A stretch of DNA of 64,000 nt. Origin: Halalkalicoccus sp. CG83 (GTDB lineage: Archaea > Halobacteriota > Halobacteria > Halobacteriales > Halalkalicoccaceae). The notes under the pieces were generated by a model that saw only the letters and a list, made by a program, of their open reading frames with translations, was not told the DNA's origin and did no database searches. The position numbers were made by a program, and so were the translations under genes. Where the stretch lies: positions 186,001-250,000 of the forward strand of contig NZ_JAZDDH010000003.1 of NCBI RefSeq assembly GCF_037081715.1, written 5' to 3'. Each line of letters begins with the position of its first letter. Position 1 is the stretch's first letter. Below, piece by piece: positions 1 through 64,000 of the stretch.

Positions 1-212
1 TCGACGATATTGCGTGCGAAGTCATAGAAGCTGAAAAAGGACGCGACTGCGACGGTCTCGCCGTCACCAGATGCACCGTCGTTGCTTTCGGCTTCCCTGC
101 TGCTACTGTTCATGCAACCGGCGAGCCCCGTGGCAAGAGCCCCTGCACCGGCAGTAATGGCTTTCCTCCGCGAAAAACGTTGCTGCAACCAAGACTGGTT
201 CGTATCGTCCAT
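1..212 (-). CDS. metal ABC transporter substrate-binding protein, ZnuA-like (N-terminal part)
   Basis: The reading frame runs off the window edge, so only about 70 residues are seen. It starts with a Tat-type signal (SRRKAITAGAGALATGLAGC), whose cysteine is a lipobox, so the protein should be anchored outside the membrane. After a Ser/Asn/Gly linker comes VAVASFFSFYDFARNIV, which matches the start of the mature domain of zinc/manganese-binding ABC components (typically VVASFFPLYDFARNI). In this family the protein captures Zn2+ or Mn2+ and delivers it to a membrane permease. The rest of the operon would lie beyond base 1. A perfect palindrome sits upstream in the promoter. Confidence 0.75.
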   Translation of the reverse strand, partial: MDDTNQSWLQQRFSRRKAITAGAGALATGLAGCMNSSSREAESNDGASGDGETVAVASFFSFYDFARNIV

Positions 213-266
213 CTCGACTAGCGAGTATGGGACTAAGAAGATAATGGTTTCGACCTAACTTTATAA

Positions 267-280
267 TTAGACTAGTCTAA
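267..280. promoter_or_regulatory. perfect 14-bp palindrome, putative metalloregulator operator
   Basis: TTAGACTAGTCTAA is a perfect inverted repeat about 55 bp upstream of the metal-binding protein start, next to an AT-rich TATA-like stretch (aattataa on the minus strand, near 261-268). Position and symmetry resemble operators of DtxR/MntR/SirR-type repressors, whose boxes begin TTAG and end CTAA. The regulator gene is not in the window. Confidence 0.5.
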
Positions 281-479
281 TACGCGAGATAGTGTTCGTG
301 GTAGTGAATGAAGAGATGGGCCCGTTCACAGCGATGCCAGTACTACGGAAATCGATCACAGTAGCGTCATCAACATCATATCATCCGAGTGCAGGAGGTG
401 GACTATCGAATATCTGGCCGACCAGCCACCGGACAGTACAGGTACTGTATTAGACCTGGCCGAGTTTGTCGCCGCTCGC

Positions 480-812
480 GAAAAGGACTGTACAGTCGGG
501 GAACTCGACTCAAAACCGTGTGAGCGGGTATATCTCTGACCGATTGTTTCTCCAGAGAGCAAGCAGCCGATCACGAATCTCGGCATCGTACAGGCCTGCC
601 TTTTTCCCCACGACGATATACTGCCGTGTGATCGACGTATTCCTCTGGCGCTAGAAAATCACGATGGAGCAGGTAGAACTGGATTGAACGCTCGACCACT
701 GAGACTGGTGTGAACTCTCTCCGCTCGTATGCCAGGCGACGACGACACTGATCCCCAAAACGAGCGAGTACACGATGCCAGCTAGGAGGACCATCAGAGT
801 TGCCCAAAACAT
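480..812 (-). pseudogene. possible decayed small membrane-protein gene
   Basis: An ATG at 812 opens a 50-codon frame starting with a hydrophobic helix (MFWATLMVLLAGIVYSLVLG). Protein-like segments continue in the two other minus-strand frames (VVERSIQFYLLHRDFLAPEE, then KAGLYDAEIRDRLLALWRNN). This suggests one gene broken by two frameshifts. No family is recognised, and the stretch could be noncoding. The rest of the 213-842 gap shows nothing else beyond the promoter palindrome. Confidence 0.25.
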
Positions 813-842
813 AATGGTAGATAAGGATAATAATTAGCTATC

Positions 843-1964
843 ATGTCCAATGACGACGCTAGAGACCACGAACCCGCAGACGCCCCGTCCCCAGGTGCAA
901 GCCAGACAATCAGCGGTATTGGTAGCGACTATTACACCGAGGAGATCCACGGTCCGCTTGAGTACTTCACCATCGATGCGTTCGAGCTGGCGGAGGGCGA
1001 GACGATCCGGGAGTTGGAGATCGCGTACGCGACTTTCGGTGAACTGAACGACGCGAAGGACAACGCCATCCTCTTTCCGCACATGTACTCGGGGACAAGC
1101 AAGGATATGGAGATGTATGTGGGCGAGGGGCTGGCGCTTGACCCTTCGGAGTACTTCATCATTCTGCCGAACCAGATCGGCAACGGACTCTCCACCTCGC
1201 CGCATAACGTCGGCGGGCCGATGGGACAGGGTGACTTTCCGGACATCCGCATCAGCGACGATATCCGGGCTCAGCATCGACTCGTCACCGAGAAATTCCG
1301 TATCGAGGAACTTCAGCTCGTACTCGGCTGGTCGATGGGCGCCCAGCAGACCTACGAATGGGCCGTTCGCTACCCGGAGATGGTCAGACGGGCCGCACCT
1401 ATCGGCGGCACGGCGAGGAACCCGGTTCTCAGTGGTCTCCTCGTCGACGCGTTGATCATGGCCCTCGAGACCGATCCCAACTGGGACGACGGTTACTACG
1501 AGAACCAGCGCGACCTGCGGCGGGGGCTTAGACACCATGCCCGAATCTGGGCGCTAATGGGGACAAGCGCAGAGCTGTGGCGCGAGGAGAGCTGGCGCGA
1601 TGCGGGATTTTCGTCGTTGGATGACTTCCTGTTTAACCTGTGGGACAACTGGTTTCTCCCGATGGATCCTAACGACCTCCGGTGTATGGCGTGGAAATGG
1701 AAGCACGCCGACGTGGGGCGGATCACCGACGGCGACCTCGCGGCTGCACTCGACCGTATCGAGGCGAAAACGTACGTAATGCCGTTCGAGAAGGACTATG
1801 TGTTCCCAGTCGCGGATTGCCAGCGGGAGGCCGAGATGATCTCCGATAGCGAGTTCCATCCCATTCCTTCGCCGTGGGGCCACTTCGGGATGTTTGGGTT
1901 CGACCCCTCGGACTTCGAGTTCATCGACGAACGACTTGGCGAACTGCTCGCGGAACCGGTCTGA
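843..1964 (+). CDS. MetX-like alpha/beta-fold hydrolase (homoserine O-acetyltransferase family)
   Basis: This 373-aa protein has the layout of the MetX branch of alpha/beta hydrolases. IAYATFGELN is the first strand region and FIILPNQIGNGLSTSP the oxyanion/substrate loop. The nucleophile elbow is GWSMGAQQ with Ser at about 164, and the C-terminal catalytic His lies in SPWGHFGMFGF at about 347. True homoserine acetyltransferases have the elbow GxSMGGMQ. The substitutions here, and the lack of methionine genes nearby, mean the substrate cannot be called; an acyltransferase or an esterase are both possible. It is cytoplasmic, with no signal peptide. The ATG at 843 gives an acidic N-terminal extension before the conserved core. 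Confidence 0.8.
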   Translation: MSNDDARDHEPADAPSPGASQTISGIGSDYYTEEIHGPLEYFTIDAFELAEGETIRELEIAYATFGELNDAKDNAILFPHMYSGTSKDMEMYVGEGLALDPSEYFIILPNQIGNGLSTSPHNVGGPMGQGDFPDIRISDDIRAQHRLVTEKFRIEELQLVLGWSMGAQQTYEWAVRYPEMVRRAAPIGGTARNPVLSGLLVDALIMALETDPNWDDGYYENQRDLRRGLRHHARIWALMGTSAELWREESWRDAGFSSLDDFLFNLWDNWFLPMDPNDLRCMAWKWKHADVGRITDGDLAAALDRIEAKTYVMPFEKDYVFPVADCQREAEMISDSEFHPIPSPWGHFGMFGFDPSDFEFIDERLGELLAEPV

Positions 1965-2062
1965 TGTTCCTCTCGTCGGCTGTCTCGGCTATGGGACGGT
2001 ACGTTTCGTGATCGAGAAGCGTTGAGACGGATTTCACACCAGATGAGACGCGGATTGAGACC

Positions 2063-2410
2063 ATGACCACACCATCCGAACCCGTCGCGCCCGACTCGCT
2101 TCCAAAATATCTCGCCGACGGCCTGTCGAAGCAGGACCGCGAGATCCTCGAGGACGTCCGCGAGTACGTCGAGGCGCTGCTCAATTATCACGCCCTGCTT
2201 GACGAGCAACCGATCGACGAAAGCTATCTCCCCGAGGATGCCGAGCTCGTCGAGGAGACCCCGAAAGGCTCGATCATGAACGAGTTCAGGACCTGCGGCG
2301 ACGAGAGCTGTCACTGCATGAGTGGCGGCGAGAAACACGGTCCCTACCGATACCGGGTATACCGCGAGGAGGGCGAGGTCAAAAAGGAATATCTCGGAAA
2401 AGCCGAGTAA
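2063..2410 (+). CDS. DUF6788-type small protein
   Basis: This 115-aa acidic protein has a helical N-terminus (SKQDREILEDVREYVEALL) and a Cys/His-containing C-terminal module (FRTCGDESCHCMSGGEKHGP followed by YRYRVYREEGEVKKEYLGK). That C-terminal pattern of closely spaced cysteines, HGPY and a basic YLGK end is seen in DUF6788 proteins of archaea and bacteria, which are often found near mobile elements. No function is known. It stands alone, 98 bp after the MetX-like gene and in the same direction. Confidence 0.65.
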   Translation: MTTPSEPVAPDSLPKYLADGLSKQDREILEDVREYVEALLNYHALLDEQPIDESYLPEDAELVEETPKGSIMNEFRTCGDESCHCMSGGEKHGPYRYRVYREEGEVKKEYLGKAE

Positions 2411-2456
2411 CGCGCAGAAATGCAATCTATATCCTCTATTGTCGTCCCGCGACGAA

Positions 2457-2491
2457 ATCGACCGAATCATTGATTCATTGATTCGGTCGAT
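2457..2491. repeat. perfect 13-bp inverted repeat (hairpin)
   Basis: Arms ATCGACCGAATCA and TGATTCGGTCGAT surround a 9-nt loop. It lies just downstream of the DUF6788 gene and just upstream of a gene relic, so it may be a junction left by a mobile element or a protein-binding site. It is not followed by a T-run of the kind expected for an archaeal terminator. Confidence 0.6.
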
Positions 2492-2514
2492 GAGTGCTAT
2501 CATACGACGTTCAA

Positions 2515-2736
2515 ATGCAACAAGCGGTATCTCCACCAGTACGACAATCTCTGGCCGATCTGCGCGATCTCTATCAGACGCCGGGCTTCGCGGAGACGGT
2601 GCGGATGGACCATATCAAAGACGGCGGCTACTACCAGGGAGAGATCACACCGATCGGGCCTGGCCTCGATTACGAACGACCCTACGACCGTGATCAACTC
2701 CCGAGTCCCGACAGAACCACGGCCCGAACGTCGTAG
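2515..2736 (+). pseudogene. glutathionyl-hydroquinone reductase, C-terminal remnant
   Basis: The translated segment includes LADLRDLYQTPGFAETVRMD, HIKDGGYYQ and a tail IGPGLDYERPYDRDQLP. These match the last part of Xi-class glutathione transferases (glutathionyl-hydroquinone reductases), which end with LYQxPGxAETVxxDHIKxxYY and a GPxLDYxxPHxR motif. The N-terminal thioredoxin-like domain is absent upstream and one conserved stretch (NPTGIVPKGP in the family) is shortened, so this is a non-functional remnant. Confidence 0.6.
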
Positions 2737-2834
2737 GCCCGACTCCAGTCTTATTTCGAACGCGTATCGATTGGCGACTATCGATCCGGACTCCTCGATC
2801 GGTTGAGCGCGATACCCGGACATTGGTATCTTGG

Positions 2835-3045
2835 AATGCGTCGATGACGCGGTACTCTCGGAAGCCGTTGTGCGCGGACTCGGCCACTTCGCCTGGTGGT
2901 GGTCGCCGTATGACTAGCTCGCGATCACCCCACGTCACGAACAACGTCTCGTTGGAGTACCCTCCTGATGGTGCTCGATCGTGTACTCGTTCGCCGTCTC
3001 TAACTGGTTTTCGAGGTACGCTGTCAGGGACTTCTACCCATGGTT
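2835..3045 (-). pseudogene. APH-family phosphotransferase, frameshifted N-terminal remnant
   Basis: In one minus-strand frame lies LTAYLENQLETANEYTIEHH. After a frameshift comes YSNETLFVTWGDRELVIRRP, then GEVAESAHNGFREYRVIDAF. This is the ATP-binding N-terminal region of the aminoglycoside-phosphotransferase-like kinases that accompany acyl-CoA dehydrogenases in fatty-acid catabolism. The remaining three quarters, including the HGD catalytic loop, are missing. Confidence 0.65.
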
Positions 3046-3075
3046 TATTTATATTCACGTGTGTGTTTCTGACAC

Positions 3076-3390
3076 ATGGTCTCGGAGAAGACGTCGACAC
3101 TCGAAAACGAGGAAGGCGATAAGCTCGAGACGTCGACGCAATCCCTCTCGTACGACGACGTTGATATCAACCTAACGGCAGGGTACAAACCGACGATCGT
3201 CGTCAGCCTGATCGTCGTGGGGACGCTGGTCGTGTTCGGCGGCGTCATTCCCGGGTTCGAGGGGGACGCCGCCGGGATCACGACGATGACTTACACCGTC
3301 GTCGTCTGGGGGATCATCGTCGGCAGCCTCGGGTTCGTCTACGAGTACTGGCTCCGCCTGAACCAGCGCGCCTCAGAGGGTGAGACATGA
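3076..3390 (+). CDS. small two-helix membrane protein, partner of Na+ symporter
   Basis: This 104-aa protein has a charged N-terminal tail of about 38 residues and two hydrophobic helices (TIVVSLIVVGTLVVFGGVIP and MTYTVVVWGIIVGSLGFVYE). Its stop codon overlaps the ATG of the next gene (ATGA), indicating translational coupling. Small two-helix proteins preceding SSS-family transporters often act as accessory subunits; that role is inferred here. A TATA-like TTTATATT lies about 25 bp upstream of the start, consistent with a nearly leaderless transcript for the two-gene operon. Confidence 0.8.
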   Translation: MVSEKTSTLENEEGDKLETSTQSLSYDDVDINLTAGYKPTIVVSLIVVGTLVVFGGVIPGFEGDAAGITTMTYTVVVWGIIVGSLGFVYEYWLRLNQRASEGET

Positions 3391-4901
3391 TACCGCTACC
3401 CCTCCAAAACGGCGTCACCCCGGAGGTAGAGAGCGGCCTGACGGCGATCGCGGTCATCATCGCGTACTTCGCCGTCGTCGTCGGCATCGGCGTGTACTAC
3501 TACAAGCGTTCGCGTTCATCAACGAGCGACTTCTGGATCGCGGGCGGGCAGATAAAGACGTACGTCCAGGTCTTCACCTTCTACGCGGTGTTGGCGAGCG
3601 CAGGCTCGTTCTTCGGCATCGGTGGGTTCGCGTACTCGTTTGGCGCGAGCTTCGCGATGCTGCTGACCGTCGCCGTCGCCGCTGGCGGCCTGTTCACCAT
3701 GATCTTCCTGGCCGGGCCGATCCGGCGAGCAGGCGTCTACACGGTTCCGGCCTACCTGCAGATGCGCTATCAGAGCAAGCGGGTGCGCCTCGTGGGCGCG
3801 ATCATCTTCGCGGTCGCCGCCTGGGCCTACACCATCCCGCAGCTGACCGCGGGTGGGATAACCATGGGCTTCGTGCTCCCGCAGCTCGGCTATCAGCTCG
3901 GCGTCGCCGTCGCCGCGGTCGGCTTCGCGTTATACGTCGCGCTGGGCGGAATGTGGGCGGTCACCTGGACTGACTTCATCCAGGGGATCATGATGGTGGC
4001 TCTCTCGCTGATCCCCCTTCCGGTCATCCTGCTGGAGTTCGGCGGCGTCGGCGGCACCCTCTCGGCGGCCATCGCGTCCGACTCCGGCTTCGCCGGCTCG
4101 ACCGAATCGTGGGTGACCCACCTCGGGATATCCCTGGTCTGGATCCTCGGTGTGTTGTCGCTGCCGCAGTTCGGCCAGCGGATCCTCTCCAGCGAGAGCG
4201 ACAAGGCCGCGCGCCGCGGGTTCATGTGGATGGTCCCGCTGTACATCCTCACGTTCGGCCTGTCGTCGTTCATCGTCGCCGGCGGGGCGATGGCGGTAGA
4301 GCCGAACCTCGCCAACCCCGACTTCTTCTACTACCTCGTACTGGACGAGTTCTTCGGTCCGCTCGTCCAGGGGCTCGGCGCGGCCGCCCTGCTCGCCGCG
4401 ATCATGTCGACTACCGACGCACTCCTGATCGCGCTGAGCGCCAGCCTCAGCCACGACATTCCGGAAACGATGGGCTGGGGACTCAGCAACCGCCAGGAGC
4501 TGCTCGTCGGACAGGCCGTCATCTGGGGCGGTGCGCTGACGACAGCGCTCGTCGCCCTCGATCCGCCGGGGCTGATCGCGACGATGACCACGCTCGTTAC
4601 CGGCGGGCTCGCCAGCGGGCTGTTCCCGGCTATTGCCGTCGGCACGTGGTGGAAGCGTGCCAACGAGTGGGGCGCCATCTCGGCGATGATCGTCGGCTTC
4701 ATCGCCTACGGCGTGCTTCTGTTCGGCGAATTCCTGGGGCCGCTGTTCGCCGAGGCGCTGATCGCCGTCCCGATCGGCCTGCTCACGTTCTTCGGCGTCT
4801 CCCTAGCGACACGTCGACCGACCGGCGACGAGCTGATCGGGTTCCAGACGTTCCACAGTGACTCCATCTCGCCTGAATCCGGCGTTCCCGGTGACGATTG
4901 A
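3387..4901 (+). CDS. sodium:solute symporter (SSS family)
   Basis: This 504-aa membrane protein carries the hallmarks of the SSS family: an N-terminal helix, SDFWIAGGQIK, the helix pair around VFTFYAVLASAGSFFGIGGF, the YTVPAYLQMRYQSKRVR loop, and about 13 hydrophobic segments in all. These carriers import a solute with Na+. The substrate (amino acid, monocarboxylate or urea) cannot be deduced. It is preceded, with ATGA overlap, by a small membrane protein. The C-terminus ends in a short acidic hydrophilic tail. Confidence 0.9.
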   Translation: MIPLPLQNGVTPEVESGLTAIAVIIAYFAVVVGIGVYYYKRSRSSTSDFWIAGGQIKTYVQVFTFYAVLASAGSFFGIGGFAYSFGASFAMLLTVAVAAGGLFTMIFLAGPIRRAGVYTVPAYLQMRYQSKRVRLVGAIIFAVAAWAYTIPQLTAGGITMGFVLPQLGYQLGVAVAAVGFALYVALGGMWAVTWTDFIQGIMMVALSLIPLPVILLEFGGVGGTLSAAIASDSGFAGSTESWVTHLGISLVWILGVLSLPQFGQRILSSESDKAARRGFMWMVPLYILTFGLSSFIVAGGAMAVEPNLANPDFFYYLVLDEFFGPLVQGLGAAALLAAIMSTTDALLIALSASLSHDIPETMGWGLSNRQELLVGQAVIWGGALTTALVALDPPGLIATMTTLVTGGLASGLFPAIAVGTWWKRANEWGAISAMIVGFIAYGVLLFGEFLGPLFAEALIAVPIGLLTFFGVSLATRRPTGDELIGFQTFHSDSISPESGVPGDD

Positions 4902-4983
4902 TCGAACACGGGAACGTCGTGAGCCGCCGTCAGGTCATCACCGCTAACAGAGAATTAATGTCCAGCACCTCCGTATCGTTGGT

Positions 4984-5481
4984 ATGCTCTGGAAGGCCAT
5001 CGAACTGCTCGTCGGATCGGAATGGCGGGCGTTCTGTGGCCTCGGACCGGACCGATTCTTGGCGCTGGCGATCGGCGTGCTCGACGAACTTGGATACCAG
5101 CACACCGTCGAGGAGATATCGACTACGGAGGGTGAACGGACGATGCTCGGCGCTGATGAGACGGGCGATCGGATCATCGTCTCCGATCCCGCCTCCTTTC
5201 AGATCGAGGTCATTCGAGCGAGAATCAATCCGATCACCAGCGTGGCGCTCTCGTTCGTTCTCACGGAGGAACGTCGCGAGGAGCTGACCGACGACCTCTC
5301 AGTAGTAACGTTACGAGAGATCGACGATACGACCCGGGACGCCATGGCCGCGTTCATGAACCGGGTAATCGCCGAGAGCGACCGACCACCGTGGAACGTG
5401 AGCCATCACATCGGCTTCCAGCTGGCGGTCTTGCTCCGATACAAAATCAAGATACTGTGGGGCTACTGGCGTCGCCTCTGA
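4984..5481 (+). CDS. hypothetical protein, possible peripheral membrane protein
   Basis: This 165-aa protein is of unrecognised family. It opens with MLWKAIELLVGSEWRAFCGL and has a mixed alpha/beta core (IIVSDPASFQIEVIRARINP, VALSFVLTEERREELTDDL). It ends with a basic-aromatic stretch (RYKIKILWGYWRRL) that could contact the membrane. It follows the symporter in the same direction after about 80 bp and may be co-transcribed. Codon use is normal for the window. Confidence 0.55.
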   Translation: MLWKAIELLVGSEWRAFCGLGPDRFLALAIGVLDELGYQHTVEEISTTEGERTMLGADETGDRIIVSDPASFQIEVIRARINPITSVALSFVLTEERREELTDDLSVVTLREIDDTTRDAMAAFMNRVIAESDRPPWNVSHHIGFQLAVLLRYKIKILWGYWRRL

Positions 5482-5500
5482 ACCGAGCTGGTTCGGATGG

Positions 5501-6454
5501 TCAGTGTCGTTCCTGAAACCATCGGACGGCATCGTAGAGGGCGTGTCGACGGCGTTCGAGATGGAGGAGGTGTGTTCCACCGCTGATTTCGACGTAGGTC
5601 GTCTCGTCTCTGGGAACGGAGAGTGCGTCGTACAGCGAGAGGGCGTCTGAACGGGTCGACGTAGGATCGAGCGAGCCACGGATCACGAGCGTCGGAACGT
5701 CGATCGCCGACGGATCGTAGCCGGGGTCGCCGTTCGCGGCGTCGAGTAGGTCAAGCAGCGTTCCGTTGGGAGCGTCGAGCGTCTGGTCGTCCTCGTTACC
5801 CTGTCCGGAGTCGGCGAGCGTCTGCCAGAACGCGTCGAACACTGGATCGGATGCTTCGTTGCCACCCCGATAAGCCGCCGCCGGCTCGTCGTCGGGAAAC
5901 TGGCTGTCCCACCGGTTGCGTACCTCGGCGCGACTCACCGTCCGATAGGCCCGGGGCGGGTCGCCAAGGTCGAATCCCTCGAGCAGCTCTGCTGTTGGCC
6001 TGTAGACCGGCGCATGAAGGGTCGCGGACGCGATTTCCGGCGAGTCATCTGCCGCCAATAGTCGCCCTGCAACCATCGTTCCCCACGACGTCCCGACGAG
6101 ATGAACGTCGCAGTTGGTCCGCTTTGAGACGGCGTTGACCGCGTCACGGAGGTCCCCGGCGGCGGTCGCAGCCCTGACCACCGGTTCTGTCGCCGTCGGT
6201 GGTCCGTCCATCTCCGGCGGCCGTTCGCTGTCGCCGTAGCCGCGGAGATCGAGCGCGAATCCGGCGTCGCCGGCGTCGGCGACCGCGGCAAGCCACGAGT
6301 GCTCCGGCGCGCCGCGTGGAGCGAAGATCGCACGGCTCGCGTACGTGGCCCCGTGGACGAACAGTACCGCCCGTTCCGGATCAGCTGCTGAGCGTTCCCA
6401 GAGTCGGAGTCGCGTGCCGTCCGCCGCCTCGATATCGTGTGCCTTGACGGTCAT
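5501..6454 (-). CDS. alpha/beta hydrolase
   Basis: This 317-aa cytoplasmic protein shows the complete hydrolase pattern. The oxyanion region is VLFVHGATYAS, followed by FALDLRGYGDSERP. The nucleophile elbow is VGTSWGTMVAG (Ser at about 123). A late-strand Asp lies in TLVIRGSLDPT and the catalytic His in EISGGTHLLHLERR near 294. It converges with the preceding hypothetical gene, with 19 bp between stops. The substrate is unknown; esterase, lactonase or haloperoxidase-like activity are all possible. Confidence 0.85.
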   Translation of the reverse strand: MTVKAHDIEAADGTRLRLWERSAADPERAVLFVHGATYASRAIFAPRGAPEHSWLAAVADAGDAGFALDLRGYGDSERPPEMDGPPTATEPVVRAATAAGDLRDAVNAVSKRTNCDVHLVGTSWGTMVAGRLLAADDSPEIASATLHAPVYRPTAELLEGFDLGDPPRAYRTVSRAEVRNRWDSQFPDDEPAAAYRGGNEASDPVFDAFWQTLADSGQGNEDDQTLDAPNGTLLDLLDAANGDPGYDPSAIDVPTLVIRGSLDPTSTRSDALSLYDALSVPRDETTYVEISGGTHLLHLERRRHALYDAVRWFQERH

Positions 6455-7034
6455 GCGTTCGCCATTCGATCCCTCAATGCTAACCCTTTCGGCGGTCCCG
6501 TTATACGGGTCAACGTCCTCTAACCGATCGCAGACAGTATGTTCGATCTCTACGCGTGAGGATGTGTGTTAAGTATTTTACAGTCATTATCGGAGAGGCG
6601 GTGCGAGAGGCAAATCAGCGGCGCCTACCAGTCGTGAGTCGATCACTGGCGAAACCAGGAGCTCATCCACTCTTCGCTTCCCATTGGAGCGCGCACCATG
6701 ATGTTGATAAGCAAGGGCATGCAACAGTTGCCTGGGGTGGCCGCGACTGGCTCATTGCCCCTTCACCCTGCCGCGGCCCCTCCCCCCTCTCGTTGCTGAA
6801 TCTGGTACTGTCGTGGCTTCAACGGGACCTCTTCGGTAGCCACAAAATCCGCAATAGAGTACACGCCGCGGATGCACGATTACTGCGTTGCGAGTTCAGC
6901 ACTCACGAACGCCGTATTAGGGAGGATCGTACTAGCAGACCGACGCTGAGGTCGGTCTAATCGATCCACCATTCCGGTGGATGGACTCAAAGAGAGCGCA
7001 CAGTTCGTTCTGGCGTTCGGCGTCCGCGAGGACG
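6455..7034. other. intergenic region with two adjacent perfect hairpins
   Basis: No convincing gene is seen. At 6937-6958 AGACCGAC and GTCGGTCT form an 8-bp stem with a 6-nt loop, and at 6964-6982 ATCCACC and GGTGGAT form a second stem with a 5-nt loop. Spacing of 5 nt between two perfect stems is unusual and may mark a small RNA or an IS end. Confidence 0.5.
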
Positions 7035-7307
7035 TTATCCCCCAAATAGTTCTAAAAGTAATTCTTCCGAATTGTCGTCTCCTTCAATCCGTTCTCGGAC
7101 TTTTTCCAGCTCTTTTCGGGTGAGAAACCACGTCAGTGCATGCTGCGAAAACGCTTCGAATACCGCATCTACTGCCGTGCGTTCTACTGGACTGCACGCT
7201 TCGATAATGGGGTCTCGCAGGATGATCTCCTGTGCACGTGGCATTCGAACGGCAGCGGTAATCACCCGGCGTAGATCCGTATTTGCTCTCCAACTGTTCT
7301 TTCGCAC
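7035..7307 (-). CDS. small hypothetical protein
   Basis: A GTG-initiated frame of 90 codons encodes a mostly helical, acidic C-terminal segment (AVFEAFSQHALTWFLTRKEL, then EKVRERIEGDDNSEELLLEL). No family is recognised. A different frame near the 5' end reads MSPLIFRAKEQLESKYGS and may be the true N-terminus, in which case a frameshift has occurred around 7250. It is transcribed divergently from the DUF5789 gene. Confidence 0.35.
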   Translation of the reverse strand: MRKNSWRANTDLRRVITAAVRMPRAQEIILRDPIIEACSPVERTAVDAVFEAFSQHALTWFLTRKELEKVRERIEGDDNSEELLLELFGG

Positions 7308-7366
7308 GAAAAATTAGTGGAGACACAAACGCTATCCATCTGGATAATAATTAATGACAAAGGCAG

Positions 7367-7693
7367 ATGAGTGACACACCCACTGATCGTACGCGAGAGA
7401 TCGGCATTGACTTCGGTTCGCTCGCCCAGCAACTCGAAGAACACGAGTATCCAGCCACGAACGACGAACTCGTTGAACAGTACGGCGAGTCCGTTCTGAT
7501 ATTCCAGAACGGCGAACAGACGCTCCGCGAGGTCTTCGAAGCGATGGCAACCGAATCGTTCAACTCACCGAGGGACGCTCGTCAGGCTATCTTTAATGGC
7601 GTGAACGAGCAGGCGATCGGGCGGAAAGGCTACAGTGATCGGGACCCGCCAGCACTCGGCGAAGAATCGGAACAGCCAGGCGAATCGTTCTAA
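7367..7693 (+). CDS. DUF5789 family protein
   Basis: This 108-aa acidic haloarchaeal protein contains the repeated small fold FPATxxELxxxYG (here YPATNDELVEQYG) and a second segment FNSPRDARQAIFNGVNEQAI that ends at GRKGYSDRDPP. This layout is typical of DUF5789 (related to DUF2795), widespread stand-alone proteins of unknown function. The start is supported by the acidic N-terminus, as no upstream in-frame extension is conserved. Confidence 0.7.
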   Translation: MSDTPTDRTREIGIDFGSLAQQLEEHEYPATNDELVEQYGESVLIFQNGEQTLREVFEAMATESFNSPRDARQAIFNGVNEQAIGRKGYSDRDPPALGEESEQPGESF

Positions 7694-7810
7694 ACTGGCT
7701 TGGGAGGAGCGTCCCCATAAGTCAAGTTTGGTCACTTAGAGACGTCCCAGCGATCTCTTGGACTGGGGGTAGAGTAGAAGTGATCATCCCATTCAAGATG
7801 GGCTGCGTGC

Positions 7811-7912
7811 TCACCATCTCTTAAGGAGCGCTTGGCCCTCCTCGGTCAGCGTATAGACCGTTACCGGAATCCCGTTCTCATACTTGCTAACGTACTGAGT
7901 TCTGACTGGCAT
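7811..7912 (-). pseudogene. winged-helix regulator, C-terminal remnant
   Basis: The minus strand encodes MPVRTQYVSKYENGIPVTVY followed by TLTEEGQALLKRW and a stop. This is the wing and final helix of PadR/MarR-like regulators; the helix-turn-helix is missing. An unrelated short plus-strand open segment (7914-8012, ending YRDALGTDLWDF) begins immediately beside it, so this looks like a scar of several rearrangements. The remaining sequence between 7694 and 8256 holds no intact gene. Confidence 0.45.
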
Positions 7913-8055
7913 GATGAGAGTCCTCGACAGATACCACGACCAGCGAGGCAGCCGACTAGACATCCGCACAGACTACAGAGACGCCCTTGGAACGGATCTG
8001 TGGGATTTCTGAGTAAATCACCAACTGGAAATTGACAGTTAACTAGGAACGGACT

Positions 8056-8125
8056 CGCTTCATTGCTCGCGACGTTCGCGATTATGCCGAGAAGGCACCT
8101 GCTGGATTCCTCATCGATAGCCAGA
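8056..8125 (+). pseudogene. fragment of the coiled-coil/winged-helix gene seen at 56.5 kb
   Basis: The sequence encodes RFIARDVRDYAEKAPAGFLI followed by DS, nearly identical to RFIARDVCDYAEKAPAGLVI in the degraded gene at 56500-57113. Only about 23 codons survive. Another piece of the same gene is at 27387-27528. Confidence 0.6.
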
Positions 8126-8256
8126 CGAGCACGAAGTTCCCCATCCGTCTCCTGCCATAAACAGCGGGAGAGGACAGCATACTAGCGGTATTCATCTCTG
8201 ACTGGAGATGAGGAGAATCAGAACCGTGTTGCCGATTGCCCCGTGAGTGTGGTTGA

Positions 8257-9432
8257 ATGACGAAGTCATCGGAGGCCCGTGCGACACTATGGGTTATCCT
8301 CGCTTCGGCGACGCTGACGGTGATGGCTGGGGCCATTCTTGGACCGATCGTACCAGCAATTAAATCGAGTCTGGGCGTTTCGGAATCACTTGCTGGCCTC
8401 ATCATTACGACCCATGGCGCACTTATCGTTCTCGTCAGTCCGATCGCGGGTACACTCATTGACCGCGTTGGTCCGCGACGCCCCTTCATTGGTGGCCTCT
8501 TGCTGTATGCCGCCGGTGGCGGGGCCGGACTGATTATCGACTCATTCATCCCGCTGCTCGTTTCACGAGCCGTCTTGGGTGTCGGCGTAGCGTTCGTCTA
8601 TAGCGGCATTACGGTGCTCATCTACGACCTTTACGAGGGCCAGCGAATGAATCGTGCGCTCGGATTGCGAAGTAGCGCCAACAGCGTCGGCGGCGTAGTC
8701 TGGCCCCTGATCGGGGGTGCGCTGGGAACGATCTCCTGGCAAGCCCCCTTCGGTGTCTATCTAATTGCACTCCCGTTAGGTCTCCTCGCAGTCGTGACCA
8801 TTCCCGAAACGGGACGAAGCAGAGACACCACTAGGGTACGGTCGGATGCAGGAATCACCGGCGTCATTGCTATCCTTCGACGACGGCCAGCACTCGTGTC
8901 GGTCTACGTGCTGTACTTTGCGGCGAACGCGTTCCTCTACAGCATCGTCGTCTTCTACCCGCAACTCCTCGCAGGACTCGGGATCACCTCATCGCTGTCG
9001 ATCAGCCTCTATCTCTCCGCCAACGGGGTCGCCGGTGGTATCTCTGCCGCGATCTACGATCGCCTTGTAGCCCGGACGAGCAGGCATGTGCTCGTCGCGA
9101 TAGCTCTCCTTCTGTGGGTCGGCGCTTTCATCGGCGCAACTCTCGCAAACTCGGCGCTAACGGCAGTTCCAACAGTTGTCGCGTTCGGTCTGGGACAGGG
9201 CTTAGTGTTCCCGTCTTCTTTTGCCTGGATTGAGGCCCTCGCACCCACGGATCGACAGGGCCAGTTTAGTTCGTATCTCGCATCATCGGGCTATACGGGT
9301 CAGTTCCTCTCTCCAGTGCTGTTCGGTCTAGTCGTCCCGCTGTTCGGTATTCGTGGGGTGTTCGGCGTGGCAGCGCTGATGGTCATACTTGGTGCACTCA
9401 TACTCGGAGCCGCACTGGGTAGACAGGCGTAA
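8257..9432 (+). CDS. MFS transporter
   Basis: This 391-aa protein has about 12 hydrophobic segments and the MFS motif A between helices 2 and 3 (GTLIDRVGPRRPF). The first helix (LWVILASATLTVMAGAILGP) and the following IVPAIKSSLGVSESLAGLII are typical of the drug:H+ antiporter and YfmO/Bcr-like exporters. The substrate is unknown. It stands alone between a relic-rich spacer and the convergent arginase gene. Its length is normal for a 12-helix member. Confidence 0.85.
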   Translation: MTKSSEARATLWVILASATLTVMAGAILGPIVPAIKSSLGVSESLAGLIITTHGALIVLVSPIAGTLIDRVGPRRPFIGGLLLYAAGGGAGLIIDSFIPLLVSRAVLGVGVAFVYSGITVLIYDLYEGQRMNRALGLRSSANSVGGVVWPLIGGALGTISWQAPFGVYLIALPLGLLAVVTIPETGRSRDTTRVRSDAGITGVIAILRRRPALVSVYVLYFAANAFLYSIVVFYPQLLAGLGITSSLSISLYLSANGVAGGISAAIYDRLVARTSRHVLVAIALLLWVGAFIGATLANSALTAVPTVVAFGLGQGLVFPSSFAWIEALAPTDRQGQFSSYLASSGYTGQFLSPVLFGLVVPLFGIRGVFGVAALMVILGALILGAALGRQA

Positions 9433-9520
9433 GAACGTAGTACCACGGTACGTCTTCGTCGATCGTCTTCGGCTGGTCCTCCGGGGCTCATTCACTACGG
9501 AGATGACGTGGTAACTAGTC

Positions 9521-10471
9521 CTACAGAACACGTTTTCCTAAGGCGCTTGCAGCCAACTCTCCAGTGAGAGCAGCGGTCTTGTTCCGTTCATCGAGAACAG
9601 GATTGACCTCGACGAATTCGAGCGATCGAAGAATTGGATCCTGTTCGTGATATCTTGCAATCGATTCCAAGGCATAATGTGCCTCCCGATAGCTCACCCC
9701 GCCGGGCACAGGGGTCCCAACGCCAGGTGCTTCGACTGGGTCTAACCAATCGAGGTCGAAGCTCACATGCAACTGCTCGGTGTTCTCGGTGACGATCTCC
9801 ATAGCTTCGGAGACAACGGCTGCGATCCCGCGTTCGTCGATATCACTCATCGTATAGGCCGTGATATCGCTATCGCGAATGACGGCTTTCTCTGCATCGT
9901 CGACGCTTCGAAGACCGACGATAGCGATGTTCTCCGCTCGAACGTTCGGTGCGTGTGCCCACTCGAACTCGGATTCTTGAAAAGCGCCGACACCTAGTAC
10001 AGCAGCTAATGGCATTCCATGTACGTTTCCGCTTGGTGTCGTCTCCGGTGTGTTTAAATCCGCATGAGCATCGAACCAGAGCACCCCAACGTCCGCCGTT
10101 TCAGCGGTTCCGTTGAGACTCCCAATCGCAATCGAATGATCGCCCCCGAGGACCATTGGAAACCTCCCATTGGCAAGTGCTGTACTCACTGCAGTCGAGA
10201 CGTTTTCACAGACATCCTTAACCTCAGGCACATACTTCGCCTGGCGCATACTCGCTGTCCCTGCTGTTCCTGCCGTTGGGTTACGCGTCTCTGGTGTTGG
10301 GACCGGAACGTCGCCCTGGTCATGACAGGTATAACCGAGACTTTCTAATTTGCTCTTGAAGTTCGCTGTATCCGTTATATCCCCATAGCGGATGGCTGAC
10401 GGCCCCATATCAACACCGCGTCGATCGGCGCCCAAATCCATGGGCACGCCAATAATCTGGAGTTGAGACAT
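9521..10471 (-). CDS. rocF: arginase
   Basis: This 316-aa protein of the ureohydrolase family hydrolyses L-arginine to ornithine and urea. All manganese-binding motifs are present: GGDHS at 109-113, DAHADLN from 134, and SFDLDWLDP from 237. The arginase-type start IIGVPMDLGADRRGVDMGPS distinguishes it from agmatinase, which lacks the MDLGAxRRGVDMGP signature. It converges with the MFS gene. No urease or ornithine genes are in the window, so it probably feeds general arginine breakdown. The start at 10471 places the conserved strand directly at the N-terminus. Confidence 0.93.
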   Translation of the reverse strand: MSQLQIIGVPMDLGADRRGVDMGPSAIRYGDITDTANFKSKLESLGYTCHDQGDVPVPTPETRNPTAGTAGTASMRQAKYVPEVKDVCENVSTAVSTALANGRFPMVLGGDHSIAIGSLNGTAETADVGVLWFDAHADLNTPETTPSGNVHGMPLAAVLGVGAFQESEFEWAHAPNVRAENIAIVGLRSVDDAEKAVIRDSDITAYTMSDIDERGIAAVVSEAMEIVTENTEQLHVSFDLDWLDPVEAPGVGTPVPGGVSYREAHYALESIARYHEQDPILRSLEFVEVNPVLDERNKTAALTGELAASALGKRVL

Positions 10472-10975
10472 TCGTCTATCCGAGGATCGATCCAGTGCTT
10501 AAATGTTGTTACATTCGTCGATTTGTAGTCGTTCAGCAATCCATATGTGCGGATGCTCAAACGAAACCTCTATCTCCTATTCGTGATAATAGGTCACGTA
10601 CTAAGGGACGTTGTAGATGCAGCTCAATCCGATGATCTCGTTCGTCGGTGACGGTACTTCGCCGTACGGAATACGGATACTCTGTCACAGTCTGCTGTCT
10701 TTCCGCACGCTTAGACGGATCGGGGAGTTGTGACACTTGACGATCTCATCGCAACGATCGATGAACAGCTTGACAACGTTGCTGATACAATCGAGGTCCA
10801 ATCTCCGGATTACAGTCCGTGACGAGTCGGCGTCGCTAAATTCTCCTTCTCAGTTGCTTTGCCAGCGGTTCTCGATCGGTGTGAATATAGTCACCAATAA
10901 GTAGCAGATTCACTTGCAAACACTATGTACCTCCGCAAATCACGGCTACAACGAGCTTTGCGTGAACGATAAAAA
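10472..10975. other. intergenic region with a short open remnant
   Basis: A 31-codon plus-strand frame at 10730-10822 (GTG start, LDDLIATIDEQLDNVADTIE) looks like the tail of a helical protein but cannot be assigned. Nothing else is recognisable. Confidence 0.4.
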
Positions 10976-11233
10976 ATGGCTACGTACTCTACAGAGGAGA
11001 TTCTGGAATTGTCACCAAGTGCTAAACTCGTCTTCTATGTGCTCAACCATCACGGCTCGCTCACCCAACAAGAACTCCAGTCCGAGTCGCTATTAACCTC
11101 TCGAACGGTGCGATATGCACTGACACGATTAGCCGAGAATGGGTTAGTTGACAGCCGATCCTCGCTTAAAGATGCACGACAGCAGATTCATTCGCTCTCC
11201 GAACGTGGCGAAGCCATCGCTCAACGATTATAA
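10976..11233 (+). CDS. MarR-like winged-helix regulator (small)
   Basis: This 85-aa single-domain DNA-binding protein has a first helix LSPSAKLVFYVLNHHGSL and the helix-turn-helix TQQELQSESLLTSRTVRYAL followed by TRLAENGLVDSR. The wing and tail are DARQQIHSLSERGEAIAQRL. Many haloarchaea encode such stand-alone MarR-type domains, which bind DNA as dimers. No ligand domain is present. The target is unknown. A small membrane-protein frame follows about 210 bp downstream in the same direction. Confidence 0.75.
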   Translation: MATYSTEEILELSPSAKLVFYVLNHHGSLTQQELQSESLLTSRTVRYALTRLAENGLVDSRSSLKDARQQIHSLSERGEAIAQRL

Positions 11234-11444
11234 TCGGATTGTCTCCACAGGGGCCGCTGTCGAATGGGGGAATCCACAAACACTCAGTCTCTCGTTTGCG
11301 ATGTTCTGAGCAACCCGGACATACCGCCCTGTAGTCGAAACGCGCTCCGACACTCGACCACCACTAGCGAGGCTGTACTACCGAGTTGTGCAGGTACTAG
11401 AATGAGTATGGTTTTATGCTCGCTGCAATAACAGACGGTGTTCA

Positions 11445-11771
11445 TTGATAGAGCGTAGTATCGACGAAACGGCTGCCAGAGAATGGCAGGAGCAGATCTC
11501 TCAGACCGCCCGGACGACCAGTAGCACCGGGTGTCCGGATCAGCTTCTCGTTCTCCAGCAGAGTAGACTGCACTGGGAGGACGGTCAAGGGCCGAATCCA
11601 CAGGCGGCTCGGATTTTGTCACCTAGTGCGCTAACCGTTATCATCGCGGTCTCGATTCTGAGTCTTGTTTCCGTAGATCTGTTGCCAACACTCTCGCACA
11701 CATGGCGTTCATTCATGGTGATCGGTAGTTTGTTGATGATTTCGGCCGTCTTAGCGCACATCAAGCGCTGA
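11445..11771 (+). CDS. hypothetical two-helix membrane protein
   Basis: This 108-aa frame has a hydrophilic N-terminal half and two C-terminal hydrophobic helices (LTVIIAVSILSLVSVDLLPT and FMVIGSLLMISAVLAHIKR), ending with a positive tail. The codon pattern is acceptable, but the family is unrecognised and the start is uncertain, since the open frame begins without a clear promoter. It could be a real small membrane protein or a chance open frame. Confidence 0.4.
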   Translation: MIERSIDETAAREWQEQISQTARTTSSTGCPDQLLVLQQSRLHWEDGQGPNPQAARILSPSALTVIIAVSILSLVSVDLLPTLSHTWRSFMVIGSLLMISAVLAHIKR

Positions 11772-12149
11772 TAAGAGTAACATACAGTCAGCGTACGCCA
11801 TCCGATCGTAGGCAAGACTTAGAGTGGAGTCAATTTTCCAGCGGTTGCATGTTCCGGTCTACACGCTGCTGAAGTGATACTGGTGGCCATTCGAATACCG
11901 GGCGGACTTTCAAGGTCGGTGGGATTAAGCTCGAAAGCTGGATCGTACAATCGGTTCCGGTCTTGAAACGGCTGCTAGGGCCGGTACAGGGCCTAAGGAC
12001 AACTGATGATGAGTTTTATCGAATCTACCGACTAGCTCATCGAGAGGTTTCTCGTTAGTCGTGGATGGGTGTCACTTGGAAATACTCACGCGGAAGGAAT
12101 CACTGGAAGGCCGAACTGATTCGATACTCCATTTTTGACACTCGCGACT
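11772..12149. other. intergenic region, nothing recognisable
   Basis: No gene-like frame, repeat or strong palindrome is apparent in this stretch, which runs up to a MITE. Confidence 0.5.
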
Positions 12150-12384
12150 TGCTGAGTACGTGCCCTGTAGTCAGCACGCCGATTCCGAGAAATGCGAAAT
12201 TTGATGATTAGGGACCATAGGGGGCGTTCGTTCGCTCGAAGTAGACTACTTTGTCACCAGTTATAGCGAGTTTCCGTGTTTACCAGAGAATAGGCATCTG
12301 GGTGAGAGAGTTCGGAGATTCAGCTACTGTGTTCTCTTCGGCTGTTACAACTGGCGTGCTGAATACAAGGCGCATATTCAGCAG
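12150..12384. repeat. MITE copy A, bounded by terminal palindromes
   Basis: A roughly 235-bp unit begins with an imperfect palindrome (12150-12178, ...GTAGTCAGCAC) and ends with another (12355-12384, GTGCTGAATAC...ATATTCAGCA). Its interior (GTAGACTACTTTGTCACC, AGTTATAGCGAGTTTCCGTG) is closely shared with copy B at 12909-13118 and in part with 18930-19060. It encodes nothing, as expected of a non-autonomous element. Confidence 0.7.
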
Positions 12385-12446
12385 ATAGCCAGCCGAGGTT
12401 TCTGACTCCAGGCAAGATTATTTGATCCACCGGGGAACCACTGAGT

Positions 12447-12887
12447 ATGGTCGCCGGTATTCCTAAGCAGTTCGAAGACCAATTCTGGGCCCGTCACTCG
12501 AATCCAAAGAGCGGCTGGATGCGCGTCCCGTCGGGCGCCGTCATCGTCTACGCTATCTATCACCGCAATTGGCGACTCCTCGGTGCCGCGCTCATATGGA
12601 CGGCAATCAATCCGTTCCTGTTCTCGCCACCCGAAACTGAAGACGCTTGGATGACTCGCGTCGTCCTCGCCGAGCGGTGGTGGGTCAAGGAGAAGACGAA
12701 CCGGACGGTCGGACTCGGCTACCCAAACGTCTGTAACGCCGTCGCCGCGCTTGGGTTCGTCTACGCACTATACGCCGCTTGGCGACATTCACCGAAAGGA
12801 GCGATACTTGGCGTCGTGACCAGTATCGCCCTGAAACTCTGGTGGGCCCGGGTGTTGGTCAAACGCTACGACCAACGAACTGGGTGA
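12447..12887 (+). CDS. DUF6653 family membrane protein
   Basis: This 146-aa protein has an N-terminal soluble part (FWARHSNPKSGWMRV) and hydrophobic helices (WRLLGAALIWTAINPFLFSP, VCNAVAALGFVYALYAAW, GAILGVVTSIALKLWWARVL). It matches the haloarchaeal DUF6653 pattern (FWxRHxNPxSGWxR near the start, ERWW in the middle). Its function is unknown. It is bracketed within 65 bp upstream and 22 bp downstream by two same-orientation copies of a MITE, so it could have been moved as a unit or lost by recombination between the copies. Confidence 0.7.
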   Translation: MVAGIPKQFEDQFWARHSNPKSGWMRVPSGAVIVYAIYHRNWRLLGAALIWTAINPFLFSPPETEDAWMTRVVLAERWWVKEKTNRTVGLGYPNVCNAVAALGFVYALYAAWRHSPKGAILGVVTSIALKLWWARVLVKRYDQRTG

Positions 12888-12908
12888 TAGTACTCCCACT
12901 GTTCGGTT

Positions 12909-13118
12909 CTGACTACGTCCTCTGTATTCAGCAGGCCGAGTTCAATAGATTCGTTATCTGATGATTAGAGAACACGGGGACTTTCACTCGTTCCAGGTAG
13001 ACCACCTTGTCACCAGGTATAGCGAGTTACCGTGTTTACAATATATTCGGAATTTCGACTTGAGCGTTCCTTCCAGTTGTTAGAACTGGCGTGCTGAATA
13101 CAGAGCGTATATTCAGCA
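12909..13118. repeat. MITE copy B, direct repeat of copy A
   Basis: It starts with a palindrome at 12909-12933 (GTATTCAGCA arm) and ends with one at 13090-13118 (GTGCTGAATACAGAGCG, TATATTCAGCA). The interior matches copy A (GTAGACCACCTTGTCACC, GTATAGCGAGTTACCGTG). The orientation is the same as copy A. The remainder to 13221 shows no gene. Confidence 0.7.
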
Positions 13119-13221
13119 AGGCAATCTATCAATGGCTGGAAGAATGGTCGGAACCACTTCAGACTTTATCACATTGACTTCTAGTCATGTCTCAACTAAC
13201 GGCTTTGTGAACTACTGAATC

Positions 13222-13581
13222 TCAGGAACACTCAAGTTGATCTGATCCGTGCCGTTCCATCCATATCTCGAGTCCTCGAAAAACTGGCGTGAGATCGTTT
13301 ACCATTTCTGTTTCTTCGTATTCTACTCGTGGAGGAATTTCGTCGTACTGTGTCCGTTCAAGAAACCCAACTTCGACAAGTTCATCGAGTCGTCGAGAGA
13401 GTGTATTCGGCGAAAGTTCGAGCGAATCTTGGAGTTCGCCGAAACGGATCGACTGCTTGTCTGTAGTGACAATTTCATTGAGAATTGCTAAGGTATGTGC
13501 CTTCCCAAGAAGTGAGAAGAGCGTACTCTCATCAACCCCTTCACCCCGTTTTGACCCTTGACTTCCTTTGCCCTCGCTCAT
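13222..13581 (-). CDS. HxlR-family transcriptional regulator
   Basis: This 119-aa winged-helix protein carries the HxlR pattern: FSLLGKAHTLAILNEIVTTD (helix 1-2), IRFGELQDSLELSPNTLSRR (helix-turn-helix), LDELVEVGFLERTQYDEIPP and RVEYEETEMVNDLTPVFRGL (wing and dimerisation helix). In this family the wing end reads PPRVEYxLTxxG, and here it is slightly altered. It is divergent from the oxidoreductase-HTH fusion gene, whose promoter lies in the 220-bp spacer, so that gene is a plausible target. HxlR proteins often sense electrophiles or redox state. Confidence 0.85.
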   Translation of the reverse strand: MSEGKGSQGSKRGEGVDESTLFSLLGKAHTLAILNEIVTTDKQSIRFGELQDSLELSPNTLSRRLDELVEVGFLERTQYDEIPPRVEYEETEMVNDLTPVFRGLEIWMERHGSDQLECS

Positions 13582-13799
13582 AGCACCACTACGAAATTCG
13601 TAGTAATAGACGTTCCGAAGAGGAGTATCTTCAGTTGAGGATACTACAGGAGGACCGAGCCACGTACTTCAGGTTTCAATTGAGAGGAGTATGGATCGAT
13701 AAGTTGATCCCCTCACTTCTACTCTCGGTAGTAGCAACCAGACTCCTAACTTGGTAGCTTTTCACGTCCCCACTCATAGGCTGGAACGGGAGACCATTG

Positions 13800-14588
13800 A
13801 TGAAAATCGGAATGATTGGCGCAGGGAATGTCGGGAGTACAGCCGCTCAGAACTTCGTTGAAGCAGGCCACGAGGTTATGATTAGCAATTCTCGGGGACC
13901 AGAAACACTCACCGATCTCGTTGACGATCTGGGAAGCAACGCTCATGCGGGGACCGTCTCTGAAGCAGCCGATTTCGGCGAAGTCGTCATGGAGGCGATT
14001 CCGTTCAATGCATACAAATCCCTCCCTGCGGACACTCTCAGTGATAAGATCGTTATCAGTGCCTCAAATTATTATCCGGGACGTGACGGACTAACCGACG
14101 TAGGAAAGACACATACGGACCTCATTGCGGATCATCTCGAAGACTCAAGAGTCATCAAGGCATTCAATTCTATTTATTGGGAAAACCTCCGAGACGGACA
14201 ACGGCTTGAGGCCGATCCGGATGATCGTCTTGCGATATTTATCGCTGGGGATGATGATGAGGCGAAAAGTGTAGTTTCGAGTCTTATCGAAGATATTGGA
14301 TTCACTCCTGTGGATACAGGTCTACTTACTGAGGGAGGCCGTCACATAGAACCGGGTTCGCCGATCTATACTGGCTCACTGACCGCGAGTGAGGCACGGA
14401 CACGGTTAGCGGCACTCAAAGCGACTGTGGCTGCATATGAAAACGGCTATTACAGCCCCTCGCAGGAAGTCACAATCCAAGAACTAGCTAATGAATTAGA
14501 CATGAGCGAAGAGTCTCTCTCAGAATATTTTCATCGGGGGCCAGAACAACTCATCAGTCAATATCTTAAGTCATTCCCCTTTAGTTAA
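13800..14588 (+). CDS. NADP/F420-dependent oxidoreductase-like protein fused to a C-terminal bat-type HTH domain
   Basis: This 262-aa protein has two parts. Residues 1 to about 195 form a Rossmann domain of the F420-dependent NADP oxidoreductase (Fno/NADP_F420) type: KIGMIGAGNVGSTAAQNFVE, then HEVMISNSRGPETL, VVMEAIPFNAYKSLP, ISASNYYPGRDG and VIKAFNSIYWENL. The last 60 residues read like an HTH_10 (bat) module: LTASEARTRLAALKATVAAY, ENGYYSPSQEVTIQELANEL and DMSEESLSEYFHRGPEQLIS. The second part matches the LTxxQxxxLxxAxExGYYxxPRxVTxxELA pattern of haloarchaeal bat HTH regulators. It is divergent from an HxlR regulator. The pairing suggests a redox-cofactor-sensing DNA-binding protein, which is inference. 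The start is the ATG at 13800; the preceding TTG is less likely. Confidence 0.75.
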   Translation: MKIGMIGAGNVGSTAAQNFVEAGHEVMISNSRGPETLTDLVDDLGSNAHAGTVSEAADFGEVVMEAIPFNAYKSLPADTLSDKIVISASNYYPGRDGLTDVGKTHTDLIADHLEDSRVIKAFNSIYWENLRDGQRLEADPDDRLAIFIAGDDDEAKSVVSSLIEDIGFTPVDTGLLTEGGRHIEPGSPIYTGSLTASEARTRLAALKATVAAYENGYYSPSQEVTIQELANELDMSEESLSEYFHRGPEQLISQYLKSFPFS

Positions 14589-14639
14589 GACTCACAAGCT
14601 CTCCGGTTGAAGTCTATGCCGTTATGGGATTCACCAGAG

Positions 14640-14729
14640 CCGAACTGGCCAATGAATTGAATATGAGGAATGATTAATCCCATAACATCTTCGGCAAGGA
14701 ACGGAGCAACTCATCAATCAATATCTTGA
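14640..14729 (+). repeat. decayed duplicate of the HTH-coding end of the fusion gene
   Basis: The sequence CGAACTGGCCAATGAATTGA and, after an internal deletion, GGAGCAACTCATCAATCAAT and ATATCTTGA parallel the last 90 bases of the preceding gene (GAACTAGCTAATGAATTAGA ... CAACTCATCAGTCAATATCT). An in-frame stop lies early. It appears to be a tandem partial duplication that decayed. The rest of 14589-14869 holds nothing else. Confidence 0.6.
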
Positions 14730-14869
14730 TTGAGAACACTATTTCCAGCTACTAAGAGTCAGTGATCATCCAAATTTAACAACTATCGTACAGATTGATG
14801 GCTACTCCTGTAACGCTTTCACCTGTACTGAGCGATCCGCGAGTCCCCTGTATTGACCGCTCAGAGTGA

Positions 14870-15232
14870 TCAGTCTACATTATGAATAAGACAGGCGATA
14901 GTGAGTTCACGGAACTGTTTCCACCAGCGTCGTGACCGGACGAATGCACCGTACTTCCGCTTGAGCGTTGAGTTGACAGTCTCGGATTGACTCCGCTGGC
15001 CGTAGAGATCAGTGTCTAAGCGCGCGTTCCATGCCCGGTGGAGTGACGTGAATTCACGATGCTTAATCAGTGGACGAACCTCGTATTGACGGGCAAGTCG
15101 TCTGATTTTCTGATCGTCGTACCCTTTGTCACCGAGAAGGATGTCGATATTCTCGGGATTGCGCTTGATCAACGACGGAGCGATCTGGCTATCGTGTTTT
15201 CGTGTTGTCGTCACGTGGAGATCAAGCATTGC
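14870..15232 (-). pseudogene. IS5-type transposase, C-terminal half (interrupted)
   Basis: The minus strand encodes MLDLHVTTTRKHDSQIAPSL, DILLGDKGYDDQKIRRLARQ, the region SQSETVNSTLKRKYG and SRRWWKQFRELTIACLIHNV. This is the DDE catalytic core end of an IS5-family (ISH1-group-like) transposase, with the late Glu in SQSETVNS. The N-terminal half lies at 16842-17299 in the same orientation. Joining the halves and dropping one 8-bp repeat gives 813 bases, that is 270 codons plus stop, in frame (NAIL-DLH). The right terminal repeat of this host IS is not seen below 14870. Confidence 0.8.
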
Positions 15233-15269
15233 GGCCTTGTTGAAACCCTCAGCAATTGATAGGAATCGC

Positions 15270-15298
15270 GTGCTGAATACAGAGGCGCTATTTAGCAC
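15270..15298. repeat. subterminal palindrome, left end of cargo element
   Basis: GTGCTGAATACAGAGG followed by CGCTATTTAGCAC: a member of the palindromic family that also bounds the MITEs at 12-13 kb. Arms are nearly complementary. Confidence 0.65.
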
Positions 15299-15408
15299 AG
15301 CAGCAACGTTCTATTCACACGAATACAGCTGAATCAGCTGCTTGGTCGAGCCTGCAAATTGACCGATACACCGCATGTACATCATTCCGGCAGGGACGTA
15401 ATACTATA

Positions 15409-16494
15409 TTACGTTTCAGGTTCGTTTTTGAGAACAGTACTGTCGAACGGGAGTTGATGATCGGTTCCGATGACAAACGGGCCTACGGCAGGCGTCCGTT
15501 TGGTTACGGATGCTACTCGAAGCACGTAGGCGGTGAGAATGACGTACGGAGTGAGTGCGATCGTATACGCCAGGCTGATGAACACTGCCAGCGGCGACAG
15601 CCCCCCGATTGTGACCTCGGGGAAGAGTCCGGTGTCGAGTGCCAGCAATACGTAGGTGATGAAGACAATCACCGGCAACGAAGCGATCAGCAGCATCGTC
15701 GAGAGCTCGGAGAATTCTCGTTTGTAATAGAGCGTCTTGAAGTACTCGCGGCTGCTCATCAATTCGTGGAGAGCCGTTCCGAGTTCGTCCATGACGGCTC
15801 GATGGTCCTCTGAGAGTTGATCGGCGTAGTTTTCTTGAAGTCGGTAGGTCTGGTGAAGTTGCCACGAACTGTCGTAATCCAGCCCGACGAGTAGTTCGTC
15901 TGTGGTCCCGGCCTGTATGTTCTCCAGCGTTCCGATCAATTCTTCGATATTCGTTTCGATATCGAGTTTGAGAGCTGTGACGTCCTGCTGCAGATTCGAG
16001 TCGGGATGGTCCGCTACGATCGATTCGAGTTCGTGGGCCTGCTGGTGAATTGCTTGCAGCGTGGCGATGATGATCTGGCCTGGGCGGGCCGGACTCGTCT
16101 TGATCTCGTCGTGGGCTACGATTCGACGGCGGAACTCCACCGCGGTCTTGATGCGGTCGTGTTGCTTGCCCAGTGAGGTGAGTTCCTGGCTGACGCCCAC
16201 CGACGTGACAGCGACGACGATCGAAACGAGCAGGATCACACCACCGAGCAACGTATTGAAGATAGTCTGCACCATCGCCGTCTCGGATACCAATCGCCGA
16301 TATTCGATCGACCAGACGGCTCCGAACAGGACCAATACGACGAAGACCCCACCGAGCAATACAGCTGTGACGTGCATCCGGTTTCCGTCAAAGAGAAACC
16401 ATCGTTTGAGGCGAGACTGTTGCGGGCGAGAATACTGGTCGGAATATCTGTCAAGGCGATTGCGAAGGGACTGGAAGCGCAGTTCGTCGTCCAT
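15409..16494 (-). CDS. four-helix membrane protein with cytoplasmic helical domain (element cargo)
   Basis: From the ATG at 16494 this encodes 361 aa: MDDELRFQSLRNRLDRYSDQ, two membrane helices (VTAVLLGGVFVVLVLFGAVW and TIFNTLLGGVILLVSIVVAV), about 170 residues of helical soluble domain, then two further helices (STMLLIASLPVIVFITYVLL and LAVFISLAYTIALTPYVILT) and a short basic/acidic tail. Similar 2+2 helix proteins of unknown function occur in haloarchaea. It is the only cargo of the element that splits the transposase. An upstream in-frame extension of 18 codons is possible but starts less plausibly. Confidence 0.75.
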   Translation of the reverse strand: MDDELRFQSLRNRLDRYSDQYSRPQQSRLKRWFLFDGNRMHVTAVLLGGVFVVLVLFGAVWSIEYRRLVSETAMVQTIFNTLLGGVILLVSIVVAVTSVGVSQELTSLGKQHDRIKTAVEFRRRIVAHDEIKTSPARPGQIIIATLQAIHQQAHELESIVADHPDSNLQQDVTALKLDIETNIEELIGTLENIQAGTTDELLVGLDYDSSWQLHQTYRLQENYADQLSEDHRAVMDELGTALHELMSSREYFKTLYYKREFSELSTMLLIASLPVIVFITYVLLALDTGLFPEVTIGGLSPLAVFISLAYTIALTPYVILTAYVLRVASVTKRTPAVGPFVIGTDHQLPFDSTVLKNEPET

Positions 16495-16770
16495 GGTCAG
16501 TAGACAGGACCAAGCGATAAAGGGAATTTCCTGGCTGGAAGTACCCACTGAGCGTTTGGGTTCTGTATCCGTGTTCTACATCCCACCTATATTTTAATAT
16601 ATAAATATAAAAATAAAATGCCATGCAGAGTGCGTATATTACAGGAGATTCCCGGTAAGCGCAGCTATTACAAAGTCGTGTGTACTGAGCGATCACTACT
16701 CCCGCAGACCAAACAGAATTTCGTGCTGCATTCGCGCCCTGTATCGACCGATTCGAACGGCTGAAGCTTC

Positions 16771-16800
16771 GTGCGAGATACGCGCTCTGTATTCAGCACG
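16771..16800. repeat. subterminal palindrome, right end of cargo element
   Basis: On the minus strand it reads CGTGCTGAATACAGAGCGCG then TATCTCGCAC. It is the counterpart of 15270-15298 in inverted orientation. Confidence 0.65.
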
Positions 16801-16841
16801 TCTGTTTGAACCTATCACCGCTTGAGGATTTCAACAGAGCC

Positions 16842-17299
16842 AGAATTGCGTTGACCTTCGCATCGACCAACAACGTCACTTTGAGCTGCTGAATCGTAAG
16901 TTCAGCTCGTTTTGTGTAGTGTTTCGAAGCGTGACTGCGGTCGAACCCTGACGCATCAACCCCAACAACTCCGCTTGTCGGAAGTAGCGTCGCTGAGAGA
17001 GTCAATAAGATCCGCCACACAGCCATATCAAGTCGATTGAATGCCTTACAGAGCGTTGATGGCGTCGGAAGTTCGGCTAATCCAAGAACTCGGCGGATGC
17101 GTGGCATCTCGATCAGTTCGTCAAGCAGGCCACGGTAGGTCGTGTTCTTCCGAACTTTGAGACACAGCAGAACAACGTGCTGCGGGAGTGTATAGCGGTG
17201 TTTAGAGAACTTCGAGGAGTATCGAGAGACCGCTCGGCGTGCCAGATGGATCGCCTTCTCAGTAAACCGGAGAATCTGCGACTTCGGGAGGGCCTTCAT
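16842..17299 (-). pseudogene. IS5-type transposase, N-terminal half (interrupted)
   Basis: The start codon ATG at 17299 is followed by FTEKAIHLARRAVSRYSSKF, TLPQHVVLLCLKVRKNTTYR, GLLDELIEMPRIRRVLGLAE, a DDE-type strand VVGVDASGFDRSHASKHYTK and LKVTLLVDAKVNAIL. VGVDASGFDRS holds the first catalytic Asp. The frame then runs into the inserted element. The host IS left end (GGCTCTGTTGAAACCCCC on the minus strand) is at about 17336-17351. See the C-terminal half at 14870-15232. Confidence 0.8.
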
Positions 17300-17585
17300 C
17301 TCGTGGAATTACAGGACGAAAATGTAACTCTCTGGGGGTTTCAACAGAGCCGGATTAGTGGAAGTCTTCGTCCTTTCTAACACCGCTGATTATTGACCTA
17401 TTGAAATCAGCATGATGGATACAGAGGATCGATTCAGCAGACGGTCCAGTGCCGTCGTCTCTTGAACTATCGATCGTTTGTAGGACTGCCTCGCAGTTGT
17501 TCTCTTTCAACGGCCATCCAGCTACCGAGTGATACCGATGCGACCCGACTGGGTGGACCGAGTCAGTTGTGGTGCAAATGAGACT

Positions 17586-17735
17586 ATGCTGCTATTGCAG
17601 TTCGATACTACGCTCTCGCTGTCGCCCGCGGAGAAAACATCGTTCGCGAAGACGGTCACGGAGTTGGATACGACCGCGGTGGCGACGACACAAGGCCACG
17701 TCGCCCGTAGTGTTATTATATCCGGGAATAGGTGA
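17586..17735 (+). pseudogene. tautomerase-family protein, N-terminal remnant
   Basis: MLLLQFDTTLSLSPAEKTSF, then AKTVTELDTTAVATTQGHVA. Haloarchaeal tautomerases begin MPLLQFDTTLSLSxxEKxxFAxxVTxLY and use the Pro2 amine as catalytic base. Here Pro2 is replaced by Leu, and the frame ends after about 49 residues, where the next gene's promoter begins. The spacer 17357-17585 contains a degenerate member of the CTGAATAC palindrome family near 17409-17440. Confidence 0.6.
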
Positions 17736-17742
17736 TGACACT

Positions 17743-18714
17743 ATGGCATCTGGCCTCCTGATCCCCGAGGATCACGACGACGTTGCAGCGTTCGCCGAAC
17801 GTGCAGAATCGCTGGGGTACGATTCTCTCTGGGTGACCGAACTGTGGGGTCGAGACGCATTCATAACGCTCACAAACGCCGCAAAACAGACGGAGACGAT
17901 CGATCTCGGTACAGCAATTGTCAACGTCTACAGTCGCTCGCCCGCTACCTTGGCACAGGCCGCAGCAACCCTCGCTGACGCCGCAGATGGACAGGTCCGG
18001 CTTGGATTTGGGACGAGTACCGCCAAAGTTATCACTGATCTTCACGGCATGGCCTTCGACAATCCGCCACGTCGACTCCACGAGACCATCGAACTCGTTA
18101 AGTTGTTCCTCAATGGTGGCGACCGAGTGACCTATGACGGACAACTGTTCTCCGTCGCGGACTTTCCATCGCTAGACCAGAACATTCCTCTTTACGCTGC
18201 AGCCCTCGGCACGGCGAATCGGCGCGCAACCGGGAGAGTCGCCGATGGCTGGTTGCCTCACAACATTCCCTTCGATCAGTTATCAGAGACATACAGGACC
18301 ATCGCGGAAACTGCTCGGGAAGCGGGCCGAGATCCGAATGACATTACAGTTTCGCCGTACGTTCCATGCGCGGTAAGCGAGGACGCCGACGAGGCGTATG
18401 CGACGATCCGGAACCACCTCGCATACTATCTGGGGAGCAGCGAGGGGTATAAGAACGCTGCCGCACTCTCATTTCCGGATCAGGCCGCCCAAATTTCTGC
18501 TGCCTGGCGCGACGGTAACCGCGACGCAGCCCGTAACGCGGTCACCGACGAGATGATGAATCAGTTGGCAATCGTCGGTCGTCCGAGCGAGGCTCGTGAG
18601 CAGTTCGAGAGACTGGCTGCGCGTAACGTCGTTGACGACATAATCATCACAATCCCGATTGGTGCGAGCGATAACCTTCGCAAGCGGACTGTTGGGGAAC
18701 TAGCTCCCGAATAG
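17743..18714 (+). CDS. LLM-class (F420/flavin-dependent) oxidoreductase
   Basis: This 323-aa TIM-barrel protein is of the luciferase-like monooxygenase superfamily: FAERAESLGYDSLWVTELWG, IDLGTAIVNVYSRSPATLAQ, VRLGFGTSTAKVITDLHG, VELVKLFLNGG-type helix, FPSLDQNIPLYAAALGTANR, RRATGRVADGWLP and ITVSPYVPCAVSED. The GTA(I/V)xxxxxRxP and ADGWLP motifs are those of F420-dependent members such as methylene-H4MPT reductase-like enzymes. The substrate is unknown. The ATG at 17743 directly precedes the first conserved strand; TATTATA about 30 bp upstream fits a TATA box. Confidence 0.85.
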   Translation: MASGLLIPEDHDDVAAFAERAESLGYDSLWVTELWGRDAFITLTNAAKQTETIDLGTAIVNVYSRSPATLAQAAATLADAADGQVRLGFGTSTAKVITDLHGMAFDNPPRRLHETIELVKLFLNGGDRVTYDGQLFSVADFPSLDQNIPLYAAALGTANRRATGRVADGWLPHNIPFDQLSETYRTIAETAREAGRDPNDITVSPYVPCAVSEDADEAYATIRNHLAYYLGSSEGYKNAAALSFPDQAAQISAAWRDGNRDAARNAVTDEMMNQLAIVGRPSEAREQFERLAARNVVDDIIITIPIGASDNLRKRTVGELAPE

Positions 18715-18929
18715 TTGGGCCATTAGTGAAGAGAATGGCGGCCGCTTCCGGTGGACTCGCGCTTTCGAGGAGAGTGTGACAGTCATACGGACCTCCCTAA
18801 GAAGCGAATACAAGATCTGCACACCTATTCGAGAGGCATTCAGCGCAGAAGAGCCGGAAGAAACGAAAGTTGTTTACTGAACTCACCCTCTGTACCTATC
18901 GATTCCAACACCCACTTCTTGTATGGCTA

Positions 18930-19060
18930 CCATGCGAAATTCGCGCTCTGTATTCAGCACGCCGATTTCAATAGGTCCGTAACCTGATAATTAGAGAGCA
19001 CGGGTTTCGCTCATTCGAAGTAGACCACCTTGCCACTAATTATAGTGAGTTGCCGGTTTT
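18930..19060. repeat. MITE copy C, partial
   Basis: It begins with CTCTGTATTCAGCACGCCG (from 18947) and continues GATTTCAATAGGTCC, AGAGAGCACGGG, GAAGTAGACCACCTTGCCAC and TTATAGTGAGTTGCCG, as in copies A and B. It stops where the integrase remnant begins, so its right end is missing. The rest of 18715-18929 shows no gene. Confidence 0.6.
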
Positions 19061-19124
19061 GCTGGAAACTCGGCAACTCACCAAGCTATATCACCTGCCG
19101 TCTCGACACCGCTTATATACCCAA

Positions 19125-19588
19125 CCGATGACTAAAACCTCGTCAAGAAATCCGGCAACTCAGAAACATATCTCGATCTGGATGCTGAGCCCGGCGAGCT
19201 CTACTTACCCAGTAAAATCCAGAAAGGCAATCTAGGGGCTTCCTACCTTGATCTTGCTGATGAGACATGCCAACAGCTCCGTGGGTATCGAAATCGCGTC
19301 TGGAAGGATACTAAAGCGGTATTCCCTTCACGCCAGTCCGATCGCATGACCGACCATTCTGTCCAGAATACCGTGACACGAGTTGCAGAGGAAGCAGATA
19401 TCCGTCCGTATCGGATCGAAGAGGGGCGTGACAAGTCACACGAAGCGTCCCCTCATACGTTCCGCCACTCGATTGCCTTTCGAATGATCCGCCGGGAGAA
19501 CAAGCGGCTCAAGGATGTCATGCTCCATCTTCGGCATGCGAACTTGCAAACCACAGATGAAGTCTATGGGCACTTCCGCCGGCGATAA
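19125..19588 (+). pseudogene. tyrosine recombinase/integrase, C-terminal catalytic remnant
   Basis: The frame after an early stop encodes SGNSETYLDLDAEPGELYLP, AVFPSRQSDRMTDHSVQNTV, RPYRIEEGRDKSHEASPHTF, RHSIAFRMIRRENKRLKDVM and HLRHANLQTTDEVYGHFRRR. It retains the HxxR box (HTFRHS), the later His/Arg helix (LRHANLQTTDEVYGHF) and the likely nucleophile Tyr. The N-terminal SAM-like DNA-binding domain is missing. The same C-terminal end recurs at 51251-51460. Confidence 0.75.
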
Positions 19589-19949
19589 CGGATTTTTCTA
19601 ATGGCGGAAACGGCTCTCGAGCAGAACCAATAGGACCGAAAAACCACCTTTCAAAGAGAAGCCTACGCGAGAGCAATCGAGTGCTGGCAATCGGCGCTCC
19701 CCACCTGCTGCGCCCCCTTTTTATCCTCGAATCCACTCCCCTCATAGCTTCGATGGTGTTCTAGGGAGAAGAGTACCACCAGTTTATTGGGCCCTGTGGC
19801 GAGATGATCTCACGAATTGAATGCCTGTTCGACCAGAAGCCGGCGGGAGCAAAGCTAAGTCATTTCAGTGATCACTTTCATCATGGAAGATCTGACCAAC
19901 GTCCAACTGGCCGGTCGTATGGAGGACGCCGCTCAGTTTCACTGTTTGT
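19589..19949. other. intergenic region, nothing recognisable
   Basis: No supported gene. A GCTTCGATGGTGTTCT segment near 19750 also occurs near 32300, suggesting shared repeat debris. Confidence 0.4.
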
Positions 19950-20600
19950 ATGGCGATTGAAGCCACATTCACGGCCACCGAGGGCGAATTCCCCTTAGCT
20001 GCTGTGTTCAGGGATTTCCCCGGCACGCAAATCGAACTTGATCGCGTTGTTCCCACTGATGGAGCGATTATCCCGTATTTCTGGATCGAAGACGCGGATG
20101 TCGCTACTATTGATATGAATAACGTTGCCCATCCCGGAATTCACGATATTCGTGTGATCGATACCGTCCACGGTAATGCGTTCATCCGCATCGACTGGGA
20201 TTTCGAGTACGAGAGTATCTTAACCGCCATCCTTGAAACGGAAGTGGAACTTATCTCGGCCATTGGAACACAGGCAAAGTGGACGTTCGACATCCGCGCC
20301 GAGGAGCAAGAGGCAATCTCCCAGTTCCACACGTACTGCAAAGAGCACGAGATTCCCGTCGAACTGACCCAACTACACGCGCTTTCCTCGTTACGATCAG
20401 GGCACGAGTATGATCTGACTGACGCCCAACGAGAGGTATTGATGCTTGCGTATACCCGCGGGTACTATGATTCGCCGCGGCAACTACCGCAACAAGCGCT
20501 CGCTGACGAGCTTGGGATTACGAGACAGGCGGTGGCCTCCCGACTCAAACGGGGTACCAGACGCCTTATTGCGAGTACCCTGATTGCTCTGAACGAATGA
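19950..20600 (+). CDS. bat-type HTH regulator with N-terminal sensing domain
   Basis: This 216-aa protein has residues 1 to about 150 forming the alpha/beta domain typical of haloarchaeal bacterio-opsin-activator-like regulators (ATEGEFPLAAVFRDFPGTQI, ELDRVVPTDGAIIPYFWIED). Residues 155-214 form HTH_10 (YDLTDAQREVLMLAYTRGYY, DSPRQLPQQALADELGITRQ, AVASRLKRGTRRLIASTLI). Such proteins are transcription regulators lacking a kinase partner. It is followed by a HalOD1 gene 62 bp downstream, suggesting a regulatory cluster. Confidence 0.88.
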   Translation: MAIEATFTATEGEFPLAAVFRDFPGTQIELDRVVPTDGAIIPYFWIEDADVATIDMNNVAHPGIHDIRVIDTVHGNAFIRIDWDFEYESILTAILETEVELISAIGTQAKWTFDIRAEEQEAISQFHTYCKEHEIPVELTQLHALSSLRSGHEYDLTDAQREVLMLAYTRGYYDSPRQLPQQALADELGITRQAVASRLKRGTRRLIASTLIALNE

Positions 20601-20662
20601 GTATATAAAAGGATTACACAAGCAATAGTCAGTCTCATCCGCGAAACGACCATAACTCCACT

Positions 20663-21055
20663 ATGGATCAACAGGACTCAACCACCAGTAGAGCGGGTGC
20701 CTTTCCACAACAGGCGGTCGTCGACGATGGGGACTATCCCGATCTGCGTATCGAGGATGATCTGCTCGACTCAGCGGACGAGATCGCCTACCACGAGGAC
20801 GAGAAGGTCTATCGATTAGAGTACGATCCATCGGTCGATACGCCGAGTGAAGCTGTGGTCGCTGCGGTCGCTGCGATGATCCGCACGGATCCGATGGCCC
20901 TCGATCCACTCTACTCGGCGATTGATCCGAGTGTGCTCGATGGCCTGTTTGCTACGTCTCCGGCCCATAGACGGCGGGGGCAGATTGTCTTTCGATACAG
21001 CGGCTTCGAGATCATGGCGAGCACTCACGGGGTAATCGAGGTGAACCCACGATAA
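20663..21055 (+). CDS. HalOD1 output-domain protein
   Basis: This 130-aa protein's C-terminal 90 residues match the HalOD1 domain: VYRLEYDPSVDTPSEAVVAA, VAAMIRTDPMALDPLYSAID, PSVLDGLF, and a closing beta hairpin GQIVFRYSGFEIMASTHGVI. The domain is restricted to haloarchaea and follows receiver or sensor domains as an output module; here it stands alone behind an acidic tail. Its stop overlaps the next ATG (TAATG), so the two are coupled. Confidence 0.85.
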   Translation: MDQQDSTTSRAGAFPQQAVVDDGDYPDLRIEDDLLDSADEIAYHEDEKVYRLEYDPSVDTPSEAVVAAVAAMIRTDPMALDPLYSAIDPSVLDGLFATSPAHRRRGQIVFRYSGFEIMASTHGVIEVNPR

Positions 21056-21270
21056 TGCATGTAGTGTTCGCCGATATTGAGGGGGTGACGGGAACGATTG
21101 CCCCAGATTGGACGATCGAGTATGACGGGGAATTCACCGATACAACTGACGCCGTTGTCTCGAATATGGTTCAAAACGGGAACGCGAGTAGAAGGGATCT
21201 CCAACAGCTTATGATGGCTCTCTATCAAGAAGGGCACCTCAAGAAGATCACACTGATCGACGACACGTAA
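21055..21270 (+). CDS. small hypothetical protein, coupled to HalOD1 gene
   Basis: This 71-aa protein overlaps the HalOD1 stop by one base. It has an N-terminal beta segment (MHVVFADIEGVTGTIAPDWT), a middle with DAVVSNMVQNGNASRRDLQQ and a C-terminal helix (LMMALYQEGHLKKITLIDDT). No family is recognised. Its context suggests it works with the HalOD1 protein. Confidence 0.55.
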   Translation: MHVVFADIEGVTGTIAPDWTIEYDGEFTDTTDAVVSNMVQNGNASRRDLQQLMMALYQEGHLKKITLIDDT

Positions 21271-21372
21271 CGTCAGGAATCGCTCAGAGGGCAATCGAGA
21301 GCAGACCGATGTCATCGGGGGACGATCCCACAGAAGAGCGCTGAGATCGAATCTATATCTGTCTCTAAGCAC

Positions 21373-22119
21373 TTGCACGGTTCATGGCGACAATCGCGGA
21401 GATTCACAGGCCCGAACCCCTCTTCGGCGTCGGGAAACCTACCACTCTCGGGACTCGAGGCCACCCGAGAGGACGCCGAGACGTTCGGCGCGCCCGTCGA
21501 GACGACGACGATCGTCGCCCACGAGTCGTTCGAGGAAGTCTTCAATGTCGCTCGCCGGACCGGGGCCGACACCGTGGTGATGGGTTGGGGTCGTGATCGT
21601 CCCTGGACCGCCGGCCGTGCTGAAGGGGCGATCGACGAACTCGCACACGACCTACCGTGTGATTTTCTCGTGCTCAAGGACCGCGGGCTTGACGTCGACC
21701 GAATACTCGTGCCCACTGCAGGTGGTCCGGACTCAGATCTCAGTACCGAGATCGCACGCACGTTACGCGAGCAGTCCGCTTCCGAGATCGCGTTGTTGTA
21801 CGTCGTTGACGATGAAGACGACCAGGGGGAAGGCAAGACGTTCCTCACTGAATGGGCCGCAAGCCACGACTTAGAGGATGCAGAAGTATTAATCGACGAC
21901 TCGGGCGATGTTGAAAGTGCAATCACTCGCGCTGTGAAAGACCGGACACTGGGGATCATCGGCGCGACCGAGCGTGGGCTGCTCTCGCGGTTACTTAGAG
22001 GGTCACTGGCCTACGATGTGGTCGAGGATGTCGAGTGCTCGGTACTACTGGCTGAACGCCCCTTGACACGCTCGCTTCACGAGCGGCTGTTCGGCTCTGG
22101 TACCGACGACAACGATTAA
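21373..22119 (+). pseudogene. tandem universal-stress-protein domains, truncated at the N-terminus
   Basis: The frame has no convincing start codon, and its first 30 codons are not protein-like. From about 21451 it reads GLEATREDAETFGAPVETTT, SFEEVFNVARRTGADTVVMG, then a second UspA domain: DRILVPTAGGPDSDLSTEIA, VLIDDSGDVESAITRAVKDR and LGIIGATERGLLSRLLRGSL. It is closely similar to the C-terminal 250 residues of the channel-stress fusion at 23586-25394. It is probably what remains of a transporter-USP fusion whose membrane part was lost. It could still be expressed from an internal start. Confidence 0.6.
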
Positions 22120-22196
22120 TCAATCTACCCATTGACATACTGTTCAGGGTCTGCTTGCCTCACTCTTCTAAGTATATCGCGGTCATAGAATACAGA

Positions 22197-23216
22197 ATGA
22201 GTCGAGCCCAGCAACTCCACGAACTGCTTGCCGATGGCAGCGAGATCAACATCGTCTGTCACAATAACCCCGATCCGGATTGTCTCGCCAGTGCGCTCGC
22301 ATTGGGTCGAATTGCGTCCGAAGCTGGTATTGATGCGCATCAAATCCTCTACAGTGGCGATATTTCCCATCAGCAAAACCGGGCATTCGTCAATCTGCTC
22401 GATATCGACCTCAACCGATTTGAACCTACGGCCGTCCAGGATCGACCTGCAGATTCGTTGCTTGCATTCGTCGATCATGCCATTCCAGGCGCGAACAACG
22501 ATGTTCCGCAGGGGACTCCCGTGGACATCGTAATCGACCATCATCCTGCCGAGGATATTGATGCCCGGTTCGTCGACCATCGGGAGGATATCGGGGCCGC
22601 TGCGACCATTCTCACGGAGTACGTCCGTGCCCTCGACATCGAGCCCGATACCGCACTTGCGACGGCCCTCCTGTTTGCCATTCGTCGTGAGACTCTCAAC
22701 TTCCTTCGTGGAGCGACCCGCGAGGAGTACGATGCAGCGGGATATCTTCATGAGTACGTGGATCAGGATCTGCTCCGACAGCTGTCGACCCCGTCAGTTA
22801 CTGGCGCAACTCTCGATGCTATCGCGACTGCGATCAGTAACCGAATGATACGATCGGCGGTGCTTATTACGCATGTCGGCCGGACAACTGAGCGAGATGC
22901 ACTCCCGCAAGCCGCCGATTATCTCGCAACGCTGGAAGGCGTCGAGACGGTCATCGTCTTCGGTATCGCCCACGATTCCATTCACCTCAGTGCACGATCG
23001 CCGGACCCACGCATTCACGTCGGTGACGTGCTCCGAGAAGCGTTCAAGGACGTCGGAAGTGCCGGTGGCCACCACGATTCGGCAGGCGGTGAGATCCCGT
23101 TGGGTATCTTTGCTGATTACACGACTGACGGCGAACAGTTACTTGACATCGTTGAACGGGTTATTACCGATCGTCTCATCGCAGAACTCGGTCTTGAGGA
23201 TGAGTCGACGGATTGA
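22197..23216 (+). CDS. DHH/DHHA1 phosphoesterase (RecJ-like/NrnA-like)
   Basis: From the ATG at 22197 this encodes 339 aa. The DHH catalytic motifs are in order: INIVCHNNPDPDCLASALAL (motif I), LLAFVDHAIPG (motif II), VIDHHPAED (motif III, the DHH) and EDIGAAATILTEYVRAL (motif IV). The DHHA1 substrate-binding end is GSAGGHHDSAGGEIPLG. Family members degrade nano-RNA, pAp or cyclic dinucleotides with Mn2+. It lies between two USP genes; a cyclic-nucleotide link to stress signalling is only a speculation. An upstream 14-codon extension is unlikely. Confidence 0.88.
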   Translation: MSRAQQLHELLADGSEINIVCHNNPDPDCLASALALGRIASEAGIDAHQILYSGDISHQQNRAFVNLLDIDLNRFEPTAVQDRPADSLLAFVDHAIPGANNDVPQGTPVDIVIDHHPAEDIDARFVDHREDIGAAATILTEYVRALDIEPDTALATALLFAIRRETLNFLRGATREEYDAAGYLHEYVDQDLLRQLSTPSVTGATLDAIATAISNRMIRSAVLITHVGRTTERDALPQAADYLATLEGVETVIVFGIAHDSIHLSARSPDPRIHVGDVLREAFKDVGSAGGHHDSAGGEIPLGIFADYTTDGEQLLDIVERVITDRLIAELGLEDESTD

Positions 23217-23585
23217 CCCTCTTTATTCATCCCCACCCAAACACCCTATAGCTAATCTGGTCTTAAGGTCCCAAGTGGATTCTGAGCCCGACATCTTCCG
23301 GATACGGTAGTGTACGTTCCAGCCGAATCTCTCGACCTGACTGTCCAACACAAGCTAGTTTCTCATCATGACTGAGAGACGATGAATACGATCGTAACGC
23401 TTCTTCTTGCCGCAAGGGGCCAGCAGAACCGAACGGAATCCAGTAATGATACTCGATAGTATGTACAGTGTGGATTCTTACTCTACTCACCCTTCTCAAT
23501 CATTCTTCAGGAAAGGATGTACGGTTGTAGTAGTTCACCCTGGGAAAAGCCAATACCTTAGTCACTCTGGGGAATCAGTCCAGCA
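23217..23585. other. intergenic region, nothing recognisable
   Basis: About 370 bp upstream of the channel-stress fusion gene. No gene-like frame or strong repeat is visible, and it probably holds the promoter. Confidence 0.5.
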
Positions 23586-25394
23586 ATGGCTGATCCCAAC
23601 CGATCAGATGGATCAGAGAAAGTACGAGATGCCGTTGAACGATCTAGAAGCGGGGCTCCTGCAGCAGGAGCGGTGATTCGAGATCGATTTTCAGCCGATG
23701 AGGTGTTCCAACGCATCGTTGCCGCTGCAGACGAGGAACTCACCTCAGGCAAGCGAGAACTCCTCTTTAGCGCTATCGCAGCTGGGTTCGCGATCTCAAT
23801 TACTGTCTTACTCACGGCTAATCTGACTGCAACAACAAATGAACATCCAGTGCTCAGTGCGTTGTTGTATCCACTGGGATTTATCTACATCATCATTGGC
23901 GGCTACCAGCTGTATACCGAAAACACACTACCACCAGTGGCGCTCACCCTTGAGCGACTAGCCAGCATCCCATCACTGTTTCGTCATTGGTCGATCGTCC
24001 TCACCGGTAACTTTATCGGCGGCGTCATCGGTGCTGCGGTACTCGCGTGGGGAGGTGTATTTTCCCCTGAGGCGGCAACTGCGGCGATCCATCTCGGCGA
24101 ACACGGTGTTGAGACACCGTGGTGGAGCGTATTCTTTAAAGCTACTTTCGCAGGACTGATCGTGGCTGGTGTCGTCTGGGTTGAGTATGCAACCCAGGAT
24201 ACGATCTCCCGGGTTGTGGTCGTGTATCTAGCCTTTCTCGCAATTCCGATTGGGAATCTGTTTCACGTGGTTACGTCTTTCACCGAGATGTTCTACGTGG
24301 TCTTCGCCGGCGAACTCTCTGTCGTCACGGGAATGATCGAATTCGTCCTGCCAGTGTTGCTAGGCAACACGATTGGCGGGATTACGCTGGTGACCGTCGT
24401 CAACTACTTCCAGACGAGCGAGCGCCGCCTCGATTCCATTCGCTTGGAAGGGACCGATCGCCAGCTCTCCATCCGAGAATGGATGCTTGGTGGACTTGCC
24501 GGTCAATCCTACGTTCCTGTGATCGACACTACTGGTTCTCTCGTGTTTGAGGACTCAAACTATCGGTTGTTGGTTCCTATCGCGAATCCCCGTACCGAAT
24601 CACGACTTGTTGATCTGGCCTGTACCCTTGCTAGTCAGAAGGAATCCGCAGTGGTCCATGTCGTCCATATCGTCCAAACGCCAAGTCACATTTCCCACCA
24701 ATATCATGCGGGACAGCATCACCAGATCGTCGACGAATCCGATCGGTTACTCGAGAACGTCCGTGAGCAGATCAGTCAGTATGATGTCGAATATGAGACT
24801 TCAACAGTCGTTTCGCCACGGTCATTTGAAGAGATTTTCAGCATCGCAAAGCGCAATCAAACGGATCTGGTAGTGATGGAGTGGGGCAATAATCAACTCT
24901 GGAATGCAGCTCGTACCGACCGGCCGCTCAATGAGTTAACCAGTCAGCTTTCGTGTGATTTTCTCGTCTTCAGAAACCGAGGTTACGATACGTCACGGAT
25001 TCTCCTCCCAATTGCTGGAGGGCCCGATTCTGATCTCAGCGGTGAGATCGCACGAACGCTTCAGTCGACTGTTGGATCGGAGATCACTTTGTTACACATT
25101 GTTGATGGGGCCGAAAACCGTGATGCTGGTGAGCAATTTATCAGTAATTGGGCTGCTGAGCACGAGTTACAGGATGCCACTATCACAGTCGATGATTCTG
25201 GGGATGTTGAAGCTGCAATTGGCCGCGAAGCTACTAATCACACGATGCTCATTATTGGCTCGATTGAGCGAGGACTACTCTCACGACTGGTGACCAGCAC
25301 ACTTTATTTCGACGTGATTGATGAGATCGACTGCTCAGTGCTGTTGGTTGAGCGCCCGACAAAACGGAGTCTCTTCCGTCGATTATTCCAATAA
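23586..25394 (+). CDS. formate/nitrite-type channel fused to two universal-stress domains
   Basis: This 602-aa protein has residues 20-290 forming an FNT-type membrane domain with six helices: FSAIAAGFAISITVLLTANL, ALLYPLGFIYIIIGGYQLYT, LTGNFIGGVIGAAVLAWGGV, FFKATFAGLIVAGVVWVEYA, VYLAFLAIPIGNLFHVVTSF and VLLGNTIGGITLVTVVNYFQ. The NFxGGxxGA and GNxxGG signatures are those of FNT channels (formate, nitrite, HS-). Residues 325-460 and 465-595 are two UspA domains (YRLLVPIANPRTESRLVDLA; SRILLPIAGGPDSDLSGEIA; LLIVGSIERGLLSRL-type end). The USP pair presumably binds nucleotide and gates transport. Its domain order resembles APC-USP fusions. A decayed relative of the USP half lies at 21373-22119. 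Confidence 0.88.
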   Translation: MADPNRSDGSEKVRDAVERSRSGAPAAGAVIRDRFSADEVFQRIVAAADEELTSGKRELLFSAIAAGFAISITVLLTANLTATTNEHPVLSALLYPLGFIYIIIGGYQLYTENTLPPVALTLERLASIPSLFRHWSIVLTGNFIGGVIGAAVLAWGGVFSPEAATAAIHLGEHGVETPWWSVFFKATFAGLIVAGVVWVEYATQDTISRVVVVYLAFLAIPIGNLFHVVTSFTEMFYVVFAGELSVVTGMIEFVLPVLLGNTIGGITLVTVVNYFQTSERRLDSIRLEGTDRQLSIREWMLGGLAGQSYVPVIDTTGSLVFEDSNYRLLVPIANPRTESRLVDLACTLASQKESAVVHVVHIVQTPSHISHQYHAGQHHQIVDESDRLLENVREQISQYDVEYETSTVVSPRSFEEIFSIAKRNQTDLVVMEWGNNQLWNAARTDRPLNELTSQLSCDFLVFRNRGYDTSRILLPIAGGPDSDLSGEIARTLQSTVGSEITLLHIVDGAENRDAGEQFISNWAAEHELQDATITVDDSGDVEAAIGREATNHTMLIIGSIERGLLSRLVTSTLYFDVIDEIDCSVLLVERPTKRSLFRRLFQ

Positions 25395-25551
25395 TGTCAA
25401 ATTATAAGAGATCGAATTGATGAATATCGTGAAGAATCCGATACGACAGAATAACGTCAATTACGTAGCAGGGCTTACGCGAGTCCATCGATCCAGTCTG
25501 CGGGGTTGACGCCTACTTAGTTTATCTCCTCAGAGAGCGATAGAAGCTCTA

Positions 25552-26889
25552 ATGGATACTACTTCGCCCAGTCAGCTATTCGATGTGAGTCCAACCCGGC
25601 GCAAATTCTTACTGGCAGCCGGAGCGGTCACCGTCAGTAGTCTGTTCGCCTCGACAGCAACAGCGACACACTCGGATCAGGGGGTTCGTGCTGTCTCTCA
25701 GGGGACGTCCTCAGCAGCGACTGAGACAGCCTGGCCACAACAGCGGTACAACGGGGCACATACCGGGTATCATCCAACTGCCCAGGGACCACGAACCGGT
25801 CTCGAAGAACGGTGGCGATTCGAGGCCAATACAACAGTCGATCCCGTCGTTAGCGATAACGTTGTCTATGCGAGTGGACAGGTACCCGATTCGGATACCG
25901 ACGAGCCTCCTGCGGGGCTGTACGCGCTGGATGCCACCGATGGAACACCCCGCTGGATAGTTGATCCTGAGATGGAAGTAGATGCACTCGCTGTTGACGA
26001 TAGACACGTCTATGCAAGCGGTGGCTCGCTTCGAGCGTATTCCCGGTCGGACGGTAGTATTCAATGGACGAATCCGATCTCGACAGCCGCACCGTTGACG
26101 ACTGGCGGGATCGTGTTACTTGGGCGCCGACTCTACGTCACGGATCAAGAGACGGTCTCTAGCATTAACACCGCTTCCGGCACAGTCATCTGGCAACGGA
26201 CACTCGGGAGCCGTCTTACCCCTCCAGCAGTAGATGGAAAGTGTGTCTATGTCGGCCGGGTTGCCGGTGAGGGGGGATTGGATCGAACGGTACTAGCTCT
26301 GGGCATCCAGACCGGGCGTGTCCAATGGGAACAACGACTCGATCCGCCGTTTGCTTCCGAGGCGAATATCGAAGGTCCGCCTGTCGTCGCCAACGGTCGA
26401 GTCTATCTCCGCATCACAGCTGGTGGTGAAGAGGACGTTCTTCGCGCCCCGATCTACAGTCTCGTTTCACTCGACAGAGCAACTGGTGAGGACGTACAGC
26501 GAGTGAGTACTGAGGCTGGGTTCGACTTGTTGCCGATCGCTGCAGGCGATGGCCGGATCTATACGACAGCAGTCGATTACGATATGGTTCCCGTTCTGGC
26601 TGGTAGTGAAGCTGATGGAACGGGTGGCTGGTCGATCTCCGAATACTCGATGGATTTCGGCGTCTCGACGGCGCCAGTCGTCGCCAACGACGTGCTCTAC
26701 GTCGGCGCTCATTCGGACGCGTTTGGGGTCGAGACCGATGCGCTCTATGCGATCGAGGCGTCGACTGGCACACTCATCGCGACACTCGATCTACCGATCA
26801 CGAGGAATCCCGTTGTCGTTGAAGGGAGTGTCTATGTGATTTCAGATGGGGTTCTCTATGCGATTGGGGAGCCAACCACCGAGGAATGA
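25552..26889 (+). CDS. Tat-exported PQQ-type beta-propeller protein
   Basis: This 445-aa protein has a twin-arginine signal (SPTRRKFLLAAGAVTVSSLF, cleavage near TATAT) and is then a beta-propeller of PQQ-like blades. The tryptophan-docking repeats are visible as YALDATDGTPRWIVDP, AYSRSDGSIQWTNP, SSINTASGTVIWQRTL, ALGIQTGRVQWEQRL and YAIEASTGTLIATL, with strands VVSDNVVYASGQ and VVANGRVYLRI. It would sit outside the cell. Such proteins may be scaffolds or dehydrogenases; no catalytic residues can be named. It is a single gene. Confidence 0.88.
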   Translation: MDTTSPSQLFDVSPTRRKFLLAAGAVTVSSLFASTATATHSDQGVRAVSQGTSSAATETAWPQQRYNGAHTGYHPTAQGPRTGLEERWRFEANTTVDPVVSDNVVYASGQVPDSDTDEPPAGLYALDATDGTPRWIVDPEMEVDALAVDDRHVYASGGSLRAYSRSDGSIQWTNPISTAAPLTTGGIVLLGRRLYVTDQETVSSINTASGTVIWQRTLGSRLTPPAVDGKCVYVGRVAGEGGLDRTVLALGIQTGRVQWEQRLDPPFASEANIEGPPVVANGRVYLRITAGGEEDVLRAPIYSLVSLDRATGEDVQRVSTEAGFDLLPIAAGDGRIYTTAVDYDMVPVLAGSEADGTGGWSISEYSMDFGVSTAPVVANDVLYVGAHSDAFGVETDALYAIEASTGTLIATLDLPITRNPVVVEGSVYVISDGVLYAIGEPTTEE

Positions 26890-26987
26890 GCAACTCACAC
26901 GCATCTACTCGGGTCCATTAGAACGCCGAGCCAGCCGTTGACCAGGCTGAACTGCGTTCGATGGCTACCACTCGGTGTGAGCAGGTT

Positions 26988-27035
26988 ACCTTGTGCAACA
27001 GCCGGTTTTCCTGAATCGGATTCGTTGCACAAGGT
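26988..27035. repeat. dispersed palindrome 1
   Basis: CCTTGTGCAAC at 26989-26999 and GTTGCACAAGG at 27024-27034 with a 24-nt unconserved loop; a twelfth A-T pair extends the stem. It is a member of the eight-copy family described in the findings. The surrounding 26890-27206 has no gene. Confidence 0.85.
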
Positions 27036-27206
27036 AGTATGCGATCAACTCTCATCGGAGCCTTCAGAGCCATCATCACCTACGGACCGAACGCCCATAT
27101 CGATCCCGGCACTAAAGATAGAGAGAACAGCAATGTCGATCGATCGCGAGACGTTCGAACGCGCGACGGAGAACGAACTACGAGACGTTTCGGTGCCAGA
27201 CCAAGT

Positions 27207-27392
27207 TAGGCCAATACGGCCGTCCACCGGCGAACGCCCAGCATCTCGTTGACGGCGAGGTACACCACTGTCAGGAGGACTACCGTCGGGAGTGGGGCCA
27301 CGATTGCACTGGCGAGGACGAACAACAAGACGAGCACTGTCCCGGCGACGACACCGGGGACATGCTACCGGAGAATCTGCGTCCACCGACGT
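27207..27392 (-). pseudogene. glycosyltransferase family 2, C-terminal membrane remnant (copy 1)
   Basis: The minus strand encodes GTVLVLLFVLASAIVAPLPT, VVLLTVVYLAVNEMLGVRRW and TAVLA, with an internal stop in RWTQILR-stop-HVPG. It is about 90 percent similar to the ends at 33497-34090 and 44518-44827. The final RRTFVWGGRRYR segment is missing. Confidence 0.7.
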
Positions 27393-27528
27393 CCAGCTCA
27401 AGAAGCGACGAGGAACGAAACTCGTGGTCGTTGATCCGGAGGCCGCCACGAGATATGCGGCTCATCACGATCGTTGTAATAGGGAGAAGAGTCCGACCAC
27501 TCCGGCAGGCGTGATATCAAGCGAGTAA
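27387..27528 (+). pseudogene. C-terminal fragment of the coiled-coil/winged-helix gene
   Basis: DVQLKKRRGTKLVVVDPEAA and TRYAAHHDRCN match the end of the degraded gene at 56500-57113. It joins directly to the GT2 remnant. The 27387-27748 stretch as a whole, including the downstream noncoding part and a hairpin, is homologous to 57002-57366. Confidence 0.7.
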
Positions 27529-27696
27529 CGTGCCACCGACGAGAATAGTCCGCGAAAGCGAACCACGGAAGCAAGGCAGTAGTAGCAGCAGGGATGGAGG
27601 GAGTTCCTTGGTTATAGTACTACTGTGGATGAAACCGAAGTCAGCGAGGTTTGCTTTGAGAGCATATCACAGCACAGTGTGATTAATCAGACACTG

Positions 27697-27745
27697 CCTT
27701 GTGCAACACCCCCCTCCTCTTTTCAACAGCGAATGTTGTACAAGG
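27697..27745. repeat. dispersed palindrome 2
   Basis: CCTTGTGCAAC at 27697-27707 and GTTGTACAAGG at 27735-27745 with a 27-nt loop. The one difference in the right arm keeps a G-T pair. Confidence 0.8.
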
Positions 27746-27810
27746 TCGCTGATCGGTGGTCGGGACAACACCGCCAGTATACGTATGGTCTGGGAGGATA
27801 ATGTGAAGCT

Positions 27811-28011
27811 ATGAACCGCGGTTCGAACACATCGCTTCCTGATCGGGTAGCGAATATGTCTATAAGGGGGATGATCATAACGATACTGATCCTCTTAGCG
27901 CTGATCGCACTCCTCGTACTGATCGCGACGGTGATCGCTCAGAACGCTGACCTAGGAGACGGTGGGATCGGATGGATCGCGTGGCTGGGAGTCCTCTATA
28001 GAACTGATTAG
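27811..28011 (+). CDS. small single-helix membrane protein
   Basis: This 66-codon frame has a basic N-terminus, one hydrophobic helix (MIITILILLALIALLVLIAT) and a short tail. No family is recognised. It may be real, since a hydrophobic run in a GC-rich genome is unlikely by chance, but the start is uncertain (an internal ATG at 27859 gives MSIRGMII). Confidence 0.4.
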   Translation: MNRGSNTSLPDRVANMSIRGMIITILILLALIALLVLIATVIAQNADLGDGGIGWIAWLGVLYRTD

Positions 28012-28182
28012 AATCGATCGAGCTTTCCACACCAGTACGACTGATGTTGATCGTGGTATTTGTATGGAATATCTACTGCTATCTTCCAGTTCTTCGTCGG
28101 TTAGTCATCGATAATTGCTCCACTGTCGTCGTCCTCAGAGATCGGCTCAACTCTTATTTCGACATGGTACTAAGTGAGTCAT

Positions 28183-28368
28183 ATGTCAACATCCTTCGAA
28201 CGAGTCCGACGGCGCTACGAAACAACTGAGAAAAAATGTCCAACGTGTGGGTACATTGATAAAGAGGGAAACTGGACAAGCGAGACAGACGGCCAGCAGA
28301 TCGTCTATCACCATACCTGCCCGAGTTGTGATACCAACCGTGAACACACGTTCACCTTCACCAGATAG
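28183..28368 (+). CDS. HVO_0649-type zinc-finger protein
   Basis: This 61-aa protein begins MSTSFERVRRRYETTEKKCP and has two CxxC knuckles (CPTCGYIDKEGNW and HTCPSCDTNREH), a four-cysteine zinc site. This organisation matches the HVO_0649 family of small haloarchaeal zinc-finger proteins, which are suspected to have regulatory or RNA/protein-binding roles. The ATG at 28183 is preferred to 28174 because the family begins with S/T-F-E. Confidence 0.75.
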   Translation: MSTSFERVRRRYETTEKKCPTCGYIDKEGNWTSETDGQQIVYHHTCPSCDTNREHTFTFTR

Positions 28369-28549
28369 ATGCCTCATCGTTATCAGTTGCACAGATGATC
28401 ACGCAGCCCGATCACACCATGTAGAGTTGCGTGTCGATTTGCTGCGAACCATCTCCACAGAGTGGACATCCATCCATTGAGGGACTCTTCGTGGCTTACC
28501 ACGACAGTTACTACCCCTTGGCATGAAGTCCCACACGCAGGTGAGACAA

Positions 28550-28861
28550 ATGAGCGAGACCAACGATGAGGCGGAAGATCCAACAACCGTCTACTTCACT
28601 GACGGAACAGCGACAGCCTACAGCGTCGTCATCAGGCAGTACGACTCGGACTGGCTGTATGCATTGCGTCCGGATACACCCGCGAATCATTGCGTGCTGA
28701 ACACGGAGAACGTGACCCGCATTGAAGCCCAAACCGTAATCTCAGTCGAGGAAGGCGTCAGCTACTGCGACTTTGATTGGCGGGACCGGGTTGAGACACT
28801 CGCCAACCAGGATCTCTGGATTGCCGCACAGGAGAATATCACCGAGCGTGGACAAGAGTAA
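28550..28861 (+). CDS. hypothetical acidic protein
   Basis: This 103-aa protein starts MSETNDEAEDPTTVYFTDGT. Its beta-rich middle (AYSVVIRQYDSDWLYALRPD, ENVTRIEAQTVISVEEGVSY) and a final helix are seen. No known family is recognised. An upstream ATG at 28523 adds nine codons. It lies in a run of small plus-strand genes whose other members are a zinc finger and another acidic protein. Confidence 0.55.
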   Translation: MSETNDEAEDPTTVYFTDGTATAYSVVIRQYDSDWLYALRPDTPANHCVLNTENVTRIEAQTVISVEEGVSYCDFDWRDRVETLANQDLWIAAQENITERGQE

Positions 28862-29247
28862 CACCCCTCCGACGTGGTATCAAACTGCACAAGCACGGTA
28901 GTGGGGTACTGGCTCCACATCCATCGCTCCATCCATACCTATCTCCGTCGCCTCCGGGTGCTCGCACGGAACAAGATAAAGCACCAGTCATGCGCGTTCC
29001 TGCGTGTCTATCTATTCTGGCTTCTCTCTATCATTGGATTTGCTTGAATTCCAACGCCACACATTACCGATCTATTGAGATCGGCGTGTTGAAGACAGCG
29101 GACGGACACTGCATGGCGACACGCTTTATTTCACGTCGCCAACCTGATTTACCCCAGAGAACCTGCGTACTGATCGGTCCACTGGTCAGAAGCGTGTTCG
29201 GGTGCTAGATGCGAACAACTAACATCGTATCTCTCGTCTGATCGGCT
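28862..29247. other. intergenic region with palindrome-family debris
   Basis: Near 29075-29105 the sequence GATCTATTGAGATCGGCGTG, then TTGAAGACAG, is a degenerate copy of the flank and first arm of the GTGCTGAATAC palindrome family. No gene is seen. Confidence 0.45.
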
Positions 29248-29529
29248 ATGACGGAGGATACAGCCCCAGTGCAAGTCTGGTTGGTTGAACGGATGTTTGC
29301 TGAAGACAAGTCGAACCTCATCGTACTCGTGTATGCGACAACTGACGGTGAACGGTACACGATGAAGGAGCACGCCATTACGGGCATCTCCAAAACGCAT
29401 CTTACGACCGCTGCGGTTGAGGTTGACCCAGACGATCTTGACCCAGTTGGCGAGGAAACGTTGCAAAATCAGTACGCGACTGAGGCGACGCGGATGGCGA
29501 ACGTACACGATCCAGACGATCCGATTTAG
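29248..29529 (+). CDS. hypothetical acidic protein
   Basis: This 93-aa protein has a beta-rich N-terminal half (VQVWLVERMFAEDKSNLIVL, VYATTDGERYTMKEHAIT) and an acidic helical C-terminus (VDPDDLDPVGEETLQNQYAT, EATRMANVHDPDDPI). Similar proteins are common in haloarchaea with no assigned role. It is a single gene with a clean ATG after a TATA-poor spacer. Confidence 0.6.
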   Translation: MTEDTAPVQVWLVERMFAEDKSNLIVLVYATTDGERYTMKEHAITGISKTHLTTAAVEVDPDDLDPVGEETLQNQYATEATRMANVHDPDDPI

Positions 29530-30102
29530 GCGCTTCGTCCCTAGTGAAGACTGCCGAGGTGTGCTATTGCTTCAGACGAGCGCTCGATTTCTGACTCAGC
29601 GGGAGAAGACGTCATTGGTCCGACCCTTATAAACCACGGCCGATCTTCCCCGAGGAATCACGAAAATCAGGCGCTCATCTCAGTCAGTCAGGTGCGACTT
29701 CTCACTCCGAAGAAGGAGGCAGCGATCTACCTGTCCTGGTGTGGCCCTGTTGTCCTCCCTAAGGCCCCGTTCACGTCCCGTTCCTACACGCTGACAGCCC
29801 TTCATCCCCAACCGGGGAGTTCAGGCCATCCTCCCATAGATGCCTCTCACATCCTCGCTCTGCCCTGTTGGGTGTGAGTGAGTGGTTGAGGTTGCCCTGG
29901 TCTGTCGCCTCGCTATGGGCCTGCTAGGCCCCTCTCCGTCGATCGGGTGGAGACGAGTAGCTCTGTTGAAACCCTCAGATCGTGACAAGAATGGACTGTG
30001 AATATAGAGGACGTATTCAGCAAATCGGTAACGATAGGGTACAGCGTTAACGGTAGGATTCGTGGCCAACAATAATAGCCTGTGTTCTTGTTACACTATA
30101 CT
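29530..30102. other. intergenic region with IS-end debris
   Basis: It holds a GTGCTATTGCTTCAGACGAG motif (29559-29590) shared with 31994 and, on the other strand, with 32140 and 62325. At 29961-29978 GCTCTGTTGAAACCCTCA matches the cargo-element end, followed at 29997-30022 by a palindrome (ATATAGAGGACGTATTCAGC). This is a solo IS5-type end. The GC-rich middle (29700-29950) has no supported gene. Confidence 0.55.
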
Positions 30103-30273
30103 ATGGTCAAATGTGCTCGATGCGGCCGTGATGTGGATGAAGTTCAAAGCATCTCGCCAGATGTTATCACGAAAGAACTAATCGACTCAATTGATCACGG
30201 CGAAGAAGCCGTTGCCGGGGAGAGTGGTATAGAAGTTTGTGCCGAGTGTATGGATGAACTGAAGGGAGACTGA
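30103..30273 (+). CDS. small zinc-binding protein
   Basis: This 56-aa protein has two CxxC pairs at its ends (MVKCARCGRDVDE and EVCAECMDELKGD) that could form one zinc site, around an acidic helical middle (DVITKELIDSIDHGEEAVAG). Its ATG at 30103 follows an AT-rich stretch (ACACTATACT). No family name is known. Treble-clef-like mini-proteins of this kind are frequent in haloarchaea. Confidence 0.6.
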   Translation: MVKCARCGRDVDEVQSISPDVITKELIDSIDHGEEAVAGESGIEVCAECMDELKGD

Positions 30274-30472
30274 AAACGAAGCGTGGTATCGTTACTGACG
30301 ATTTCAGCACGATCTGGATTACAAGATTCGCGCCCTGTATCTTGCACACCCCAAATCGCTTTTCCGCTATTCTGTCAGATAGCGCGTGACTGACGCAGAG
30401 AGTGCATTCGGCAGCTGGTGGTAATACGTTGCGCATCTAGAGACGAACGAACCATCATTTTATGCACATCTC

Positions 30473-31732
30473 TTAGGCGAGGAGTGAAAACAAGGCATAG
30501 GATCCCACGACCGCCATCGTCGGCGTAATGACCCAGAGCGTCACGATGCGAGCTGACGCTGCGGGGTCGAACAGACTTTCGGCGGACAGTTCCTTCGGGT
30601 CTTTCTCGCCAATGCTAGACACACGATCCCCGGATGAGTGCTGCCTGTCCGGGCCAGGAATCTCGCCTTCAGCGAGTTCGCCCACAGTCGGGCTCGCAGC
30701 GACCCCCTCGTCGCCCTCAACTGGAGGGAGTTTGAGCGCACCAGTCGTAATCTTTGGAGCGGGTTCATCAGCAGGAGACTGTTTGACTATTTCCGCGAGC
30801 GTCCGGGCTCGGCTTGCACGGCCCCACCCGAGCCCAATGATGCAACTGGTCGTGCTCACGGCGAGACTGGCTGGAATTCCGAGCCACGATAGGACGGTGA
30901 TGATCGTCGCACCCACGGTCGAAACGATAAGCGCTGCTAGAATCGGCATATTAGTAACATCGTTGCCAACGGTTGCCAGCGTCCGCCGGGCAATCGTGAA
31001 GCCGCCCACGCTGATGGCCCCGACCGCGAGGAGAATCGCCTGGCTGGGGTTGAGGGAACCGTTGCCGACGAGCGGGGCGACTGCGTTCGCCGCGTTCGAG
31101 GCTCCGGCGCTGAACCCCATGTAGCAGGCAATTGCCACCACAAGCGCCGACCCGATTAGATCCCGAGGTGCCACGTTATCGTTGACCGATAGTCGTGGGA
31201 GCCTCCCCTGGGTATCGATTGCGATCAACGGGTTCATGAGTCGACCAAATGCGAATTTGGCGTCGAGATGCGGGTACAGATATCTGCCGATAAACGCACC
31301 TGTGAACACGGCAATCAGCGGGGCGACGATCCATGCCGACAGGATGGTAAACATCAGCGCAGCGTTGAGCGTCCCCGTTGCTAATCCGAGTCCGACGATT
31401 GCTCCGACGGCTGTCATCGAGGTTGACGCCGGGACACCGTAGAGGTTCGAGATCAGGAGTGCGAGCCCGGTAAAAAAGAGGACGCCAACGCTCGCTGCGG
31501 GTGTAAAGGCTGCTGCATCGACGATTTCGGTACTCATCGTCGTGATGACCTTCCGCCCAATCGTCCACGCTCCGAGGAACGCGAACACGGTAAACAGTGC
31601 TCCGGCGGTGACTTTTCTGACGGCCCGGCTGCCGACCGCCGGACCGAAGGCAACACCGGTTGATGACCCTCCGATATTATACCCGACGAACACTGCCACC
31701 AGCAACCCCAAGAGAATCAGTAATTCTGCCAC
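30473..31732 (-). CDS. PiT-family inorganic phosphate transporter
   Basis: The 419-aa protein (GTG start at 31732) has two copies of the PiT signature: GYNIGGSSTGVAFGPAVGSR near the N-terminus and CYMGFSAGASNAANAVAPLV in the second half. Multiple helices and a hydrophilic loop (about 275-360) precede the last helix. Both GxNxxxSxxxxxxPxVGxR-like and ASNAANAVAPLVG repeats bind phosphate or its metal complex; H+ or Na+ is the coupling ion. It has a long hydrophilic loop near the C-terminus rather than mid-protein. The longer open frame to 31813 is possible but less likely. Confidence 0.88.
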   Translation of the reverse strand: MAELLILLGLLVAVFVGYNIGGSSTGVAFGPAVGSRAVRKVTAGALFTVFAFLGAWTIGRKVITTMSTEIVDAAAFTPAASVGVLFFTGLALLISNLYGVPASTSMTAVGAIVGLGLATGTLNAALMFTILSAWIVAPLIAVFTGAFIGRYLYPHLDAKFAFGRLMNPLIAIDTQGRLPRLSVNDNVAPRDLIGSALVVAIACYMGFSAGASNAANAVAPLVGNGSLNPSQAILLAVGAISVGGFTIARRTLATVGNDVTNMPILAALIVSTVGATIITVLSWLGIPASLAVSTTSCIIGLGWGRASRARTLAEIVKQSPADEPAPKITTGALKLPPVEGDEGVAASPTVGELAEGEIPGPDRQHSSGDRVSSIGEKDPKELSAESLFDPAASARIVTLWVITPTMAVVGSYALFSLLA

Positions 31733-32454
31733 GTGTCTGCGTTCGGTTTGCACGCGAAAAAAGTGCCGTTTCACTGCTAAACTGCTGGCTACGACCGATA
31801 GATTCAGTAACACGGGGATCTAGTAATTCACAACTGAAGTCCCACTAGTCTCTACCAATGCGTCTCCACACGGGTTGCCCAAAGATCGGTGACCGATATG
31901 CGCATTGTATTCAGCACGTCACTTCTATCAACCATCGAGAGTTCCAGTACGGCCAATTGTTCTCCTACTTCTCACTCTACTACAATCCGGGAGTGTGCTA
32001 TTGATTCAGACGAGTGCTCGATTTGCTGGCTACCGAACGTATCATCGATAAAGGTGGAGTTATGTTTCAGTGACCGCCCCTATTTACAGACAACTTGAAT
32101 ACGTAATCATCAGTAATCGACCTTGTCTTAAATCGGGGGTTTATCTGAAGAAATGGCATAGTACCGAGAGAACGTCGGGAGAGGCTGCTCCCTACGGCCC
32201 TGAAACGGTCGTAATGGGTGGGTTTCGGTCCATGGAACGGGTATAGCAAGTCCCGACGGAAAGCGACACGAGAGTACACACCACTGACCCCGAGGAGGGC
32301 TTCGATGGTGTTCTCTGTCTTTCTTCACGCCGGAACCACTACATATTAACTATAATTAAGTAATTATTTAACACTATTGTACGATTTGGGATATGTTGAA
32401 ATGCAGGTACTCGTCGGACGGAGTAGCGCACTGTCAACTGGACTAGTCTGGTGA
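31733..32454. other. intergenic region with MITE fragments
   Basis: At 31901-31920 a CGCATTGTATTCAGCACGTC half-palindrome is followed by TCAACC and, at 31994-32023, GTGCTATTGATTCAGACGAG. At 32139-32165 the reverse of the same motif appears (TTATCTGAAGAAATGGCA). This looks like a MITE relative of the 62.3-kb copy. No gene is seen. Confidence 0.5.
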
Positions 32455-33159
32455 TCACTTCCATTCGCCGGCGTCCACCTCGCTAAATTCACCTTTCGCA
32501 TAGCGGGGGTGGGGCCAGAACGTGACTGCGATTGCTACAATATAAAACATGCCAACGGCAGCGAGGATAACGATACCAGGAAGGGAGCCGAGCGCAGCAA
32601 CCTCCGAGACCGGCCCCGAAGACAACACAGTGATACGGAAGATCCACCCAGCGAGCAGAACCGCGAAGAGTGCGAGATACACGCGCCGAAGCCGGTGACT
32701 GAGTGCACTTCGGTACGGGACTTTTAGTGTCGGGTTGCGGAGATCGTCACTCAATTCCTCTCGCCAGTCGTCGTGTTCAACACCAGAGGACGGATCAAGA
32801 GCGTTCGCGAACAGGTTTTCTTGGAGTAATCGGATGCGGGCGCGATACACGTCGTAATCTTGGTACCGACGGGCTTCGATTCCGAGGAATATAGCGACAA
32901 TCACCATCCCGGCCAGCAGAACAGCATGAGAGGTGCCGCTTGATGCAAACGCGTAGGTGAGGATCGCGGCGATAACCGTGACGGCCCACTTGGTTGATTC
33001 ATCAAGTCGTTGTCGCCACGTAGTTTCGCGATCCATCTCTCCGCGGTAGAAGTGTGCCATGACCGAACCAAGCCCCGTGCTTTGATCGACCATTTCGCGG
33101 CCGATCTCGCGTTGGTCACGTGCCTCTGGGTCGAATTCGTCTGAATTTGAGGGTGTCAT
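32455..33159 (-). CDS. DUF2270 family membrane protein
   Basis: This 234-aa protein has the DUF2270 layout: an N-terminal acidic tail, LGSVMAHFYRGEMDRETTWR, a first helix pair (WAVTVIAAILTYAFASSGTS and AVLLAGMVIVAIFLGIEARR), YQDYDVYRARIRLLQENLFA, a soluble middle with RNPTLKVPYRSALSHRLRRV and two final helices. It occurs in archaea and some bacteria with unknown function. Codon use is normal. It is single and faces the spacer with palindrome 3. Confidence 0.85.
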   Translation of the reverse strand: MTPSNSDEFDPEARDQREIGREMVDQSTGLGSVMAHFYRGEMDRETTWRQRLDESTKWAVTVIAAILTYAFASSGTSHAVLLAGMVIVAIFLGIEARRYQDYDVYRARIRLLQENLFANALDPSSGVEHDDWREELSDDLRNPTLKVPYRSALSHRLRRVYLALFAVLLAGWIFRITVLSSGPVSEVAALGSLPGIVILAAVGMFYIVAIAVTFWPHPRYAKGEFSEVDAGEWK

Positions 33160-33426
33160 ACTCTCTATTTGCGGTAAGATCCCTTAACTGAGAGGTGAGC
33201 TGTCTTTTTCTCCTGCCATCGGTAGTGGGACAGATTGATCTGGTCTCGCGGTGGCGATACTCACACTCTTCTGTCTCTGCTGATCCTCTAACTCCCTGGA
33301 ACAGCGCCAAGAATGAGTCTACAAATAGGCTGGATATTTAGTTGATAGTTATGCTGTCAGAGGGGAAGATAATGATCGTCTCAATCCGAGCACCGTCATG
33401 TCGCGTCGAACACAGTGATCGCTTAG
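33160..33426. other. intergenic region, nothing recognisable
   Basis: A short spacer that precedes palindrome 3. No gene is visible. Confidence 0.4.
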
Positions 33427-33472
33427 CCTTGTGCAACAGTGACCGATACACAACAGAAATTGTTGCACAAGG
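33427..33472. repeat. dispersed palindrome 3
   Basis: CCTTGTGCAAC at 33427-33437 and GTTGCACAAGG at 33462-33472 with a 24-nt loop. It lies 25 bp beyond the stop of the GT2 remnant. Confidence 0.85.
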
Positions 33473-33496
33473 GGTATTGATGAGACGCTGGGGTTG

Positions 33497-34090
33497 CTAC
33501 TTGAGGACCATCACATCGAATTTCCCACGCCCGCGGTATCGCCGACCACCCCAGACGAACGTCCGACGAGCCAAGGCATACAGAGTGAGGGGTACGAAGA
33601 CGAATATCGCCGGGTAGGCCAGCACGGCCGTCCATCGGCGGACGCCCAGGATCTCGTTAACGGTGAGGTGTAACACGGTAAGGAGGACCGCTGTCGGGAG
33701 TGGAACCACGATTGCACCGGCGAGGACGAACAACAAGACGAGCACGGTTCCGACGACGAGACCGGGAAAATGCCACCGAAGAATCTGTGTCCACCGGACC
33801 TGGCGTTCGACCGTCTCGCGGATCGTGCCCCCGATCGGGACTGTGCGCGTTCGGTCGACCGTCGTCACCTGGAGATACTCCATGAAGAGTCCGTCGTCGC
33901 TGACGGTTCGCTGCAGGTGCTCGACGAATGCAGCCTCGTCGATGTCGCCTCGCGCGGAGATGATCGCGCCACCCCAGATGCGGTTGTCGCGATAGATACT
34001 CAGTGACCCCGCCGAGGCATACAGTGGTTCGAGTACTACTGAGAAGGGATCCCGTCCAACGAAGTACGGCACTTCTGATACTGGCCACAG
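33497..34090 (-). pseudogene. glycosyltransferase family 2, C-terminal two thirds (split gene)
   Basis: The frame encodes PVSEVPYFVGRDPFSVVLEP, IWGGAIISARGDIDEAAFVE, RTVSDDGLFMEYLQV, RQVRWTQILRWHFPGLVVGT, two helices and ARRTFVWGGRRYRGRGKFDV. That is the acceptor-domain and membrane part of a ceramide-glucosyltransferase-like GT2. The N-terminal nucleotide-sugar domain is at 35400-35699 in the same orientation. Between them sits the toxin-antitoxin pair; the frame runs directly out of the TumE stop region. Confidence 0.75.
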
Positions 34091-34098
34091 CAGGCCGA

Positions 34099-34557
34099 TT
34101 ATTCGTTCCAGAAACCACGTTGTCGAGTTTCTATCTCAGTAAGAACCGTTGAGAGAACGTCTCGCCAATCCTCTGGATGCGATGTGTCGTCGCCAGGTGT
34201 TGGTGCGTTCGGTCCCGGATGAATATGATCCCGGGTGTTGTGGCCTGAGGGGTGTCGATCCCATCGATGATCGAACGCTCCGTCCTCGTGGGTTTCGTGG
34301 TAATGAAGCGAGAAGTCACCGTTTTCGAACCAGATGATCTCAAGACGAGCCGTCTGGACGCTGGGAGGATACCAGCGGGAATCGTAGACACAGACAAGCC
34401 GATCTGGAGCGAACTCGGGCTGTGTCTTGATGTGGCTGAATCGGTTACCGGTAGTTAGGCGTTCTTCGATAACGGAGAGGCGATTAAAATCGACTGGGGC
34501 ACTACTTTCGTCCTCTGGAGTTCCAGAGACAGGAGTACGACCGCACTCATTCGTCAT
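34099..34557 (-). CDS. TumE-family (DUF6516) toxin
   Basis: From the ATG at 34557 this encodes 152 aa. The ATG overlaps the stop of the upstream gene (ATGA). The core is FSHIKTQPEFAPDRLVCVYD, SRWYPPSVQTARLEIIWFEN, GDFSLHYHETHEDGAFDHRW, DRHPSGHNTRDHIHPGP. The YHE...DHRWDRHP...DHIHPG pattern is that of TumE-type toxins, which form two-gene systems with an HTH-containing antitoxin. Only haloarchaeal or archaeal genomic context supports the toxic role; no activity is shown here. Confidence 0.75.
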   Translation of the reverse strand: MTNECGRTPVSGTPEDESSAPVDFNRLSVIEERLTTGNRFSHIKTQPEFAPDRLVCVYDSRWYPPSVQTARLEIIWFENGDFSLHYHETHEDGAFDHRWDRHPSGHNTRDHIHPGPNAPTPGDDTSHPEDWRDVLSTVLTEIETRQRGFWNE

Positions 34558-35129
34558 GCTGCCGCGTGTCGGTCGGTAGTACCGTCGGGAGCACTGGCTA
34601 AGGCCCGCTCGAGGAGCGTGATCCGCCGTCGTGTCGTTTTCCACGCTGAGAGGGCATCCCATACCGACTCGATTGAACGGTCAGTATCGGCTGCATGCGC
34701 CGAGATCGACACTGTCTCCGGAGACTCAGCATCGAATGTCTCTCTGTAGATCTCGTCTTGCTCTGTTTCGGTCTGTAGAAACTCAAGTAGATCGTCGGTG
34801 GTGTACTGCTCGCGGAGCTGTTGTACCTGCCGCCAGATCAGGTACTCTTGATTACGTTCGTAGGTCACTGGTGAGTCAGTGACGCGGGTAACGATCCCCA
34901 TCCGATCGAACCACTCCAGGTATTCTTTGGCCGCGTCACGGCCGTGATCGGCATGGTTAGCGATCTCGTCGATGGTTGCTGGACTATCCAGTCCGAGGAC
35001 GGCGTCGAGGAAGTCGTCGCGTGTACGGTTACCTCGGACGAGTTCCTCAGGGCTCACCAAGGCGTCGAAATCAGGAGCAGTAGAACGCTCGCCGTCGGTG
35101 GCTTTCAGGTCCTGGTCTGGATCCTCCAT
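34554..35129 (-). CDS. DUF7342-type HTH protein, likely antitoxin of TumE
   Basis: This 191-aa protein has an acidic tail, then a winged-helix-like domain (LDSPATIDEIANHADHGRDA, AKEYLEWFDRMGIVTRVTDS, YERNQEYLIWRQVQQLREQY) and a helical C-terminal half. This is the DUF7342 pattern, regularly encoded directly upstream of TumE-type toxins in haloarchaea, and here ATGA-coupled. It probably neutralises the toxin and represses its own operon. The pair lies inside a split glycosyltransferase gene. The stretch 35130-35399 upstream has no other gene. Confidence 0.7.
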   Translation of the reverse strand: MEDPDQDLKATDGERSTAPDFDALVSPEELVRGNRTRDDFLDAVLGLDSPATIDEIANHADHGRDAAKEYLEWFDRMGIVTRVTDSPVTYERNQEYLIWRQVQQLREQYTTDDLLEFLQTETEQDEIYRETFDAESPETVSISAHAADTDRSIESVWDALSAWKTTRRRITLLERALASAPDGTTDRHAAA

Positions 35130-35399
35130 GAACGAACACAGGGGATTTGTCGGAATAAGTCTTTGCCTACACGAGATATTCAGTATAAACGGCGTATTCT
35201 ATGAGATGGTTCTATGTGGTTGGTCTATACGCTTAGTAGATAGATTGGTTTGCCGGCCAAGTTCTAGTAGGCTCAAGTAACGGGGCCACCGGTCAGTCGA
35301 ACACCGTCGAAGGGTTATATGAAGAGAGTACTCCTTTACTGGTCTCTCAAAGGAGAGTCTGAATCCGATTGTTGATCGACCACATGAGAAGGCGTTACG

Positions 35400-35699
35400 G
35401 GTCGCCAACCAGTCCGGGGGATGATGAAAGTCGTCGTCGGTCCAGACGAGCCGATCGTGGCGTGCAGCTTCCATCCCGGCGGCGATGGCGTTAGCCTTCC
35501 CCGAACAGTGCTCGGGTTCGCCGGCGGCGATGAGCCGGACGCTCTCGGGGGTGTATTGTCGTTCGGTGATGGGGTCGTCTTCGACGTCGTGGATGAGGAG
35601 GAGCTCGTCGTGGTCCTTGAGTTGGGCGGCCACTTCCGTACAGGCGTCGGTCCAGCGTGGTGTTGGCAGGAGGACGCTCACCGGCGGACGGTCGGCCAT
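35400..35699 (-). pseudogene. glycosyltransferase family 2, N-terminal third (split gene)
   Basis: MADRPPVSVLLPTPRWTDAC, TEVAAQLKDHDELLLIHDVE, VRLIAAGEPEHCSGKANAIA, AGMEAARHDRLVWTDDDFHH, PPDWLAT. This is the GT-A nucleotide-sugar fold with the DDD metal motif (WTDDDFHHP). After DWLAT the frame runs into unrelated sequence and ends at 35199. The matching C-terminal part is 33497-34090, so the two halves are separated by about 1.3 kb containing the TumE pair. Confidence 0.75.
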
Positions 35700-35897
35700 T
35701 GATGGTGCCTTCTAGTGAGGCAGTGAAAAACGGACCGGTCACTATGCTCTGAACCTATTTACGCCACTGATTCGTGAAGGAGTTCATCAGTCGCGTTGTC
35801 AAACGAACGCCCGAGTGATCAGCTTCTATGGGCGAATTCCCGGAGTAAGTGGGTACGAAATAAGTATATTACCCACAACAGTGTAGACAGAGGATTA

Positions 35898-36176
35898 ATG
35901 ACCGAGACTACACACGCGTCGGCGTTCGATTAGGTCGTTATTGCTCATTTCGAACTCACGAATGCGGCTGCAGCGACGTGGGCTCAGAACGCGCTTGGGG
36001 ATAGTCAGTCGATGAGTCCGACTGAGGTTGCTCGTGAAGAAGGTGTCGTCGCTGATCCGGACGATACGGTGGCTATCGAGACTCTCGGGGCTGCGTACGA
36101 AGCATGGGTGGGTGATATCGACTCTGATCCTGCAACGGCTGACATGACTGGTGGGGAGCTTAAGGAAGAGGGATGA
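35898..36176 (+). pseudogene. small acidic protein gene with premature stop
   Basis: ATG at 35898 is followed by TETTHASAFD and an in-frame TAG (codon 12), after which the frame resumes as VVIAHFELTNAAAATWAQNA, LGDSQSMSPTEVAREEGVVA, DPDDTVAIETLGAAYEAWVG and DIDSDPATADMTGGELKEEG. The reading frame otherwise looks intact. Its end overlaps the next gene (ATGA). A second, more decayed copy is at 43150-43280. Confidence 0.5.
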
Positions 36177-36307
36177 AGGTCTACGTCAAGTCGAAGGAGC
36201 AAATCATCGAGAAGCGAGCGGATAGCCGTGGGCGGGTCACGCTTGGGAGTGAGTTTGCGAATAAGGAGGTTCAGTTAGCGGTGCTTGAAGTTGTGGGCGA
36301 GGACTAG
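36173..36307 (+). CDS. 44-aa AbrB-like small protein
   Basis: The 44-residue protein MKVYVKSKEQIIEKRADSRG then RVTLGSEFANKEVQLAVLE has the DxxGRVTLGxxF segment that resembles an SpoVT/AbrB beta-hairpin. It is ATGA-coupled to the preceding small gene, like an antitoxin-antitoxin or antitoxin-toxin pair. No toxin is recognised. A near-identical copy at 43284-43420 is degraded. Confidence 0.5.
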   Translation: MKVYVKSKEQIIEKRADSRGRVTLGSEFANKEVQLAVLEVVGED

Positions 36308-36341
36308 AATCGTTCGGTGGAGTTGCTGATTGGGTTTTGTG

Positions 36342-36384
36342 CCTTGTGCAACGATTGCTAGTTGGTGGCACATGTTGCACAAGG
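36342..36384. repeat. dispersed palindrome 4
   Basis: CCTTGTGCAAC at 36342-36352 and GTTGCACAAGG at 36374-36384 with a 21-nt loop, the shortest of the eight. It lies 35 bp after the small gene. Confidence 0.85.
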
Positions 36385-36427
36385 GATGCTCACTTGCTAT
36401 TGCTACTGAATGAATCTGGAGCGTGAA

Positions 36428-37270
36428 CTACTGGCTATCTCCGGCGGGCACGAGGTCCTGGCCGAGGATCAGCGCGTGGATGTTGTGAGTCCCCTCGTAC
36501 GTATAGACCGTCTCCATGTTCGCCATGTGTCGCATGGAGGCGTACTCGGCGGTGATGCCGTTACCCCCAAGCATCGCCCGGGCGATCCGCGACTGGTCGC
36601 GCGCCATCTCCGCGAGCTTCTCCTGTTGGAGCTGGAAGCGCGCGATCGGTCCGCCGAACTGCTCGCGCTCGAGTGCGTACTCGCGGGCCTCCTCGAAGCA
36701 GTCCCGGGCCGCGCCGACGGCGCCCCAGGCGATGCCGTAGCGCGCCTACGTGAGACACGACAACGGCCCCTTCATTCCTTCCACGTTCGGCAGAACATTC
36801 TCCTCGGGGATGCGGACGCCGTTCATCGTGAACTCGCCGGACTCGACGCACGAAGCGAGAGCTTCCCCTCGATGGTGTCGATTCCGAGGCCCTCCCGGTT
36901 GGTCTCGACGAGAAACCCACGCACGGGCTCGTCTTCATCGGAACTGTTGCGCGCCCAGACGATCACCACGTCCGCGATCGGCGAGTTGGTACACCAGCGC
37001 TTCTCGCCGTCCAGAACGTACTCGTCGCCGTCGCGCTCGGCGTGCGTCTCCATGCCCCCGGCGTCTGAGCCGTGGTCGGGCTCCGTGAGAGCAAACCCGC
37101 CGATCGCCTCGCCTTTCCCCATGTCGGGGAGCCAGCGTTCCTTCTGGTCGTCGCTGCCGTAGGCGTGGATGGGGTACATCACGAGCGCACCCTAGACGCT
37201 CGCCATCGGCCGAATGCCCGAATCGCCGGCCTCGAGCTCCTGAACGACCTCTCGAAACACGGGGAGTGAG
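36428..37270 (-). pseudogene. acyl-CoA dehydrogenase (glutaryl-CoA dehydrogenase-like), degraded
   Basis: The minus strand encodes VMYPIHAYGSDDQKERWLPD, GKGEAIGGFALTEPDHGSDA, GEKRWCTNSPIADVVIVWAR, then after a frameshift SGEFTMNGVRIPEENVLPNV, a stop, [40 protein letters not shown] and [37 protein letters not shown]. It lacks the N-terminal quarter. An internal deletion removes the catalytic-loop region between the helix and [10 protein letters not shown]. In-frame stops are present in PMASV-stop-GALV and GPLSCLT-stop-ARYG. It abuts the livF stop. Confidence 0.85.
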
Positions 37271-37272
37271 CG

Positions 37273-38019
37273 TCAGATGACGCCGATGTAGGCGTCACGG
37301 ACGTAGTCGTCGTTCCGGAACTCGGTGGCCGTCCCGGACCGCTCGACGGTGCCGGTCTCGAGGAGGTAGAGGCGATCCGAGTGCTCCATCGCGAAGCTCG
37401 CGTTCTGTTCGGCCAGCAGGACCGTCATCCTGTCGTCCTGCAGCGTCGACAGTGTCTCACCGATGTCCTGGATGATCACCGGCGCGAGCCCGAGCGTCGG
37501 CTCGTCGAGCAACAGTACCTCGGGATCGCCCATCAGCGCCCGGCCGATCGCGAGCATCTGCTGTTCACCGCCGCTCATCGTCTCGGCCTCTTGGTCGCGG
37601 CGCTCGTCGAGACGAGGGAAGAGCTCGTAGACACGGTCGAGGTCGCGCTGGATTGCATCGTCGTTGCGGACGTGTGCTCCCATGAGCAGGTTCTCGTGGA
37701 CGGTAAAGAAGGGAAACAGGTCACGATCCTCTGTCGTCTGGATCAGTCCCCGCTCGACGAGCTCACGGCTCGAGCGATTCGTGACGTCCTCGCCGTCGAA
37801 CCGGACGGTGCCCTCGTACTCGATCAAACGGGAGATCGCGCTGAGCAGCGTTGTCTTGCCGGCGCCGTTGGGACCGATTACCCCCACGATCTCGCCGCGC
37901 TCGACGCTGATCGACACGTCGTCGAGCGCTTGGGTCTTGCCGTAGAAAACGCTGAGCCCCTCGACCTCGAGCATCGGTGCTCCCTCGGTTCGTGCGTTCC
38001 GTGGTCGGTGGTTGCTCAT
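37273..38019 (-). CDS. livF: branched-chain amino-acid-type ABC transporter ATPase (LivF-like)
   Basis: This 248-aa ATPase has Walker A GPNGAGKTT, the signature MSGGEQQMLAIGRALMGDPE, Walker B VLLLDEPTLGLAP and the switch His replaced as in LivF (LLAEQNASFAMEHSDRLYLL). It couples ATP hydrolysis to import through LivHM. It is the last gene of a five-gene operon and begins directly after livG. The N-terminal 15 residues precede the MLEVEGLSVFYG core and may not all be translated. The GC-rich codon use differs from neighbouring relic-rich regions. Confidence 0.88.
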   Translation of the reverse strand: MSNHRPRNARTEGAPMLEVEGLSVFYGKTQALDDVSISVERGEIVGVIGPNGAGKTTLLSAISRLIEYEGTVRFDGEDVTNRSSRELVERGLIQTTEDRDLFPFFTVHENLLMGAHVRNDDAIQRDLDRVYELFPRLDERRDQEAETMSGGEQQMLAIGRALMGDPEVLLLDEPTLGLAPVIIQDIGETLSTLQDDRMTVLLAEQNASFAMEHSDRLYLLETGTVERSGTATEFRNDDYVRDAYIGVI

Positions 38020-38790
38020 CTATGTCCCCTCCGAACCGGCGAGATACGCCTGTTGGACCCGTTCGTCGTCGGCGACCTCCTCGGGCGTTCCGTCGGCGAT
38101 CTTGCGACCGTTGTTGATGACGACGACTCGATCGACGAGCGCCATCAGTCCCTTCATGTTGTGATCGACGATGACCGTGGTGATCCCCTCGTCGCGAAAC
38201 GATCGTATGAGATCGGAGAGGTTGCGAATTTCCGTCTGATTCAGCCCGGCGAACGGCTCGTCGAGCAACAGCATCTCGGGATCGGTCGCGATCGCCTTTG
38301 CCATCTCGAGTCGACGCGTATCGGCGTGGGGGAGCGATCCGGGTCGGTCGTCGAGGCGGTCCTCGAGCCCGACCCGTGCCGCGATGCTGCGGATCTCGTC
38401 GGGGCTCGCGCCGCCCTCGAACGAGAAGAGGCTATTGGGGAGGGTGAACAGCTTGATGTTCTGGCCAACGGTCATCACGTCGATGGGGTTGGATTCCTGG
38501 GTAACGCGGGCGAGCCCGCGGTTGACGATCTCGTGTGTGGCCGCGCCCGTGATCTCCTCGTCCCGGAATCGAACGTGCCCGTCGGTAACGGAGTAGACGC
38601 CCATTACGCAGTTGAACAGCGTCGATTTGCCCGACCCGTTCGGACCGATCAGACCGAGGAGTTCTCCCTCGTCGACGCCGAACGAGAGGTCGTCGACCGC
38701 GACCAACCCGCCGAAGCGTTTCGTGAGCGCCTCGATCTCGAGGGTGGAGGTGTCCGTCGCGTGGGATCGTCGGTCGGTGCTTCGGCTCAT
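38020..38790 (-). CDS. livG: branched-chain amino-acid-type ABC transporter ATPase (LivG-like)
   Basis: This 256-aa protein has Walker A GLIGPNGSGKSTL, Walker B LLLDEPFAGLNQTE and H-loop VIVDHNMKGLM. The signature helix is atypical: SLPHADTRRLEMAKAIATDP replaces the usual L(S/P)xGxQRRLE, lacking the Gly and Gln. The start overlaps the stop of the preceding livM (ATGA), so translation is coupled. In the family it pairs with LivF to power the LivHM channel. The ligand (branched-chain amino acid, urea or short-chain acyl) is not known. Confidence 0.85.
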   Translation of the reverse strand: MSRSTDRRSHATDTSTLEIEALTKRFGGLVAVDDLSFGVDEGELLGLIGPNGSGKSTLFNCVMGVYSVTDGHVRFRDEEITGAATHEIVNRGLARVTQESNPIDVMTVGQNIKLFTLPNSLFSFEGGASPDEIRSIAARVGLEDRLDDRPGSLPHADTRRLEMAKAIATDPEMLLLDEPFAGLNQTEIRNLSDLIRSFRDEGITTVIVDHNMKGLMALVDRVVVINNGRKIADGTPEEVADDERVQQAYLAGSEGT

Positions 38791-39797
38791 TCGGTCTCAC
38801 TCTCGTTCTCGCTCCCCTGCTCACCGAGTCCGTGCCAGAGCTTCCGAAACACACCCTCGCGCGCGAAGACGATCAGTCCGAGCGCGACCGCCCACAGCGC
38901 GAACCAGCGCTGGGTCCCGCCTAGACCCAACGTTCCCGGGAGGATCGTATCCCGGAGCAGGATGAAGACGTAGGCGCCGCCGATCGGGCCGAGGATCGAA
39001 CTCATGCCGCCGATGACCGCCATCACGATCATCTCGATGCTACGGTCGAGGATCACCATCGTCGTCGGATCGACGCTCCCGTAGAAGTGTGCGAGCATCA
39101 CACCGCCGACGCCCATCGTTACCGCGCTGAGCGTGAACGCCCACAGTTTGAACTTCGTCGTGTCGATCCCGGCGGACTCGACCGCCGGCTCGTTCTCCCG
39201 GATCGCGACGAGCACGACGCCGACGTTCGATCGGCTGACGTATAGCAGGCCAAGGGCGATGAATACCATCGGAACGAAGGTGTAGTAGTACAGCACCGTC
39301 GTGTCGTAGGTGATCGCCTCGACCGACATGCCGAGTTCGCCGCCGGTGTACTCGTTGAACACGAACAGGAGACGGTAGAACAGGAGTGCGCCGACAAGTG
39401 TCAGCAGCGAGAAGTACGGCCCTCGAAGCCGGAGGCTCGGGAGCGCGAATAGCATTCCGACGATCAGGGCGGCGACGACCGAAAGGGGGAACGTCGCGGC
39501 GAGGGGGAGCTCTAGATGGGTCGCGAGCATCGCGGTGGCGTAGGCAGCCGCGCCCGATAGCGCCGAGTGGCCGAAGCTGATGTAACCGGTGTAGCCGCTG
39601 ATGATATCCCATCCCATCGCGAAGATGGCCCAGATGTTCGCCAGCGCGAGCGGGTAGATCAGCCCTCCGAATCCGGTGATCGGTGCCCACAGCGGGAGTG
39701 TCGACAGCGATACGAACAGTATCGCGAGCAGTCCGAACTGGTATCGATTCGCCTCGCTGAACCGTCTCGTGATGTGGTCCTGTAGAGTCATGGTCAT
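38787..39797 (-). CDS. livM: branched-chain amino-acid-type ABC permease (LivM-like)
   Basis: From the ATG at 39797, overlapping the livH stop (ATGA), this encodes 336 aa with about ten helices: YQFGLLAILFVSLSTLPLWA, LALANIWAIFAMGWDIISGY, TGYISFGHSALSGAAAYATA and the EAA-like loop ESAGIDTTKFKLWAFTLSAV followed by GGMSSILGPIGGAYVFILLR. GYISFGHSALSG is the hallmark of LivM. The C-terminus is a polar tail (GLGEQGSENESETE). The longer open frame upstream is a shadow of livH. Confidence 0.88.
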   Translation of the reverse strand: MTMTLQDHITRRFSEANRYQFGLLAILFVSLSTLPLWAPITGFGGLIYPLALANIWAIFAMGWDIISGYTGYISFGHSALSGAAAYATAMLATHLELPLAATFPLSVVAALIVGMLFALPSLRLRGPYFSLLTLVGALLFYRLLFVFNEYTGGELGMSVEAITYDTTVLYYYTFVPMVFIALGLLYVSRSNVGVVLVAIRENEPAVESAGIDTTKFKLWAFTLSAVTMGVGGVMLAHFYGSVDPTTMVILDRSIEMIVMAVIGGMSSILGPIGGAYVFILLRDTILPGTLGLGGTQRWFALWAVALGLIVFAREGVFRKLWHGLGEQGSENESETE

Positions 39798-40651
39798 TCG
39801 ATGAATTCGCGGCCGTAGAGCCCCTGCGGACGGAACAGAATGATCAGTGCGACGACGACGAGCGCGAACACACCGCGGACGCCGTTGCCCGCAAGCGAGA
39901 CCGTCAGCGTCTCGAGATAGCCGATCAGGTACGCACCCACGATCGACCCCTTGATGCTGCCGACGCCGCCGATGACGACGATGATGAACGCGAGCGCCAG
40001 CGGATCGAGCCACATGAACGGGCTGGTCGTCTGGAGCGAGCCGAGGAAGACGCCACCGACGCCGGCGAGCGCGCCAGCGATCAGCCAGGTCTCGGCCCGA
40101 ACGCGCGAGATGTCGACGCCGGTAAGCATCGCTCCCCGCTCGCTCATCGAGGTCGCGAGGATCGCCCGGCCCGAGCCCGTCCGCGTGACGTAGTACCAGA
40201 GCGCGCCGATTGCGACCCAGGAGACGACGAAGCCGAAGATCTGGTTGTATCGGATGCGCGTCCCCGCGATTTGAACGGTACCCGGCACCAGCGTCGCGAG
40301 CGACCGCGGCTGTGCGGAGAACGTCATCGTGACGAGTTCTTGAAACAGCAACGCGATCAGCAACGTCGCTAGGAACGTGATGACCACGTCCTTCTCGATG
40401 TACCGGATCAGCCCCAGATACATCGCGTACGAGACCACGGCGGCGACGCCTACCGAGGCGACGAACGCGACGACCGGCGGGATCCTGCTCGTGGCGGCCA
40501 GGAAGACGTATGCTCCGATCATCAGGAGGCCACCGTGAGCGAGGTTTAACACGCCGCCCACGCCGAATATCATGGTGAATCCGATCGCGATCAGCGCGTA
40601 GACGGCGCTGACCATCGCCCCGGTGATCAGGATTGACAGGAGGTCAACCAT
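39794..40651 (-). CDS. livH: branched-chain amino-acid-type ABC permease (LivH-like)
   Basis: This 285-aa membrane protein starts MVDLLSILITGAMVSAVYAL and has the LivH motif FGVGGVLNLAHGGLLMIGAY, the loop RAILATSMSERGAMLTGVDI and the conserved DPLALAFIIVVIGGVGSIKG. GGxGSxxGxxxGA forms the membrane re-entrant region typical of the family. It follows the binding-protein gene by 6 bp and precedes livM with overlap, all consistent with one transcript. Confidence 0.88.
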   Translation of the reverse strand: MVDLLSILITGAMVSAVYALIAIGFTMIFGVGGVLNLAHGGLLMIGAYVFLAATSRIPPVVAFVASVGVAAVVSYAMYLGLIRYIEKDVVITFLATLLIALLFQELVTMTFSAQPRSLATLVPGTVQIAGTRIRYNQIFGFVVSWVAIGALWYYVTRTGSGRAILATSMSERGAMLTGVDISRVRAETWLIAGALAGVGGVFLGSLQTTSPFMWLDPLALAFIIVVIGGVGSIKGSIVGAYLIGYLETLTVSLAGNGVRGVFALVVVALIILFRPQGLYGREFIE

Positions 40652-40657
40652 GAGCGG

Positions 40658-41953
40658 TCAGGCCAGCCACTCCGGCATCACATGATCGTCGGTCGCGATC
40701 TCACGGGGGAAGGTACAGACCTTCTCCCCGCCGCCGGATTCCTGCCACTGCTGGACCGGGAACGGAGCGAAATCGAGACCCGGTTTCACGTCATGAGGGA
40801 ACTCGTGGTCGGATCCGAAGAACTGGATCCGGCCGGCGGTCCCGACGTGATCGGTCTCGAGCATCGCGTCGACGAACGCGTCGGGGTCCTCCGCATAGTC
40901 GGCGGTGCCCGCCCGCTCGACCGCCTCCCTGTAGATGTGAACCGCGTCGTAGCTGCCGAACCCCATGTACATCGGTGCAGTGGGACGATCCTCGTAGCGT
41001 TCCTGGTAGTCATCGGTGAACGGGATCGTCTTCTCGGTCACCGTGGCGGTCCCGCCCGCTCCCGACTCCGCGGTGGTCTCGTAGAGACATCCCCCGCCGG
41101 TGTCGTCCCAGAACTGCGGCGACATCGAGGCGACGTTGATCCCCTCCTGAGCGAAGGGGTACTCGTTCTGTCGCCAGGTCGAGAGCATCCCCGGGCCGGG
41201 GATGTGGGCAAACGTCTTCAGCATGACGTCGGCCCCGCTTGCTTCGACCTGGTCCAGAACGGGAGTGAAGTCGTCGGTGTCGCGGGCGATCCGAGCGTCG
41301 AGCGCGACCTCGAGTCCCCGCTCCTCGAGCTGAGCTGGCAGGATCTCGGAGAAGGGCTGGGTCCACGCCGCGTTCTCAGGCGTGACGGCGAAGGAGTTCC
41401 AGCCGTGCTCGTCCGCGAGGAACTCCGCGTAGTCCGCGAGCGCTTCAGCCTGGAAATTGGTGTTGATCGAGTTGACCCGGAAGACGTTCCTGTACTGTTC
41501 GTAGTCCTGACCGGCGTGATCGCGCGTGATCTCCGGCGAGGCCGATCCGGAGACGATGAACGGCACCTGCTGGTCAGCCAAGAAGTCGATGATGCCGAGT
41601 GCGACCTCGCTGACGAAAGTGCCGATCATTACGTCGATGTCCTCCTGTTGGACCATCTCCTGTGCCTTGGTACTCGCCTCTGAGGGGACGCCCGCGCTGT
41701 CCTCCGCGACCAGCTCTACGTCCCGGTCCATGATGCCGCCGTCGTCGTTGACCTCCTCGACGGCCATCTCCGCGCTGCGGGTCGCGCCGATTCCCATGTC
41801 CAGTTCCCGCGGAGCGAGGTGACCGATCCGTACGACGTCATCGTCGCCGCCGCCCAGACAGCCCGCGAGCGCCGCCGCACCCGTCCCGACCGTACCGAGA
41901 AACCCCCGTCGGCCGATCGATCGCCGGGCGATCCGAGCCGTATGTTCACTCAT
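40658..41953 (-). CDS. ABC transporter substrate-binding protein (Leu/Ile/Val-type)
   Basis: From the ATG at 41953 this encodes 431 aa. It has a Tat-type lipoprotein signal (RRSIGRRGFLGTVGTGAAAL, AGCLGGG), then a type-I periplasmic-binding fold: VRIGHLAPRELDMGIGATRS, VEEVNDDGGIMDRDVELVAE, IDVMIGTFVSEVALGIIDFL, QVPFIVSGSASPEIT, FAVTPENAAW and FDHEFPHDV-like end. It captures a ligand for the LivHMGF importer encoded immediately downstream. An in-frame ATG at 41998 adds 15 residues. The flanking dehydrogenase relics suggest the ligand may be a branched-chain or fatty acid derivative, which is a weak inference. Confidence 0.86.
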   Translation of the reverse strand: MSEHTARIARRSIGRRGFLGTVGTGAAALAGCLGGGDDDVVRIGHLAPRELDMGIGATRSAEMAVEEVNDDGGIMDRDVELVAEDSAGVPSEASTKAQEMVQQEDIDVMIGTFVSEVALGIIDFLADQQVPFIVSGSASPEITRDHAGQDYEQYRNVFRVNSINTNFQAEALADYAEFLADEHGWNSFAVTPENAAWTQPFSEILPAQLEERGLEVALDARIARDTDDFTPVLDQVEASGADVMLKTFAHIPGPGMLSTWRQNEYPFAQEGINVASMSPQFWDDTGGGCLYETTAESGAGGTATVTEKTIPFTDDYQERYEDRPTAPMYMGFGSYDAVHIYREAVERAGTADYAEDPDAFVDAMLETDHVGTAGRIQFFGSDHEFPHDVKPGLDFAPFPVQQWQESGGGEKVCTFPREIATDDHVMPEWLA

Positions 41954-41994
41954 GGCATTATCTCTGTTAACCATGCTATCGGTGTTATTTAACA

Positions 41995-42252
41995 TCATGT
42001 ATAATGGTTTCGCACGATCTGACCACGGTAACGTACTCTGGCGCGATCACTTGACGAGCGAGAGGAGTTCACAGGAGAGCACCGTCTCAGGGGACTCCTC
42101 GAGGATCCCTTCTCGGCGAGCTTCTTGAGGCTCCACTCGATCGAGGCGTAGCCGTCCTCGACGAACTCCCGCTCGACGTCGCGCATCATCACGTCGTAGC
42201 CCGCGATGGCGACGACCTCCGTGATCCCGTGGCCCATGTTCCGCGAGTTGTC
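41995..42252 (-). pseudogene. 3-hydroxyacyl-CoA dehydrogenase, N-terminal remnant
   Basis: NMGHGITEVVAIAGYDVMMR, DVEREFVEDGYASIEWSLKK and LAEKG match the NAD-binding start of hydroxyacyl-CoA dehydrogenases (GAGxMGHGIxEVxAxAGYxVxMRD). The first glycine residues are missing, and after EKGS the frame is lost. It lies directly upstream of the transporter operon, in the same orientation. Confidence 0.75.
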
Positions 42253-42276
42253 AGGCGAGCTGTAGGGTAGGGTAGT

Positions 42277-43087
42277 TCACAACGGGTTCGAAAATGCTGG
42301 CTCGGAAACGACACCAACACCGCTCTGATTGAGTAGCTCTCGTGTTATCATATCCTGTAAAAACGCCATATTATCGACGGTAAGCGCGGTACGAGTAACT
42401 TCAGTCAACCAGCCATCAATGTCCAGATCGGCTGCAGCCTTATGAATAAGAAGCGGATGCTGTTCCGAGATCGCTGGTCCGACCATGGAAATCATGCGCG
42501 GAAAGTGAGTCAGTATCCGGAAGATGGGTCGTGTTCATATAGTCAACAGTGCTTTCAGCGGCACTCACGACGTTAGCCGTCGGAAAAATCGATTGACCAA
42601 TGCCGTCACTGCCATAGATACCAGTCGCATTGTGCATATCGATCAGGTAATCCGGATCGACGTCAACGACTTCATCCCAAATACCGCGAGCGGCCATTGT
42701 CATCGGTTCCGATCCAATGGGGAATTGGCGGTTCAGATCGCCGTTCGAGCCGTGGTTATTGTCACGCTTGACTGCAGGCTTGTTTGTCTCGGGGATGACG
42801 ACGAGCGTCCCACTCGATCGTATACTCAGTAGCGAGATGAGCAGCCTCAATGCCACCACGTTCGTTCCCATGAATGCCGCTAAAACAACTACTGTCGGTC
42901 CCTCGGTGGGTGCTGCGATCGTAGAGACATCCGTCTCATATAGTGTGTTCTCGAGAATTGTGTGATGGTCACGAGTAACCTGATGAGCAGCACCGGATCT
43001 ACTGAGTGCTGGAAGTCCGATGACGCCGATTCCAGTAGTAAGCCCAATCTGGGTAAGAACGCTTCGCCGTGTTGGTTTATTGTTCAT
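42277..43087 (-). pseudogene. Tat-exported M14/aspartoacylase-like deacylase or peptidase, frameshifted
   Basis: MNNKPTRRSVLTQIGLTTGI starts a Tat signal. The zinc motif is split: GGIHGNERGGIEAAHLATEY is in another frame between TEGPTVVVLA and SGTLVVIPETNKPAVKRDNN. It then continues HGSNGDLNRQFPIGSEPMTM, DPDYLIDMHNATGIYG and, after another frameshift near 42490, AISEQHPLLIHKAAADLDID, GWLTEVTRTALTVDNMAF. The HGNE, DLNR and DMHN motifs of the M14/AstE family are all identifiable, but at least three frameshifts are present, two of them compensating each other around the active site. Confidence 0.75.
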
Positions 43088-43149
43088 AGGAGATCTCTGT
43101 TATCCTCGCACGTCTCGTAAATAGATGTCTAAATAGAAATCGAGGGGCA

Positions 43150-43420
43150 ACCTCGTGGCTGATCCGGACGATACGGCGGCGATTGAGACCATTGGGGCTG
43201 CCTACGATGTCTGGGTGGGTGATTATCGACTCTGATCCTGCAACGACTGACATGGCTGGTGGGGCGCTTGAGGAAAAGGAATGAAGTCTACGTCGAGTCG
43301 GAGGATCAGATCATCGAGAAGCGAGCGGATAGTCGTGGGCGGGTGACGCTTGGCAGCGAGTTTGCGAACAAGGCGGTTCAGCTGGCGGTGCTCTGTACGC
43401 CGACGGCGACGAATAGAATT
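43150..43420 (+). pseudogene. decayed copy of the small gene pair at 35.9-36.3 kb
   Basis: VADPDDTAAIETIGAAYDVW then a frameshift, DSDPATTDMAGGALEEKE, followed by VYVESEDQIIEKRADSRGRV and TLGSEFANKAVQLAVL. It has lost its N-terminus and the overlap. It serves as a second witness of the AbrB-like sequence. Confidence 0.6.
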
Positions 43421-43486
43421 GTTCGGTGGATTTGTTGATCAGACCGGAAGCTTCTCTGAGTAAATAACACACTGGCTCTTCAAAAC

Positions 43487-43538
43487 GTGTTAGGGTAATA
43501 GGCGAACACTTACGTGTGTTGGGGTAGTAGGCGAACAC
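43487..43538 (+). promoter_or_regulatory. two 23-bp direct repeats upstream of the TumE/HVO_A0114 operon
   Basis: The repeats are at 43487-43509 and 43516-43538. Each begins GTGTT and ends GCGAACAC with GGGTA in between, and they differ at two positions. The outer GTGTT...AACAC makes each an imperfect palindrome. Placed 9 bp before the ATG, they look like operators for autoregulation by the HTH antitoxin. The rest of 43088-43486 besides the decayed pair shows no gene. Confidence 0.55.
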
Positions 43539-43547
43539 ACAAGGTCG

Positions 43548-43856
43548 ATGCCTGCGACGAAACTGTTGGCGGAACAAGATCGAGTCCCGGATGGAAGTCG
43601 ATACGAAATAGTTGCATGGGGTATTTCGGCCACAAATGAGTATCCTGAAGGAATCAAGTACTCGTTTCAATACACCGCCGAGAACGGTGATACACTACTC
43701 CGATATGATAACTATGATACCGAACGTGAGGTCGGAACTCACCACCGCCACCACTACCTCGAGGGTGTGACCGGACTCGAATTTACCGGCCTCAAATCGC
43801 ACGTAGAACGCTTCCTCACGGAGGTGAACAAAATCCATGACGAACGCCAACACTGA
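43548..43856 (+). CDS. TumE/DUF6516-type toxin-like protein
   Basis: This 102-aa protein has IVAWGISATNEYPEGIKYSF, QYTAENGDTLLRYDNYDTER and EVGTHHRHHYLEGVTGLEFT, then GLKSHVERFLTEVNK. The LLRYDNxxxxHxxGxHHRH motif, with its histidines, is characteristic of this group of DUF6516 proteins. Its stop overlaps by 20 bp the start of an HVO_A0114-type DNA-binding gene, the usual partner. Toxicity is inferred from this arrangement. Direct repeats precede it. Confidence 0.75.
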   Translation: MPATKLLAEQDRVPDGSRYEIVAWGISATNEYPEGIKYSFQYTAENGDTLLRYDNYDTEREVGTHHRHHYLEGVTGLEFTGLKSHVERFLTEVNKIHDERQH

Positions 43857-44328
43857 CGCCGACTCCAACGACGAGCACAACCACAAGCACTGCGTCCCAC
43901 ATCCGACCGATGAGGACGTCGAATACCCGACTGAGCTTCGAATTACGACGTATTCAAACGAACGGGCACAGAAGGCGATACTTGACCGGGTTGACCAATG
44001 GGAAGCCGGTGAAGAGGTATCCCATACGATCAACTTTCAGGACCCAAGTGAGCTGCATAAGCTATTCACTGAGCGCCGTCTCGATCTCCTCCGGAAGGTC
44101 ATGACGGATCCACCCGACAGTATCCGCGCACTTGCTGATCGTCTTGACCGAGGGGTAAGCGAAGTCCATAATGATGTGTATGTCCTCAATGATCTCGGTA
44201 TCTTGTACTTTGAGGATGGCCCTGGTCGGCGAAAGCGTCCTCGGGTTCCATATGAACGGATTCATGTGGAAATCGAGTTAGAAAGTGACAGCGAAAGCGA
44301 TGCAGGCACAGATCCCGTATCCGCGTAG
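43837..44328 (+). CDS. HVO_A0114-type DNA-binding antitoxin
   Basis: This 163-aa acidic protein has the family's parts: YPTELRITTYSNERAQKAIL, DQWEAGEEVSHTINFQDPSE, LHKLFTERRLDLLRKVMTDP (start of the winged helix), DSIRALADRLDRGVSEVHND and VYVLNDLGILYFEDG, then RPRVPYERIHVEIEL. It overlaps the toxin gene, so translation is coupled. It probably binds the upstream direct repeats and represses the operon. Haloarchaea carry many such pairs. Confidence 0.8.
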   Translation: MTNANTDADSNDEHNHKHCVPHPTDEDVEYPTELRITTYSNERAQKAILDRVDQWEAGEEVSHTINFQDPSELHKLFTERRLDLLRKVMTDPPDSIRALADRLDRGVSEVHNDVYVLNDLGILYFEDGPGRRKRPRVPYERIHVEIELESDSESDAGTDPVSA

Positions 44329-44517
44329 AACGGGCAACTCAAATTGAGGACGCCAAAAAGGCTATTCACTGTGTCTCTTGTAACGAGCTTAGCAAACTAT
44401 CCCTCCACCATCAGAAACAGCCTGTTGAATATAGACGGTGAGTTTAACACTGACTCGCCGATATTCGCAGAACGTTCTTGTTAGACCAGAAGGTTGTATT
44501 CTGTGATACGGGGGTCG

Positions 44518-44827
44518 TTAGTCGAGGATCGTCACATCGAACTTCCTCCGCCAGCGGTATCGCCGGCCACCCCAGACGAACGTCCGACGAGCTAGAGCGT
44601 AGACAATGAGGGGAACGAAGACGAACACCGCCGGATAGGCCAGTACGGCCGTCCACCGACGGATGCCTAGGACCTCGTTGACGGCAAGGTGTAACACGGT
44701 TGGGAGGACTACCGTTGAAAGCGGAGCCACGATTGCACTGGCGAGGACGAACAATAAGATGAGCACGGTTCCGACGACGAGACCGGGAAAATGCCAGCGG
44801 AGAATCTGCGTCCACCGAATCTAGCGC
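44518..44827 (-). pseudogene. glycosyltransferase family 2, C-terminal remnant (copy 3)
   Basis: MLILLFVLASAIVAPLSTVV, LPTVLHLAVNEVLGIRRWTA, VLAYPAVFVFVPLIVYALAR and RTFVWGGRRYRWRRKFDVTI. It is close to 33497-34090 and 27207-27392. The frame is open at the end (stop at 44518) but cut off upstream by TrkH debris. It lies just after a TumE-type module. Confidence 0.75.
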
Positions 44828-44839
44828 TCAAACGACTGG

Positions 44840-45222
44840 AATCTACTCCCAAACTTGGTTCTACCGAGGTATTCTTGACGGTCGGATTAGCCTGGCTGCT
44901 GGTCGCTAGTGTCGGAGCACTACTCTATATTATCGATGGTAATGGCATTATCGTGCACCCGGTACATGCCATGTTTGAGAGCATGAGTGACTTCAACGAC
45001 CACCGATGCGACTGTTCTGAACGGAATCTCGTTCGAGAGACATTCTCGTTCCGTGCTGATGTGGCGCCAGCTCACCCAGTGGCTGGGTGGGATGGGTATC
45101 ATCGTTCTCGAGGTAGCGATCTTCTCGCAGGTGGTCGTCAGGGGATGCAGCTAATGGAAGCCGAGGCGCTGGGTCTTCCAGTAGAGAAGCTCTCACCTCC
45201 TCTCAGGAGACAGATCGATCTA
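44840..45222 (+). pseudogene. TrkH-type potassium transporter, remnant with frameshifts
   Basis: [43 protein letters not shown], then frame changes giving [14 protein letters not shown]-like, [20 protein letters not shown] and finally [20 protein letters not shown]. TrkH proteins have E(S/T)MSGFTTTGAT followed by [16 protein letters not shown], which is recognisable here. Only about 130 codons of some 500 remain. Confidence 0.7.
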
Positions 45223-45860
45223 ATAAGGTGGATCATCGGTTGGTAGATCTCGTGCCCAGCCCACGAGAAGCAACACAAGACCTACGATCAGTATCATAAT
45301 CGGTATGAATGTGCTTGAGGTTTGGACTGCGGTGGTGACCGTATCTGGCCGGTCTGTCCATCCTGTATTCTGTGTCTGGCCATAGTGAGTGGCATCAGCC
45401 GGAACGTCTGGTGCTTCCGACGATTTGAGATAGGTACTAAGCCACTCTTCAAATGAAGTACCGGCCGCTTCCGTTACATATTGGGTGAAAACCGCATAGG
45501 TTATTTTGTCATCATGTTGATTCATCCGGCGGAGTACGTGTTCTAATGTTCGACTCCCATCGCTTTCGGCTCTGATCTCTGCATCAAGTGCAGCAAGTAC
45601 ACGCATACTTTGAAGTAGGGAACATCCTCAGACGACCACGAATTAGAGTCGGCTAATACGTCATTTGCATAATTGTCATTCTCGACATAGCCATGGCAAT
45701 CGTCGAAAGATATTAGCCCTTGCTTGTAGGCGAGGAGTGCTGCATAGTATTCTGCACTTGCTTCAGTGAACCATTCCATCTCTTGACTAGCTGTGTAGTT
45801 TTGTTCGAATATATACTCATGAATGAATGAACTGTCGGGTGTCGAAGGTAGCATTCTCAT
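45220..45860 (-). pseudogene. membrane-anchored zinc-peptidase-like protein, C-terminal part, frameshifted
   Basis: SSFIHEYIFEQNYTASQEME, WFTEASAEYYAALLAYKQGL and then, in another frame, RVLAALDAEIRAESDGSRTL, EHVLRRMNQHDDKITYAVFT, YVTEAAGTSFEEWLSTYLKS and a terminal helix FIPIMILIVGLVLLLVGWAR. The order HExxx...EW(F/L)TEASAEYY...membrane anchor is that of haloarchaeal gluzincin-like peptidases. The second His of the HExxH motif is replaced, and a frameshift near 45600 separates the halves. The first half begins without its N-terminal domain. Confidence 0.65.
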
Positions 45861-46384
45861 ATTCCAGACAGTAGGATAAAAAATTCAGGGTTGGTTGCAC
45901 TCTTGTTATTGGATTCAGTAAAATAACTCAATTAGAGGGAGAATACCCCAGAAAGGCCTAATCACTGAGTGAATATCCGATTGAGGAATCGGGCACTACC
46001 CTGAAGGAAGAGCAGGGAATGGCGTTTCTTTCTATAGCCCCCAGTCGGCGTGTGAGAGGAGTTGGGGGTTAGTAGTGAATGGACTCGGTTGGCAGTCACA
46101 TCCCCTGAGTGGACTGTCAAGGGCGTCAAAACGGAAGTGACCGTAGACCTCATCTGTCGTTTGTAGGTGAGCATGACTACATCATTCCTCTCAGAGCTAA
46201 CAGGAGGGCGCTCATGGCTCCCAAGGGTGGCGGGATTGCCGTCTCCTCTCCGGAGAACCAGTAGAAGTAGTTTCCTCACTTAATACCTTAACTTAGCAAC
46301 CCACAGATTAATGATAGTGTCTGGATTGTCATCAAATGGATGCCACAGGATAACATACTATCTCGTGGTGTCCAGCCTCTGACA
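45861..46384. other. intergenic region, nothing recognisable
   Basis: AT-rich. No gene-like frame is supported. It leads into a hairpin-rich stretch. Confidence 0.4.
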
Positions 46385-46442
46385 GTGGAACGAAGGGCAG
46401 CCCACCCTTCGTTCCACCGGAAGAATGGATGAGCTCTTCCGG
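46385..46442. other. two tandem strong hairpins followed by a T-run
   Basis: GTGGAACGAAGGG and CCCTTCGTTCCAC (13-bp stem, 7-nt loop) are immediately followed by CCGGAAGA and TCTTCCGG (8-bp stem, 10-nt loop), then ATTTTT. Downstream at about 46475-46560 further inverted pairs occur (GGTGGC/GCCACC, GGTGAAC/GTTCACC). The same CCTCTGACAGT sequence precedes both hairpin groups. Candidate structured RNA or compound transposon end. Confidence 0.45.
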
Positions 46443-46751
46443 ATTTTTCTGCCAGCACTTCAATGCCTCTGACAGTTGGTGGCATAGCGAGACTGTCGCT
46501 GCCACCACGGTGAACTAAGTGTCACACTGTAAAAAGAAATTAGATGGTTCACCATGCTGTTTAAAATGGCATTGATAAAACACAATCTCATGGAGTTTCA
46601 TTCGATTCCAGTGATTCACCTCTTCTGGGATTGGAAGCACTCGAAGCAGGGTAAATCGCCGCCCTGTGGGCCACAACAGCCTTCTTAACCGTTCTCACAA
46701 GTGTCTACGATCTCTCTCCGTCCGGCATGAGAACCGACTGAGCGGCTTGTA

Positions 46752-46800
46752 AGACGGGCTGACGGATAGCCACGGCGACCGTGTGCTTATCGGCCCGTCT
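46752..46800. other. long imperfect hairpin
   Basis: AGACGGGC and GCCCGTCT enclose a second-level stem (CGGATA/TATCG and GCCACGG/CCGTGTGC), giving an extended hairpin of about 49 nt. It lies 130 bp upstream of the lipoprotein gene. The AT-rich stretch 46801-46932 follows. Confidence 0.4.
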
Positions 46801-46932
46801 CCGAGAATGAATATAATAGGATAGTTCTCTACTCAATTTTTCCATAGGATGATGGAATGAATAGATGGCAGACTATATACAATTATAGTAATAGATAGAA
46901 AAATAACATAAATACACTAACCATTCTAATTC

Positions 46933-48408
46933 ATGTCTCTTATTGCATTTTACTTGTCAAGGGTAGTTTATAAACAGTATACTTATCAGAGTATATTCGT
47001 GAATACGAGAAAACATAGCCGACGTGGCGTATTAGCGCTGGCCGGAGCACTCACATTGGGGGGCTGCCTCGGTGAATTGAGCGACAGCGGGAATGAGGGT
47101 AATGCGACGAATGACGTCTTTAGTCAGGATAACGAAACAAACGAAACAAACGAGACAAACGAGACAAACGAGACAACCGAGGACGAGGATGAGGACTCTA
47201 TTGAGGAACGTGACGCGCCCGAGCCGGAAGGCGGCGATGGGAGGCCCTTCACCCATCACGACCTGGCGGTCGACGCCGAGCACGAGAATGGTTATCCAAC
47301 CTGGATAGATGGCAATGGGAGGATGTACGGTCGCGACGGTACACGGGTGATGGTCAGCGACGACTGGTGGGAGACCACCGAGGAACTATACGACTTTGGA
47401 GATGACATGCCGGGCCATGAACGGGTCGAGACAGTAATAATCCCCGAGAGCGGCAACGTCTTGGTCGGAATCGGGGGCAACTTCGACGAAACGACCGGTC
47501 AAATAGAGCTGCTGGCCGACGACCTAAGTGAGTCGGAAACTCTCTATGAATTCGACTGGGGACGCACCTCAAATAGCATGGGCCATGCCGTCTGGGAGGA
47601 CATCGTGGTTATCTCGACATACGAACTCTCGGATTACGAGGGAGGCAACCACGCGAACGAAGTCATTCTCTCGACAGACGGCGGCCAGTCTTTCGAGCAA
47701 GTGCTGGAGGTGCCGGTCGTCACGACTGACGCCGCCAATAATCACGTCCATGACGTGGAATATGACCCGTACGCCGAGCGTATCTGGGTACTGGTCGGCG
47801 ACCACGGTAATTCGCAACTGTACTGGTCGGACGACCTCGGCCACAGCTGGGAGAGTATTGGTCCCCGGGGAAGCATCGTTATGCTGACACAGGTGGCCGC
47901 GTTCAAGGATAATGTCGTCTTTGGAACAGATGGTGCCCCAGACGGCATCATACTCTGGGAACGTGACGGCCCCGACGATGCGCCCGCCAGCGTGGACGAG
48001 TTAGAACGGGTCCACGTCGAAGTGAAGACGGACGCCGCCGATAGCGGCGAGGTCATGCAGATGTACGCACGCCGACGGTGGCATATCCGCGAGGACCTTG
48101 AGACGGGGCGCGAACTCTGTGTCATGCCCTTCGGGTTCAGTCCAATGAACGAGGACGCTGATGAAAGCGTGGTGCTCGCGTCGGCGGATGGGTACGTCTG
48201 GTATGAGGTATTCCGAACGGATTCACGGGAGACGTTATTGACGAACGTCATGGGACCGCTATCGATGGACGCCTCTGGTGACCCCACTGAAGACCCTCGC
48301 CTACTCGTCTCGGACAGCAACCAGGGGGAGGGATATCAAGTCGACGCCAGGCTTCCGCCGTTCTGGGAGCTCGACGACGCCGACAAGCTACGCAAGCTTC
48401 AAGACTAA
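46933..48408 (+). CDS. Tat lipoprotein with sialidase/BNR-like beta-propeller
   Basis: This 491-aa protein's signal region has RKHSRRGVLALAGALTLGGC, with Cys as lipid anchor. A low-complexity acidic linker follows (NETNETNETNET and EDEDEDSIEERD). The rest reads as a propeller of BNR-like blades: TRVMVSDDWWETTEELYDFG, ANEVILSTDGGQSFEQVLEV, QLYWSDDLGHSWESIGPRGS, SVVLASADGYVWYEVFRTDS. The S(T/D)DxGxxW motifs mark BNR repeats. It would be displayed on the cell surface with unknown ligand. The first 25 residues preceding the Tat motif may not be translated. It is a single gene. Confidence 0.8.
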   Translation: MSLIAFYLSRVVYKQYTYQSIFVNTRKHSRRGVLALAGALTLGGCLGELSDSGNEGNATNDVFSQDNETNETNETNETNETTEDEDEDSIEERDAPEPEGGDGRPFTHHDLAVDAEHENGYPTWIDGNGRMYGRDGTRVMVSDDWWETTEELYDFGDDMPGHERVETVIIPESGNVLVGIGGNFDETTGQIELLADDLSESETLYEFDWGRTSNSMGHAVWEDIVVISTYELSDYEGGNHANEVILSTDGGQSFEQVLEVPVVTTDAANNHVHDVEYDPYAERIWVLVGDHGNSQLYWSDDLGHSWESIGPRGSIVMLTQVAAFKDNVVFGTDGAPDGIILWERDGPDDAPASVDELERVHVEVKTDAADSGEVMQMYARRRWHIREDLETGRELCVMPFGFSPMNEDADESVVLASADGYVWYEVFRTDSRETLLTNVMGPLSMDASGDPTEDPRLLVSDSNQGEGYQVDARLPPFWELDDADKLRKLQD

Positions 48409-48428
48409 TGTAGCCACGGGATACGGTC

Positions 48429-48737
48429 GTGATTGACGGGTCTGCCTATGAGTCGTACGGATGGGAGCAATTTTCCCGAGTCGTTCGCCACGAGCTAATT
48501 CATGCCTGGCAGTATCACAACTACAGCAAGGCCGATCACGGGTCGACTTTCAAACAGTGGGTTGAACCGCTGGAGACGGATCGTCATTGCGAGCAGTACG
48601 CTGAACCGAACTATTGGGTCATCTGTGAAGAGTGCGAAAGTCGTGATCCCCGATATCGCCGATCGAAGGTTGTGAAAGAGCCTGAGAAATACTCATGTGG
48701 GCGGTGTGGTGGTGCGATCTCGATTGAGTATGTGTAG
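48429..48737 (+). CDS. SprT-like zinc metalloprotease, N-terminally truncated
   Basis: This 102-aa frame has the catalytic helix RVVRHELIHAWQYHNYSKAD (HELIH, with a third ligand in HGSTF) and a C-terminal zinc ribbon with CEECESRD and YSCGRCGGAI. SprT/Spartan-like proteins repair DNA-protein crosslinks or are of unknown role in haloarchaea. An in-frame stop lies six codons upstream of the GTG. The N-terminal part of the domain is missing, so it is likely a fragment, although the catalytic site is complete. Palindrome 5 is 22 bp downstream. Confidence 0.65.
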   Translation: MIDGSAYESYGWEQFSRVVRHELIHAWQYHNYSKADHGSTFKQWVEPLETDRHCEQYAEPNYWVICEECESRDPRYRRSKVVKEPEKYSCGRCGGAISIEYV

Positions 48738-48759
48738 CAGGGGTTCATTCGTCTTTCAC

Positions 48760-48805
48760 CCTTGTGCAACGGATCGCCCTCGATTGACCATGATGTTGCA
48801 CAAGG
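48760..48805. repeat. dispersed palindrome 5
   Basis: CCTTGTGCAAC at 48760-48770 and GTTGCACAAGG at 48795-48805 with a 24-nt loop. Confidence 0.85.
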
Positions 48806-48848
48806 TATCCTGGGAATTCAAGAGAAGGAGTCACCCGACCGAGTCAGA

Positions 48849-48925
48849 CACCACCCTGCAAGTGTTAATGTACCCTCTATCACGACATTCATCTGGTACA
48901 CCAGAGACACCACCTTGCAAGTGTT
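48849..48925 (+). repeat. two 18-bp direct repeats left of TnpB element; third copy right of it
   Basis: CACCACC-N-TGCAAGTGTT occurs at 48849-48866 and 48908-48925 (59-bp period), and again at 50351-50368 immediately after the TnpB element right end. The N is C, T and A in turn. Confidence 0.7.
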
Positions 48926-49093
48926 CTGTAACGAGTGCTGAGAAGGATCCAGCTGTATTCACAGAAAACACAGCGCGGATGCCCCGGGGCTTGACCTCGG
49001 GGAAGGAGCGCGTCAATACTCAACACAAACTCCGGTCTCTGGCAGACTCACTCTCGAATGTTTAAGTAACGTTGCCGTGTTATGTGAAACGTC

Positions 49094-50302
49094 GTGGAAT
49101 ACCGTCGCACCGCCGTAATCAAGCTCGACGTGCCTCAGGATGCCGATTCGTCCCTCCGTGAGACAGTCGAGCAATTCAAACACGGCGCGAACACCGCGAG
49201 CGAATGGTGTTGGCATGGTGACGACGGATACCACGTTACCTCGAAGGCCAAAGCCGAACGTGCCTTGTACGACCAACTGCGGGACGAAACCGACCTTACC
49301 ACGAACCTCGTCCAGAAAGGAGTCCGCCGCGCGGTCGAAGCCGTCAAGAGCGGTGTAGCACGACTGAAGCGCGGTGAACGAACGTCCCAACCCTACTTCT
49401 CCGCCGATAGCGCGGTCTACGACAAACGAAGTGCGACGTTCCACCGCGACCACGTCTCCCTTTCGACCGTCGACGGGCGCGTCGAGTGCGACTACATCCT
49501 TCCCGACGACCCCGACCGCCATCCACGGACGTATCTCGAAGACAAGGATTACGAGTTCCGCATGGCGACCCTACAACGGCGAGACGACGAGTGGTTCCTT
49601 CATGCCTCAATGCGGAAGGTCGAAGCCGACGACCCCGAACCCGACACTGAGCACAGAACAGTCCTCGGTGTGGACCTCGGGGTGAACAACATTGCTGTTT
49701 CGTCAACCGGCACGTTTTGGTCCGCCGATGAGTTCAACCACTGGCGTCTGGAGTACGAGAAGCGCCGTGGCTCGCTTCAACAGCGAGGAACGCGAGCCGC
49801 CCATGAAGCCATCGAAGGCATCGGGCGTAAGGAGTACGGGCGCTTCGAGATATACCTGCATGGTGTAGCGAACGAACTCATCGAGGAAACCGTCGAATAC
49901 GGCTGCTCGCACATCGTCTTTGAGGACTTGACGCATATCCGCGAGAACATCCCGCAGGCGACGTGGCAACACGTGTGGGCGTTCCGCCGGTTGTTCCACT
50001 ACGTCGAGTACAAGGCGGCTGAACACGGCGTCGAAGCCATGCAAGTCCCGCCGAACCACACGTCTCAACGCTGTTCGACGTGTGGCTGTACCCACGAGGA
50101 CAACCGCGACGGCGAGTACTTTGAGTGTTTGAAGTGCGGGTATCAGAACCACGCGGATTACAACGCGGCGAAGAACATTGGCTATCGGTATCTCCGCCGG
50201 AGGCAAAACGCAGCCGACGGAGGCGCACCCGTAGACGTGCGCTTGAATCGCGGGACGCTGAACGTGAGTGGGGAGTACGTTCCCCCTGCCTCTACGGCAT
50301 AG
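49094..50302 (+). CDS. tnpB: TnpB-family RNA-guided nuclease-like protein
   Basis: This 402-aa protein (GTG start, VEYRRTAVIKLDVPQDADSS) shows the RuvC-like catalytic elements: TVLGVDLGVNNIAVSSTGTF (first Asp), HIVFEDLTHIREN (Glu) and the last YQNHADYNAAKNIGYRYL (Asp). The zinc ribbon is CSTCGCTHEDNRDGEYFECL and KCG. All ligands and acidic residues are present, so it may be active. TnpB proteins use a right-end transcript as guide RNA and help retain the element. Haloarchaeal relatives are encoded without a Y1 transposase in many cases, as here. Confidence 0.9.
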   Translation: MEYRRTAVIKLDVPQDADSSLRETVEQFKHGANTASEWCWHGDDGYHVTSKAKAERALYDQLRDETDLTTNLVQKGVRRAVEAVKSGVARLKRGERTSQPYFSADSAVYDKRSATFHRDHVSLSTVDGRVECDYILPDDPDRHPRTYLEDKDYEFRMATLQRRDDEWFLHASMRKVEADDPEPDTEHRTVLGVDLGVNNIAVSSTGTFWSADEFNHWRLEYEKRRGSLQQRGTRAAHEAIEGIGRKEYGRFEIYLHGVANELIEETVEYGCSHIVFEDLTHIRENIPQATWQHVWAFRRLFHYVEYKAAEHGVEAMQVPPNHTSQRCSTCGCTHEDNRDGEYFECLKCGYQNHADYNAAKNIGYRYLRRRQNAADGGAPVDVRLNRGTLNVSGEYVPPASTA

Positions 50303-50350
50303 AACGGGAGTCCACGCGAAAGCCGCGGGGCTTGACCCCGAGGCAGTTTA
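50180..50350 (+). ncRNA. predicted omega/re-RNA at the TnpB right end
   Basis: In this family the guide RNA comes from the 3' end of tnpB and the element right end. Here the hairpin CGGGGCTTGACCCCG is followed by AGGCAGTTTA, where the scaffold would end, with the next 16-20 nt (CACCACCATGCAAGTG) as guide. The boundary is predicted by analogy, not observed. Confidence 0.4.
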
Positions 50351-50393
50351 CACCACCATGCAAGTGTTCTATTGAAGACGATATGAAGAGTAG

Positions 50394-50735
50394 CTACGCA
50401 AATCGGAAGAGGTCCCGTTGTTCGGCCTCGAGTTTGTCGGGTGCCTGGTATGAGGTCGCTTGTCCCTTCTGGTAGTGCTCAAGGATCTCGTAGACATTAC
50501 TGGGAAGGACACTACCGAGGCGACTATCCTGTTCGCAGGCTTTGATGATATCCTCGGGAGTATCCGTGACTTCATAGATATAAGTCCGGCCACCTTTACG
50601 ACCGAGATTACGCTCGGTCGATCGTGCAAGCCCAAGCATACAAAGTTGATCCAGAAATTCGTAGAATTTGCGTTCGGAGACTTGGTCCGCATTAGCTGAA
50701 GCGGCGAGTTTCGTATAGTGACCTCTCTTTTCGTC
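50394..50735 (-). pseudogene. winged-helix DNA-binding protein, C-terminal remnant
   Basis: The minus strand encodes GHYTKLAASANADQVSERKF, YEFLDQLCMLGLARSTERNL, GRKGGRTYIYEVTDTPEDII, KACEQDSRLGSVLPSNVYEI and LEHYQKGQATSYQAP. It resembles the winged helix of Orc1/Cdc6-type or related ATPases (ERNxGRxGG, YxYEVxxxPE). It lacks any ATPase part. Family assignment is unsure. Confidence 0.45.
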
Positions 50736-50838
50736 TCACCTCTTCTTGAGGGAAACAACCAGTTCATGCCACCTGATTCTCCTCGAGGAAACTGTTGAGG
50801 TACATCTGGAACCATCCAAACGGGATTAACTGTAGCAG

Positions 50839-51162
50839 TCAGTCACTGCGTCCAACTACTGATAATAGCAGGACTAACCCCAGAAACAACGCAGCGAGTC
50901 CCACTGTACCCACCGGAAAGATTCCCACGAGGACCGCGACAGAATTGAAAATCACGATCGCCACAGCGAACACAACAAGCACCATCATCGGCGATAGGGA
51001 GGAGGCAGAAAATGTACGCCTGCCATTGCCACCACTATCGTCGCTCGATTCGGACTCCGCGTTCGACTGTTCGCGCAGTCTGCGCTTTCGCTCTCGGTGC
51101 GTCAGTTCGCCCCCTGCTGAATCTGGCATTCTCCGCCGATCCGATTGGAAATTCTGACTCAT
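50839..51162 (-). CDS. small membrane protein with basic-acidic tail
   Basis: This 107-aa protein has a hydrophilic N-terminal half rich in Arg, Glu and Ser (GELTHRERKRRLREQSNAES) and two hydrophobic helices (LSPMMVLVVFAVAIVIFNSV and TVGLAALFLGLVLLLSVVGR). The helices are preceded by SDDSGGNGRRTFSAS. No family is known. Small proteins of this pattern are common in haloarchaea. The start ATG fits. Confidence 0.6.
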   Translation of the reverse strand: MSQNFQSDRRRMPDSAGGELTHRERKRRLREQSNAESESSDDSGGNGRRTFSASSLSPMMVLVVFAVAIVIFNSVAVLVGIFPVGTVGLAALFLGLVLLLSVVGRSD

Positions 51163-51250
51163 AAATCCGGAGTGACAGTTACAGCGAGTTGTCGTCGTAC
51201 TGGCTTTGGCCGCATAAGAGGTTGTCTAAAACACAGCACTCTCGTAGTTC

Positions 51251-51460
51251 ATGTGTGCTAAAAAATCGCTTCAACGCTACAAGGGTACGTCTGGAACCTG
51301 GTGGAACCGAAGCGCCGATGAAGTTGGACACCGGATGGATCAGCTCGCAGAGCGCATCAGCGACGTACAGCAGGCTGGCGCTATCGATCATCTGCTCCAA
51401 CTCCGGCATGCGAACTTACAGACGACAGATGAAGTCCATGGCCACTTTCGTCGCCGATAG
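51251..51460 (+). pseudogene. tyrosine recombinase, C-terminal fragment
   Basis: It ends with LLQLRHANLQTTDEVHGHFR then RR, nearly identical to the end of the integrase remnant at 19125-19588 (HLRHANLQTTDEVYGHFRRR). The catalytic Tyr is replaced by His here. The upstream part (MCAKKSLQRYKGTSGTWWNR, ADEVGHRMDQLAERISDVQQ) is not similar to the other copy and may be foreign. Confidence 0.6.
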
Positions 51461-51554
51461 ACTGGTCGTGTCCCGTTAGATCTCTATTTCAGTGGGAGGT
51501 TGTAGGTAGCTTCTATGACCAACCGATCCGCGAGAGACGCTAACAGTAGCTGAG

Positions 51555-51600
51555 CCTTGTGCAACATTCTTTTTCTAATCCTACCTGCTGTTGCACAAGG
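51555..51600. repeat. dispersed palindrome 6
   Basis: CCTTGTGCAAC at 51555-51565 and GTTGCACAAGG at 51590-51600 with a 24-nt loop. Flanking AG...CT extends the stem by two pairs. Confidence 0.85.
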
Positions 51601-51887
51601 CTTGAGAGAAGTACCTGAAACCATCATTTAGCTGAGGGAATAGCGCATTTGTGGATTGCCTCGAATTAGCGGAGAGCTTTGAAATCATCGAACTTCTCCC
51701 TGCGTGTAGGCCATTTATTCTCCTTACTTTCTCTGTCCATACCAGGATACTGGTTGTCGCGATCTCTTGGGCCGAACTGGGCGGTTGCAGCGTGAGCGGT
51801 CATCATCGCACTGAGCGTCTTCTCCGTGGGAGGTTTGGCAGGAATCGTCAGGACTAACCCCGAAAACGAGAACGAATAACGAGCAAT

Positions 51888-52208
51888 ATGATTATACGCA
51901 TCTGGCACGGATGGACGACGCCCGAGAACGCCGAGGAGTACGAACAGCTCGTTGTCGAGGAAAACTACGATATTATTGCCGAACGAACCGGTGACGGATA
52001 CCGTGGGTTCGAGATAGCTCGCCGTGAGCAGGACAACGGTGAAATCAAGTACGTTACTATCACACGGTTCGACTCGTGGGAGGCCGTCGAGGAGTTCGGA
52101 GGAGAGGACCCCGAGGAGGCATACGTCCCGCCGAAAGCTCAGGAGTTGCTCACTGATTACGACGAGCAGGTGGAGCACTACGAGGTACGGGACGGCGAAG
52201 AAATCTGA
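51888..52208 (+). CDS. antibiotic-biosynthesis-monooxygenase-fold (ABM) protein
   Basis: This 106-aa protein has the ferredoxin-like ABM pattern: MIIRIWHGWTTPENAEEYEQ, RTGDGYRGFEIARREQDNGE, IKYVTITRFDSWEAVEEFGG, YVPPKAQELLTDYDEQVEHY. These dimeric proteins include heme-degrading and quinone-forming monooxygenases, but the heme ligands cannot be assigned here. The start is followed directly by the first strand. It is a single gene. Confidence 0.8.
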   Translation: MIIRIWHGWTTPENAEEYEQLVVEENYDIIAERTGDGYRGFEIARREQDNGEIKYVTITRFDSWEAVEEFGGEDPEEAYVPPKAQELLTDYDEQVEHYEVRDGEEI

Positions 52209-52265
52209 GGAATCGACCGGGAATCGCGTCTACTGACTACATCCTCTGTATGCAGCACGCCGATC

Positions 52266-52577
52266 TCAATCGGTCAGTAATTCGCGCAGTACCGCAACGT
52301 CGAGCGGGGCCGATTCGTACACGTAGAGATAGCCGATCAGCGTCCCGACGGTCATGATGCCGCCGACGGTCATCAGTTTCGCATTCAGTGGGTCCGAGAG
52401 GACGTCGATCAGAAACCGGATTGGGTCGAGCGTTCCCCTGACTCGTTGACGACGTACTCGACGTGAGCCGAGACGGTGTCAATGCTCACGATAATCTCCA
52501 GCTTTGCTGTCTGGTCCCACCGTTGCGGTAATCCATCCCTCTGCCAGGTACCAAGGATGGACGTGTGATCTAGTTCC
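52266..52577 (-). pseudogene. frameshifted membrane-protein remnant
   Basis: One frame encodes MELDHTSILGTWQRDGLPQR, WDQTAKLEIIVSIDTVSAHV and EYVVN. After a frameshift near 52440 the other gives RVRGTLDPIRFLIDVLSDPL, NAKLMTVGGIMTVGTLIGYL and YVYESAPLDVAVLRELLTD. The C-terminal end abuts palindrome-family debris (CTGTATGCAGCACGCCGATC at 52243-52262). No family is recognised. Confidence 0.45.
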
Positions 52578-52656
52578 ATAGCAAGTCGAGGGTTCACAGG
52601 TTAATAGAACAATCGAACAAGTAAGTGAAATACCTCGTTTCGTTCGCCGCTGAGAG

Positions 52657-53340
52657 CTACTGGACGATGAACTGGCTGGCCGCCTCTTCGACTTCCGCTC
52701 GCGAGAGGGGCTCATCGAACGCGGCCGGGAAGCCGATCTCACCACTGAGCACGCGCAGGAACGATGCGTGGCGCGCCTCGACGCTGTGGATGCTGAGTGC
52801 CGGCGGGACGAGTTCCGCGTTCTCGATCGAGGGAGCCGCACCAGCGTAGGCGCTGACGCCGGTGTCCTCAAGCAGCGCTGCGGTGGCGAGGAACTCCATG
52901 GGCTCTTCAACGGCCGCGCCGAACTCGAACTCCGGTTCGTCGATCGGCTCTCCCCCAAGGTCTTCGATCGTCGCCCCAAGGACTTCGGCGTGGGTCTCTT
53001 CGTGCTCCAGAATCGTCTGAAGATCGCCGTAGACGCGATCCTGGATTGGATCGCCGAACGATCGGATGGGCTCCGAGCAGACGAGATCCCGCTCGCTCAT
53101 GTTCTCGAGCGCCTGGCGATAGAAGTCGGCCTCGAGGAACTCGAGGAGACGTGCGTAGTTGAGGATATCGACGTCGTCCTCGAACTCGCCCTCAGTGACG
53201 AACTCGGTCGGTGGCATCTCTCCGCTCATCCCCTCCTCACCGTGTTCACTCGCACTGGCTGGTATCGCGCCGAATGCGCTTGCCCCCACCACTGCGGAGG
53301 CGGCGAGGAAGCTGCGGCGGCTGGTCAGTTGATCGCCCAT
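52657..53340 (-). CDS. Tat-exported ferritin-like protein
   Basis: This 227-aa protein has the signal RRSFLAASAVVGASAFGAIP with cleavage near ASASE. It is then a ferritin-like helix bundle (DUF4439-like): DILNYARLLEFLEADFYRQA, LENMSERDLVCSEPIRSF, YGDLQTILEHEETHAEVLGA and SIHSVEARHASFLRVLSGEI. The E/H residues of two helices (YARLLEFLEADFY, HEETHAEVL; then EARHASFL) would bind a metal pair. Exported versions are haloarchaeal specialities; function (metal storage or peroxide protection) is inferred. It is divergent from the truncated gene at 53373. Confidence 0.85.
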   Translation of the reverse strand: MGDQLTSRRSFLAASAVVGASAFGAIPASASEHGEEGMSGEMPPTEFVTEGEFEDDVDILNYARLLEFLEADFYRQALENMSERDLVCSEPIRSFGDPIQDRVYGDLQTILEHEETHAEVLGATIEDLGGEPIDEPEFEFGAAVEEPMEFLATAALLEDTGVSAYAGAAPSIENAELVPPALSIHSVEARHASFLRVLSGEIGFPAAFDEPLSRAEVEEAASQFIVQ

Positions 53341-53372
53341 CGTGTCGGTCAGTCGATCGAAGTTCGAAGTAG

Positions 53373-54437
53373 TACCCCGCCGAGAACGAGAACAGCAAGG
53401 AGGGGGCGGCCGAGACGGCTCTCGAATACGAGGATGTGGAAAACCCGAAGGAAGCCGCCGCGGCGGCGCTCGAGACGGCGGTCTCGGAGATCGAGGCTGC
53501 CGGTGATGGTGTGTCGTCCTACGCGGCCGAGGCCAACGCTATCGACAGCTTTGCTCGCCGGATCGGCGAGCTCGTCGGTGTTCACGGCCTCGACGAACAC
53601 CCGGTGTCACCGCTGGCCGGCTCACTGACCGATCACACGCTCTCCACTAAGACGGACATCAAGGGCGCTATCGAGGAGCACGCTGAGGGGTTCGCCAAGG
53701 GCGGCGACGGGGTCGACGACCCGCTAAACGCCTACCTCGAGAACCACGTCGTCGGGATCGAGGCTGTCCGTAGCACCGACGCCAAGAGTAGCACGCTCTA
53801 CCGCTGGTGCTTCGAACACGCGGGCGTCGGCGAGTTCTTCATTGAGACCGGCGACGAGGCGATCAGCCACTACGACCCGTTCGCGCTCCGCGTGGCGATA
53901 TTCGACGCCGTGGGGGTGTGGACCGCCGAACCGATCAAGTCGCTCCGAGATAGCACTGCGTGGGGTAACTGGATCGCCCCGTTCATCTCAGAACACTCCC
54001 GAGAAGTCGAGCCTAAGGGGCCGCGTACCGTCGCCGTGGAGGCCATCGCGAACCATATCGGGCGCGCTACCGCGTTCCCGACGGTCGAGGCCATGGTCGA
54101 CCGCCACGGCGTGCGGATCGATGATGACCCCGAGGACGGCGACCCTACCGAGATCTGGGTGCCGTATTCGGACATCGCGCAGATCGCCGAGGACCATGGG
54201 ATCAAACCGCGAGCGCTGCAGGTGGAGGTCGCCGCCCGCGATCTCACCGCCGAGGGCCGCGGGAACTCCGTGAGCGCGAACTCGACCGTGCGAAACGAGG
54301 AGGTGACCTACTGGGTCTTCGATCCCTCGATCGCCACACCACAGAGCTACGATCCGAACGCGGAGACGCCGACCGAACGGATCGACCGCCTGATGATAGA
54401 ATCCATTTCAAAGACGTGTCCGTCCCCTCCTCGTTGA
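53373..54437 (+). CDS. large plasmid/virus-type protein, N-terminally truncated
   Basis: The open frame follows a stop (TAG at 53370 region) and reads YPAENENSKEGAAETALEYE, DVENPKEAAAAALETAVSEI. It continues with VEAIANHIGRATAFPTVEAM, EIWVPYSDIAQIAEDHGIKP and RALQVEVAARDLTAEGRGNS, and ends PTERIDRLMIESIS. The last part resembles a winged helix. The start is probably lost, since the frame reads through without an ATG (GTG at 53436 is possible). No family can be named; it may derive from a replication or helicase-associated protein of a mobile genome. Confidence 0.5.
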   Translation, partial: YPAENENSKEGAAETALEYEDVENPKEAAAAALETAVSEIEAAGDGVSSYAAEANAIDSFARRIGELVGVHGLDEHPVSPLAGSLTDHTLSTKTDIKGAIEEHAEGFAKGGDGVDDPLNAYLENHVVGIEAVRSTDAKSSTLYRWCFEHAGVGEFFIETGDEAISHYDPFALRVAIFDAVGVWTAEPIKSLRDSTAWGNWIAPFISEHSREVEPKGPRTVAVEAIANHIGRATAFPTVEAMVDRHGVRIDDDPEDGDPTEIWVPYSDIAQIAEDHGIKPRALQVEVAARDLTAEGRGNSVSANSTVRNEEVTYWVFDPSIATPQSYDPNAETPTERIDRLMIESISKTCPSPPR

Positions 54438-54515
54438 GGGGGTATTTCTTTTCCACCAGTCCCTTCTGGCGTACACTACCCAATCTCTATTTTCGAAGCA
54501 AGCGTGTGTCAGTTC

Positions 54516-54767
54516 ATGACATCCCAGGAGCCCCACGAACAGATGATTGAGCGTGTCGTTCGGACTGTCGAGGCCAATACAAAAGGAAGTGGTCCGGACG
54601 CAATCGATGCCGCACATATTCGTGTCATCCTCTGTGCGAATTCGGGGTATCCAGTCAAGCAGGTCAATCAGGCGATCGCGACAGCGCTTGAACAAGGCCG
54701 ACTCACAGAACATGAGGAGACGGATGGATACGTTGTCGCTCAGACACACAGCAGTGAGTCCCTCTAG
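54516..54767 (+). CDS. small hypothetical protein
   Basis: This 83-aa protein runs MTSQEPHEQMIERVVRTVEA, NTKGSGPDAIDAAHIRVILC, ANSGYPVKQVNQAIATALEQ, GRLTEHEETDGYVVAQ. It has the shape of a small winged-helix (two helices, then a helix-turn-helix VKQVNQAIATALEQGRL and a short wing). No family name is known. It precedes a double winged-helix protein, so a regulatory role is possible. Confidence 0.6.
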   Translation: MTSQEPHEQMIERVVRTVEANTKGSGPDAIDAAHIRVILCANSGYPVKQVNQAIATALEQGRLTEHEETDGYVVAQTHSSESL

Positions 54768-54923
54768 GGAGCAATCTGCCGAGCGTTGGGGTTGCTAGTG
54801 GCGAGATCTCTCCCTTCGGCTATCGGATTCATGCGGAAGCGGTAATCCTGGCTCGAAACCGCTTCTCTCACTCCAAGACGAGATATAAAGCGATATTAGT
54901 GGCTGATCTTCTACTTCTCGGTA

Positions 54924-55538
54924 ATGAGTTCAACCATAGAGCTGTCTTCTGCGGAGCAGCAAGCCTATGAGACCATCACTACTGCAGACGAATTGCATCA
55001 AAGCGAGCTCTGGAAACGCTTGGATGTCAGTAGCCGAAAAGGGAGCCGCCTCGCCCGATCGCTGGCAGAGTATGGACTCATCGAGCGCACACAATCCACT
55101 CACAACGGGCGTACTACGTATCTTCTCACACCCTCTGAAGACAAGGAGACTGCTGTTACCAGCGCTGACCCGGACCCACCGCAAACGGACGCAGTGGAGA
55201 CTGAGGGTGATCTCACACCGCGCCAGCAACAGGCACTCGACCTCATCCGGGAAACTAAGGGCCTCTATCAAAGTGAATTGTGGAAGGAACTTGAGGTGAG
55301 TAGTCGCACTGGGACTCGGATTGCGACTGCACTCGAAGAGGAGGGAATGATCGAACGCGAGTCAGCCGTCTATAACGGCCATACGACGTATTTCCTCAAG
55401 CCCCGAACGCAAGATCTGGACTTTTCGTTACTTATGGCCGGTGATTTGTTCGTGCCGTTTGCTAGTGAGGAACAAGTGGATCCACAGAGTGATGCGTTCA
55501 CGGATTGGCTGTTGCAGCTCTCTGCAGAGTCTCAGTGA
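54924..55538 (+). CDS. tandem winged-helix protein with internal duplication
   Basis: This 204-aa protein contains two homologous winged helices. The first is AEQQAYETITTADELHQSEL, WKRLDVSSRKGSRLARSLAE, YGLIERTQSTHNGRTTYLLT. The second is RQQQALDLIRETKGLYQSEL, WKELEVSSRTGTRIATALEE, EGMIERESAVYNGHTTYFLK. They are separated by an acidic Pro/Asp-rich linker (TSADPDPPQTDAVETEGDLT). The C-terminal 40 residues are unrelated. The repeats suggest it binds a long or repeated DNA site as one chain; the targets are unknown. Confidence 0.78.
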   Translation: MSSTIELSSAEQQAYETITTADELHQSELWKRLDVSSRKGSRLARSLAEYGLIERTQSTHNGRTTYLLTPSEDKETAVTSADPDPPQTDAVETEGDLTPRQQQALDLIRETKGLYQSELWKELEVSSRTGTRIATALEEEGMIERESAVYNGHTTYFLKPRTQDLDFSLLMAGDLFVPFASEEQVDPQSDAFTDWLLQLSAESQ

Positions 55539-55600
55539 AAGAGGAGGAGTAGTGTGAGCGCGTTGTACGCTTATTCACCGTTGCCTCAGTGCCGCACAGG

Positions 55601-55718
55601 TAACCGTAAATCTGATCAGCAGACTGAGGTTGCTGATGTTACGCAAGTGACTGAAGTGACGATCCGCAATCGTTATAAAGGGCAGCTCGAAGCACTTGGA
55701 GTCGATGAGATACAGTAA
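55601..55718 (+). pseudogene. TFB (transcription factor B), C-terminal remnant
   Basis: The segment encodes NRKSDQQTEVADVTQVTEVT then IRNRYKGQLEALGVDEIQ. Haloarchaeal TFBs end with REVADAANVTEVTIRNRYxE, the last cyclin-fold helix. All of the zinc ribbon and the first repeat are missing. The rest of 55539-55810 shows no gene. Confidence 0.65.
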
Positions 55719-55810
55719 CATTTCTATTTTTACCAGAATTCAAAACGTGAGTTTTTCCCTGAAGAACCTTCATCACTACTGTTTAGTCGATTCTACCCAG
55801 AAACATATCT

Positions 55811-56245
55811 ATGACTAAACCGGTCTATTCCAGCGTCGATGAGTTTGACGAGGCAACTCGCTCATTGCTTGAGAACCACCTCTCTGACGACGAGATGGTA
55901 CTTCTCGGAATTGTATGTACGAGGCGGCAATGGTGGACTCCGTGGTATTGGGGAGTGCCTCCCCGGAAACTCATTCTGACCGATCACCGGGTCATCGACT
56001 TCAAGAATGGCAAGTTCAGTACGCAGTTTATGGCGTTCAGTCTTGAAGAGATGAATCCTCCCGTGTGTGAATTTCTTCTCCGAGGCAATTATCTCACGCT
56101 TCAGGGACGCGATATCGACCGACGATACCGGGTCAAAGGGGATGCTGGACGCGAATTTGCGTTTGCGGTTCGCGATCAACTCAAACAACAGCGTCAGACG
56201 TCGGAGTCTTTCTGGCGTGATACATTCGGGTTTGACCATGGATGA
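55811..56245 (+). CDS. PH-domain-like protein
   Basis: This 144-aa protein has DEMVLLGIVCTRRQWWTPWY, PPRKLILTDHRVIDFKNGKF and a beta-rich end RGNYLTLQGRDIDRRYRVKG, then EFAFAVRDQLKQQR. The PRKLILTDHRVI segment and the closing helix FAFAVRDQL match bacterial-type PH (YokE/bPH) domains. Many haloarchaea have stand-alone copies of unknown role. The start is supported by the acidic N-terminal helix EFDEATRSLLENHLSDDE. Confidence 0.75.
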   Translation: MTKPVYSSVDEFDEATRSLLENHLSDDEMVLLGIVCTRRQWWTPWYWGVPPRKLILTDHRVIDFKNGKFSTQFMAFSLEEMNPPVCEFLLRGNYLTLQGRDIDRRYRVKGDAGREFAFAVRDQLKQQRQTSESFWRDTFGFDHG

Positions 56246-56499
56246 GTTCTTGCCTGTAACCATCGTCGTGGGCACCAGATGACCCCGACCGACGGGAGTA
56301 CCGTCCCACATATCCGGGTGTTTCCGACATTAACCCTGTCTCATAGATCACAAGACCTCTTCTTCTAGCGGTGGCAGTAGCATCGCAGACTTCCCAAGCA
56401 CGTCTGCATTGATCCCGCCGTTTCACTGCACTACTGAGTTCTATCAAGACGGATTTGGGAATTGCTAAGAGAATGCGGGTAACGATACCGAATTACACG
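56246..56499. other. intergenic region, nothing recognisable
   Basis: No gene or repeat is apparent before the broken coiled-coil gene. Confidence 0.4.
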
Positions 56500-57113
56500 G
56501 TAGAATGGGATCCGCTCCACTGAGTACGTCAAGCCTCACAGCAGTCCTCGACCCGTCGAAGATCTCCAAGAGACTGTCGAACAGCAAGCCGAACAGATCG
56601 ACCGGCTCGAAACAGAACTCGCTGAGCACAAGGACCATACCGGTCGAGGGTTCGCCGATGTGCGCGCGCGGATCACCGAAGCAGAAAATCGACAGACGCA
56701 ACCCGATTCTGCGGATGCAACCCCAGGGGGTTGAAGACGAGGAAACAGGGACGCAGACATCCCAGACGCCACTTGAACGGATCTGTGCGCTCCCCGAGCA
56801 CGTTGCTGATCGCGAACTCACTACCAACCAAGAACGCGCGCGCTTCATCGCACGAGACGTTTGTGATTACGCCGAGAAGGCCCCTGCTGGCCTGGTCATC
56901 GATAGCAGAGCGATCAAGCGAGTGATCACCGCCTCAGAAGGAAAGCGCCCGCACACACAGACGGTGGCTCGTGTCATGAACTTCCTTGAGGAGCTGGGGA
57001 AAGCGGACGTTCAGCAAACGAAACGTCGTGGGAAGAACCTCATCGTCGTCGATCCGGAGGCTGCAACAAGATACGCGACTCATCACGATCGTTGTGATGA
57101 GGAGAGTAAGTAG
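56500..57113 (+). pseudogene. coiled-coil/winged-helix protein, frameshifted
   Basis: In one frame it reads EDLQETVEQQAEQIDRLETE, LAEHKDHTGRGFADVRARIT and EAENRQTQPDSADATPGG then stop. After a frameshift near 56728 it reads LERICALPEHVADRELTTNQ, ERARFIARDVCDYAEKAPAG, EGKRPHTQTVARVMNFLEEL, GKADVQQTKRRGKNLIVVDP and EAATRYATHHDRCD. So it had a coiled coil plus a winged helix. Pieces occur at 8056-8125 and 27387-27528, making it a repeated family. Function is unknown; it could be plasmid-related. Confidence 0.65.
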
Positions 57114-57317
57114 ACCCACGCGAACGATGTGATATCGAACGGGTGACGCCTCACCACCGAGTATAGTCCGCGAAAGCGAACCGCGCAAGCAAGACCGTAG
57201 TAGCAGCAGGTGTGGAGAGAACTCTCCGGTTTTAGTAGTAGTATTATGAATGAAACCAAAGTCAGTGGTTCTTGGTTCGTGAGCGTATCACGGCACGGTG
57301 TGATTAGGCAGGTATCA

Positions 57318-57365
57318 CCTTGTGCAACATTCGGCCATCCGCAAAAGAATCGATGTTGCACAAGG
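57318..57365. repeat. dispersed palindrome 7
   Basis: CCTTGTGCAAC at 57318-57328 and GTTGCACAAGG at 57355-57365 with a 26-nt loop and a twelfth A-T pair. It ends the segment duplicated at 27387-27748. The rest of 57114-57677 holds no gene. Confidence 0.85.
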
Positions 57366-57677
57366 TTCACGGATCAAGCCGCGGCTCAAGTGCAAAATCG
57401 TGAGAAGGGGAGAGATCCCCCCACTCGAGCGCCGACGGCAGGTACTAAGTGCGAACGGCGCGATTCGTGATAACAATAGACAAAAAAAAGTAACGGCCGA
57501 TCCGCCTCGATCAGCTCCTCGAGAAGCACATCGGTGGCTCACCTGAGCACCCATCAAAAACGTCCATCCATGAACTCATTTCCGCGAACTGTTATGTGAG
57601 TGGTCAGACTGATACGATCAAGATAGATGGAGCTGAGGTCCAGGCGAGTTGCGAAAAATGAGAGACGGACTCAGTTA

Positions 57678-58595
57678 TCAGAACAGGGAACGGACGACCG
57701 AGAACGGTCTATTTAGCGAAGCTGAACTCCCGCCGGGTAGCGTTTCACAGGCCTCGCCGTCGTTGTCACCGTCGAGACCGTGGGGATCGCTCGTGTCCTG
57801 CTCGTAAACCTCCTGAGCTTCCTCCTGGGTGTCGAAGTCCTCACAGTCGAGGTCGTCGTCGCTGCCGCTACCACCATCGGAGTCGTCCTCGGTATCGGAG
57901 TCACCTCCGCCCTCCGAGTCATCGGACTCGTCTTCCTCGTCATCCGAGTCTTCGGACTCATCTTCGTCATCCGACGAGTCCTCGTCCTCCGGCGGCTCCT
58001 CCTCGGACCCTTCCTCGTCATCCTCGCCGTCCTCGGATCCGTCCCCTTCGGATTCCTCTTCCGGCATCTCGTCGGGCATGATCTGTCCGCGGATCTCGCC
58101 GTCGGGATGCTGCTCGGTATGGACGTTGACGTAGGCACCCTCGTCCTTGAGCATCTCGACGACCTCCTCTGCCGACGCGCCCTCGAGCGGGCCGACGAGG
58201 TCGTCCTCGGTGATCGTCCCCTCCGCGAGCGTGCCGTCGAAGCGCCCCTCGATGAGTTCGGGTTCCTCTCCCTCCTCCGGATAGAGCCACGCGACGACGG
58301 GGCCGTTCTCGCCCTCCTCGCCGAGGTGGACGTGCGCCTGCGTGACGTTACAGATGGACTCGACGTGGACCTCGTACGCCACCGTCATCTCGTCCTCGTT
58401 CGCCTCGAAGGTAGCGTGGCCGCTCGCGTCGGTTCCGACTGGTGGGACCTGTTGGTCACCAGTGAGGTCCGCTGAGTAGGACCGGACGTGATCGTGTTCG
58501 TCAGCCGCCGCGCTTCCAGTTGCCATCGTTCCGCCAACGAGAGCAGCTCCGGTCACACTGAGTACAGTTCGTCTCCTGTATGTTCTCTTGCTCAT
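57678..58595 (-). CDS. secreted CHRD-domain protein with acidic linker and Excalibur domain
   Basis: From the ATG at 58595 it has a Tat-like signal ([20 protein letters not shown]). The CHRD domain is [80 protein letters not shown]. About 95 residues of Asp/Glu/Ser follow, then [20 protein letters not shown] and [20 protein letters not shown], an Excalibur calcium-binding motif (DxDxDGxxCE). The acidic part suits a surface protein in high salt. The architecture is CHRD, disordered linker, Excalibur. The ligand and role are unknown. Confidence 0.88.
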
Positions 58596-58679
58596 AGTGT
58601 ACTCTCTGCCCCTCACCGCATCCCATGGGACATGCTATCAACAGCTGATCTATATTTCAATTTTGTTTACGGTTTTAGA

Positions 58680-58870
58680 ATGTGTTTTCAGATAGGAAAC
58701 GTATTTGACGAGATAGAGCTGATCGAAATCGCCGAGGTCTCGCACAAGGAGAATCAGGTGGTCCGTTCGCGGCTTGATGACACCGAGGCCGCACTCGCGG
58801 ATGCATACCAGCAGCTCGAACACCACCGGAACGCCCTTCGCGAACTCATTGAGCGGACGGCGTGCGCGAC
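58680..58870 (+). pseudogene. short helical protein fragment
   Basis: An ATG at 58680 is followed by GNVFDEIELIEIAEVSHKEN, QVVRSRLDDTEAALADAYQQ and LEHHRNALRELIERTA, which look like a real helical protein. The downstream continuation is not protein-like. It is probably the 5' part of a broken gene. No family is known. The rest to 59114 has nothing recognisable. Confidence 0.4.
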
Positions 58871-59114
58871 TCACTGGACCCTCCTCACTTCGGGAACGAG
58901 GCGGTGCTCACTCGCTCCGCTCGCTGCGACCATCCTCCGGTCGGTGGATGCTTGCTCCGAACTGTCAAGAGATACCCCTGCCCGCCGGAGGTCGAGAATC
59001 GAGCTCCTTTATATACTAAACGAGACTTCGCCGCCCGTCTCGGAGGTACCCCTACGCTGTCTATCGGTTTCTACTTGTGATTATATTTACGTAATCAATG
59101 GTGGATTTCTACGG

Positions 59115-59160
59115 CCTTGTGCAACACCGGGCGCCTATGAAAGGCGATTATTGCACAAGG
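59115..59160. repeat. dispersed palindrome 8
   Basis: CCTTGTGCAAC at 59115-59125 and ATTGCACAAGG at 59150-59160 with a 24-nt loop, which itself holds a small inverted pair (CGCCT/AGGCG). The flanking G...C adds a pair. Confidence 0.8.
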
Positions 59161-59313
59161 CTCGTCCCCGCTACGGCTCACTCCGTTCGGGATTTTCTGG
59201 ACAAGTCGCTTCGTGCACCGCGATTTGATGGATCGCAAGCGCAAGCTGGCTACAGTATTCGCACTTGTAGGCTTCTCCCCCGCCGGCGAGCTCGACGGTT
59301 TCCCTACTCATAT

Positions 59314-59700
59314 TCAGTACGTCGCGACGTCGAGGCCGTCGACCCGGCGGAACTCGTCGGCGTTGCGGGTGAGTACCCCTTCATCTCTGACGAGGGCCGT
59401 CGCGGCGATCAGGACGTCGACTACGCCGATGGGTTCACCGCGGTCGTAAAGATCGCGCTGGATCGTCGCCGCGCGGTGTGCGATGTCGTGGGTGAGCGGG
59501 ACCACGTCGATCCGCTTGGCGACGTTCTCGAAGCGGCTCCGGTGGTTTGCGGCCGCTCCTCGAACCCCTACCTCTACCTCGAAAACGGTGAGCGCCGAAA
59601 ACGCGACGGGGGTCCCGGTGTCGATCAGATCCTGAAGTGTTTCCGCTGCAGCAGGATCATCCCGAGCGAGCTTGTTGATGAGCGTTGAATCGAGAATCAT
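59314..59700 (-). CDS. VapC-type PIN-domain ribonuclease toxin
   Basis: From the ATG at 59700 it encodes 128 aa. The PIN acidic residues are visible: MILDSTLINKLARDD (first Asp), FSALTVFEVEVGVRGAA (Glu), GEPIGVVDVLIAATALV (central Asp) and EGVLTRNADEFRRVDGL (last Asp). VapC toxins cleave RNA with Mg2+/Mn2+. It lies 5 bp downstream of its likely antitoxin gene in one operon. Position 1 is supported by strand 1 starting right at MILD. Confidence 0.88.
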   Translation of the reverse strand: MILDSTLINKLARDDPAAAETLQDLIDTGTPVAFSALTVFEVEVGVRGAAANHRSRFENVAKRIDVVPLTHDIAHRAATIQRDLYDRGEPIGVVDVLIAATALVRDEGVLTRNADEFRRVDGLDVATY

Positions 59701-59705
59701 CCGGC

Positions 59706-60092
59706 CTACGCCTCGCGCTCCGGAGCGTCGTCGCCGAGAATCTCGCGATCGAACTGATCGCGCACCTCCCGAGTACGCTTCTCGAAAGCGTCGGCCTCGT
59801 CCTTGTCGAGCATCCCGATGAGATCTTGGAGGGGCTCGGCGGTCGTCGGCTGATCCACACGCCACCAAACGACTACGGCACCACGCACGTTGTGGCGCTC
59901 GACCTCCCCCTCGTCAGCCAACTCGGTGAGCTTCAATCGGGCAGCCTCGCGGCTGCAGTTGAGGGCGTCGGCGACGTCGCCGGTAGCCATAATCGGCTCG
60001 TCGGCGTCCTCGAGCGCGGCAAGGACGCGCTCGCGTGTGATGGTCTCGACATACTGTCCCTCTTGGTTCCGTTTCCGATTATCCTGGCTCAT
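59706..60092 (-). CDS. HTH antitoxin, partner of VapC
   Basis: From the ATG at 60092 it encodes 128 aa: MSQDNRKRNQEGQYVETITR, ERVLAALEDADEPIMATGDV, ADALNCSREAARLKLTELAD, EGEVERHNVRGAVVVWWRVD, then a helical tail LQDLIGMLDKDEADAFEKRT that likely binds the toxin. The winged helix DVADALNCSREAARLKL is a MarR/ArsR-like module that replaces the AbrB or RHH domain of usual VapBs. An inverted repeat upstream is the likely operator. The pair diverges from the SWIM gene. Confidence 0.8.
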   Translation of the reverse strand: MSQDNRKRNQEGQYVETITRERVLAALEDADEPIMATGDVADALNCSREAARLKLTELADEGEVERHNVRGAVVVWWRVDQPTTAEPLQDLIGMLDKDEADAFEKRTREVRDQFDREILGDDAPEREA

Positions 60093-60122
60093 AGCTATAT
60101 CTACATCTGCCCGGCCTATAAG

Positions 60123-60178
60123 CCTATTGGCGCATAACCAAAGGGAAGCTTTATTACCTATTGGTACATGCCAATAGG
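60123..60178. promoter_or_regulatory. operator-like repeats between VapC antitoxin and SWIM genes
   Basis: At 60157-60178 CCTATTGG and CCAATAGG form perfect 8-bp arms with a 6-nt spacer. A single half-site CCTATTGG lies 34 bp away at 60123-60130, nearer the antitoxin start. Both sit between the divergent antitoxin and SWIM genes. Confidence 0.55.
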
Positions 60179-60276
60179 TAGAGACAGACCCGCTCCTTGG
60201 GGCGTTCCGTTCCGGTATGAATGGGATGCCCGGGTGGTTGCAACACCCGAGCGGGGCTGTCTTGGACAGATCAGCC

Positions 60277-60735
60277 ATGTGTACAAACGCACTGTCGGAA
60301 CTTCAACCCGACGCAACGACGACGAAACGAGCACAGTACGAAGCCTTCGAGTTCGACCTCGAGGCGCCCGGTCTTATCCAGATCCGAAACGGCAGCTACA
60401 GCGACGAGGCGGACGAGCACACCCACCGTGTGACCGTCGAGAACGGCGTTCCGACGAGCTGCACCTGCAAAGCCGACGAGTACGGATCGGGCGCCTGCAA
60501 GCATCGCGTCGCGATCGCGATTCCTGAACCCGTCCTCGCGGCCGCGTCGGCGAGCAGGCCGGATGGGAAGCGCGCTCTCGCGGACGGCGGGGCGGTTGTC
60601 GACTCGAAACCCCAGGGAGAGAGCGCCGAGACCACCCATGCGCCGGGGTGCGATAGCCCGGAGTGTGAAGGCTACACCGCCGACGGCCGCCCGCTTCTCT
60701 CCTGGGAGTGCTGGGAGGTGTGGACGAGCGCATGA
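60277..60735 (+). CDS. SWIM zinc-finger protein
   Basis: From the ATG at 60277 this encodes 152 aa: MCTNALSELQPDATTTKRAQ, YEAFEFDLEAPGLIQIRNGS, then the SWIM motif CTCKADEYGSGACKHRVAIA (CxCxnCxH). The C-terminal part adds APGCDSPECEGYTADGRP, which may bind another metal. Haloarchaeal proteins of this class are small and of unknown role; the motif binds DNA or proteins. A longer start at 60217 is possible. It is transcribed divergently from the VapC pair with a shared operator. Confidence 0.78.
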   Translation: MCTNALSELQPDATTTKRAQYEAFEFDLEAPGLIQIRNGSYSDEADEHTHRVTVENGVPTSCTCKADEYGSGACKHRVAIAIPEPVLAAASASRPDGKRALADGGAVVDSKPQGESAETTHAPGCDSPECEGYTADGRPLLSWECWEVWTSA

Positions 60736-61052
60736 ACGTCCACACGCTCGCGTTTTTCGCGGGGGCACGGCCCCTGACCCCCGAACGATGGATTTTTGCC
60801 ATTTGATATCGTAGCGCAAACTGCTCCCAACCGGCAAACCTCCCCCAGGTGCCGGTGGAAACCCGACCGTCGTTAACTGGTTGGTCACGGAACGGGGACG
60901 GCCCCGTTCCAGCCATCCGCATAGAACACCTACGTTTTAGTGATACGTCAGCGCTCAGATCCACTATCCGTTAACTTATGTATCTAATTGAGTGTGTCCG
61001 GAATCGCTGGATAGCGTCGGGGCGTCGTACTTGGCGTTGGGGCTGAATTGCG
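60736..61052. other. intergenic region, nothing recognisable
   Basis: A GC-rich stretch near 60760 contains a possible hairpin (GGGGGCACGGCCCCTGACCC), probably a terminator-like structure. No gene is seen. Confidence 0.4.
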
Positions 61053-61111
61053 ATTCACTTGTGATTACAGTGAAGTGAATTATCGGCAGCGTTTTGGTAT
61101 CACATACCAAA
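61053..61111. promoter_or_regulatory. two inverted repeats in the promoter region of the DUF5602-like gene
   Basis: ATTCACTT and AAGTGAAT (12-nt spacer) at 61053-61080, and TTTGGTAT and ATACCAAA (3-nt spacer) at 61093-61111. They lie about 310-370 bp upstream of the gene at 61424, whose TATA-like TATATTTAT is near 61387. Candidate regulator-binding sites. Confidence 0.4.
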
Positions 61112-61423
61112 TGATTATTTGGGGACTATCGAGCGCCAAAATAGAATGGATGAGCTCCACGGGGCCATAGTCCCCTTCCGCGGACGGGTTTTAGGTGCCT
61201 CGCCCCCGCAACTCTCATAATTAAACCTGAATTAATAATATTTTTGATGGGTTGCAGAGAGAGTATTTTATTATTAGCCATCGGCAGTACATGGAAACCG
61301 TGGACAGGAAATCAGCGGCGCAATGCAGCAGAAGGCAACAGTAATTTCGTTTCTACGCCCTTGTGTCATCTTATTTGTATTTTCACATATATTTATCGTT
61401 CGTCGAGACGTACTCTCAGTGCT

Positions 61424-62281
61424 ATGGTACCAACCAACAGGCATTCCACTGGGGTGAACCGTCGAACAGTGCTGAAAGTGCTCGGCACAGGTGTGGTTGC
61501 TGGTTCCGTATTCAGTGGCTCCGCCGCCGCGGCCGGCGACTCGCGGTTTGAGACACTGGAGGGGGAAGGCCGAGACGTGACTGGCGATGGGGAGATCGAT
61601 CTCCAGACAACTGCGCAGGTCTGTAGGAACGGCACCCCCCGCTATCTCGGCATCTGGATGAGCGAAGCAGCATTTGACCTCATCACGTCGAACGAAGCCG
61701 AGGGCGACCACCAACATCCCGAGGGCGGCGTGAGCTACAACCTCGAACTCCCCGAGCTCGAAGGGGTTCCGTACATCTACGCCGGTATTGACTGGGGACC
61801 GCAGGGCCATCCCCCGACCCCGTGGCAGTTCCCACACTTCGACCTCCACTTCTACCTGGAGGAGCAGGAGACCATCGCTGGCATCGAGGGCGGCATCGCA
61901 GAATACGAGATCCCTGACGAGCGCATCCCTGAAGGCTACGTTACCGCCGAAGCTCTCGGGGCGCCCCGCGAGGTCGTTCCGATGATGGGTGAACACCTCC
62001 TCGATCCGACAACGCCGGAGCTGGGAGGTGAACAGTTCACGCACACGCTCATCTGGGGCTCCTACGATGTCGATGACGACGGTCTGGGCGACTCGATCTT
62101 TACCGAACCGATGGTGACTAGCGACTTTATGGCGAACCTCGATGGGGAGGTAGTGGCTCCTGTCGCACTTCCGGCGGAAGTCCCGCAATCGGGGTACTAC
62201 CCAACCGAATATTCCATTCAGCACTCCGCGGACGAAGGTCACCTCGTTACAATCCAAAACTTCGTGTGGCGCGACGCCTGA
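61424..62281 (+). CDS. Tat-exported DUF5602 (TTHB210-like) protein
   Basis: From the ATG at 61424 this encodes 285 aa. The signal is NRRTVLKVLGTGVVAGSVFS with cleavage after AAAAG. The body has TPRYLGIWMSEAAFDLITSN, PYIYAGIDWGPQGHPPTPWQ, FPHFDLHFYLEEQETIAGIE, EGYVTAEALGAPREVVPMMG and HTLIWGSYDVDDDGLGDS. The DWxPxGHxPPxxxxxPHFDxHFY segment and the later MGxH are those of DUF5602 proteins, which probably bind metal with their His residues. Two potential operators are upstream. It acts outside the cell. Confidence 0.72.
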   Translation: MVPTNRHSTGVNRRTVLKVLGTGVVAGSVFSGSAAAAGDSRFETLEGEGRDVTGDGEIDLQTTAQVCRNGTPRYLGIWMSEAAFDLITSNEAEGDHQHPEGGVSYNLELPELEGVPYIYAGIDWGPQGHPPTPWQFPHFDLHFYLEEQETIAGIEGGIAEYEIPDERIPEGYVTAEALGAPREVVPMMGEHLLDPTTPELGGEQFTHTLIWGSYDVDDDGLGDSIFTEPMVTSDFMANLDGEVVAPVALPAEVPQSGYYPTEYSIQHSADEGHLVTIQNFVWRDA

Positions 62282-62319
62282 ATCACCGATCGGAACGGCG
62301 ATTCCAACACATCGGTAGA

Positions 62320-62400
62320 ATCAGGCGCTCATCTGAAGAAATAGCACACTTCGGTGGTTGACAGAACTGGCGTGCTGAATAGAGGGCACGTATTCTTCAC
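62320..62400 (-). repeat. MITE-family fragment
   Basis: It begins GAATCAGGCGCTCATCTGAA (the reverse of the motif at 29559 and 31994) and continues to AACTGGCGTGCTGAATAGAG (62357-62376) and GGCACGTATTC (62377-62387), a member of the palindrome family. No coding content. The remainder of 62282-62571 holds no gene. Confidence 0.55.
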
Positions 62401-62571
62401 TGAAGCTTTCCAGAGGGGGTTGGTAATTTGAGTCCGTGACATGAGGGCGCTCGAATGTCTCAATATCTCTGACGGCAGTATAGGATCGCTGGAGAAGGAC
62501 TGTGTGGAGATAGATCATGAGTTCTTTCCACCACTACGACTATATCGTTAGATGAAGTGCCATATGTTACC

Positions 62572-62955
62572 ATGAGTGACGACGGACTTGAGTCAGCATT
62601 CACGGATGAGTTAATTAGTGTGTGCCGGACGGGTGTTGGAGACGAACTCCGAAGTATCACGTATTTCACCGACGACACAGTCGAGCAAGTCTACCTTCGG
62701 TCTGATCTGGATCGGACAGCTGATCTCGTTGGATTCGCTGAACTGGAACGGGTTGGATTCCAGGCAGATGAAATGTATCGAAATACGCAACTCGGTGAAT
62801 ATCAAGCGACGGTTCGGATGTTCGAATATGGCTATCTTACACGCGTCATTTACGATCGCTGTGGTGTCTGGGTAACGACTGACTCAATGTCGATAGATCG
62901 GTTCGAAGAACTCTTCGCTGCTCTCAAACCAACCCTCGCAGAACATGCAGCTTGA
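62572..62955 (+). CDS. hypothetical protein (DUF7522-like)
   Basis: From the ATG at 62572 it encodes 127 aa: FTDELISVCRTGVGDELRSI, TYFTDDTVEQVYLRSDLDRT, ADLVGFAELERVGFQADEMY, QATVRMFEYGYLTRVIYDRC and SIDRFEELFAALKPTLAE. Its mixed alpha/beta fold, with a C at 113-115 (DRCGVWV), occurs in many haloarchaea as a stand-alone protein of unknown role. I recall it as DUF7522 but cannot verify this. Confidence 0.65.
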   Translation: MSDDGLESAFTDELISVCRTGVGDELRSITYFTDDTVEQVYLRSDLDRTADLVGFAELERVGFQADEMYRNTQLGEYQATVRMFEYGYLTRVIYDRCGVWVTTDSMSIDRFEELFAALKPTLAEHAA

Positions 62956-63055
62956 CCCGATGACGAAACAGACCATGTACCCCTGACTTGAGCAGGCGCG
63001 GATTCGCATGAAGAGATAACCCCGAGATGGAGGCACCGTAAAGAGGTCGTAGGCA

Positions 63056-63490
63056 GTGAAGCAGGCCGCGGACAATCACAACTGGACATACGTAGACGGC
63101 GTCGTAGACGGGTTCTGTGGACACGGATACTGTCGCGGCGGCGAGCGATACTTCGTTACCTCTTCCGAATCGTGCCAGACGCAGGGTGACTTCGAGGGTA
63201 CTATGCACCCCGATAAGAAGGGGCAGCAAGTGTACGCTGACCGGATCGCTGCTGCCCTACGAGACGAAGTCTTTCATCCATCGCCAAAGGTTCGTGACCA
63301 CAGATCACGGAGTGACGACGGAGACGAAAGCGATCGACGGTCGCGGACTCGTCACCGCGATGAGGAGCGCGACGATCGAGAGTCGAGGGACCGTCAACGG
63401 ACGGGGGCTCGGCGACGGGGTAAGGGAGCGAGTGGCCGAGCCAAAGGTCGTCATGGCAACGTTCACGACCACCGTAAGCAGCGCCGGTGA
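63056..63490 (+). pseudogene. SGNH/GDSL hydrolase, C-terminal remnant
   Basis: NHNWTYVDGVVDGFCGHGYC, FEGTMHPDKKGQQVYADRIA and AALRDEV match the end of SGNH esterases (FxGHGYC, then the catalytic His in MHPxxxGxxxY). The frame then runs into an arginine-rich open stretch that is not protein-like. In another frame KVVMATFTTTVSSAGEIDAQ looks genuine. So this is a fragment with frameshifts, its N-terminus missing. Confidence 0.55.
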
Positions 63491-63801
63491 GATCGATGCT
63501 CAAGACGCGACATGTTGAAAAAGGCGACTGGCGGACGCTTGAGTGGTTCTGGAATGCAAGCGGAACAGCCTTCTTTCGACAACCGGCCGATGCACAGATC
63601 AAGGTTCGGTATGGATTCGGTTTCTTCGGCACTAACGGGCAAGAACAAACGCTCGACGGATCTAACTACAAGAAATTGGTGGTTGGTGGGACATCTATCA
63701 CCCGAGATCGGATGCAAATTAAAGTCCCACGGAATACCGATATTAGGTACGAGGTTCACGGTGGTGGGGTCTCGTTCGATGTCCCGGAGATTCCGTTCTG
63801 A
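63487..63801 (+). CDS. hypothetical beta-rich protein
   Basis: From ATG at 63496 or the GTG at 63487 it encodes about 101 aa: HVEKGDWRTLEWFWNASGTA, FFRQPADAQIKVRYGFGFFG, TNGQEQTLDGSNYKKLVVGG, TSITRDRMQIKVPRNTDIRY, EVHGGGVSFDVPEIPF. Strongly beta, perhaps a small jelly roll or immunoglobulin-like domain. It directly follows the esterase remnant and could have been its C-terminal domain. No family is recognised. Confidence 0.5.
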   Translation: MRSMLKTRHVEKGDWRTLEWFWNASGTAFFRQPADAQIKVRYGFGFFGTNGQEQTLDGSNYKKLVVGGTSITRDRMQIKVPRNTDIRYEVHGGGVSFDVPEIPF

Positions 63802-64000
63802 GTATTGATTCCGATAGTTACATCCCGTCGATGGATCCGAAATATCTCGCCCACTGGTGTGCGTTTGTCTGTCCTCACGAACAAACCGTCCGATGAGCGA
63901 TTTACCCAGTACCCTCCTCTGAAACCCGTGCTGAGATTTGAGGCATTCGTCTCCGTTTCGACTGAATACAGCCGAAACCATAGCTTTCAGTCAGACGCTT
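63802..64000. other. terminal stretch, nothing recognisable
   Basis: No gene or repeat is supported before the window ends. Confidence 0.4.

Follow-up and report, generated by a model that had tools for sequence, protein, structure and literature searches.

Mobile insertion cassettes (MICs), such as MIC231 of Bacillus cereus, mic-qnrD, and mic-qnrS2, are elements in which a passenger replaces the transposase between IS-like ends (PMC3913671). The haloarchaeal elements presented here resemble the MICs in their IS-like inverted ends, passenger gene, target duplication, and mobilization in trans, which is presumed or shown for the MICs (PMC3913671) and inferred here. They differ from the MICs in having two long and distinct end modules, a class-wide spread, dozens of unrelated cargos, an inferred IS5-type helper, and cargo exchange at a core site. 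In the Tn3-derived TIMEs and mosaic elements, transposase-less ends also mobilize diverse DNA in trans (PMC4133298), but there complete miniature elements flank the cargo, whereas the haloarchaeal cassettes possess single L and R ends and a recombination-like core. The Acinetobacter dif (pdif) modules share with the cassettes the short, inverted, and partly palindromic sites that surround genes, together with inversion, shuffling, and fusion (PMC13141974). The dif modules as described in that report have no transposable frame. The haloarchaeal core has an 11-7-11 layout, and it is not known to be a substrate of any Xer recombinase.

The nearest described haloarchaeal element is ISH2, which is approximately 520 bp in length and contains a short ORF (PMC3119063, PMC10264941). 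ISH2 and the haloarchaeal MITEs are, like the cassettes, transposase-less, moved in trans, and flanked by target duplications (PMC3119063, PMC10264941). The MITEs are short and mostly non-coding, whereas the cassettes hold diverse full-length genes within 0.2–4.6 kb. Integron gene cassettes are single genes with palindromic boundary sites that form an exchangeable pool, as the haloarchaeal cassettes appear to do; the haloarchaeal units, in contrast, lie between transposon ends at dispersed positions rather than in an array at one integrase. In the open-access literature searched (subscription papers were outside the scope), no prior description of the cassette family and no integron-like gene-capture system for haloarchaea was found.

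The window, which is the whole stretch of 64,000 nucleotides analyzed here, lies on a 257.7-kb contig of a 3.64-Mb haloarchaeal genome. The left part of the window matches a plasmid of Halalkalicoccus sp. FCH27 at 95% identity. At positions 15233–16841 a transposase-less insert of 1609 bp with inverted ends splits a 270-codon IS5 transposase gene. The termini of the insert are GGCCTTGTTGAAACCCTC at 15233 on the forward strand and GGCTCTGTTGAAATCCTC at 16841 on the reverse strand. The target duplications AGCATTGC (15225–15232) and AGAATTGC (16842–16849) are identical at 7 of 8 positions, and the intact IS relatives carry the right copy, AGAATTGC. The insertion point in these relatives reads ...GAGAATTGCGTTC, and therefore the target was originally AGAATTGC, from which the left copy, AGCATTGC, differs by one substitution. 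Fusion of the flanks over one repeat restores a single open frame through NA(I/M)LDLHVTTT, with 450 and 363 bp combining to 813 bp.

The outer end on the left side of the insert, designated the L outer end (GGCCTTGTTGAAACCCTCAGCAATTGATAGGAATCGC, 15233–15269, forward strand), was identified with end model R1, which gives 64.9 bits for the whole end, and the consensus of 79 L ends. It is followed by the L core, GTGCTGAATACAGAGGCGCTATTTAGCAC, an 11-7-11 near-palindrome at 15270–15298 on the forward strand, which was located by a pattern search with 2 mismatches and 0 control matches. The same search located the R core, GTGCTGAATACAGAGCGCGTATCTCGCAC, at 16771–16799 on the reverse strand with 3 mismatches. 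The R outer end (16800–16841, reverse strand) has a longer spacer than the L end and was identified with end model R2 (75.4 bits for the whole end). The cargo gene (15409–16491, reverse strand, read from the first ATG) encodes a predicted membrane protein of 360 amino acids; a weak match to DUF2207_C falls below the Pfam cut-off. Relatives of this protein in other haloarchaeal genomes are up to 54–55% identical, and the cargo of cassette L249 is a homolog with 29% identity.

The preliminary description of this locus had proposed an insert with inverted ends and 8-bp flanking repeats, in-frame joining of the split gene, and a 361-aa passenger. The insert is confirmed with repeats that are 7/8 identical, and the joining is confirmed as a single open frame of 813 bp encoding a 270-codon transposase; the passenger is corrected to 360 amino acids. 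The proposed 18-bp ends hold only in part, as the shared end sequence is longer, approximately 66 bp for L and 72 bp for R. The identity of the ends with those of the interrupted IS holds for the outer 17–18 bp. The suggested placement in the ISH1 group of IS5 is supported at the level of the IS5 family by NCBIfam model NF033579; below that level it remains a suggestion that rests on the 8-bp duplication. Two different long end modules, a class-wide family, and the swapping of cargo between fixed ends were not recognized in that description.

The 5′ part of the interrupted transposase gene (16842–17299, reverse strand) is 95–98% identical to intact copies elsewhere. The 3′ part (14870–15232, reverse strand), which matches DDE_Tnp_1, is 89–96% identical to the same copies. 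The 5′ terminal inverted repeat of this IS, GGCTCTGTTGAAACCCCCAGAG (17330–17351, reverse strand), is homologous to the ends of the intact IS copies at loci L252, L254, and L275. Both halves of the gene align to one contiguous IS transposase with a 276-aa open frame that is nearly unchanged in many haloarchaea. The halves thus do not derive from different IS types; two different types would have refuted the original proposal. The intact transposase of L252 passes the NF033579 "IS5 family" model with 208 bits against a cut-off of 140. The three intact copies have exact 8-bp duplications and the termini GGCTCTGTTGAAATCCTC on the left and GGCTCTGTTGAAAT(C/A)CT.. on the right. The outer 17–18 bp of the cassettes equal these IS ends and the duplication is 8 bp in both, while a conserved subterminal motif of the cassettes is absent from the IS. 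A duplication of 8 bp agrees with what is generally known of the ISH1 group of IS5.

A search of the window genome returned no intact copy of the interrupted transposase. The cassette therefore sits in the only detected gene for its presumed helper and is probably immobile now. In some cassette-bearing genomes (e.g., G001 and G083) no match to this IS subgroup was obtained, and therefore other IS5-type transposases may serve. Copies of the presumed helper IS at L254 and L255 (1449–3062) have exact duplications but differ in length, between 1177 and 1614 bp; given this variation, the IS itself may carry extra sequence. A 354-bp L..R mini-cassette is located within the 3′ part of a presumed helper IS copy at L261 (2435–2788).

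When the insert was first used as a query, plasmids and genomes returned numerous short matches to its two ends. These matches resolve into two distinct end modules, L (approximately 66 bp) and R (approximately 72 bp, with the longer spacer), that face each other across different genes. The L consensus, derived from 79 L ends, is GGCTCTGTTGAAACCCTCAGAAcnTGATAGGAATgGC-GTGCTGAATACAGAGGgTGaATTCAGCA, and the R consensus, derived from 39 R ends, is GGCCTTGTTGAAACCCTCAATCGGTGATAGGTTTCAGCAGtC-GTGCTGAATACAGAGCGCGTATCTaGCAC. The end models were built from family members. With the sequence-only L model at E ≤ 1e-12, strict matches are found in at least 93 of 391 sampled haloarchaeal genomes, representing 44 of 86 genera; the figure is a lower bound because 13 candidates per genome were scored. 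The window genome contains many decayed solo ends. No match to the exact R-end pattern was detected in the viral contigs searched.

Transposition was evaluated with 140 non-duplicate loci around L ends. These loci were picked by a strict L end, and therefore young elements are favored. A facing end pair is present in 101 of the 140 loci, and 59 of these pairs are flanked by a target duplication of 7/8 or 8/8 (36 exact). The duplication-bearing elements are 209 to 4592 bp in length, and 56 of the 59 have one L plus one R end. In the first set, duplications of at least 7/8 were observed for 24 of 48 strong L/R pairs versus 2 of 2254 mispaired controls, and exact duplications numbered 16 and 0, respectively. 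Transposase genes were detected in only 3 of the 101 elements (L201, L235, and L363) using tblastn with two IS5 queries, a screen that would miss unrelated transposases. L363 contains a related gene. An autonomous cassette transposase was considered for L201 and L235 and rejected; the gene in each belongs to a nested IS5 insertion that has ends and an 8-bp duplication of its own.

A natural pair of filled and empty sites is also available. The composite cassette L079 of Halalkalicoccus sp. FCH27, 3201 bp in length, is missing from the window at 5497–5504, where the empty target site GATGGTCA is found with both flanks 94–95% identical and overlapping at the junction. Insertion as units with 8-bp duplications, the rule of one L plus one R end, and the termini common to the cassettes and the IS5 element are thus shown. 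The preliminary description had read the insert as a mobile insertion cassette and had named the same ends around other cargo, empty sites, and an intact transposase as the points to be checked. The same ends with different cargo are found in many genera with 8-bp duplications, the L079 pair supplies the empty site, and an intact cognate IS is present in other haloarchaea, although no intact transposase copy was detected elsewhere in the window genome. These comparisons support its reading. Its further proposal, that a common transposase could have moved the insert, is consistent with the shared termini and duplication length; action in trans is still inferred.

The cargo differs nearly every time among the cassettes. 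Cargo ORFs were called by a simple rule of length and composition. Pfam matches were obtained for an HNH endonuclease, a formate/nitrite transporter, an alpha/beta hydrolase, a BAT-HTH_10 regulator, a cupin, an FAD oxidoreductase, a glyoxalase, SnoaL, and BrkB/YihY; many cargos have no Pfam family match. Among 20 scanned cassette-borne proteins (neighborhoods not included) no integrase family was detected, and no IntI/attC platform was seen. Within the genus of the window, seven loci have common end modules and, in most comparisons, common outer flanks, and their cargo is unrelated in all pairs but one. In the genus-mates G001, G002, G005, and G006 (loci L286–L298), the cassettes sit between conserved flanks, U and D, that recur at several loci around different cargo; L288 and L292 have one unit in common, along with about 110 and 64 bp of additional flank. 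At L236 (3669–5002) a cassette flanked by a 7/8 duplication carries the gene for a 193-aa TATA-binding protein (TBP); extra TBP genes may spread in haloarchaea by this route.

Evidence for exchange of cargo was obtained from an all-against-all comparison of the loci. L315 and L320, from two species, have common flanks of 3.8 kb on one side and 300 bp on the other, the same duplication GGCGACTC, and both end modules, and yet their interiors are unrelated. At another site, L337 and L358 have the same flanks, duplication, and end modules around unrelated interiors. These are the only two fully two-sided cargo-swap pairs; L184/L204 and L227/L305 are one-sided cases of the same site with different cargo. 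Conversely, L172 and L330 have the same cargo (98% identity) with different R outer ends, and L192 and L336 share a BrkB gene (95% identity) whose direction with respect to L and R is reversed between the two. Where the cargo is the same, all four ends compared show 100% identity over the 14 bp inside the core, whereas identity over the outer 30 bp is 17–30% at three of the four. The two-sided same-site pairs show 83–93% identity over the outer 30 bp, and their cargo is at the background level of 20–33%. L172 and L330 were compared without gaps, and therefore an indel lowers the R-side cargo figure. Because of these core-anchored comparisons, the switch is placed in the core GTGCTGAATACAGAG. 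Replacement and inversion of cargo at the core are thus shown by comparison; the exchanging enzyme is inferred.

The core GTGCTGAATACAGAG constitutes half of the 11-7-11 near-palindrome. When the inner arms are compared with the reverse complement of the outer arm, 6.4–6.8 of 11 positions agree, versus 2.7 for shuffled sequences. No compensatory changes were detected in the arms of the palindrome. Covariation of an RNA or DNA stem in the core was considered and rejected, as none is present beyond column composition. Of 59 elements, 9 contain internal cores, versus 0 expected from shuffled sequences, and in L079, L213, L234, and L251 they are placed between genes.

From the features tested, the family belongs with the mobile insertion cassettes, with mobilization in trans inferred, and the cargo behaves like that of dif modules. 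The sequence features that define a MIC are present: terminal repeats that match a known IS, no transposase gene, a passenger, and a duplication of the helper length. The insert does not qualify as a composite transposon, which would require two flanking IS copies, as its cargo is flanked solely by end modules. It is not a MITE (under about 600 bp and non-coding), with a length of 1609 bp and an ORF of 360 codons. Inverted sites that flank a gene with crossovers at those sites, as in dif modules, are supported by comparison only (the switches and one inversion). The 28-bp XerC/XerD sites with a 6-bp spacer are not matched by the 11-7-11 core. The dif sites of the Thermococcales have a 6-bp spacer (PMC2958812), and therefore membership in the dif group is not claimed.

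The interpretation that we favor as the likely one places the insert in a haloarchaeal family of non-autonomous transposable cassettes, each composed of a frame and exchangeable cargo; action in trans and the core enzyme are inferred. The frame layer would consist of the outer L and R ends, approximately 40 bp each, which start with the 17–18 bp IS5-family terminal repeat. An IS5 transposase acting in trans would cut these outer ends and insert the unit with an 8-bp duplication. The cargo layer would usually contain one gene bounded by cores (GTGCTGAATACAGAG plus an inner arm) that are inverted on the two sides, and cargo would be exchanged or inverted between frames at the core. The inferred enzyme is most simply a site-specific recombinase on the 11-7-11 site, with short-homology recombination as the other possibility. 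In the window, the cassette interrupts the sole copy detected of the gene for its presumed helper, where it is probably stranded. The case for two layers, although likely, rests on comparison, and neither transposition nor recombination was directly observed.

Plain mobile insertion cassettes, with independent gene captures and with apparent swaps that reflect homologous recombination between the approximately 70-bp ends, are a serious alternative that we hold to be rather less well supported. Among cassettes, the ends of each type have enough similarity to permit homologous recombination, and the IS231/MIC231 elements have been described as modular (title cited in PMC3913671). Against this explanation, the switches are at the core, where the inner arms move with the cargo and the outer ends with the frames. 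In L192/L336 the same cargo edge joins the L outer end in one locus and the R outer end in the other, and therefore exchange inside the short core is needed. An Xer-like tyrosine recombinase at a dif-like site, which would make the family an archaeal counterpart of the Acinetobacter dif modules in transposable frames, is an alternative of about equal standing with the plain cassettes. In its favor are the near-palindromic 11-7-11 site with the complementarity given above and the inversely oriented sites that flank the cargo, with inversion and module fusion that resemble those of dif modules (PMC13141974); moreover, 12 xerC/D-like genes are reported in H. volcanii (PMC7776575). Against it, no recombinase was identified, L sites differ from R sites in their inner arms and spacers, and the Thermococcales dif sites differ in their spacer (PMC2958812).

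The ends could also be remnants of a once autonomous transposon with an unsampled transposase rather than borrowers of an IS5 element. The asymmetric subterminal sequence, conserved across genera and absent from the IS, supports this origin. It is nevertheless unlikely, since the cassettes agree with the IS in their outer 17–18 bp and in duplication length, and a transposase gene was found in 3 of 101 elements, two of which are nested IS (with the stated limit of that screen). That separate solo repeats bracket a host gene by chance is all but excluded. Decayed solo ends are indeed common in the genome, but the 8-bp duplications at both exact termini, the L plus R rule, and the L079 empty site are against this explanation, and for the duplication-bearing elements it is refuted.

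A bolder form of the two-layer interpretation is a new mobility system in which IS5-moved frames are combined with a dedicated site-specific recombinase that exchanges and inverts single genes at a conserved 29-bp palindromic core; at present the balance leans slightly against it. If correct, haloarchaea would possess a class-wide pool of interchangeable genes that includes the gene for a general transcription factor (TBP). Haloarchaea are known for heavy gene exchange, and the family provides a concrete vehicle with fixed ends, a core, and varied cargo. With it, gene capture in archaea becomes open to direct tests in Haloferax volcanii, and the two end modules, L and R, can serve as a marker for mobile genes now annotated as ordinary hypothetical proteins.

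Three older units are found in the window. The first extends from core to core at 12356–12934 on the forward strand (cores at 12356–12384 and 12906–12934) with a DUF6653 ORF at 12447–12887, and its outer ends have diverged. It is 80% identical to the cargo of L230 from core to core only, and L230 has an ordinary L outer end. The second, a cassette-like unit at 17411–18963 on the forward strand, has weak core matches on both sides of a luciferase-like monooxygenase ORF (17653–18711; Bac_luciferase). The third (29959–31954, forward strand) carries a PHO4 phosphate-transporter gene (PHO4 match) between ends that score 45.8 and 29.2 bits; no duplication is left, and the cargo is 82% identical to that of locus L175. 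The right ends at 12925–13035 and 18950–19060 represent a second outer-end type, with about 110 bp shared outside the core (GGTAGACCACCTTG...GAGTTrCCG). Nothing beyond a 23-bp match to this type was detected in the sampled haloarchaea; it is nearly restricted to the window and is therefore treated as local. At L003 (1501–1626, G000 C4) a MITE of roughly 125 bp has the cassette outer termini and the duplication GAAAGGTC without a core, and it is apparently another user of these termini.
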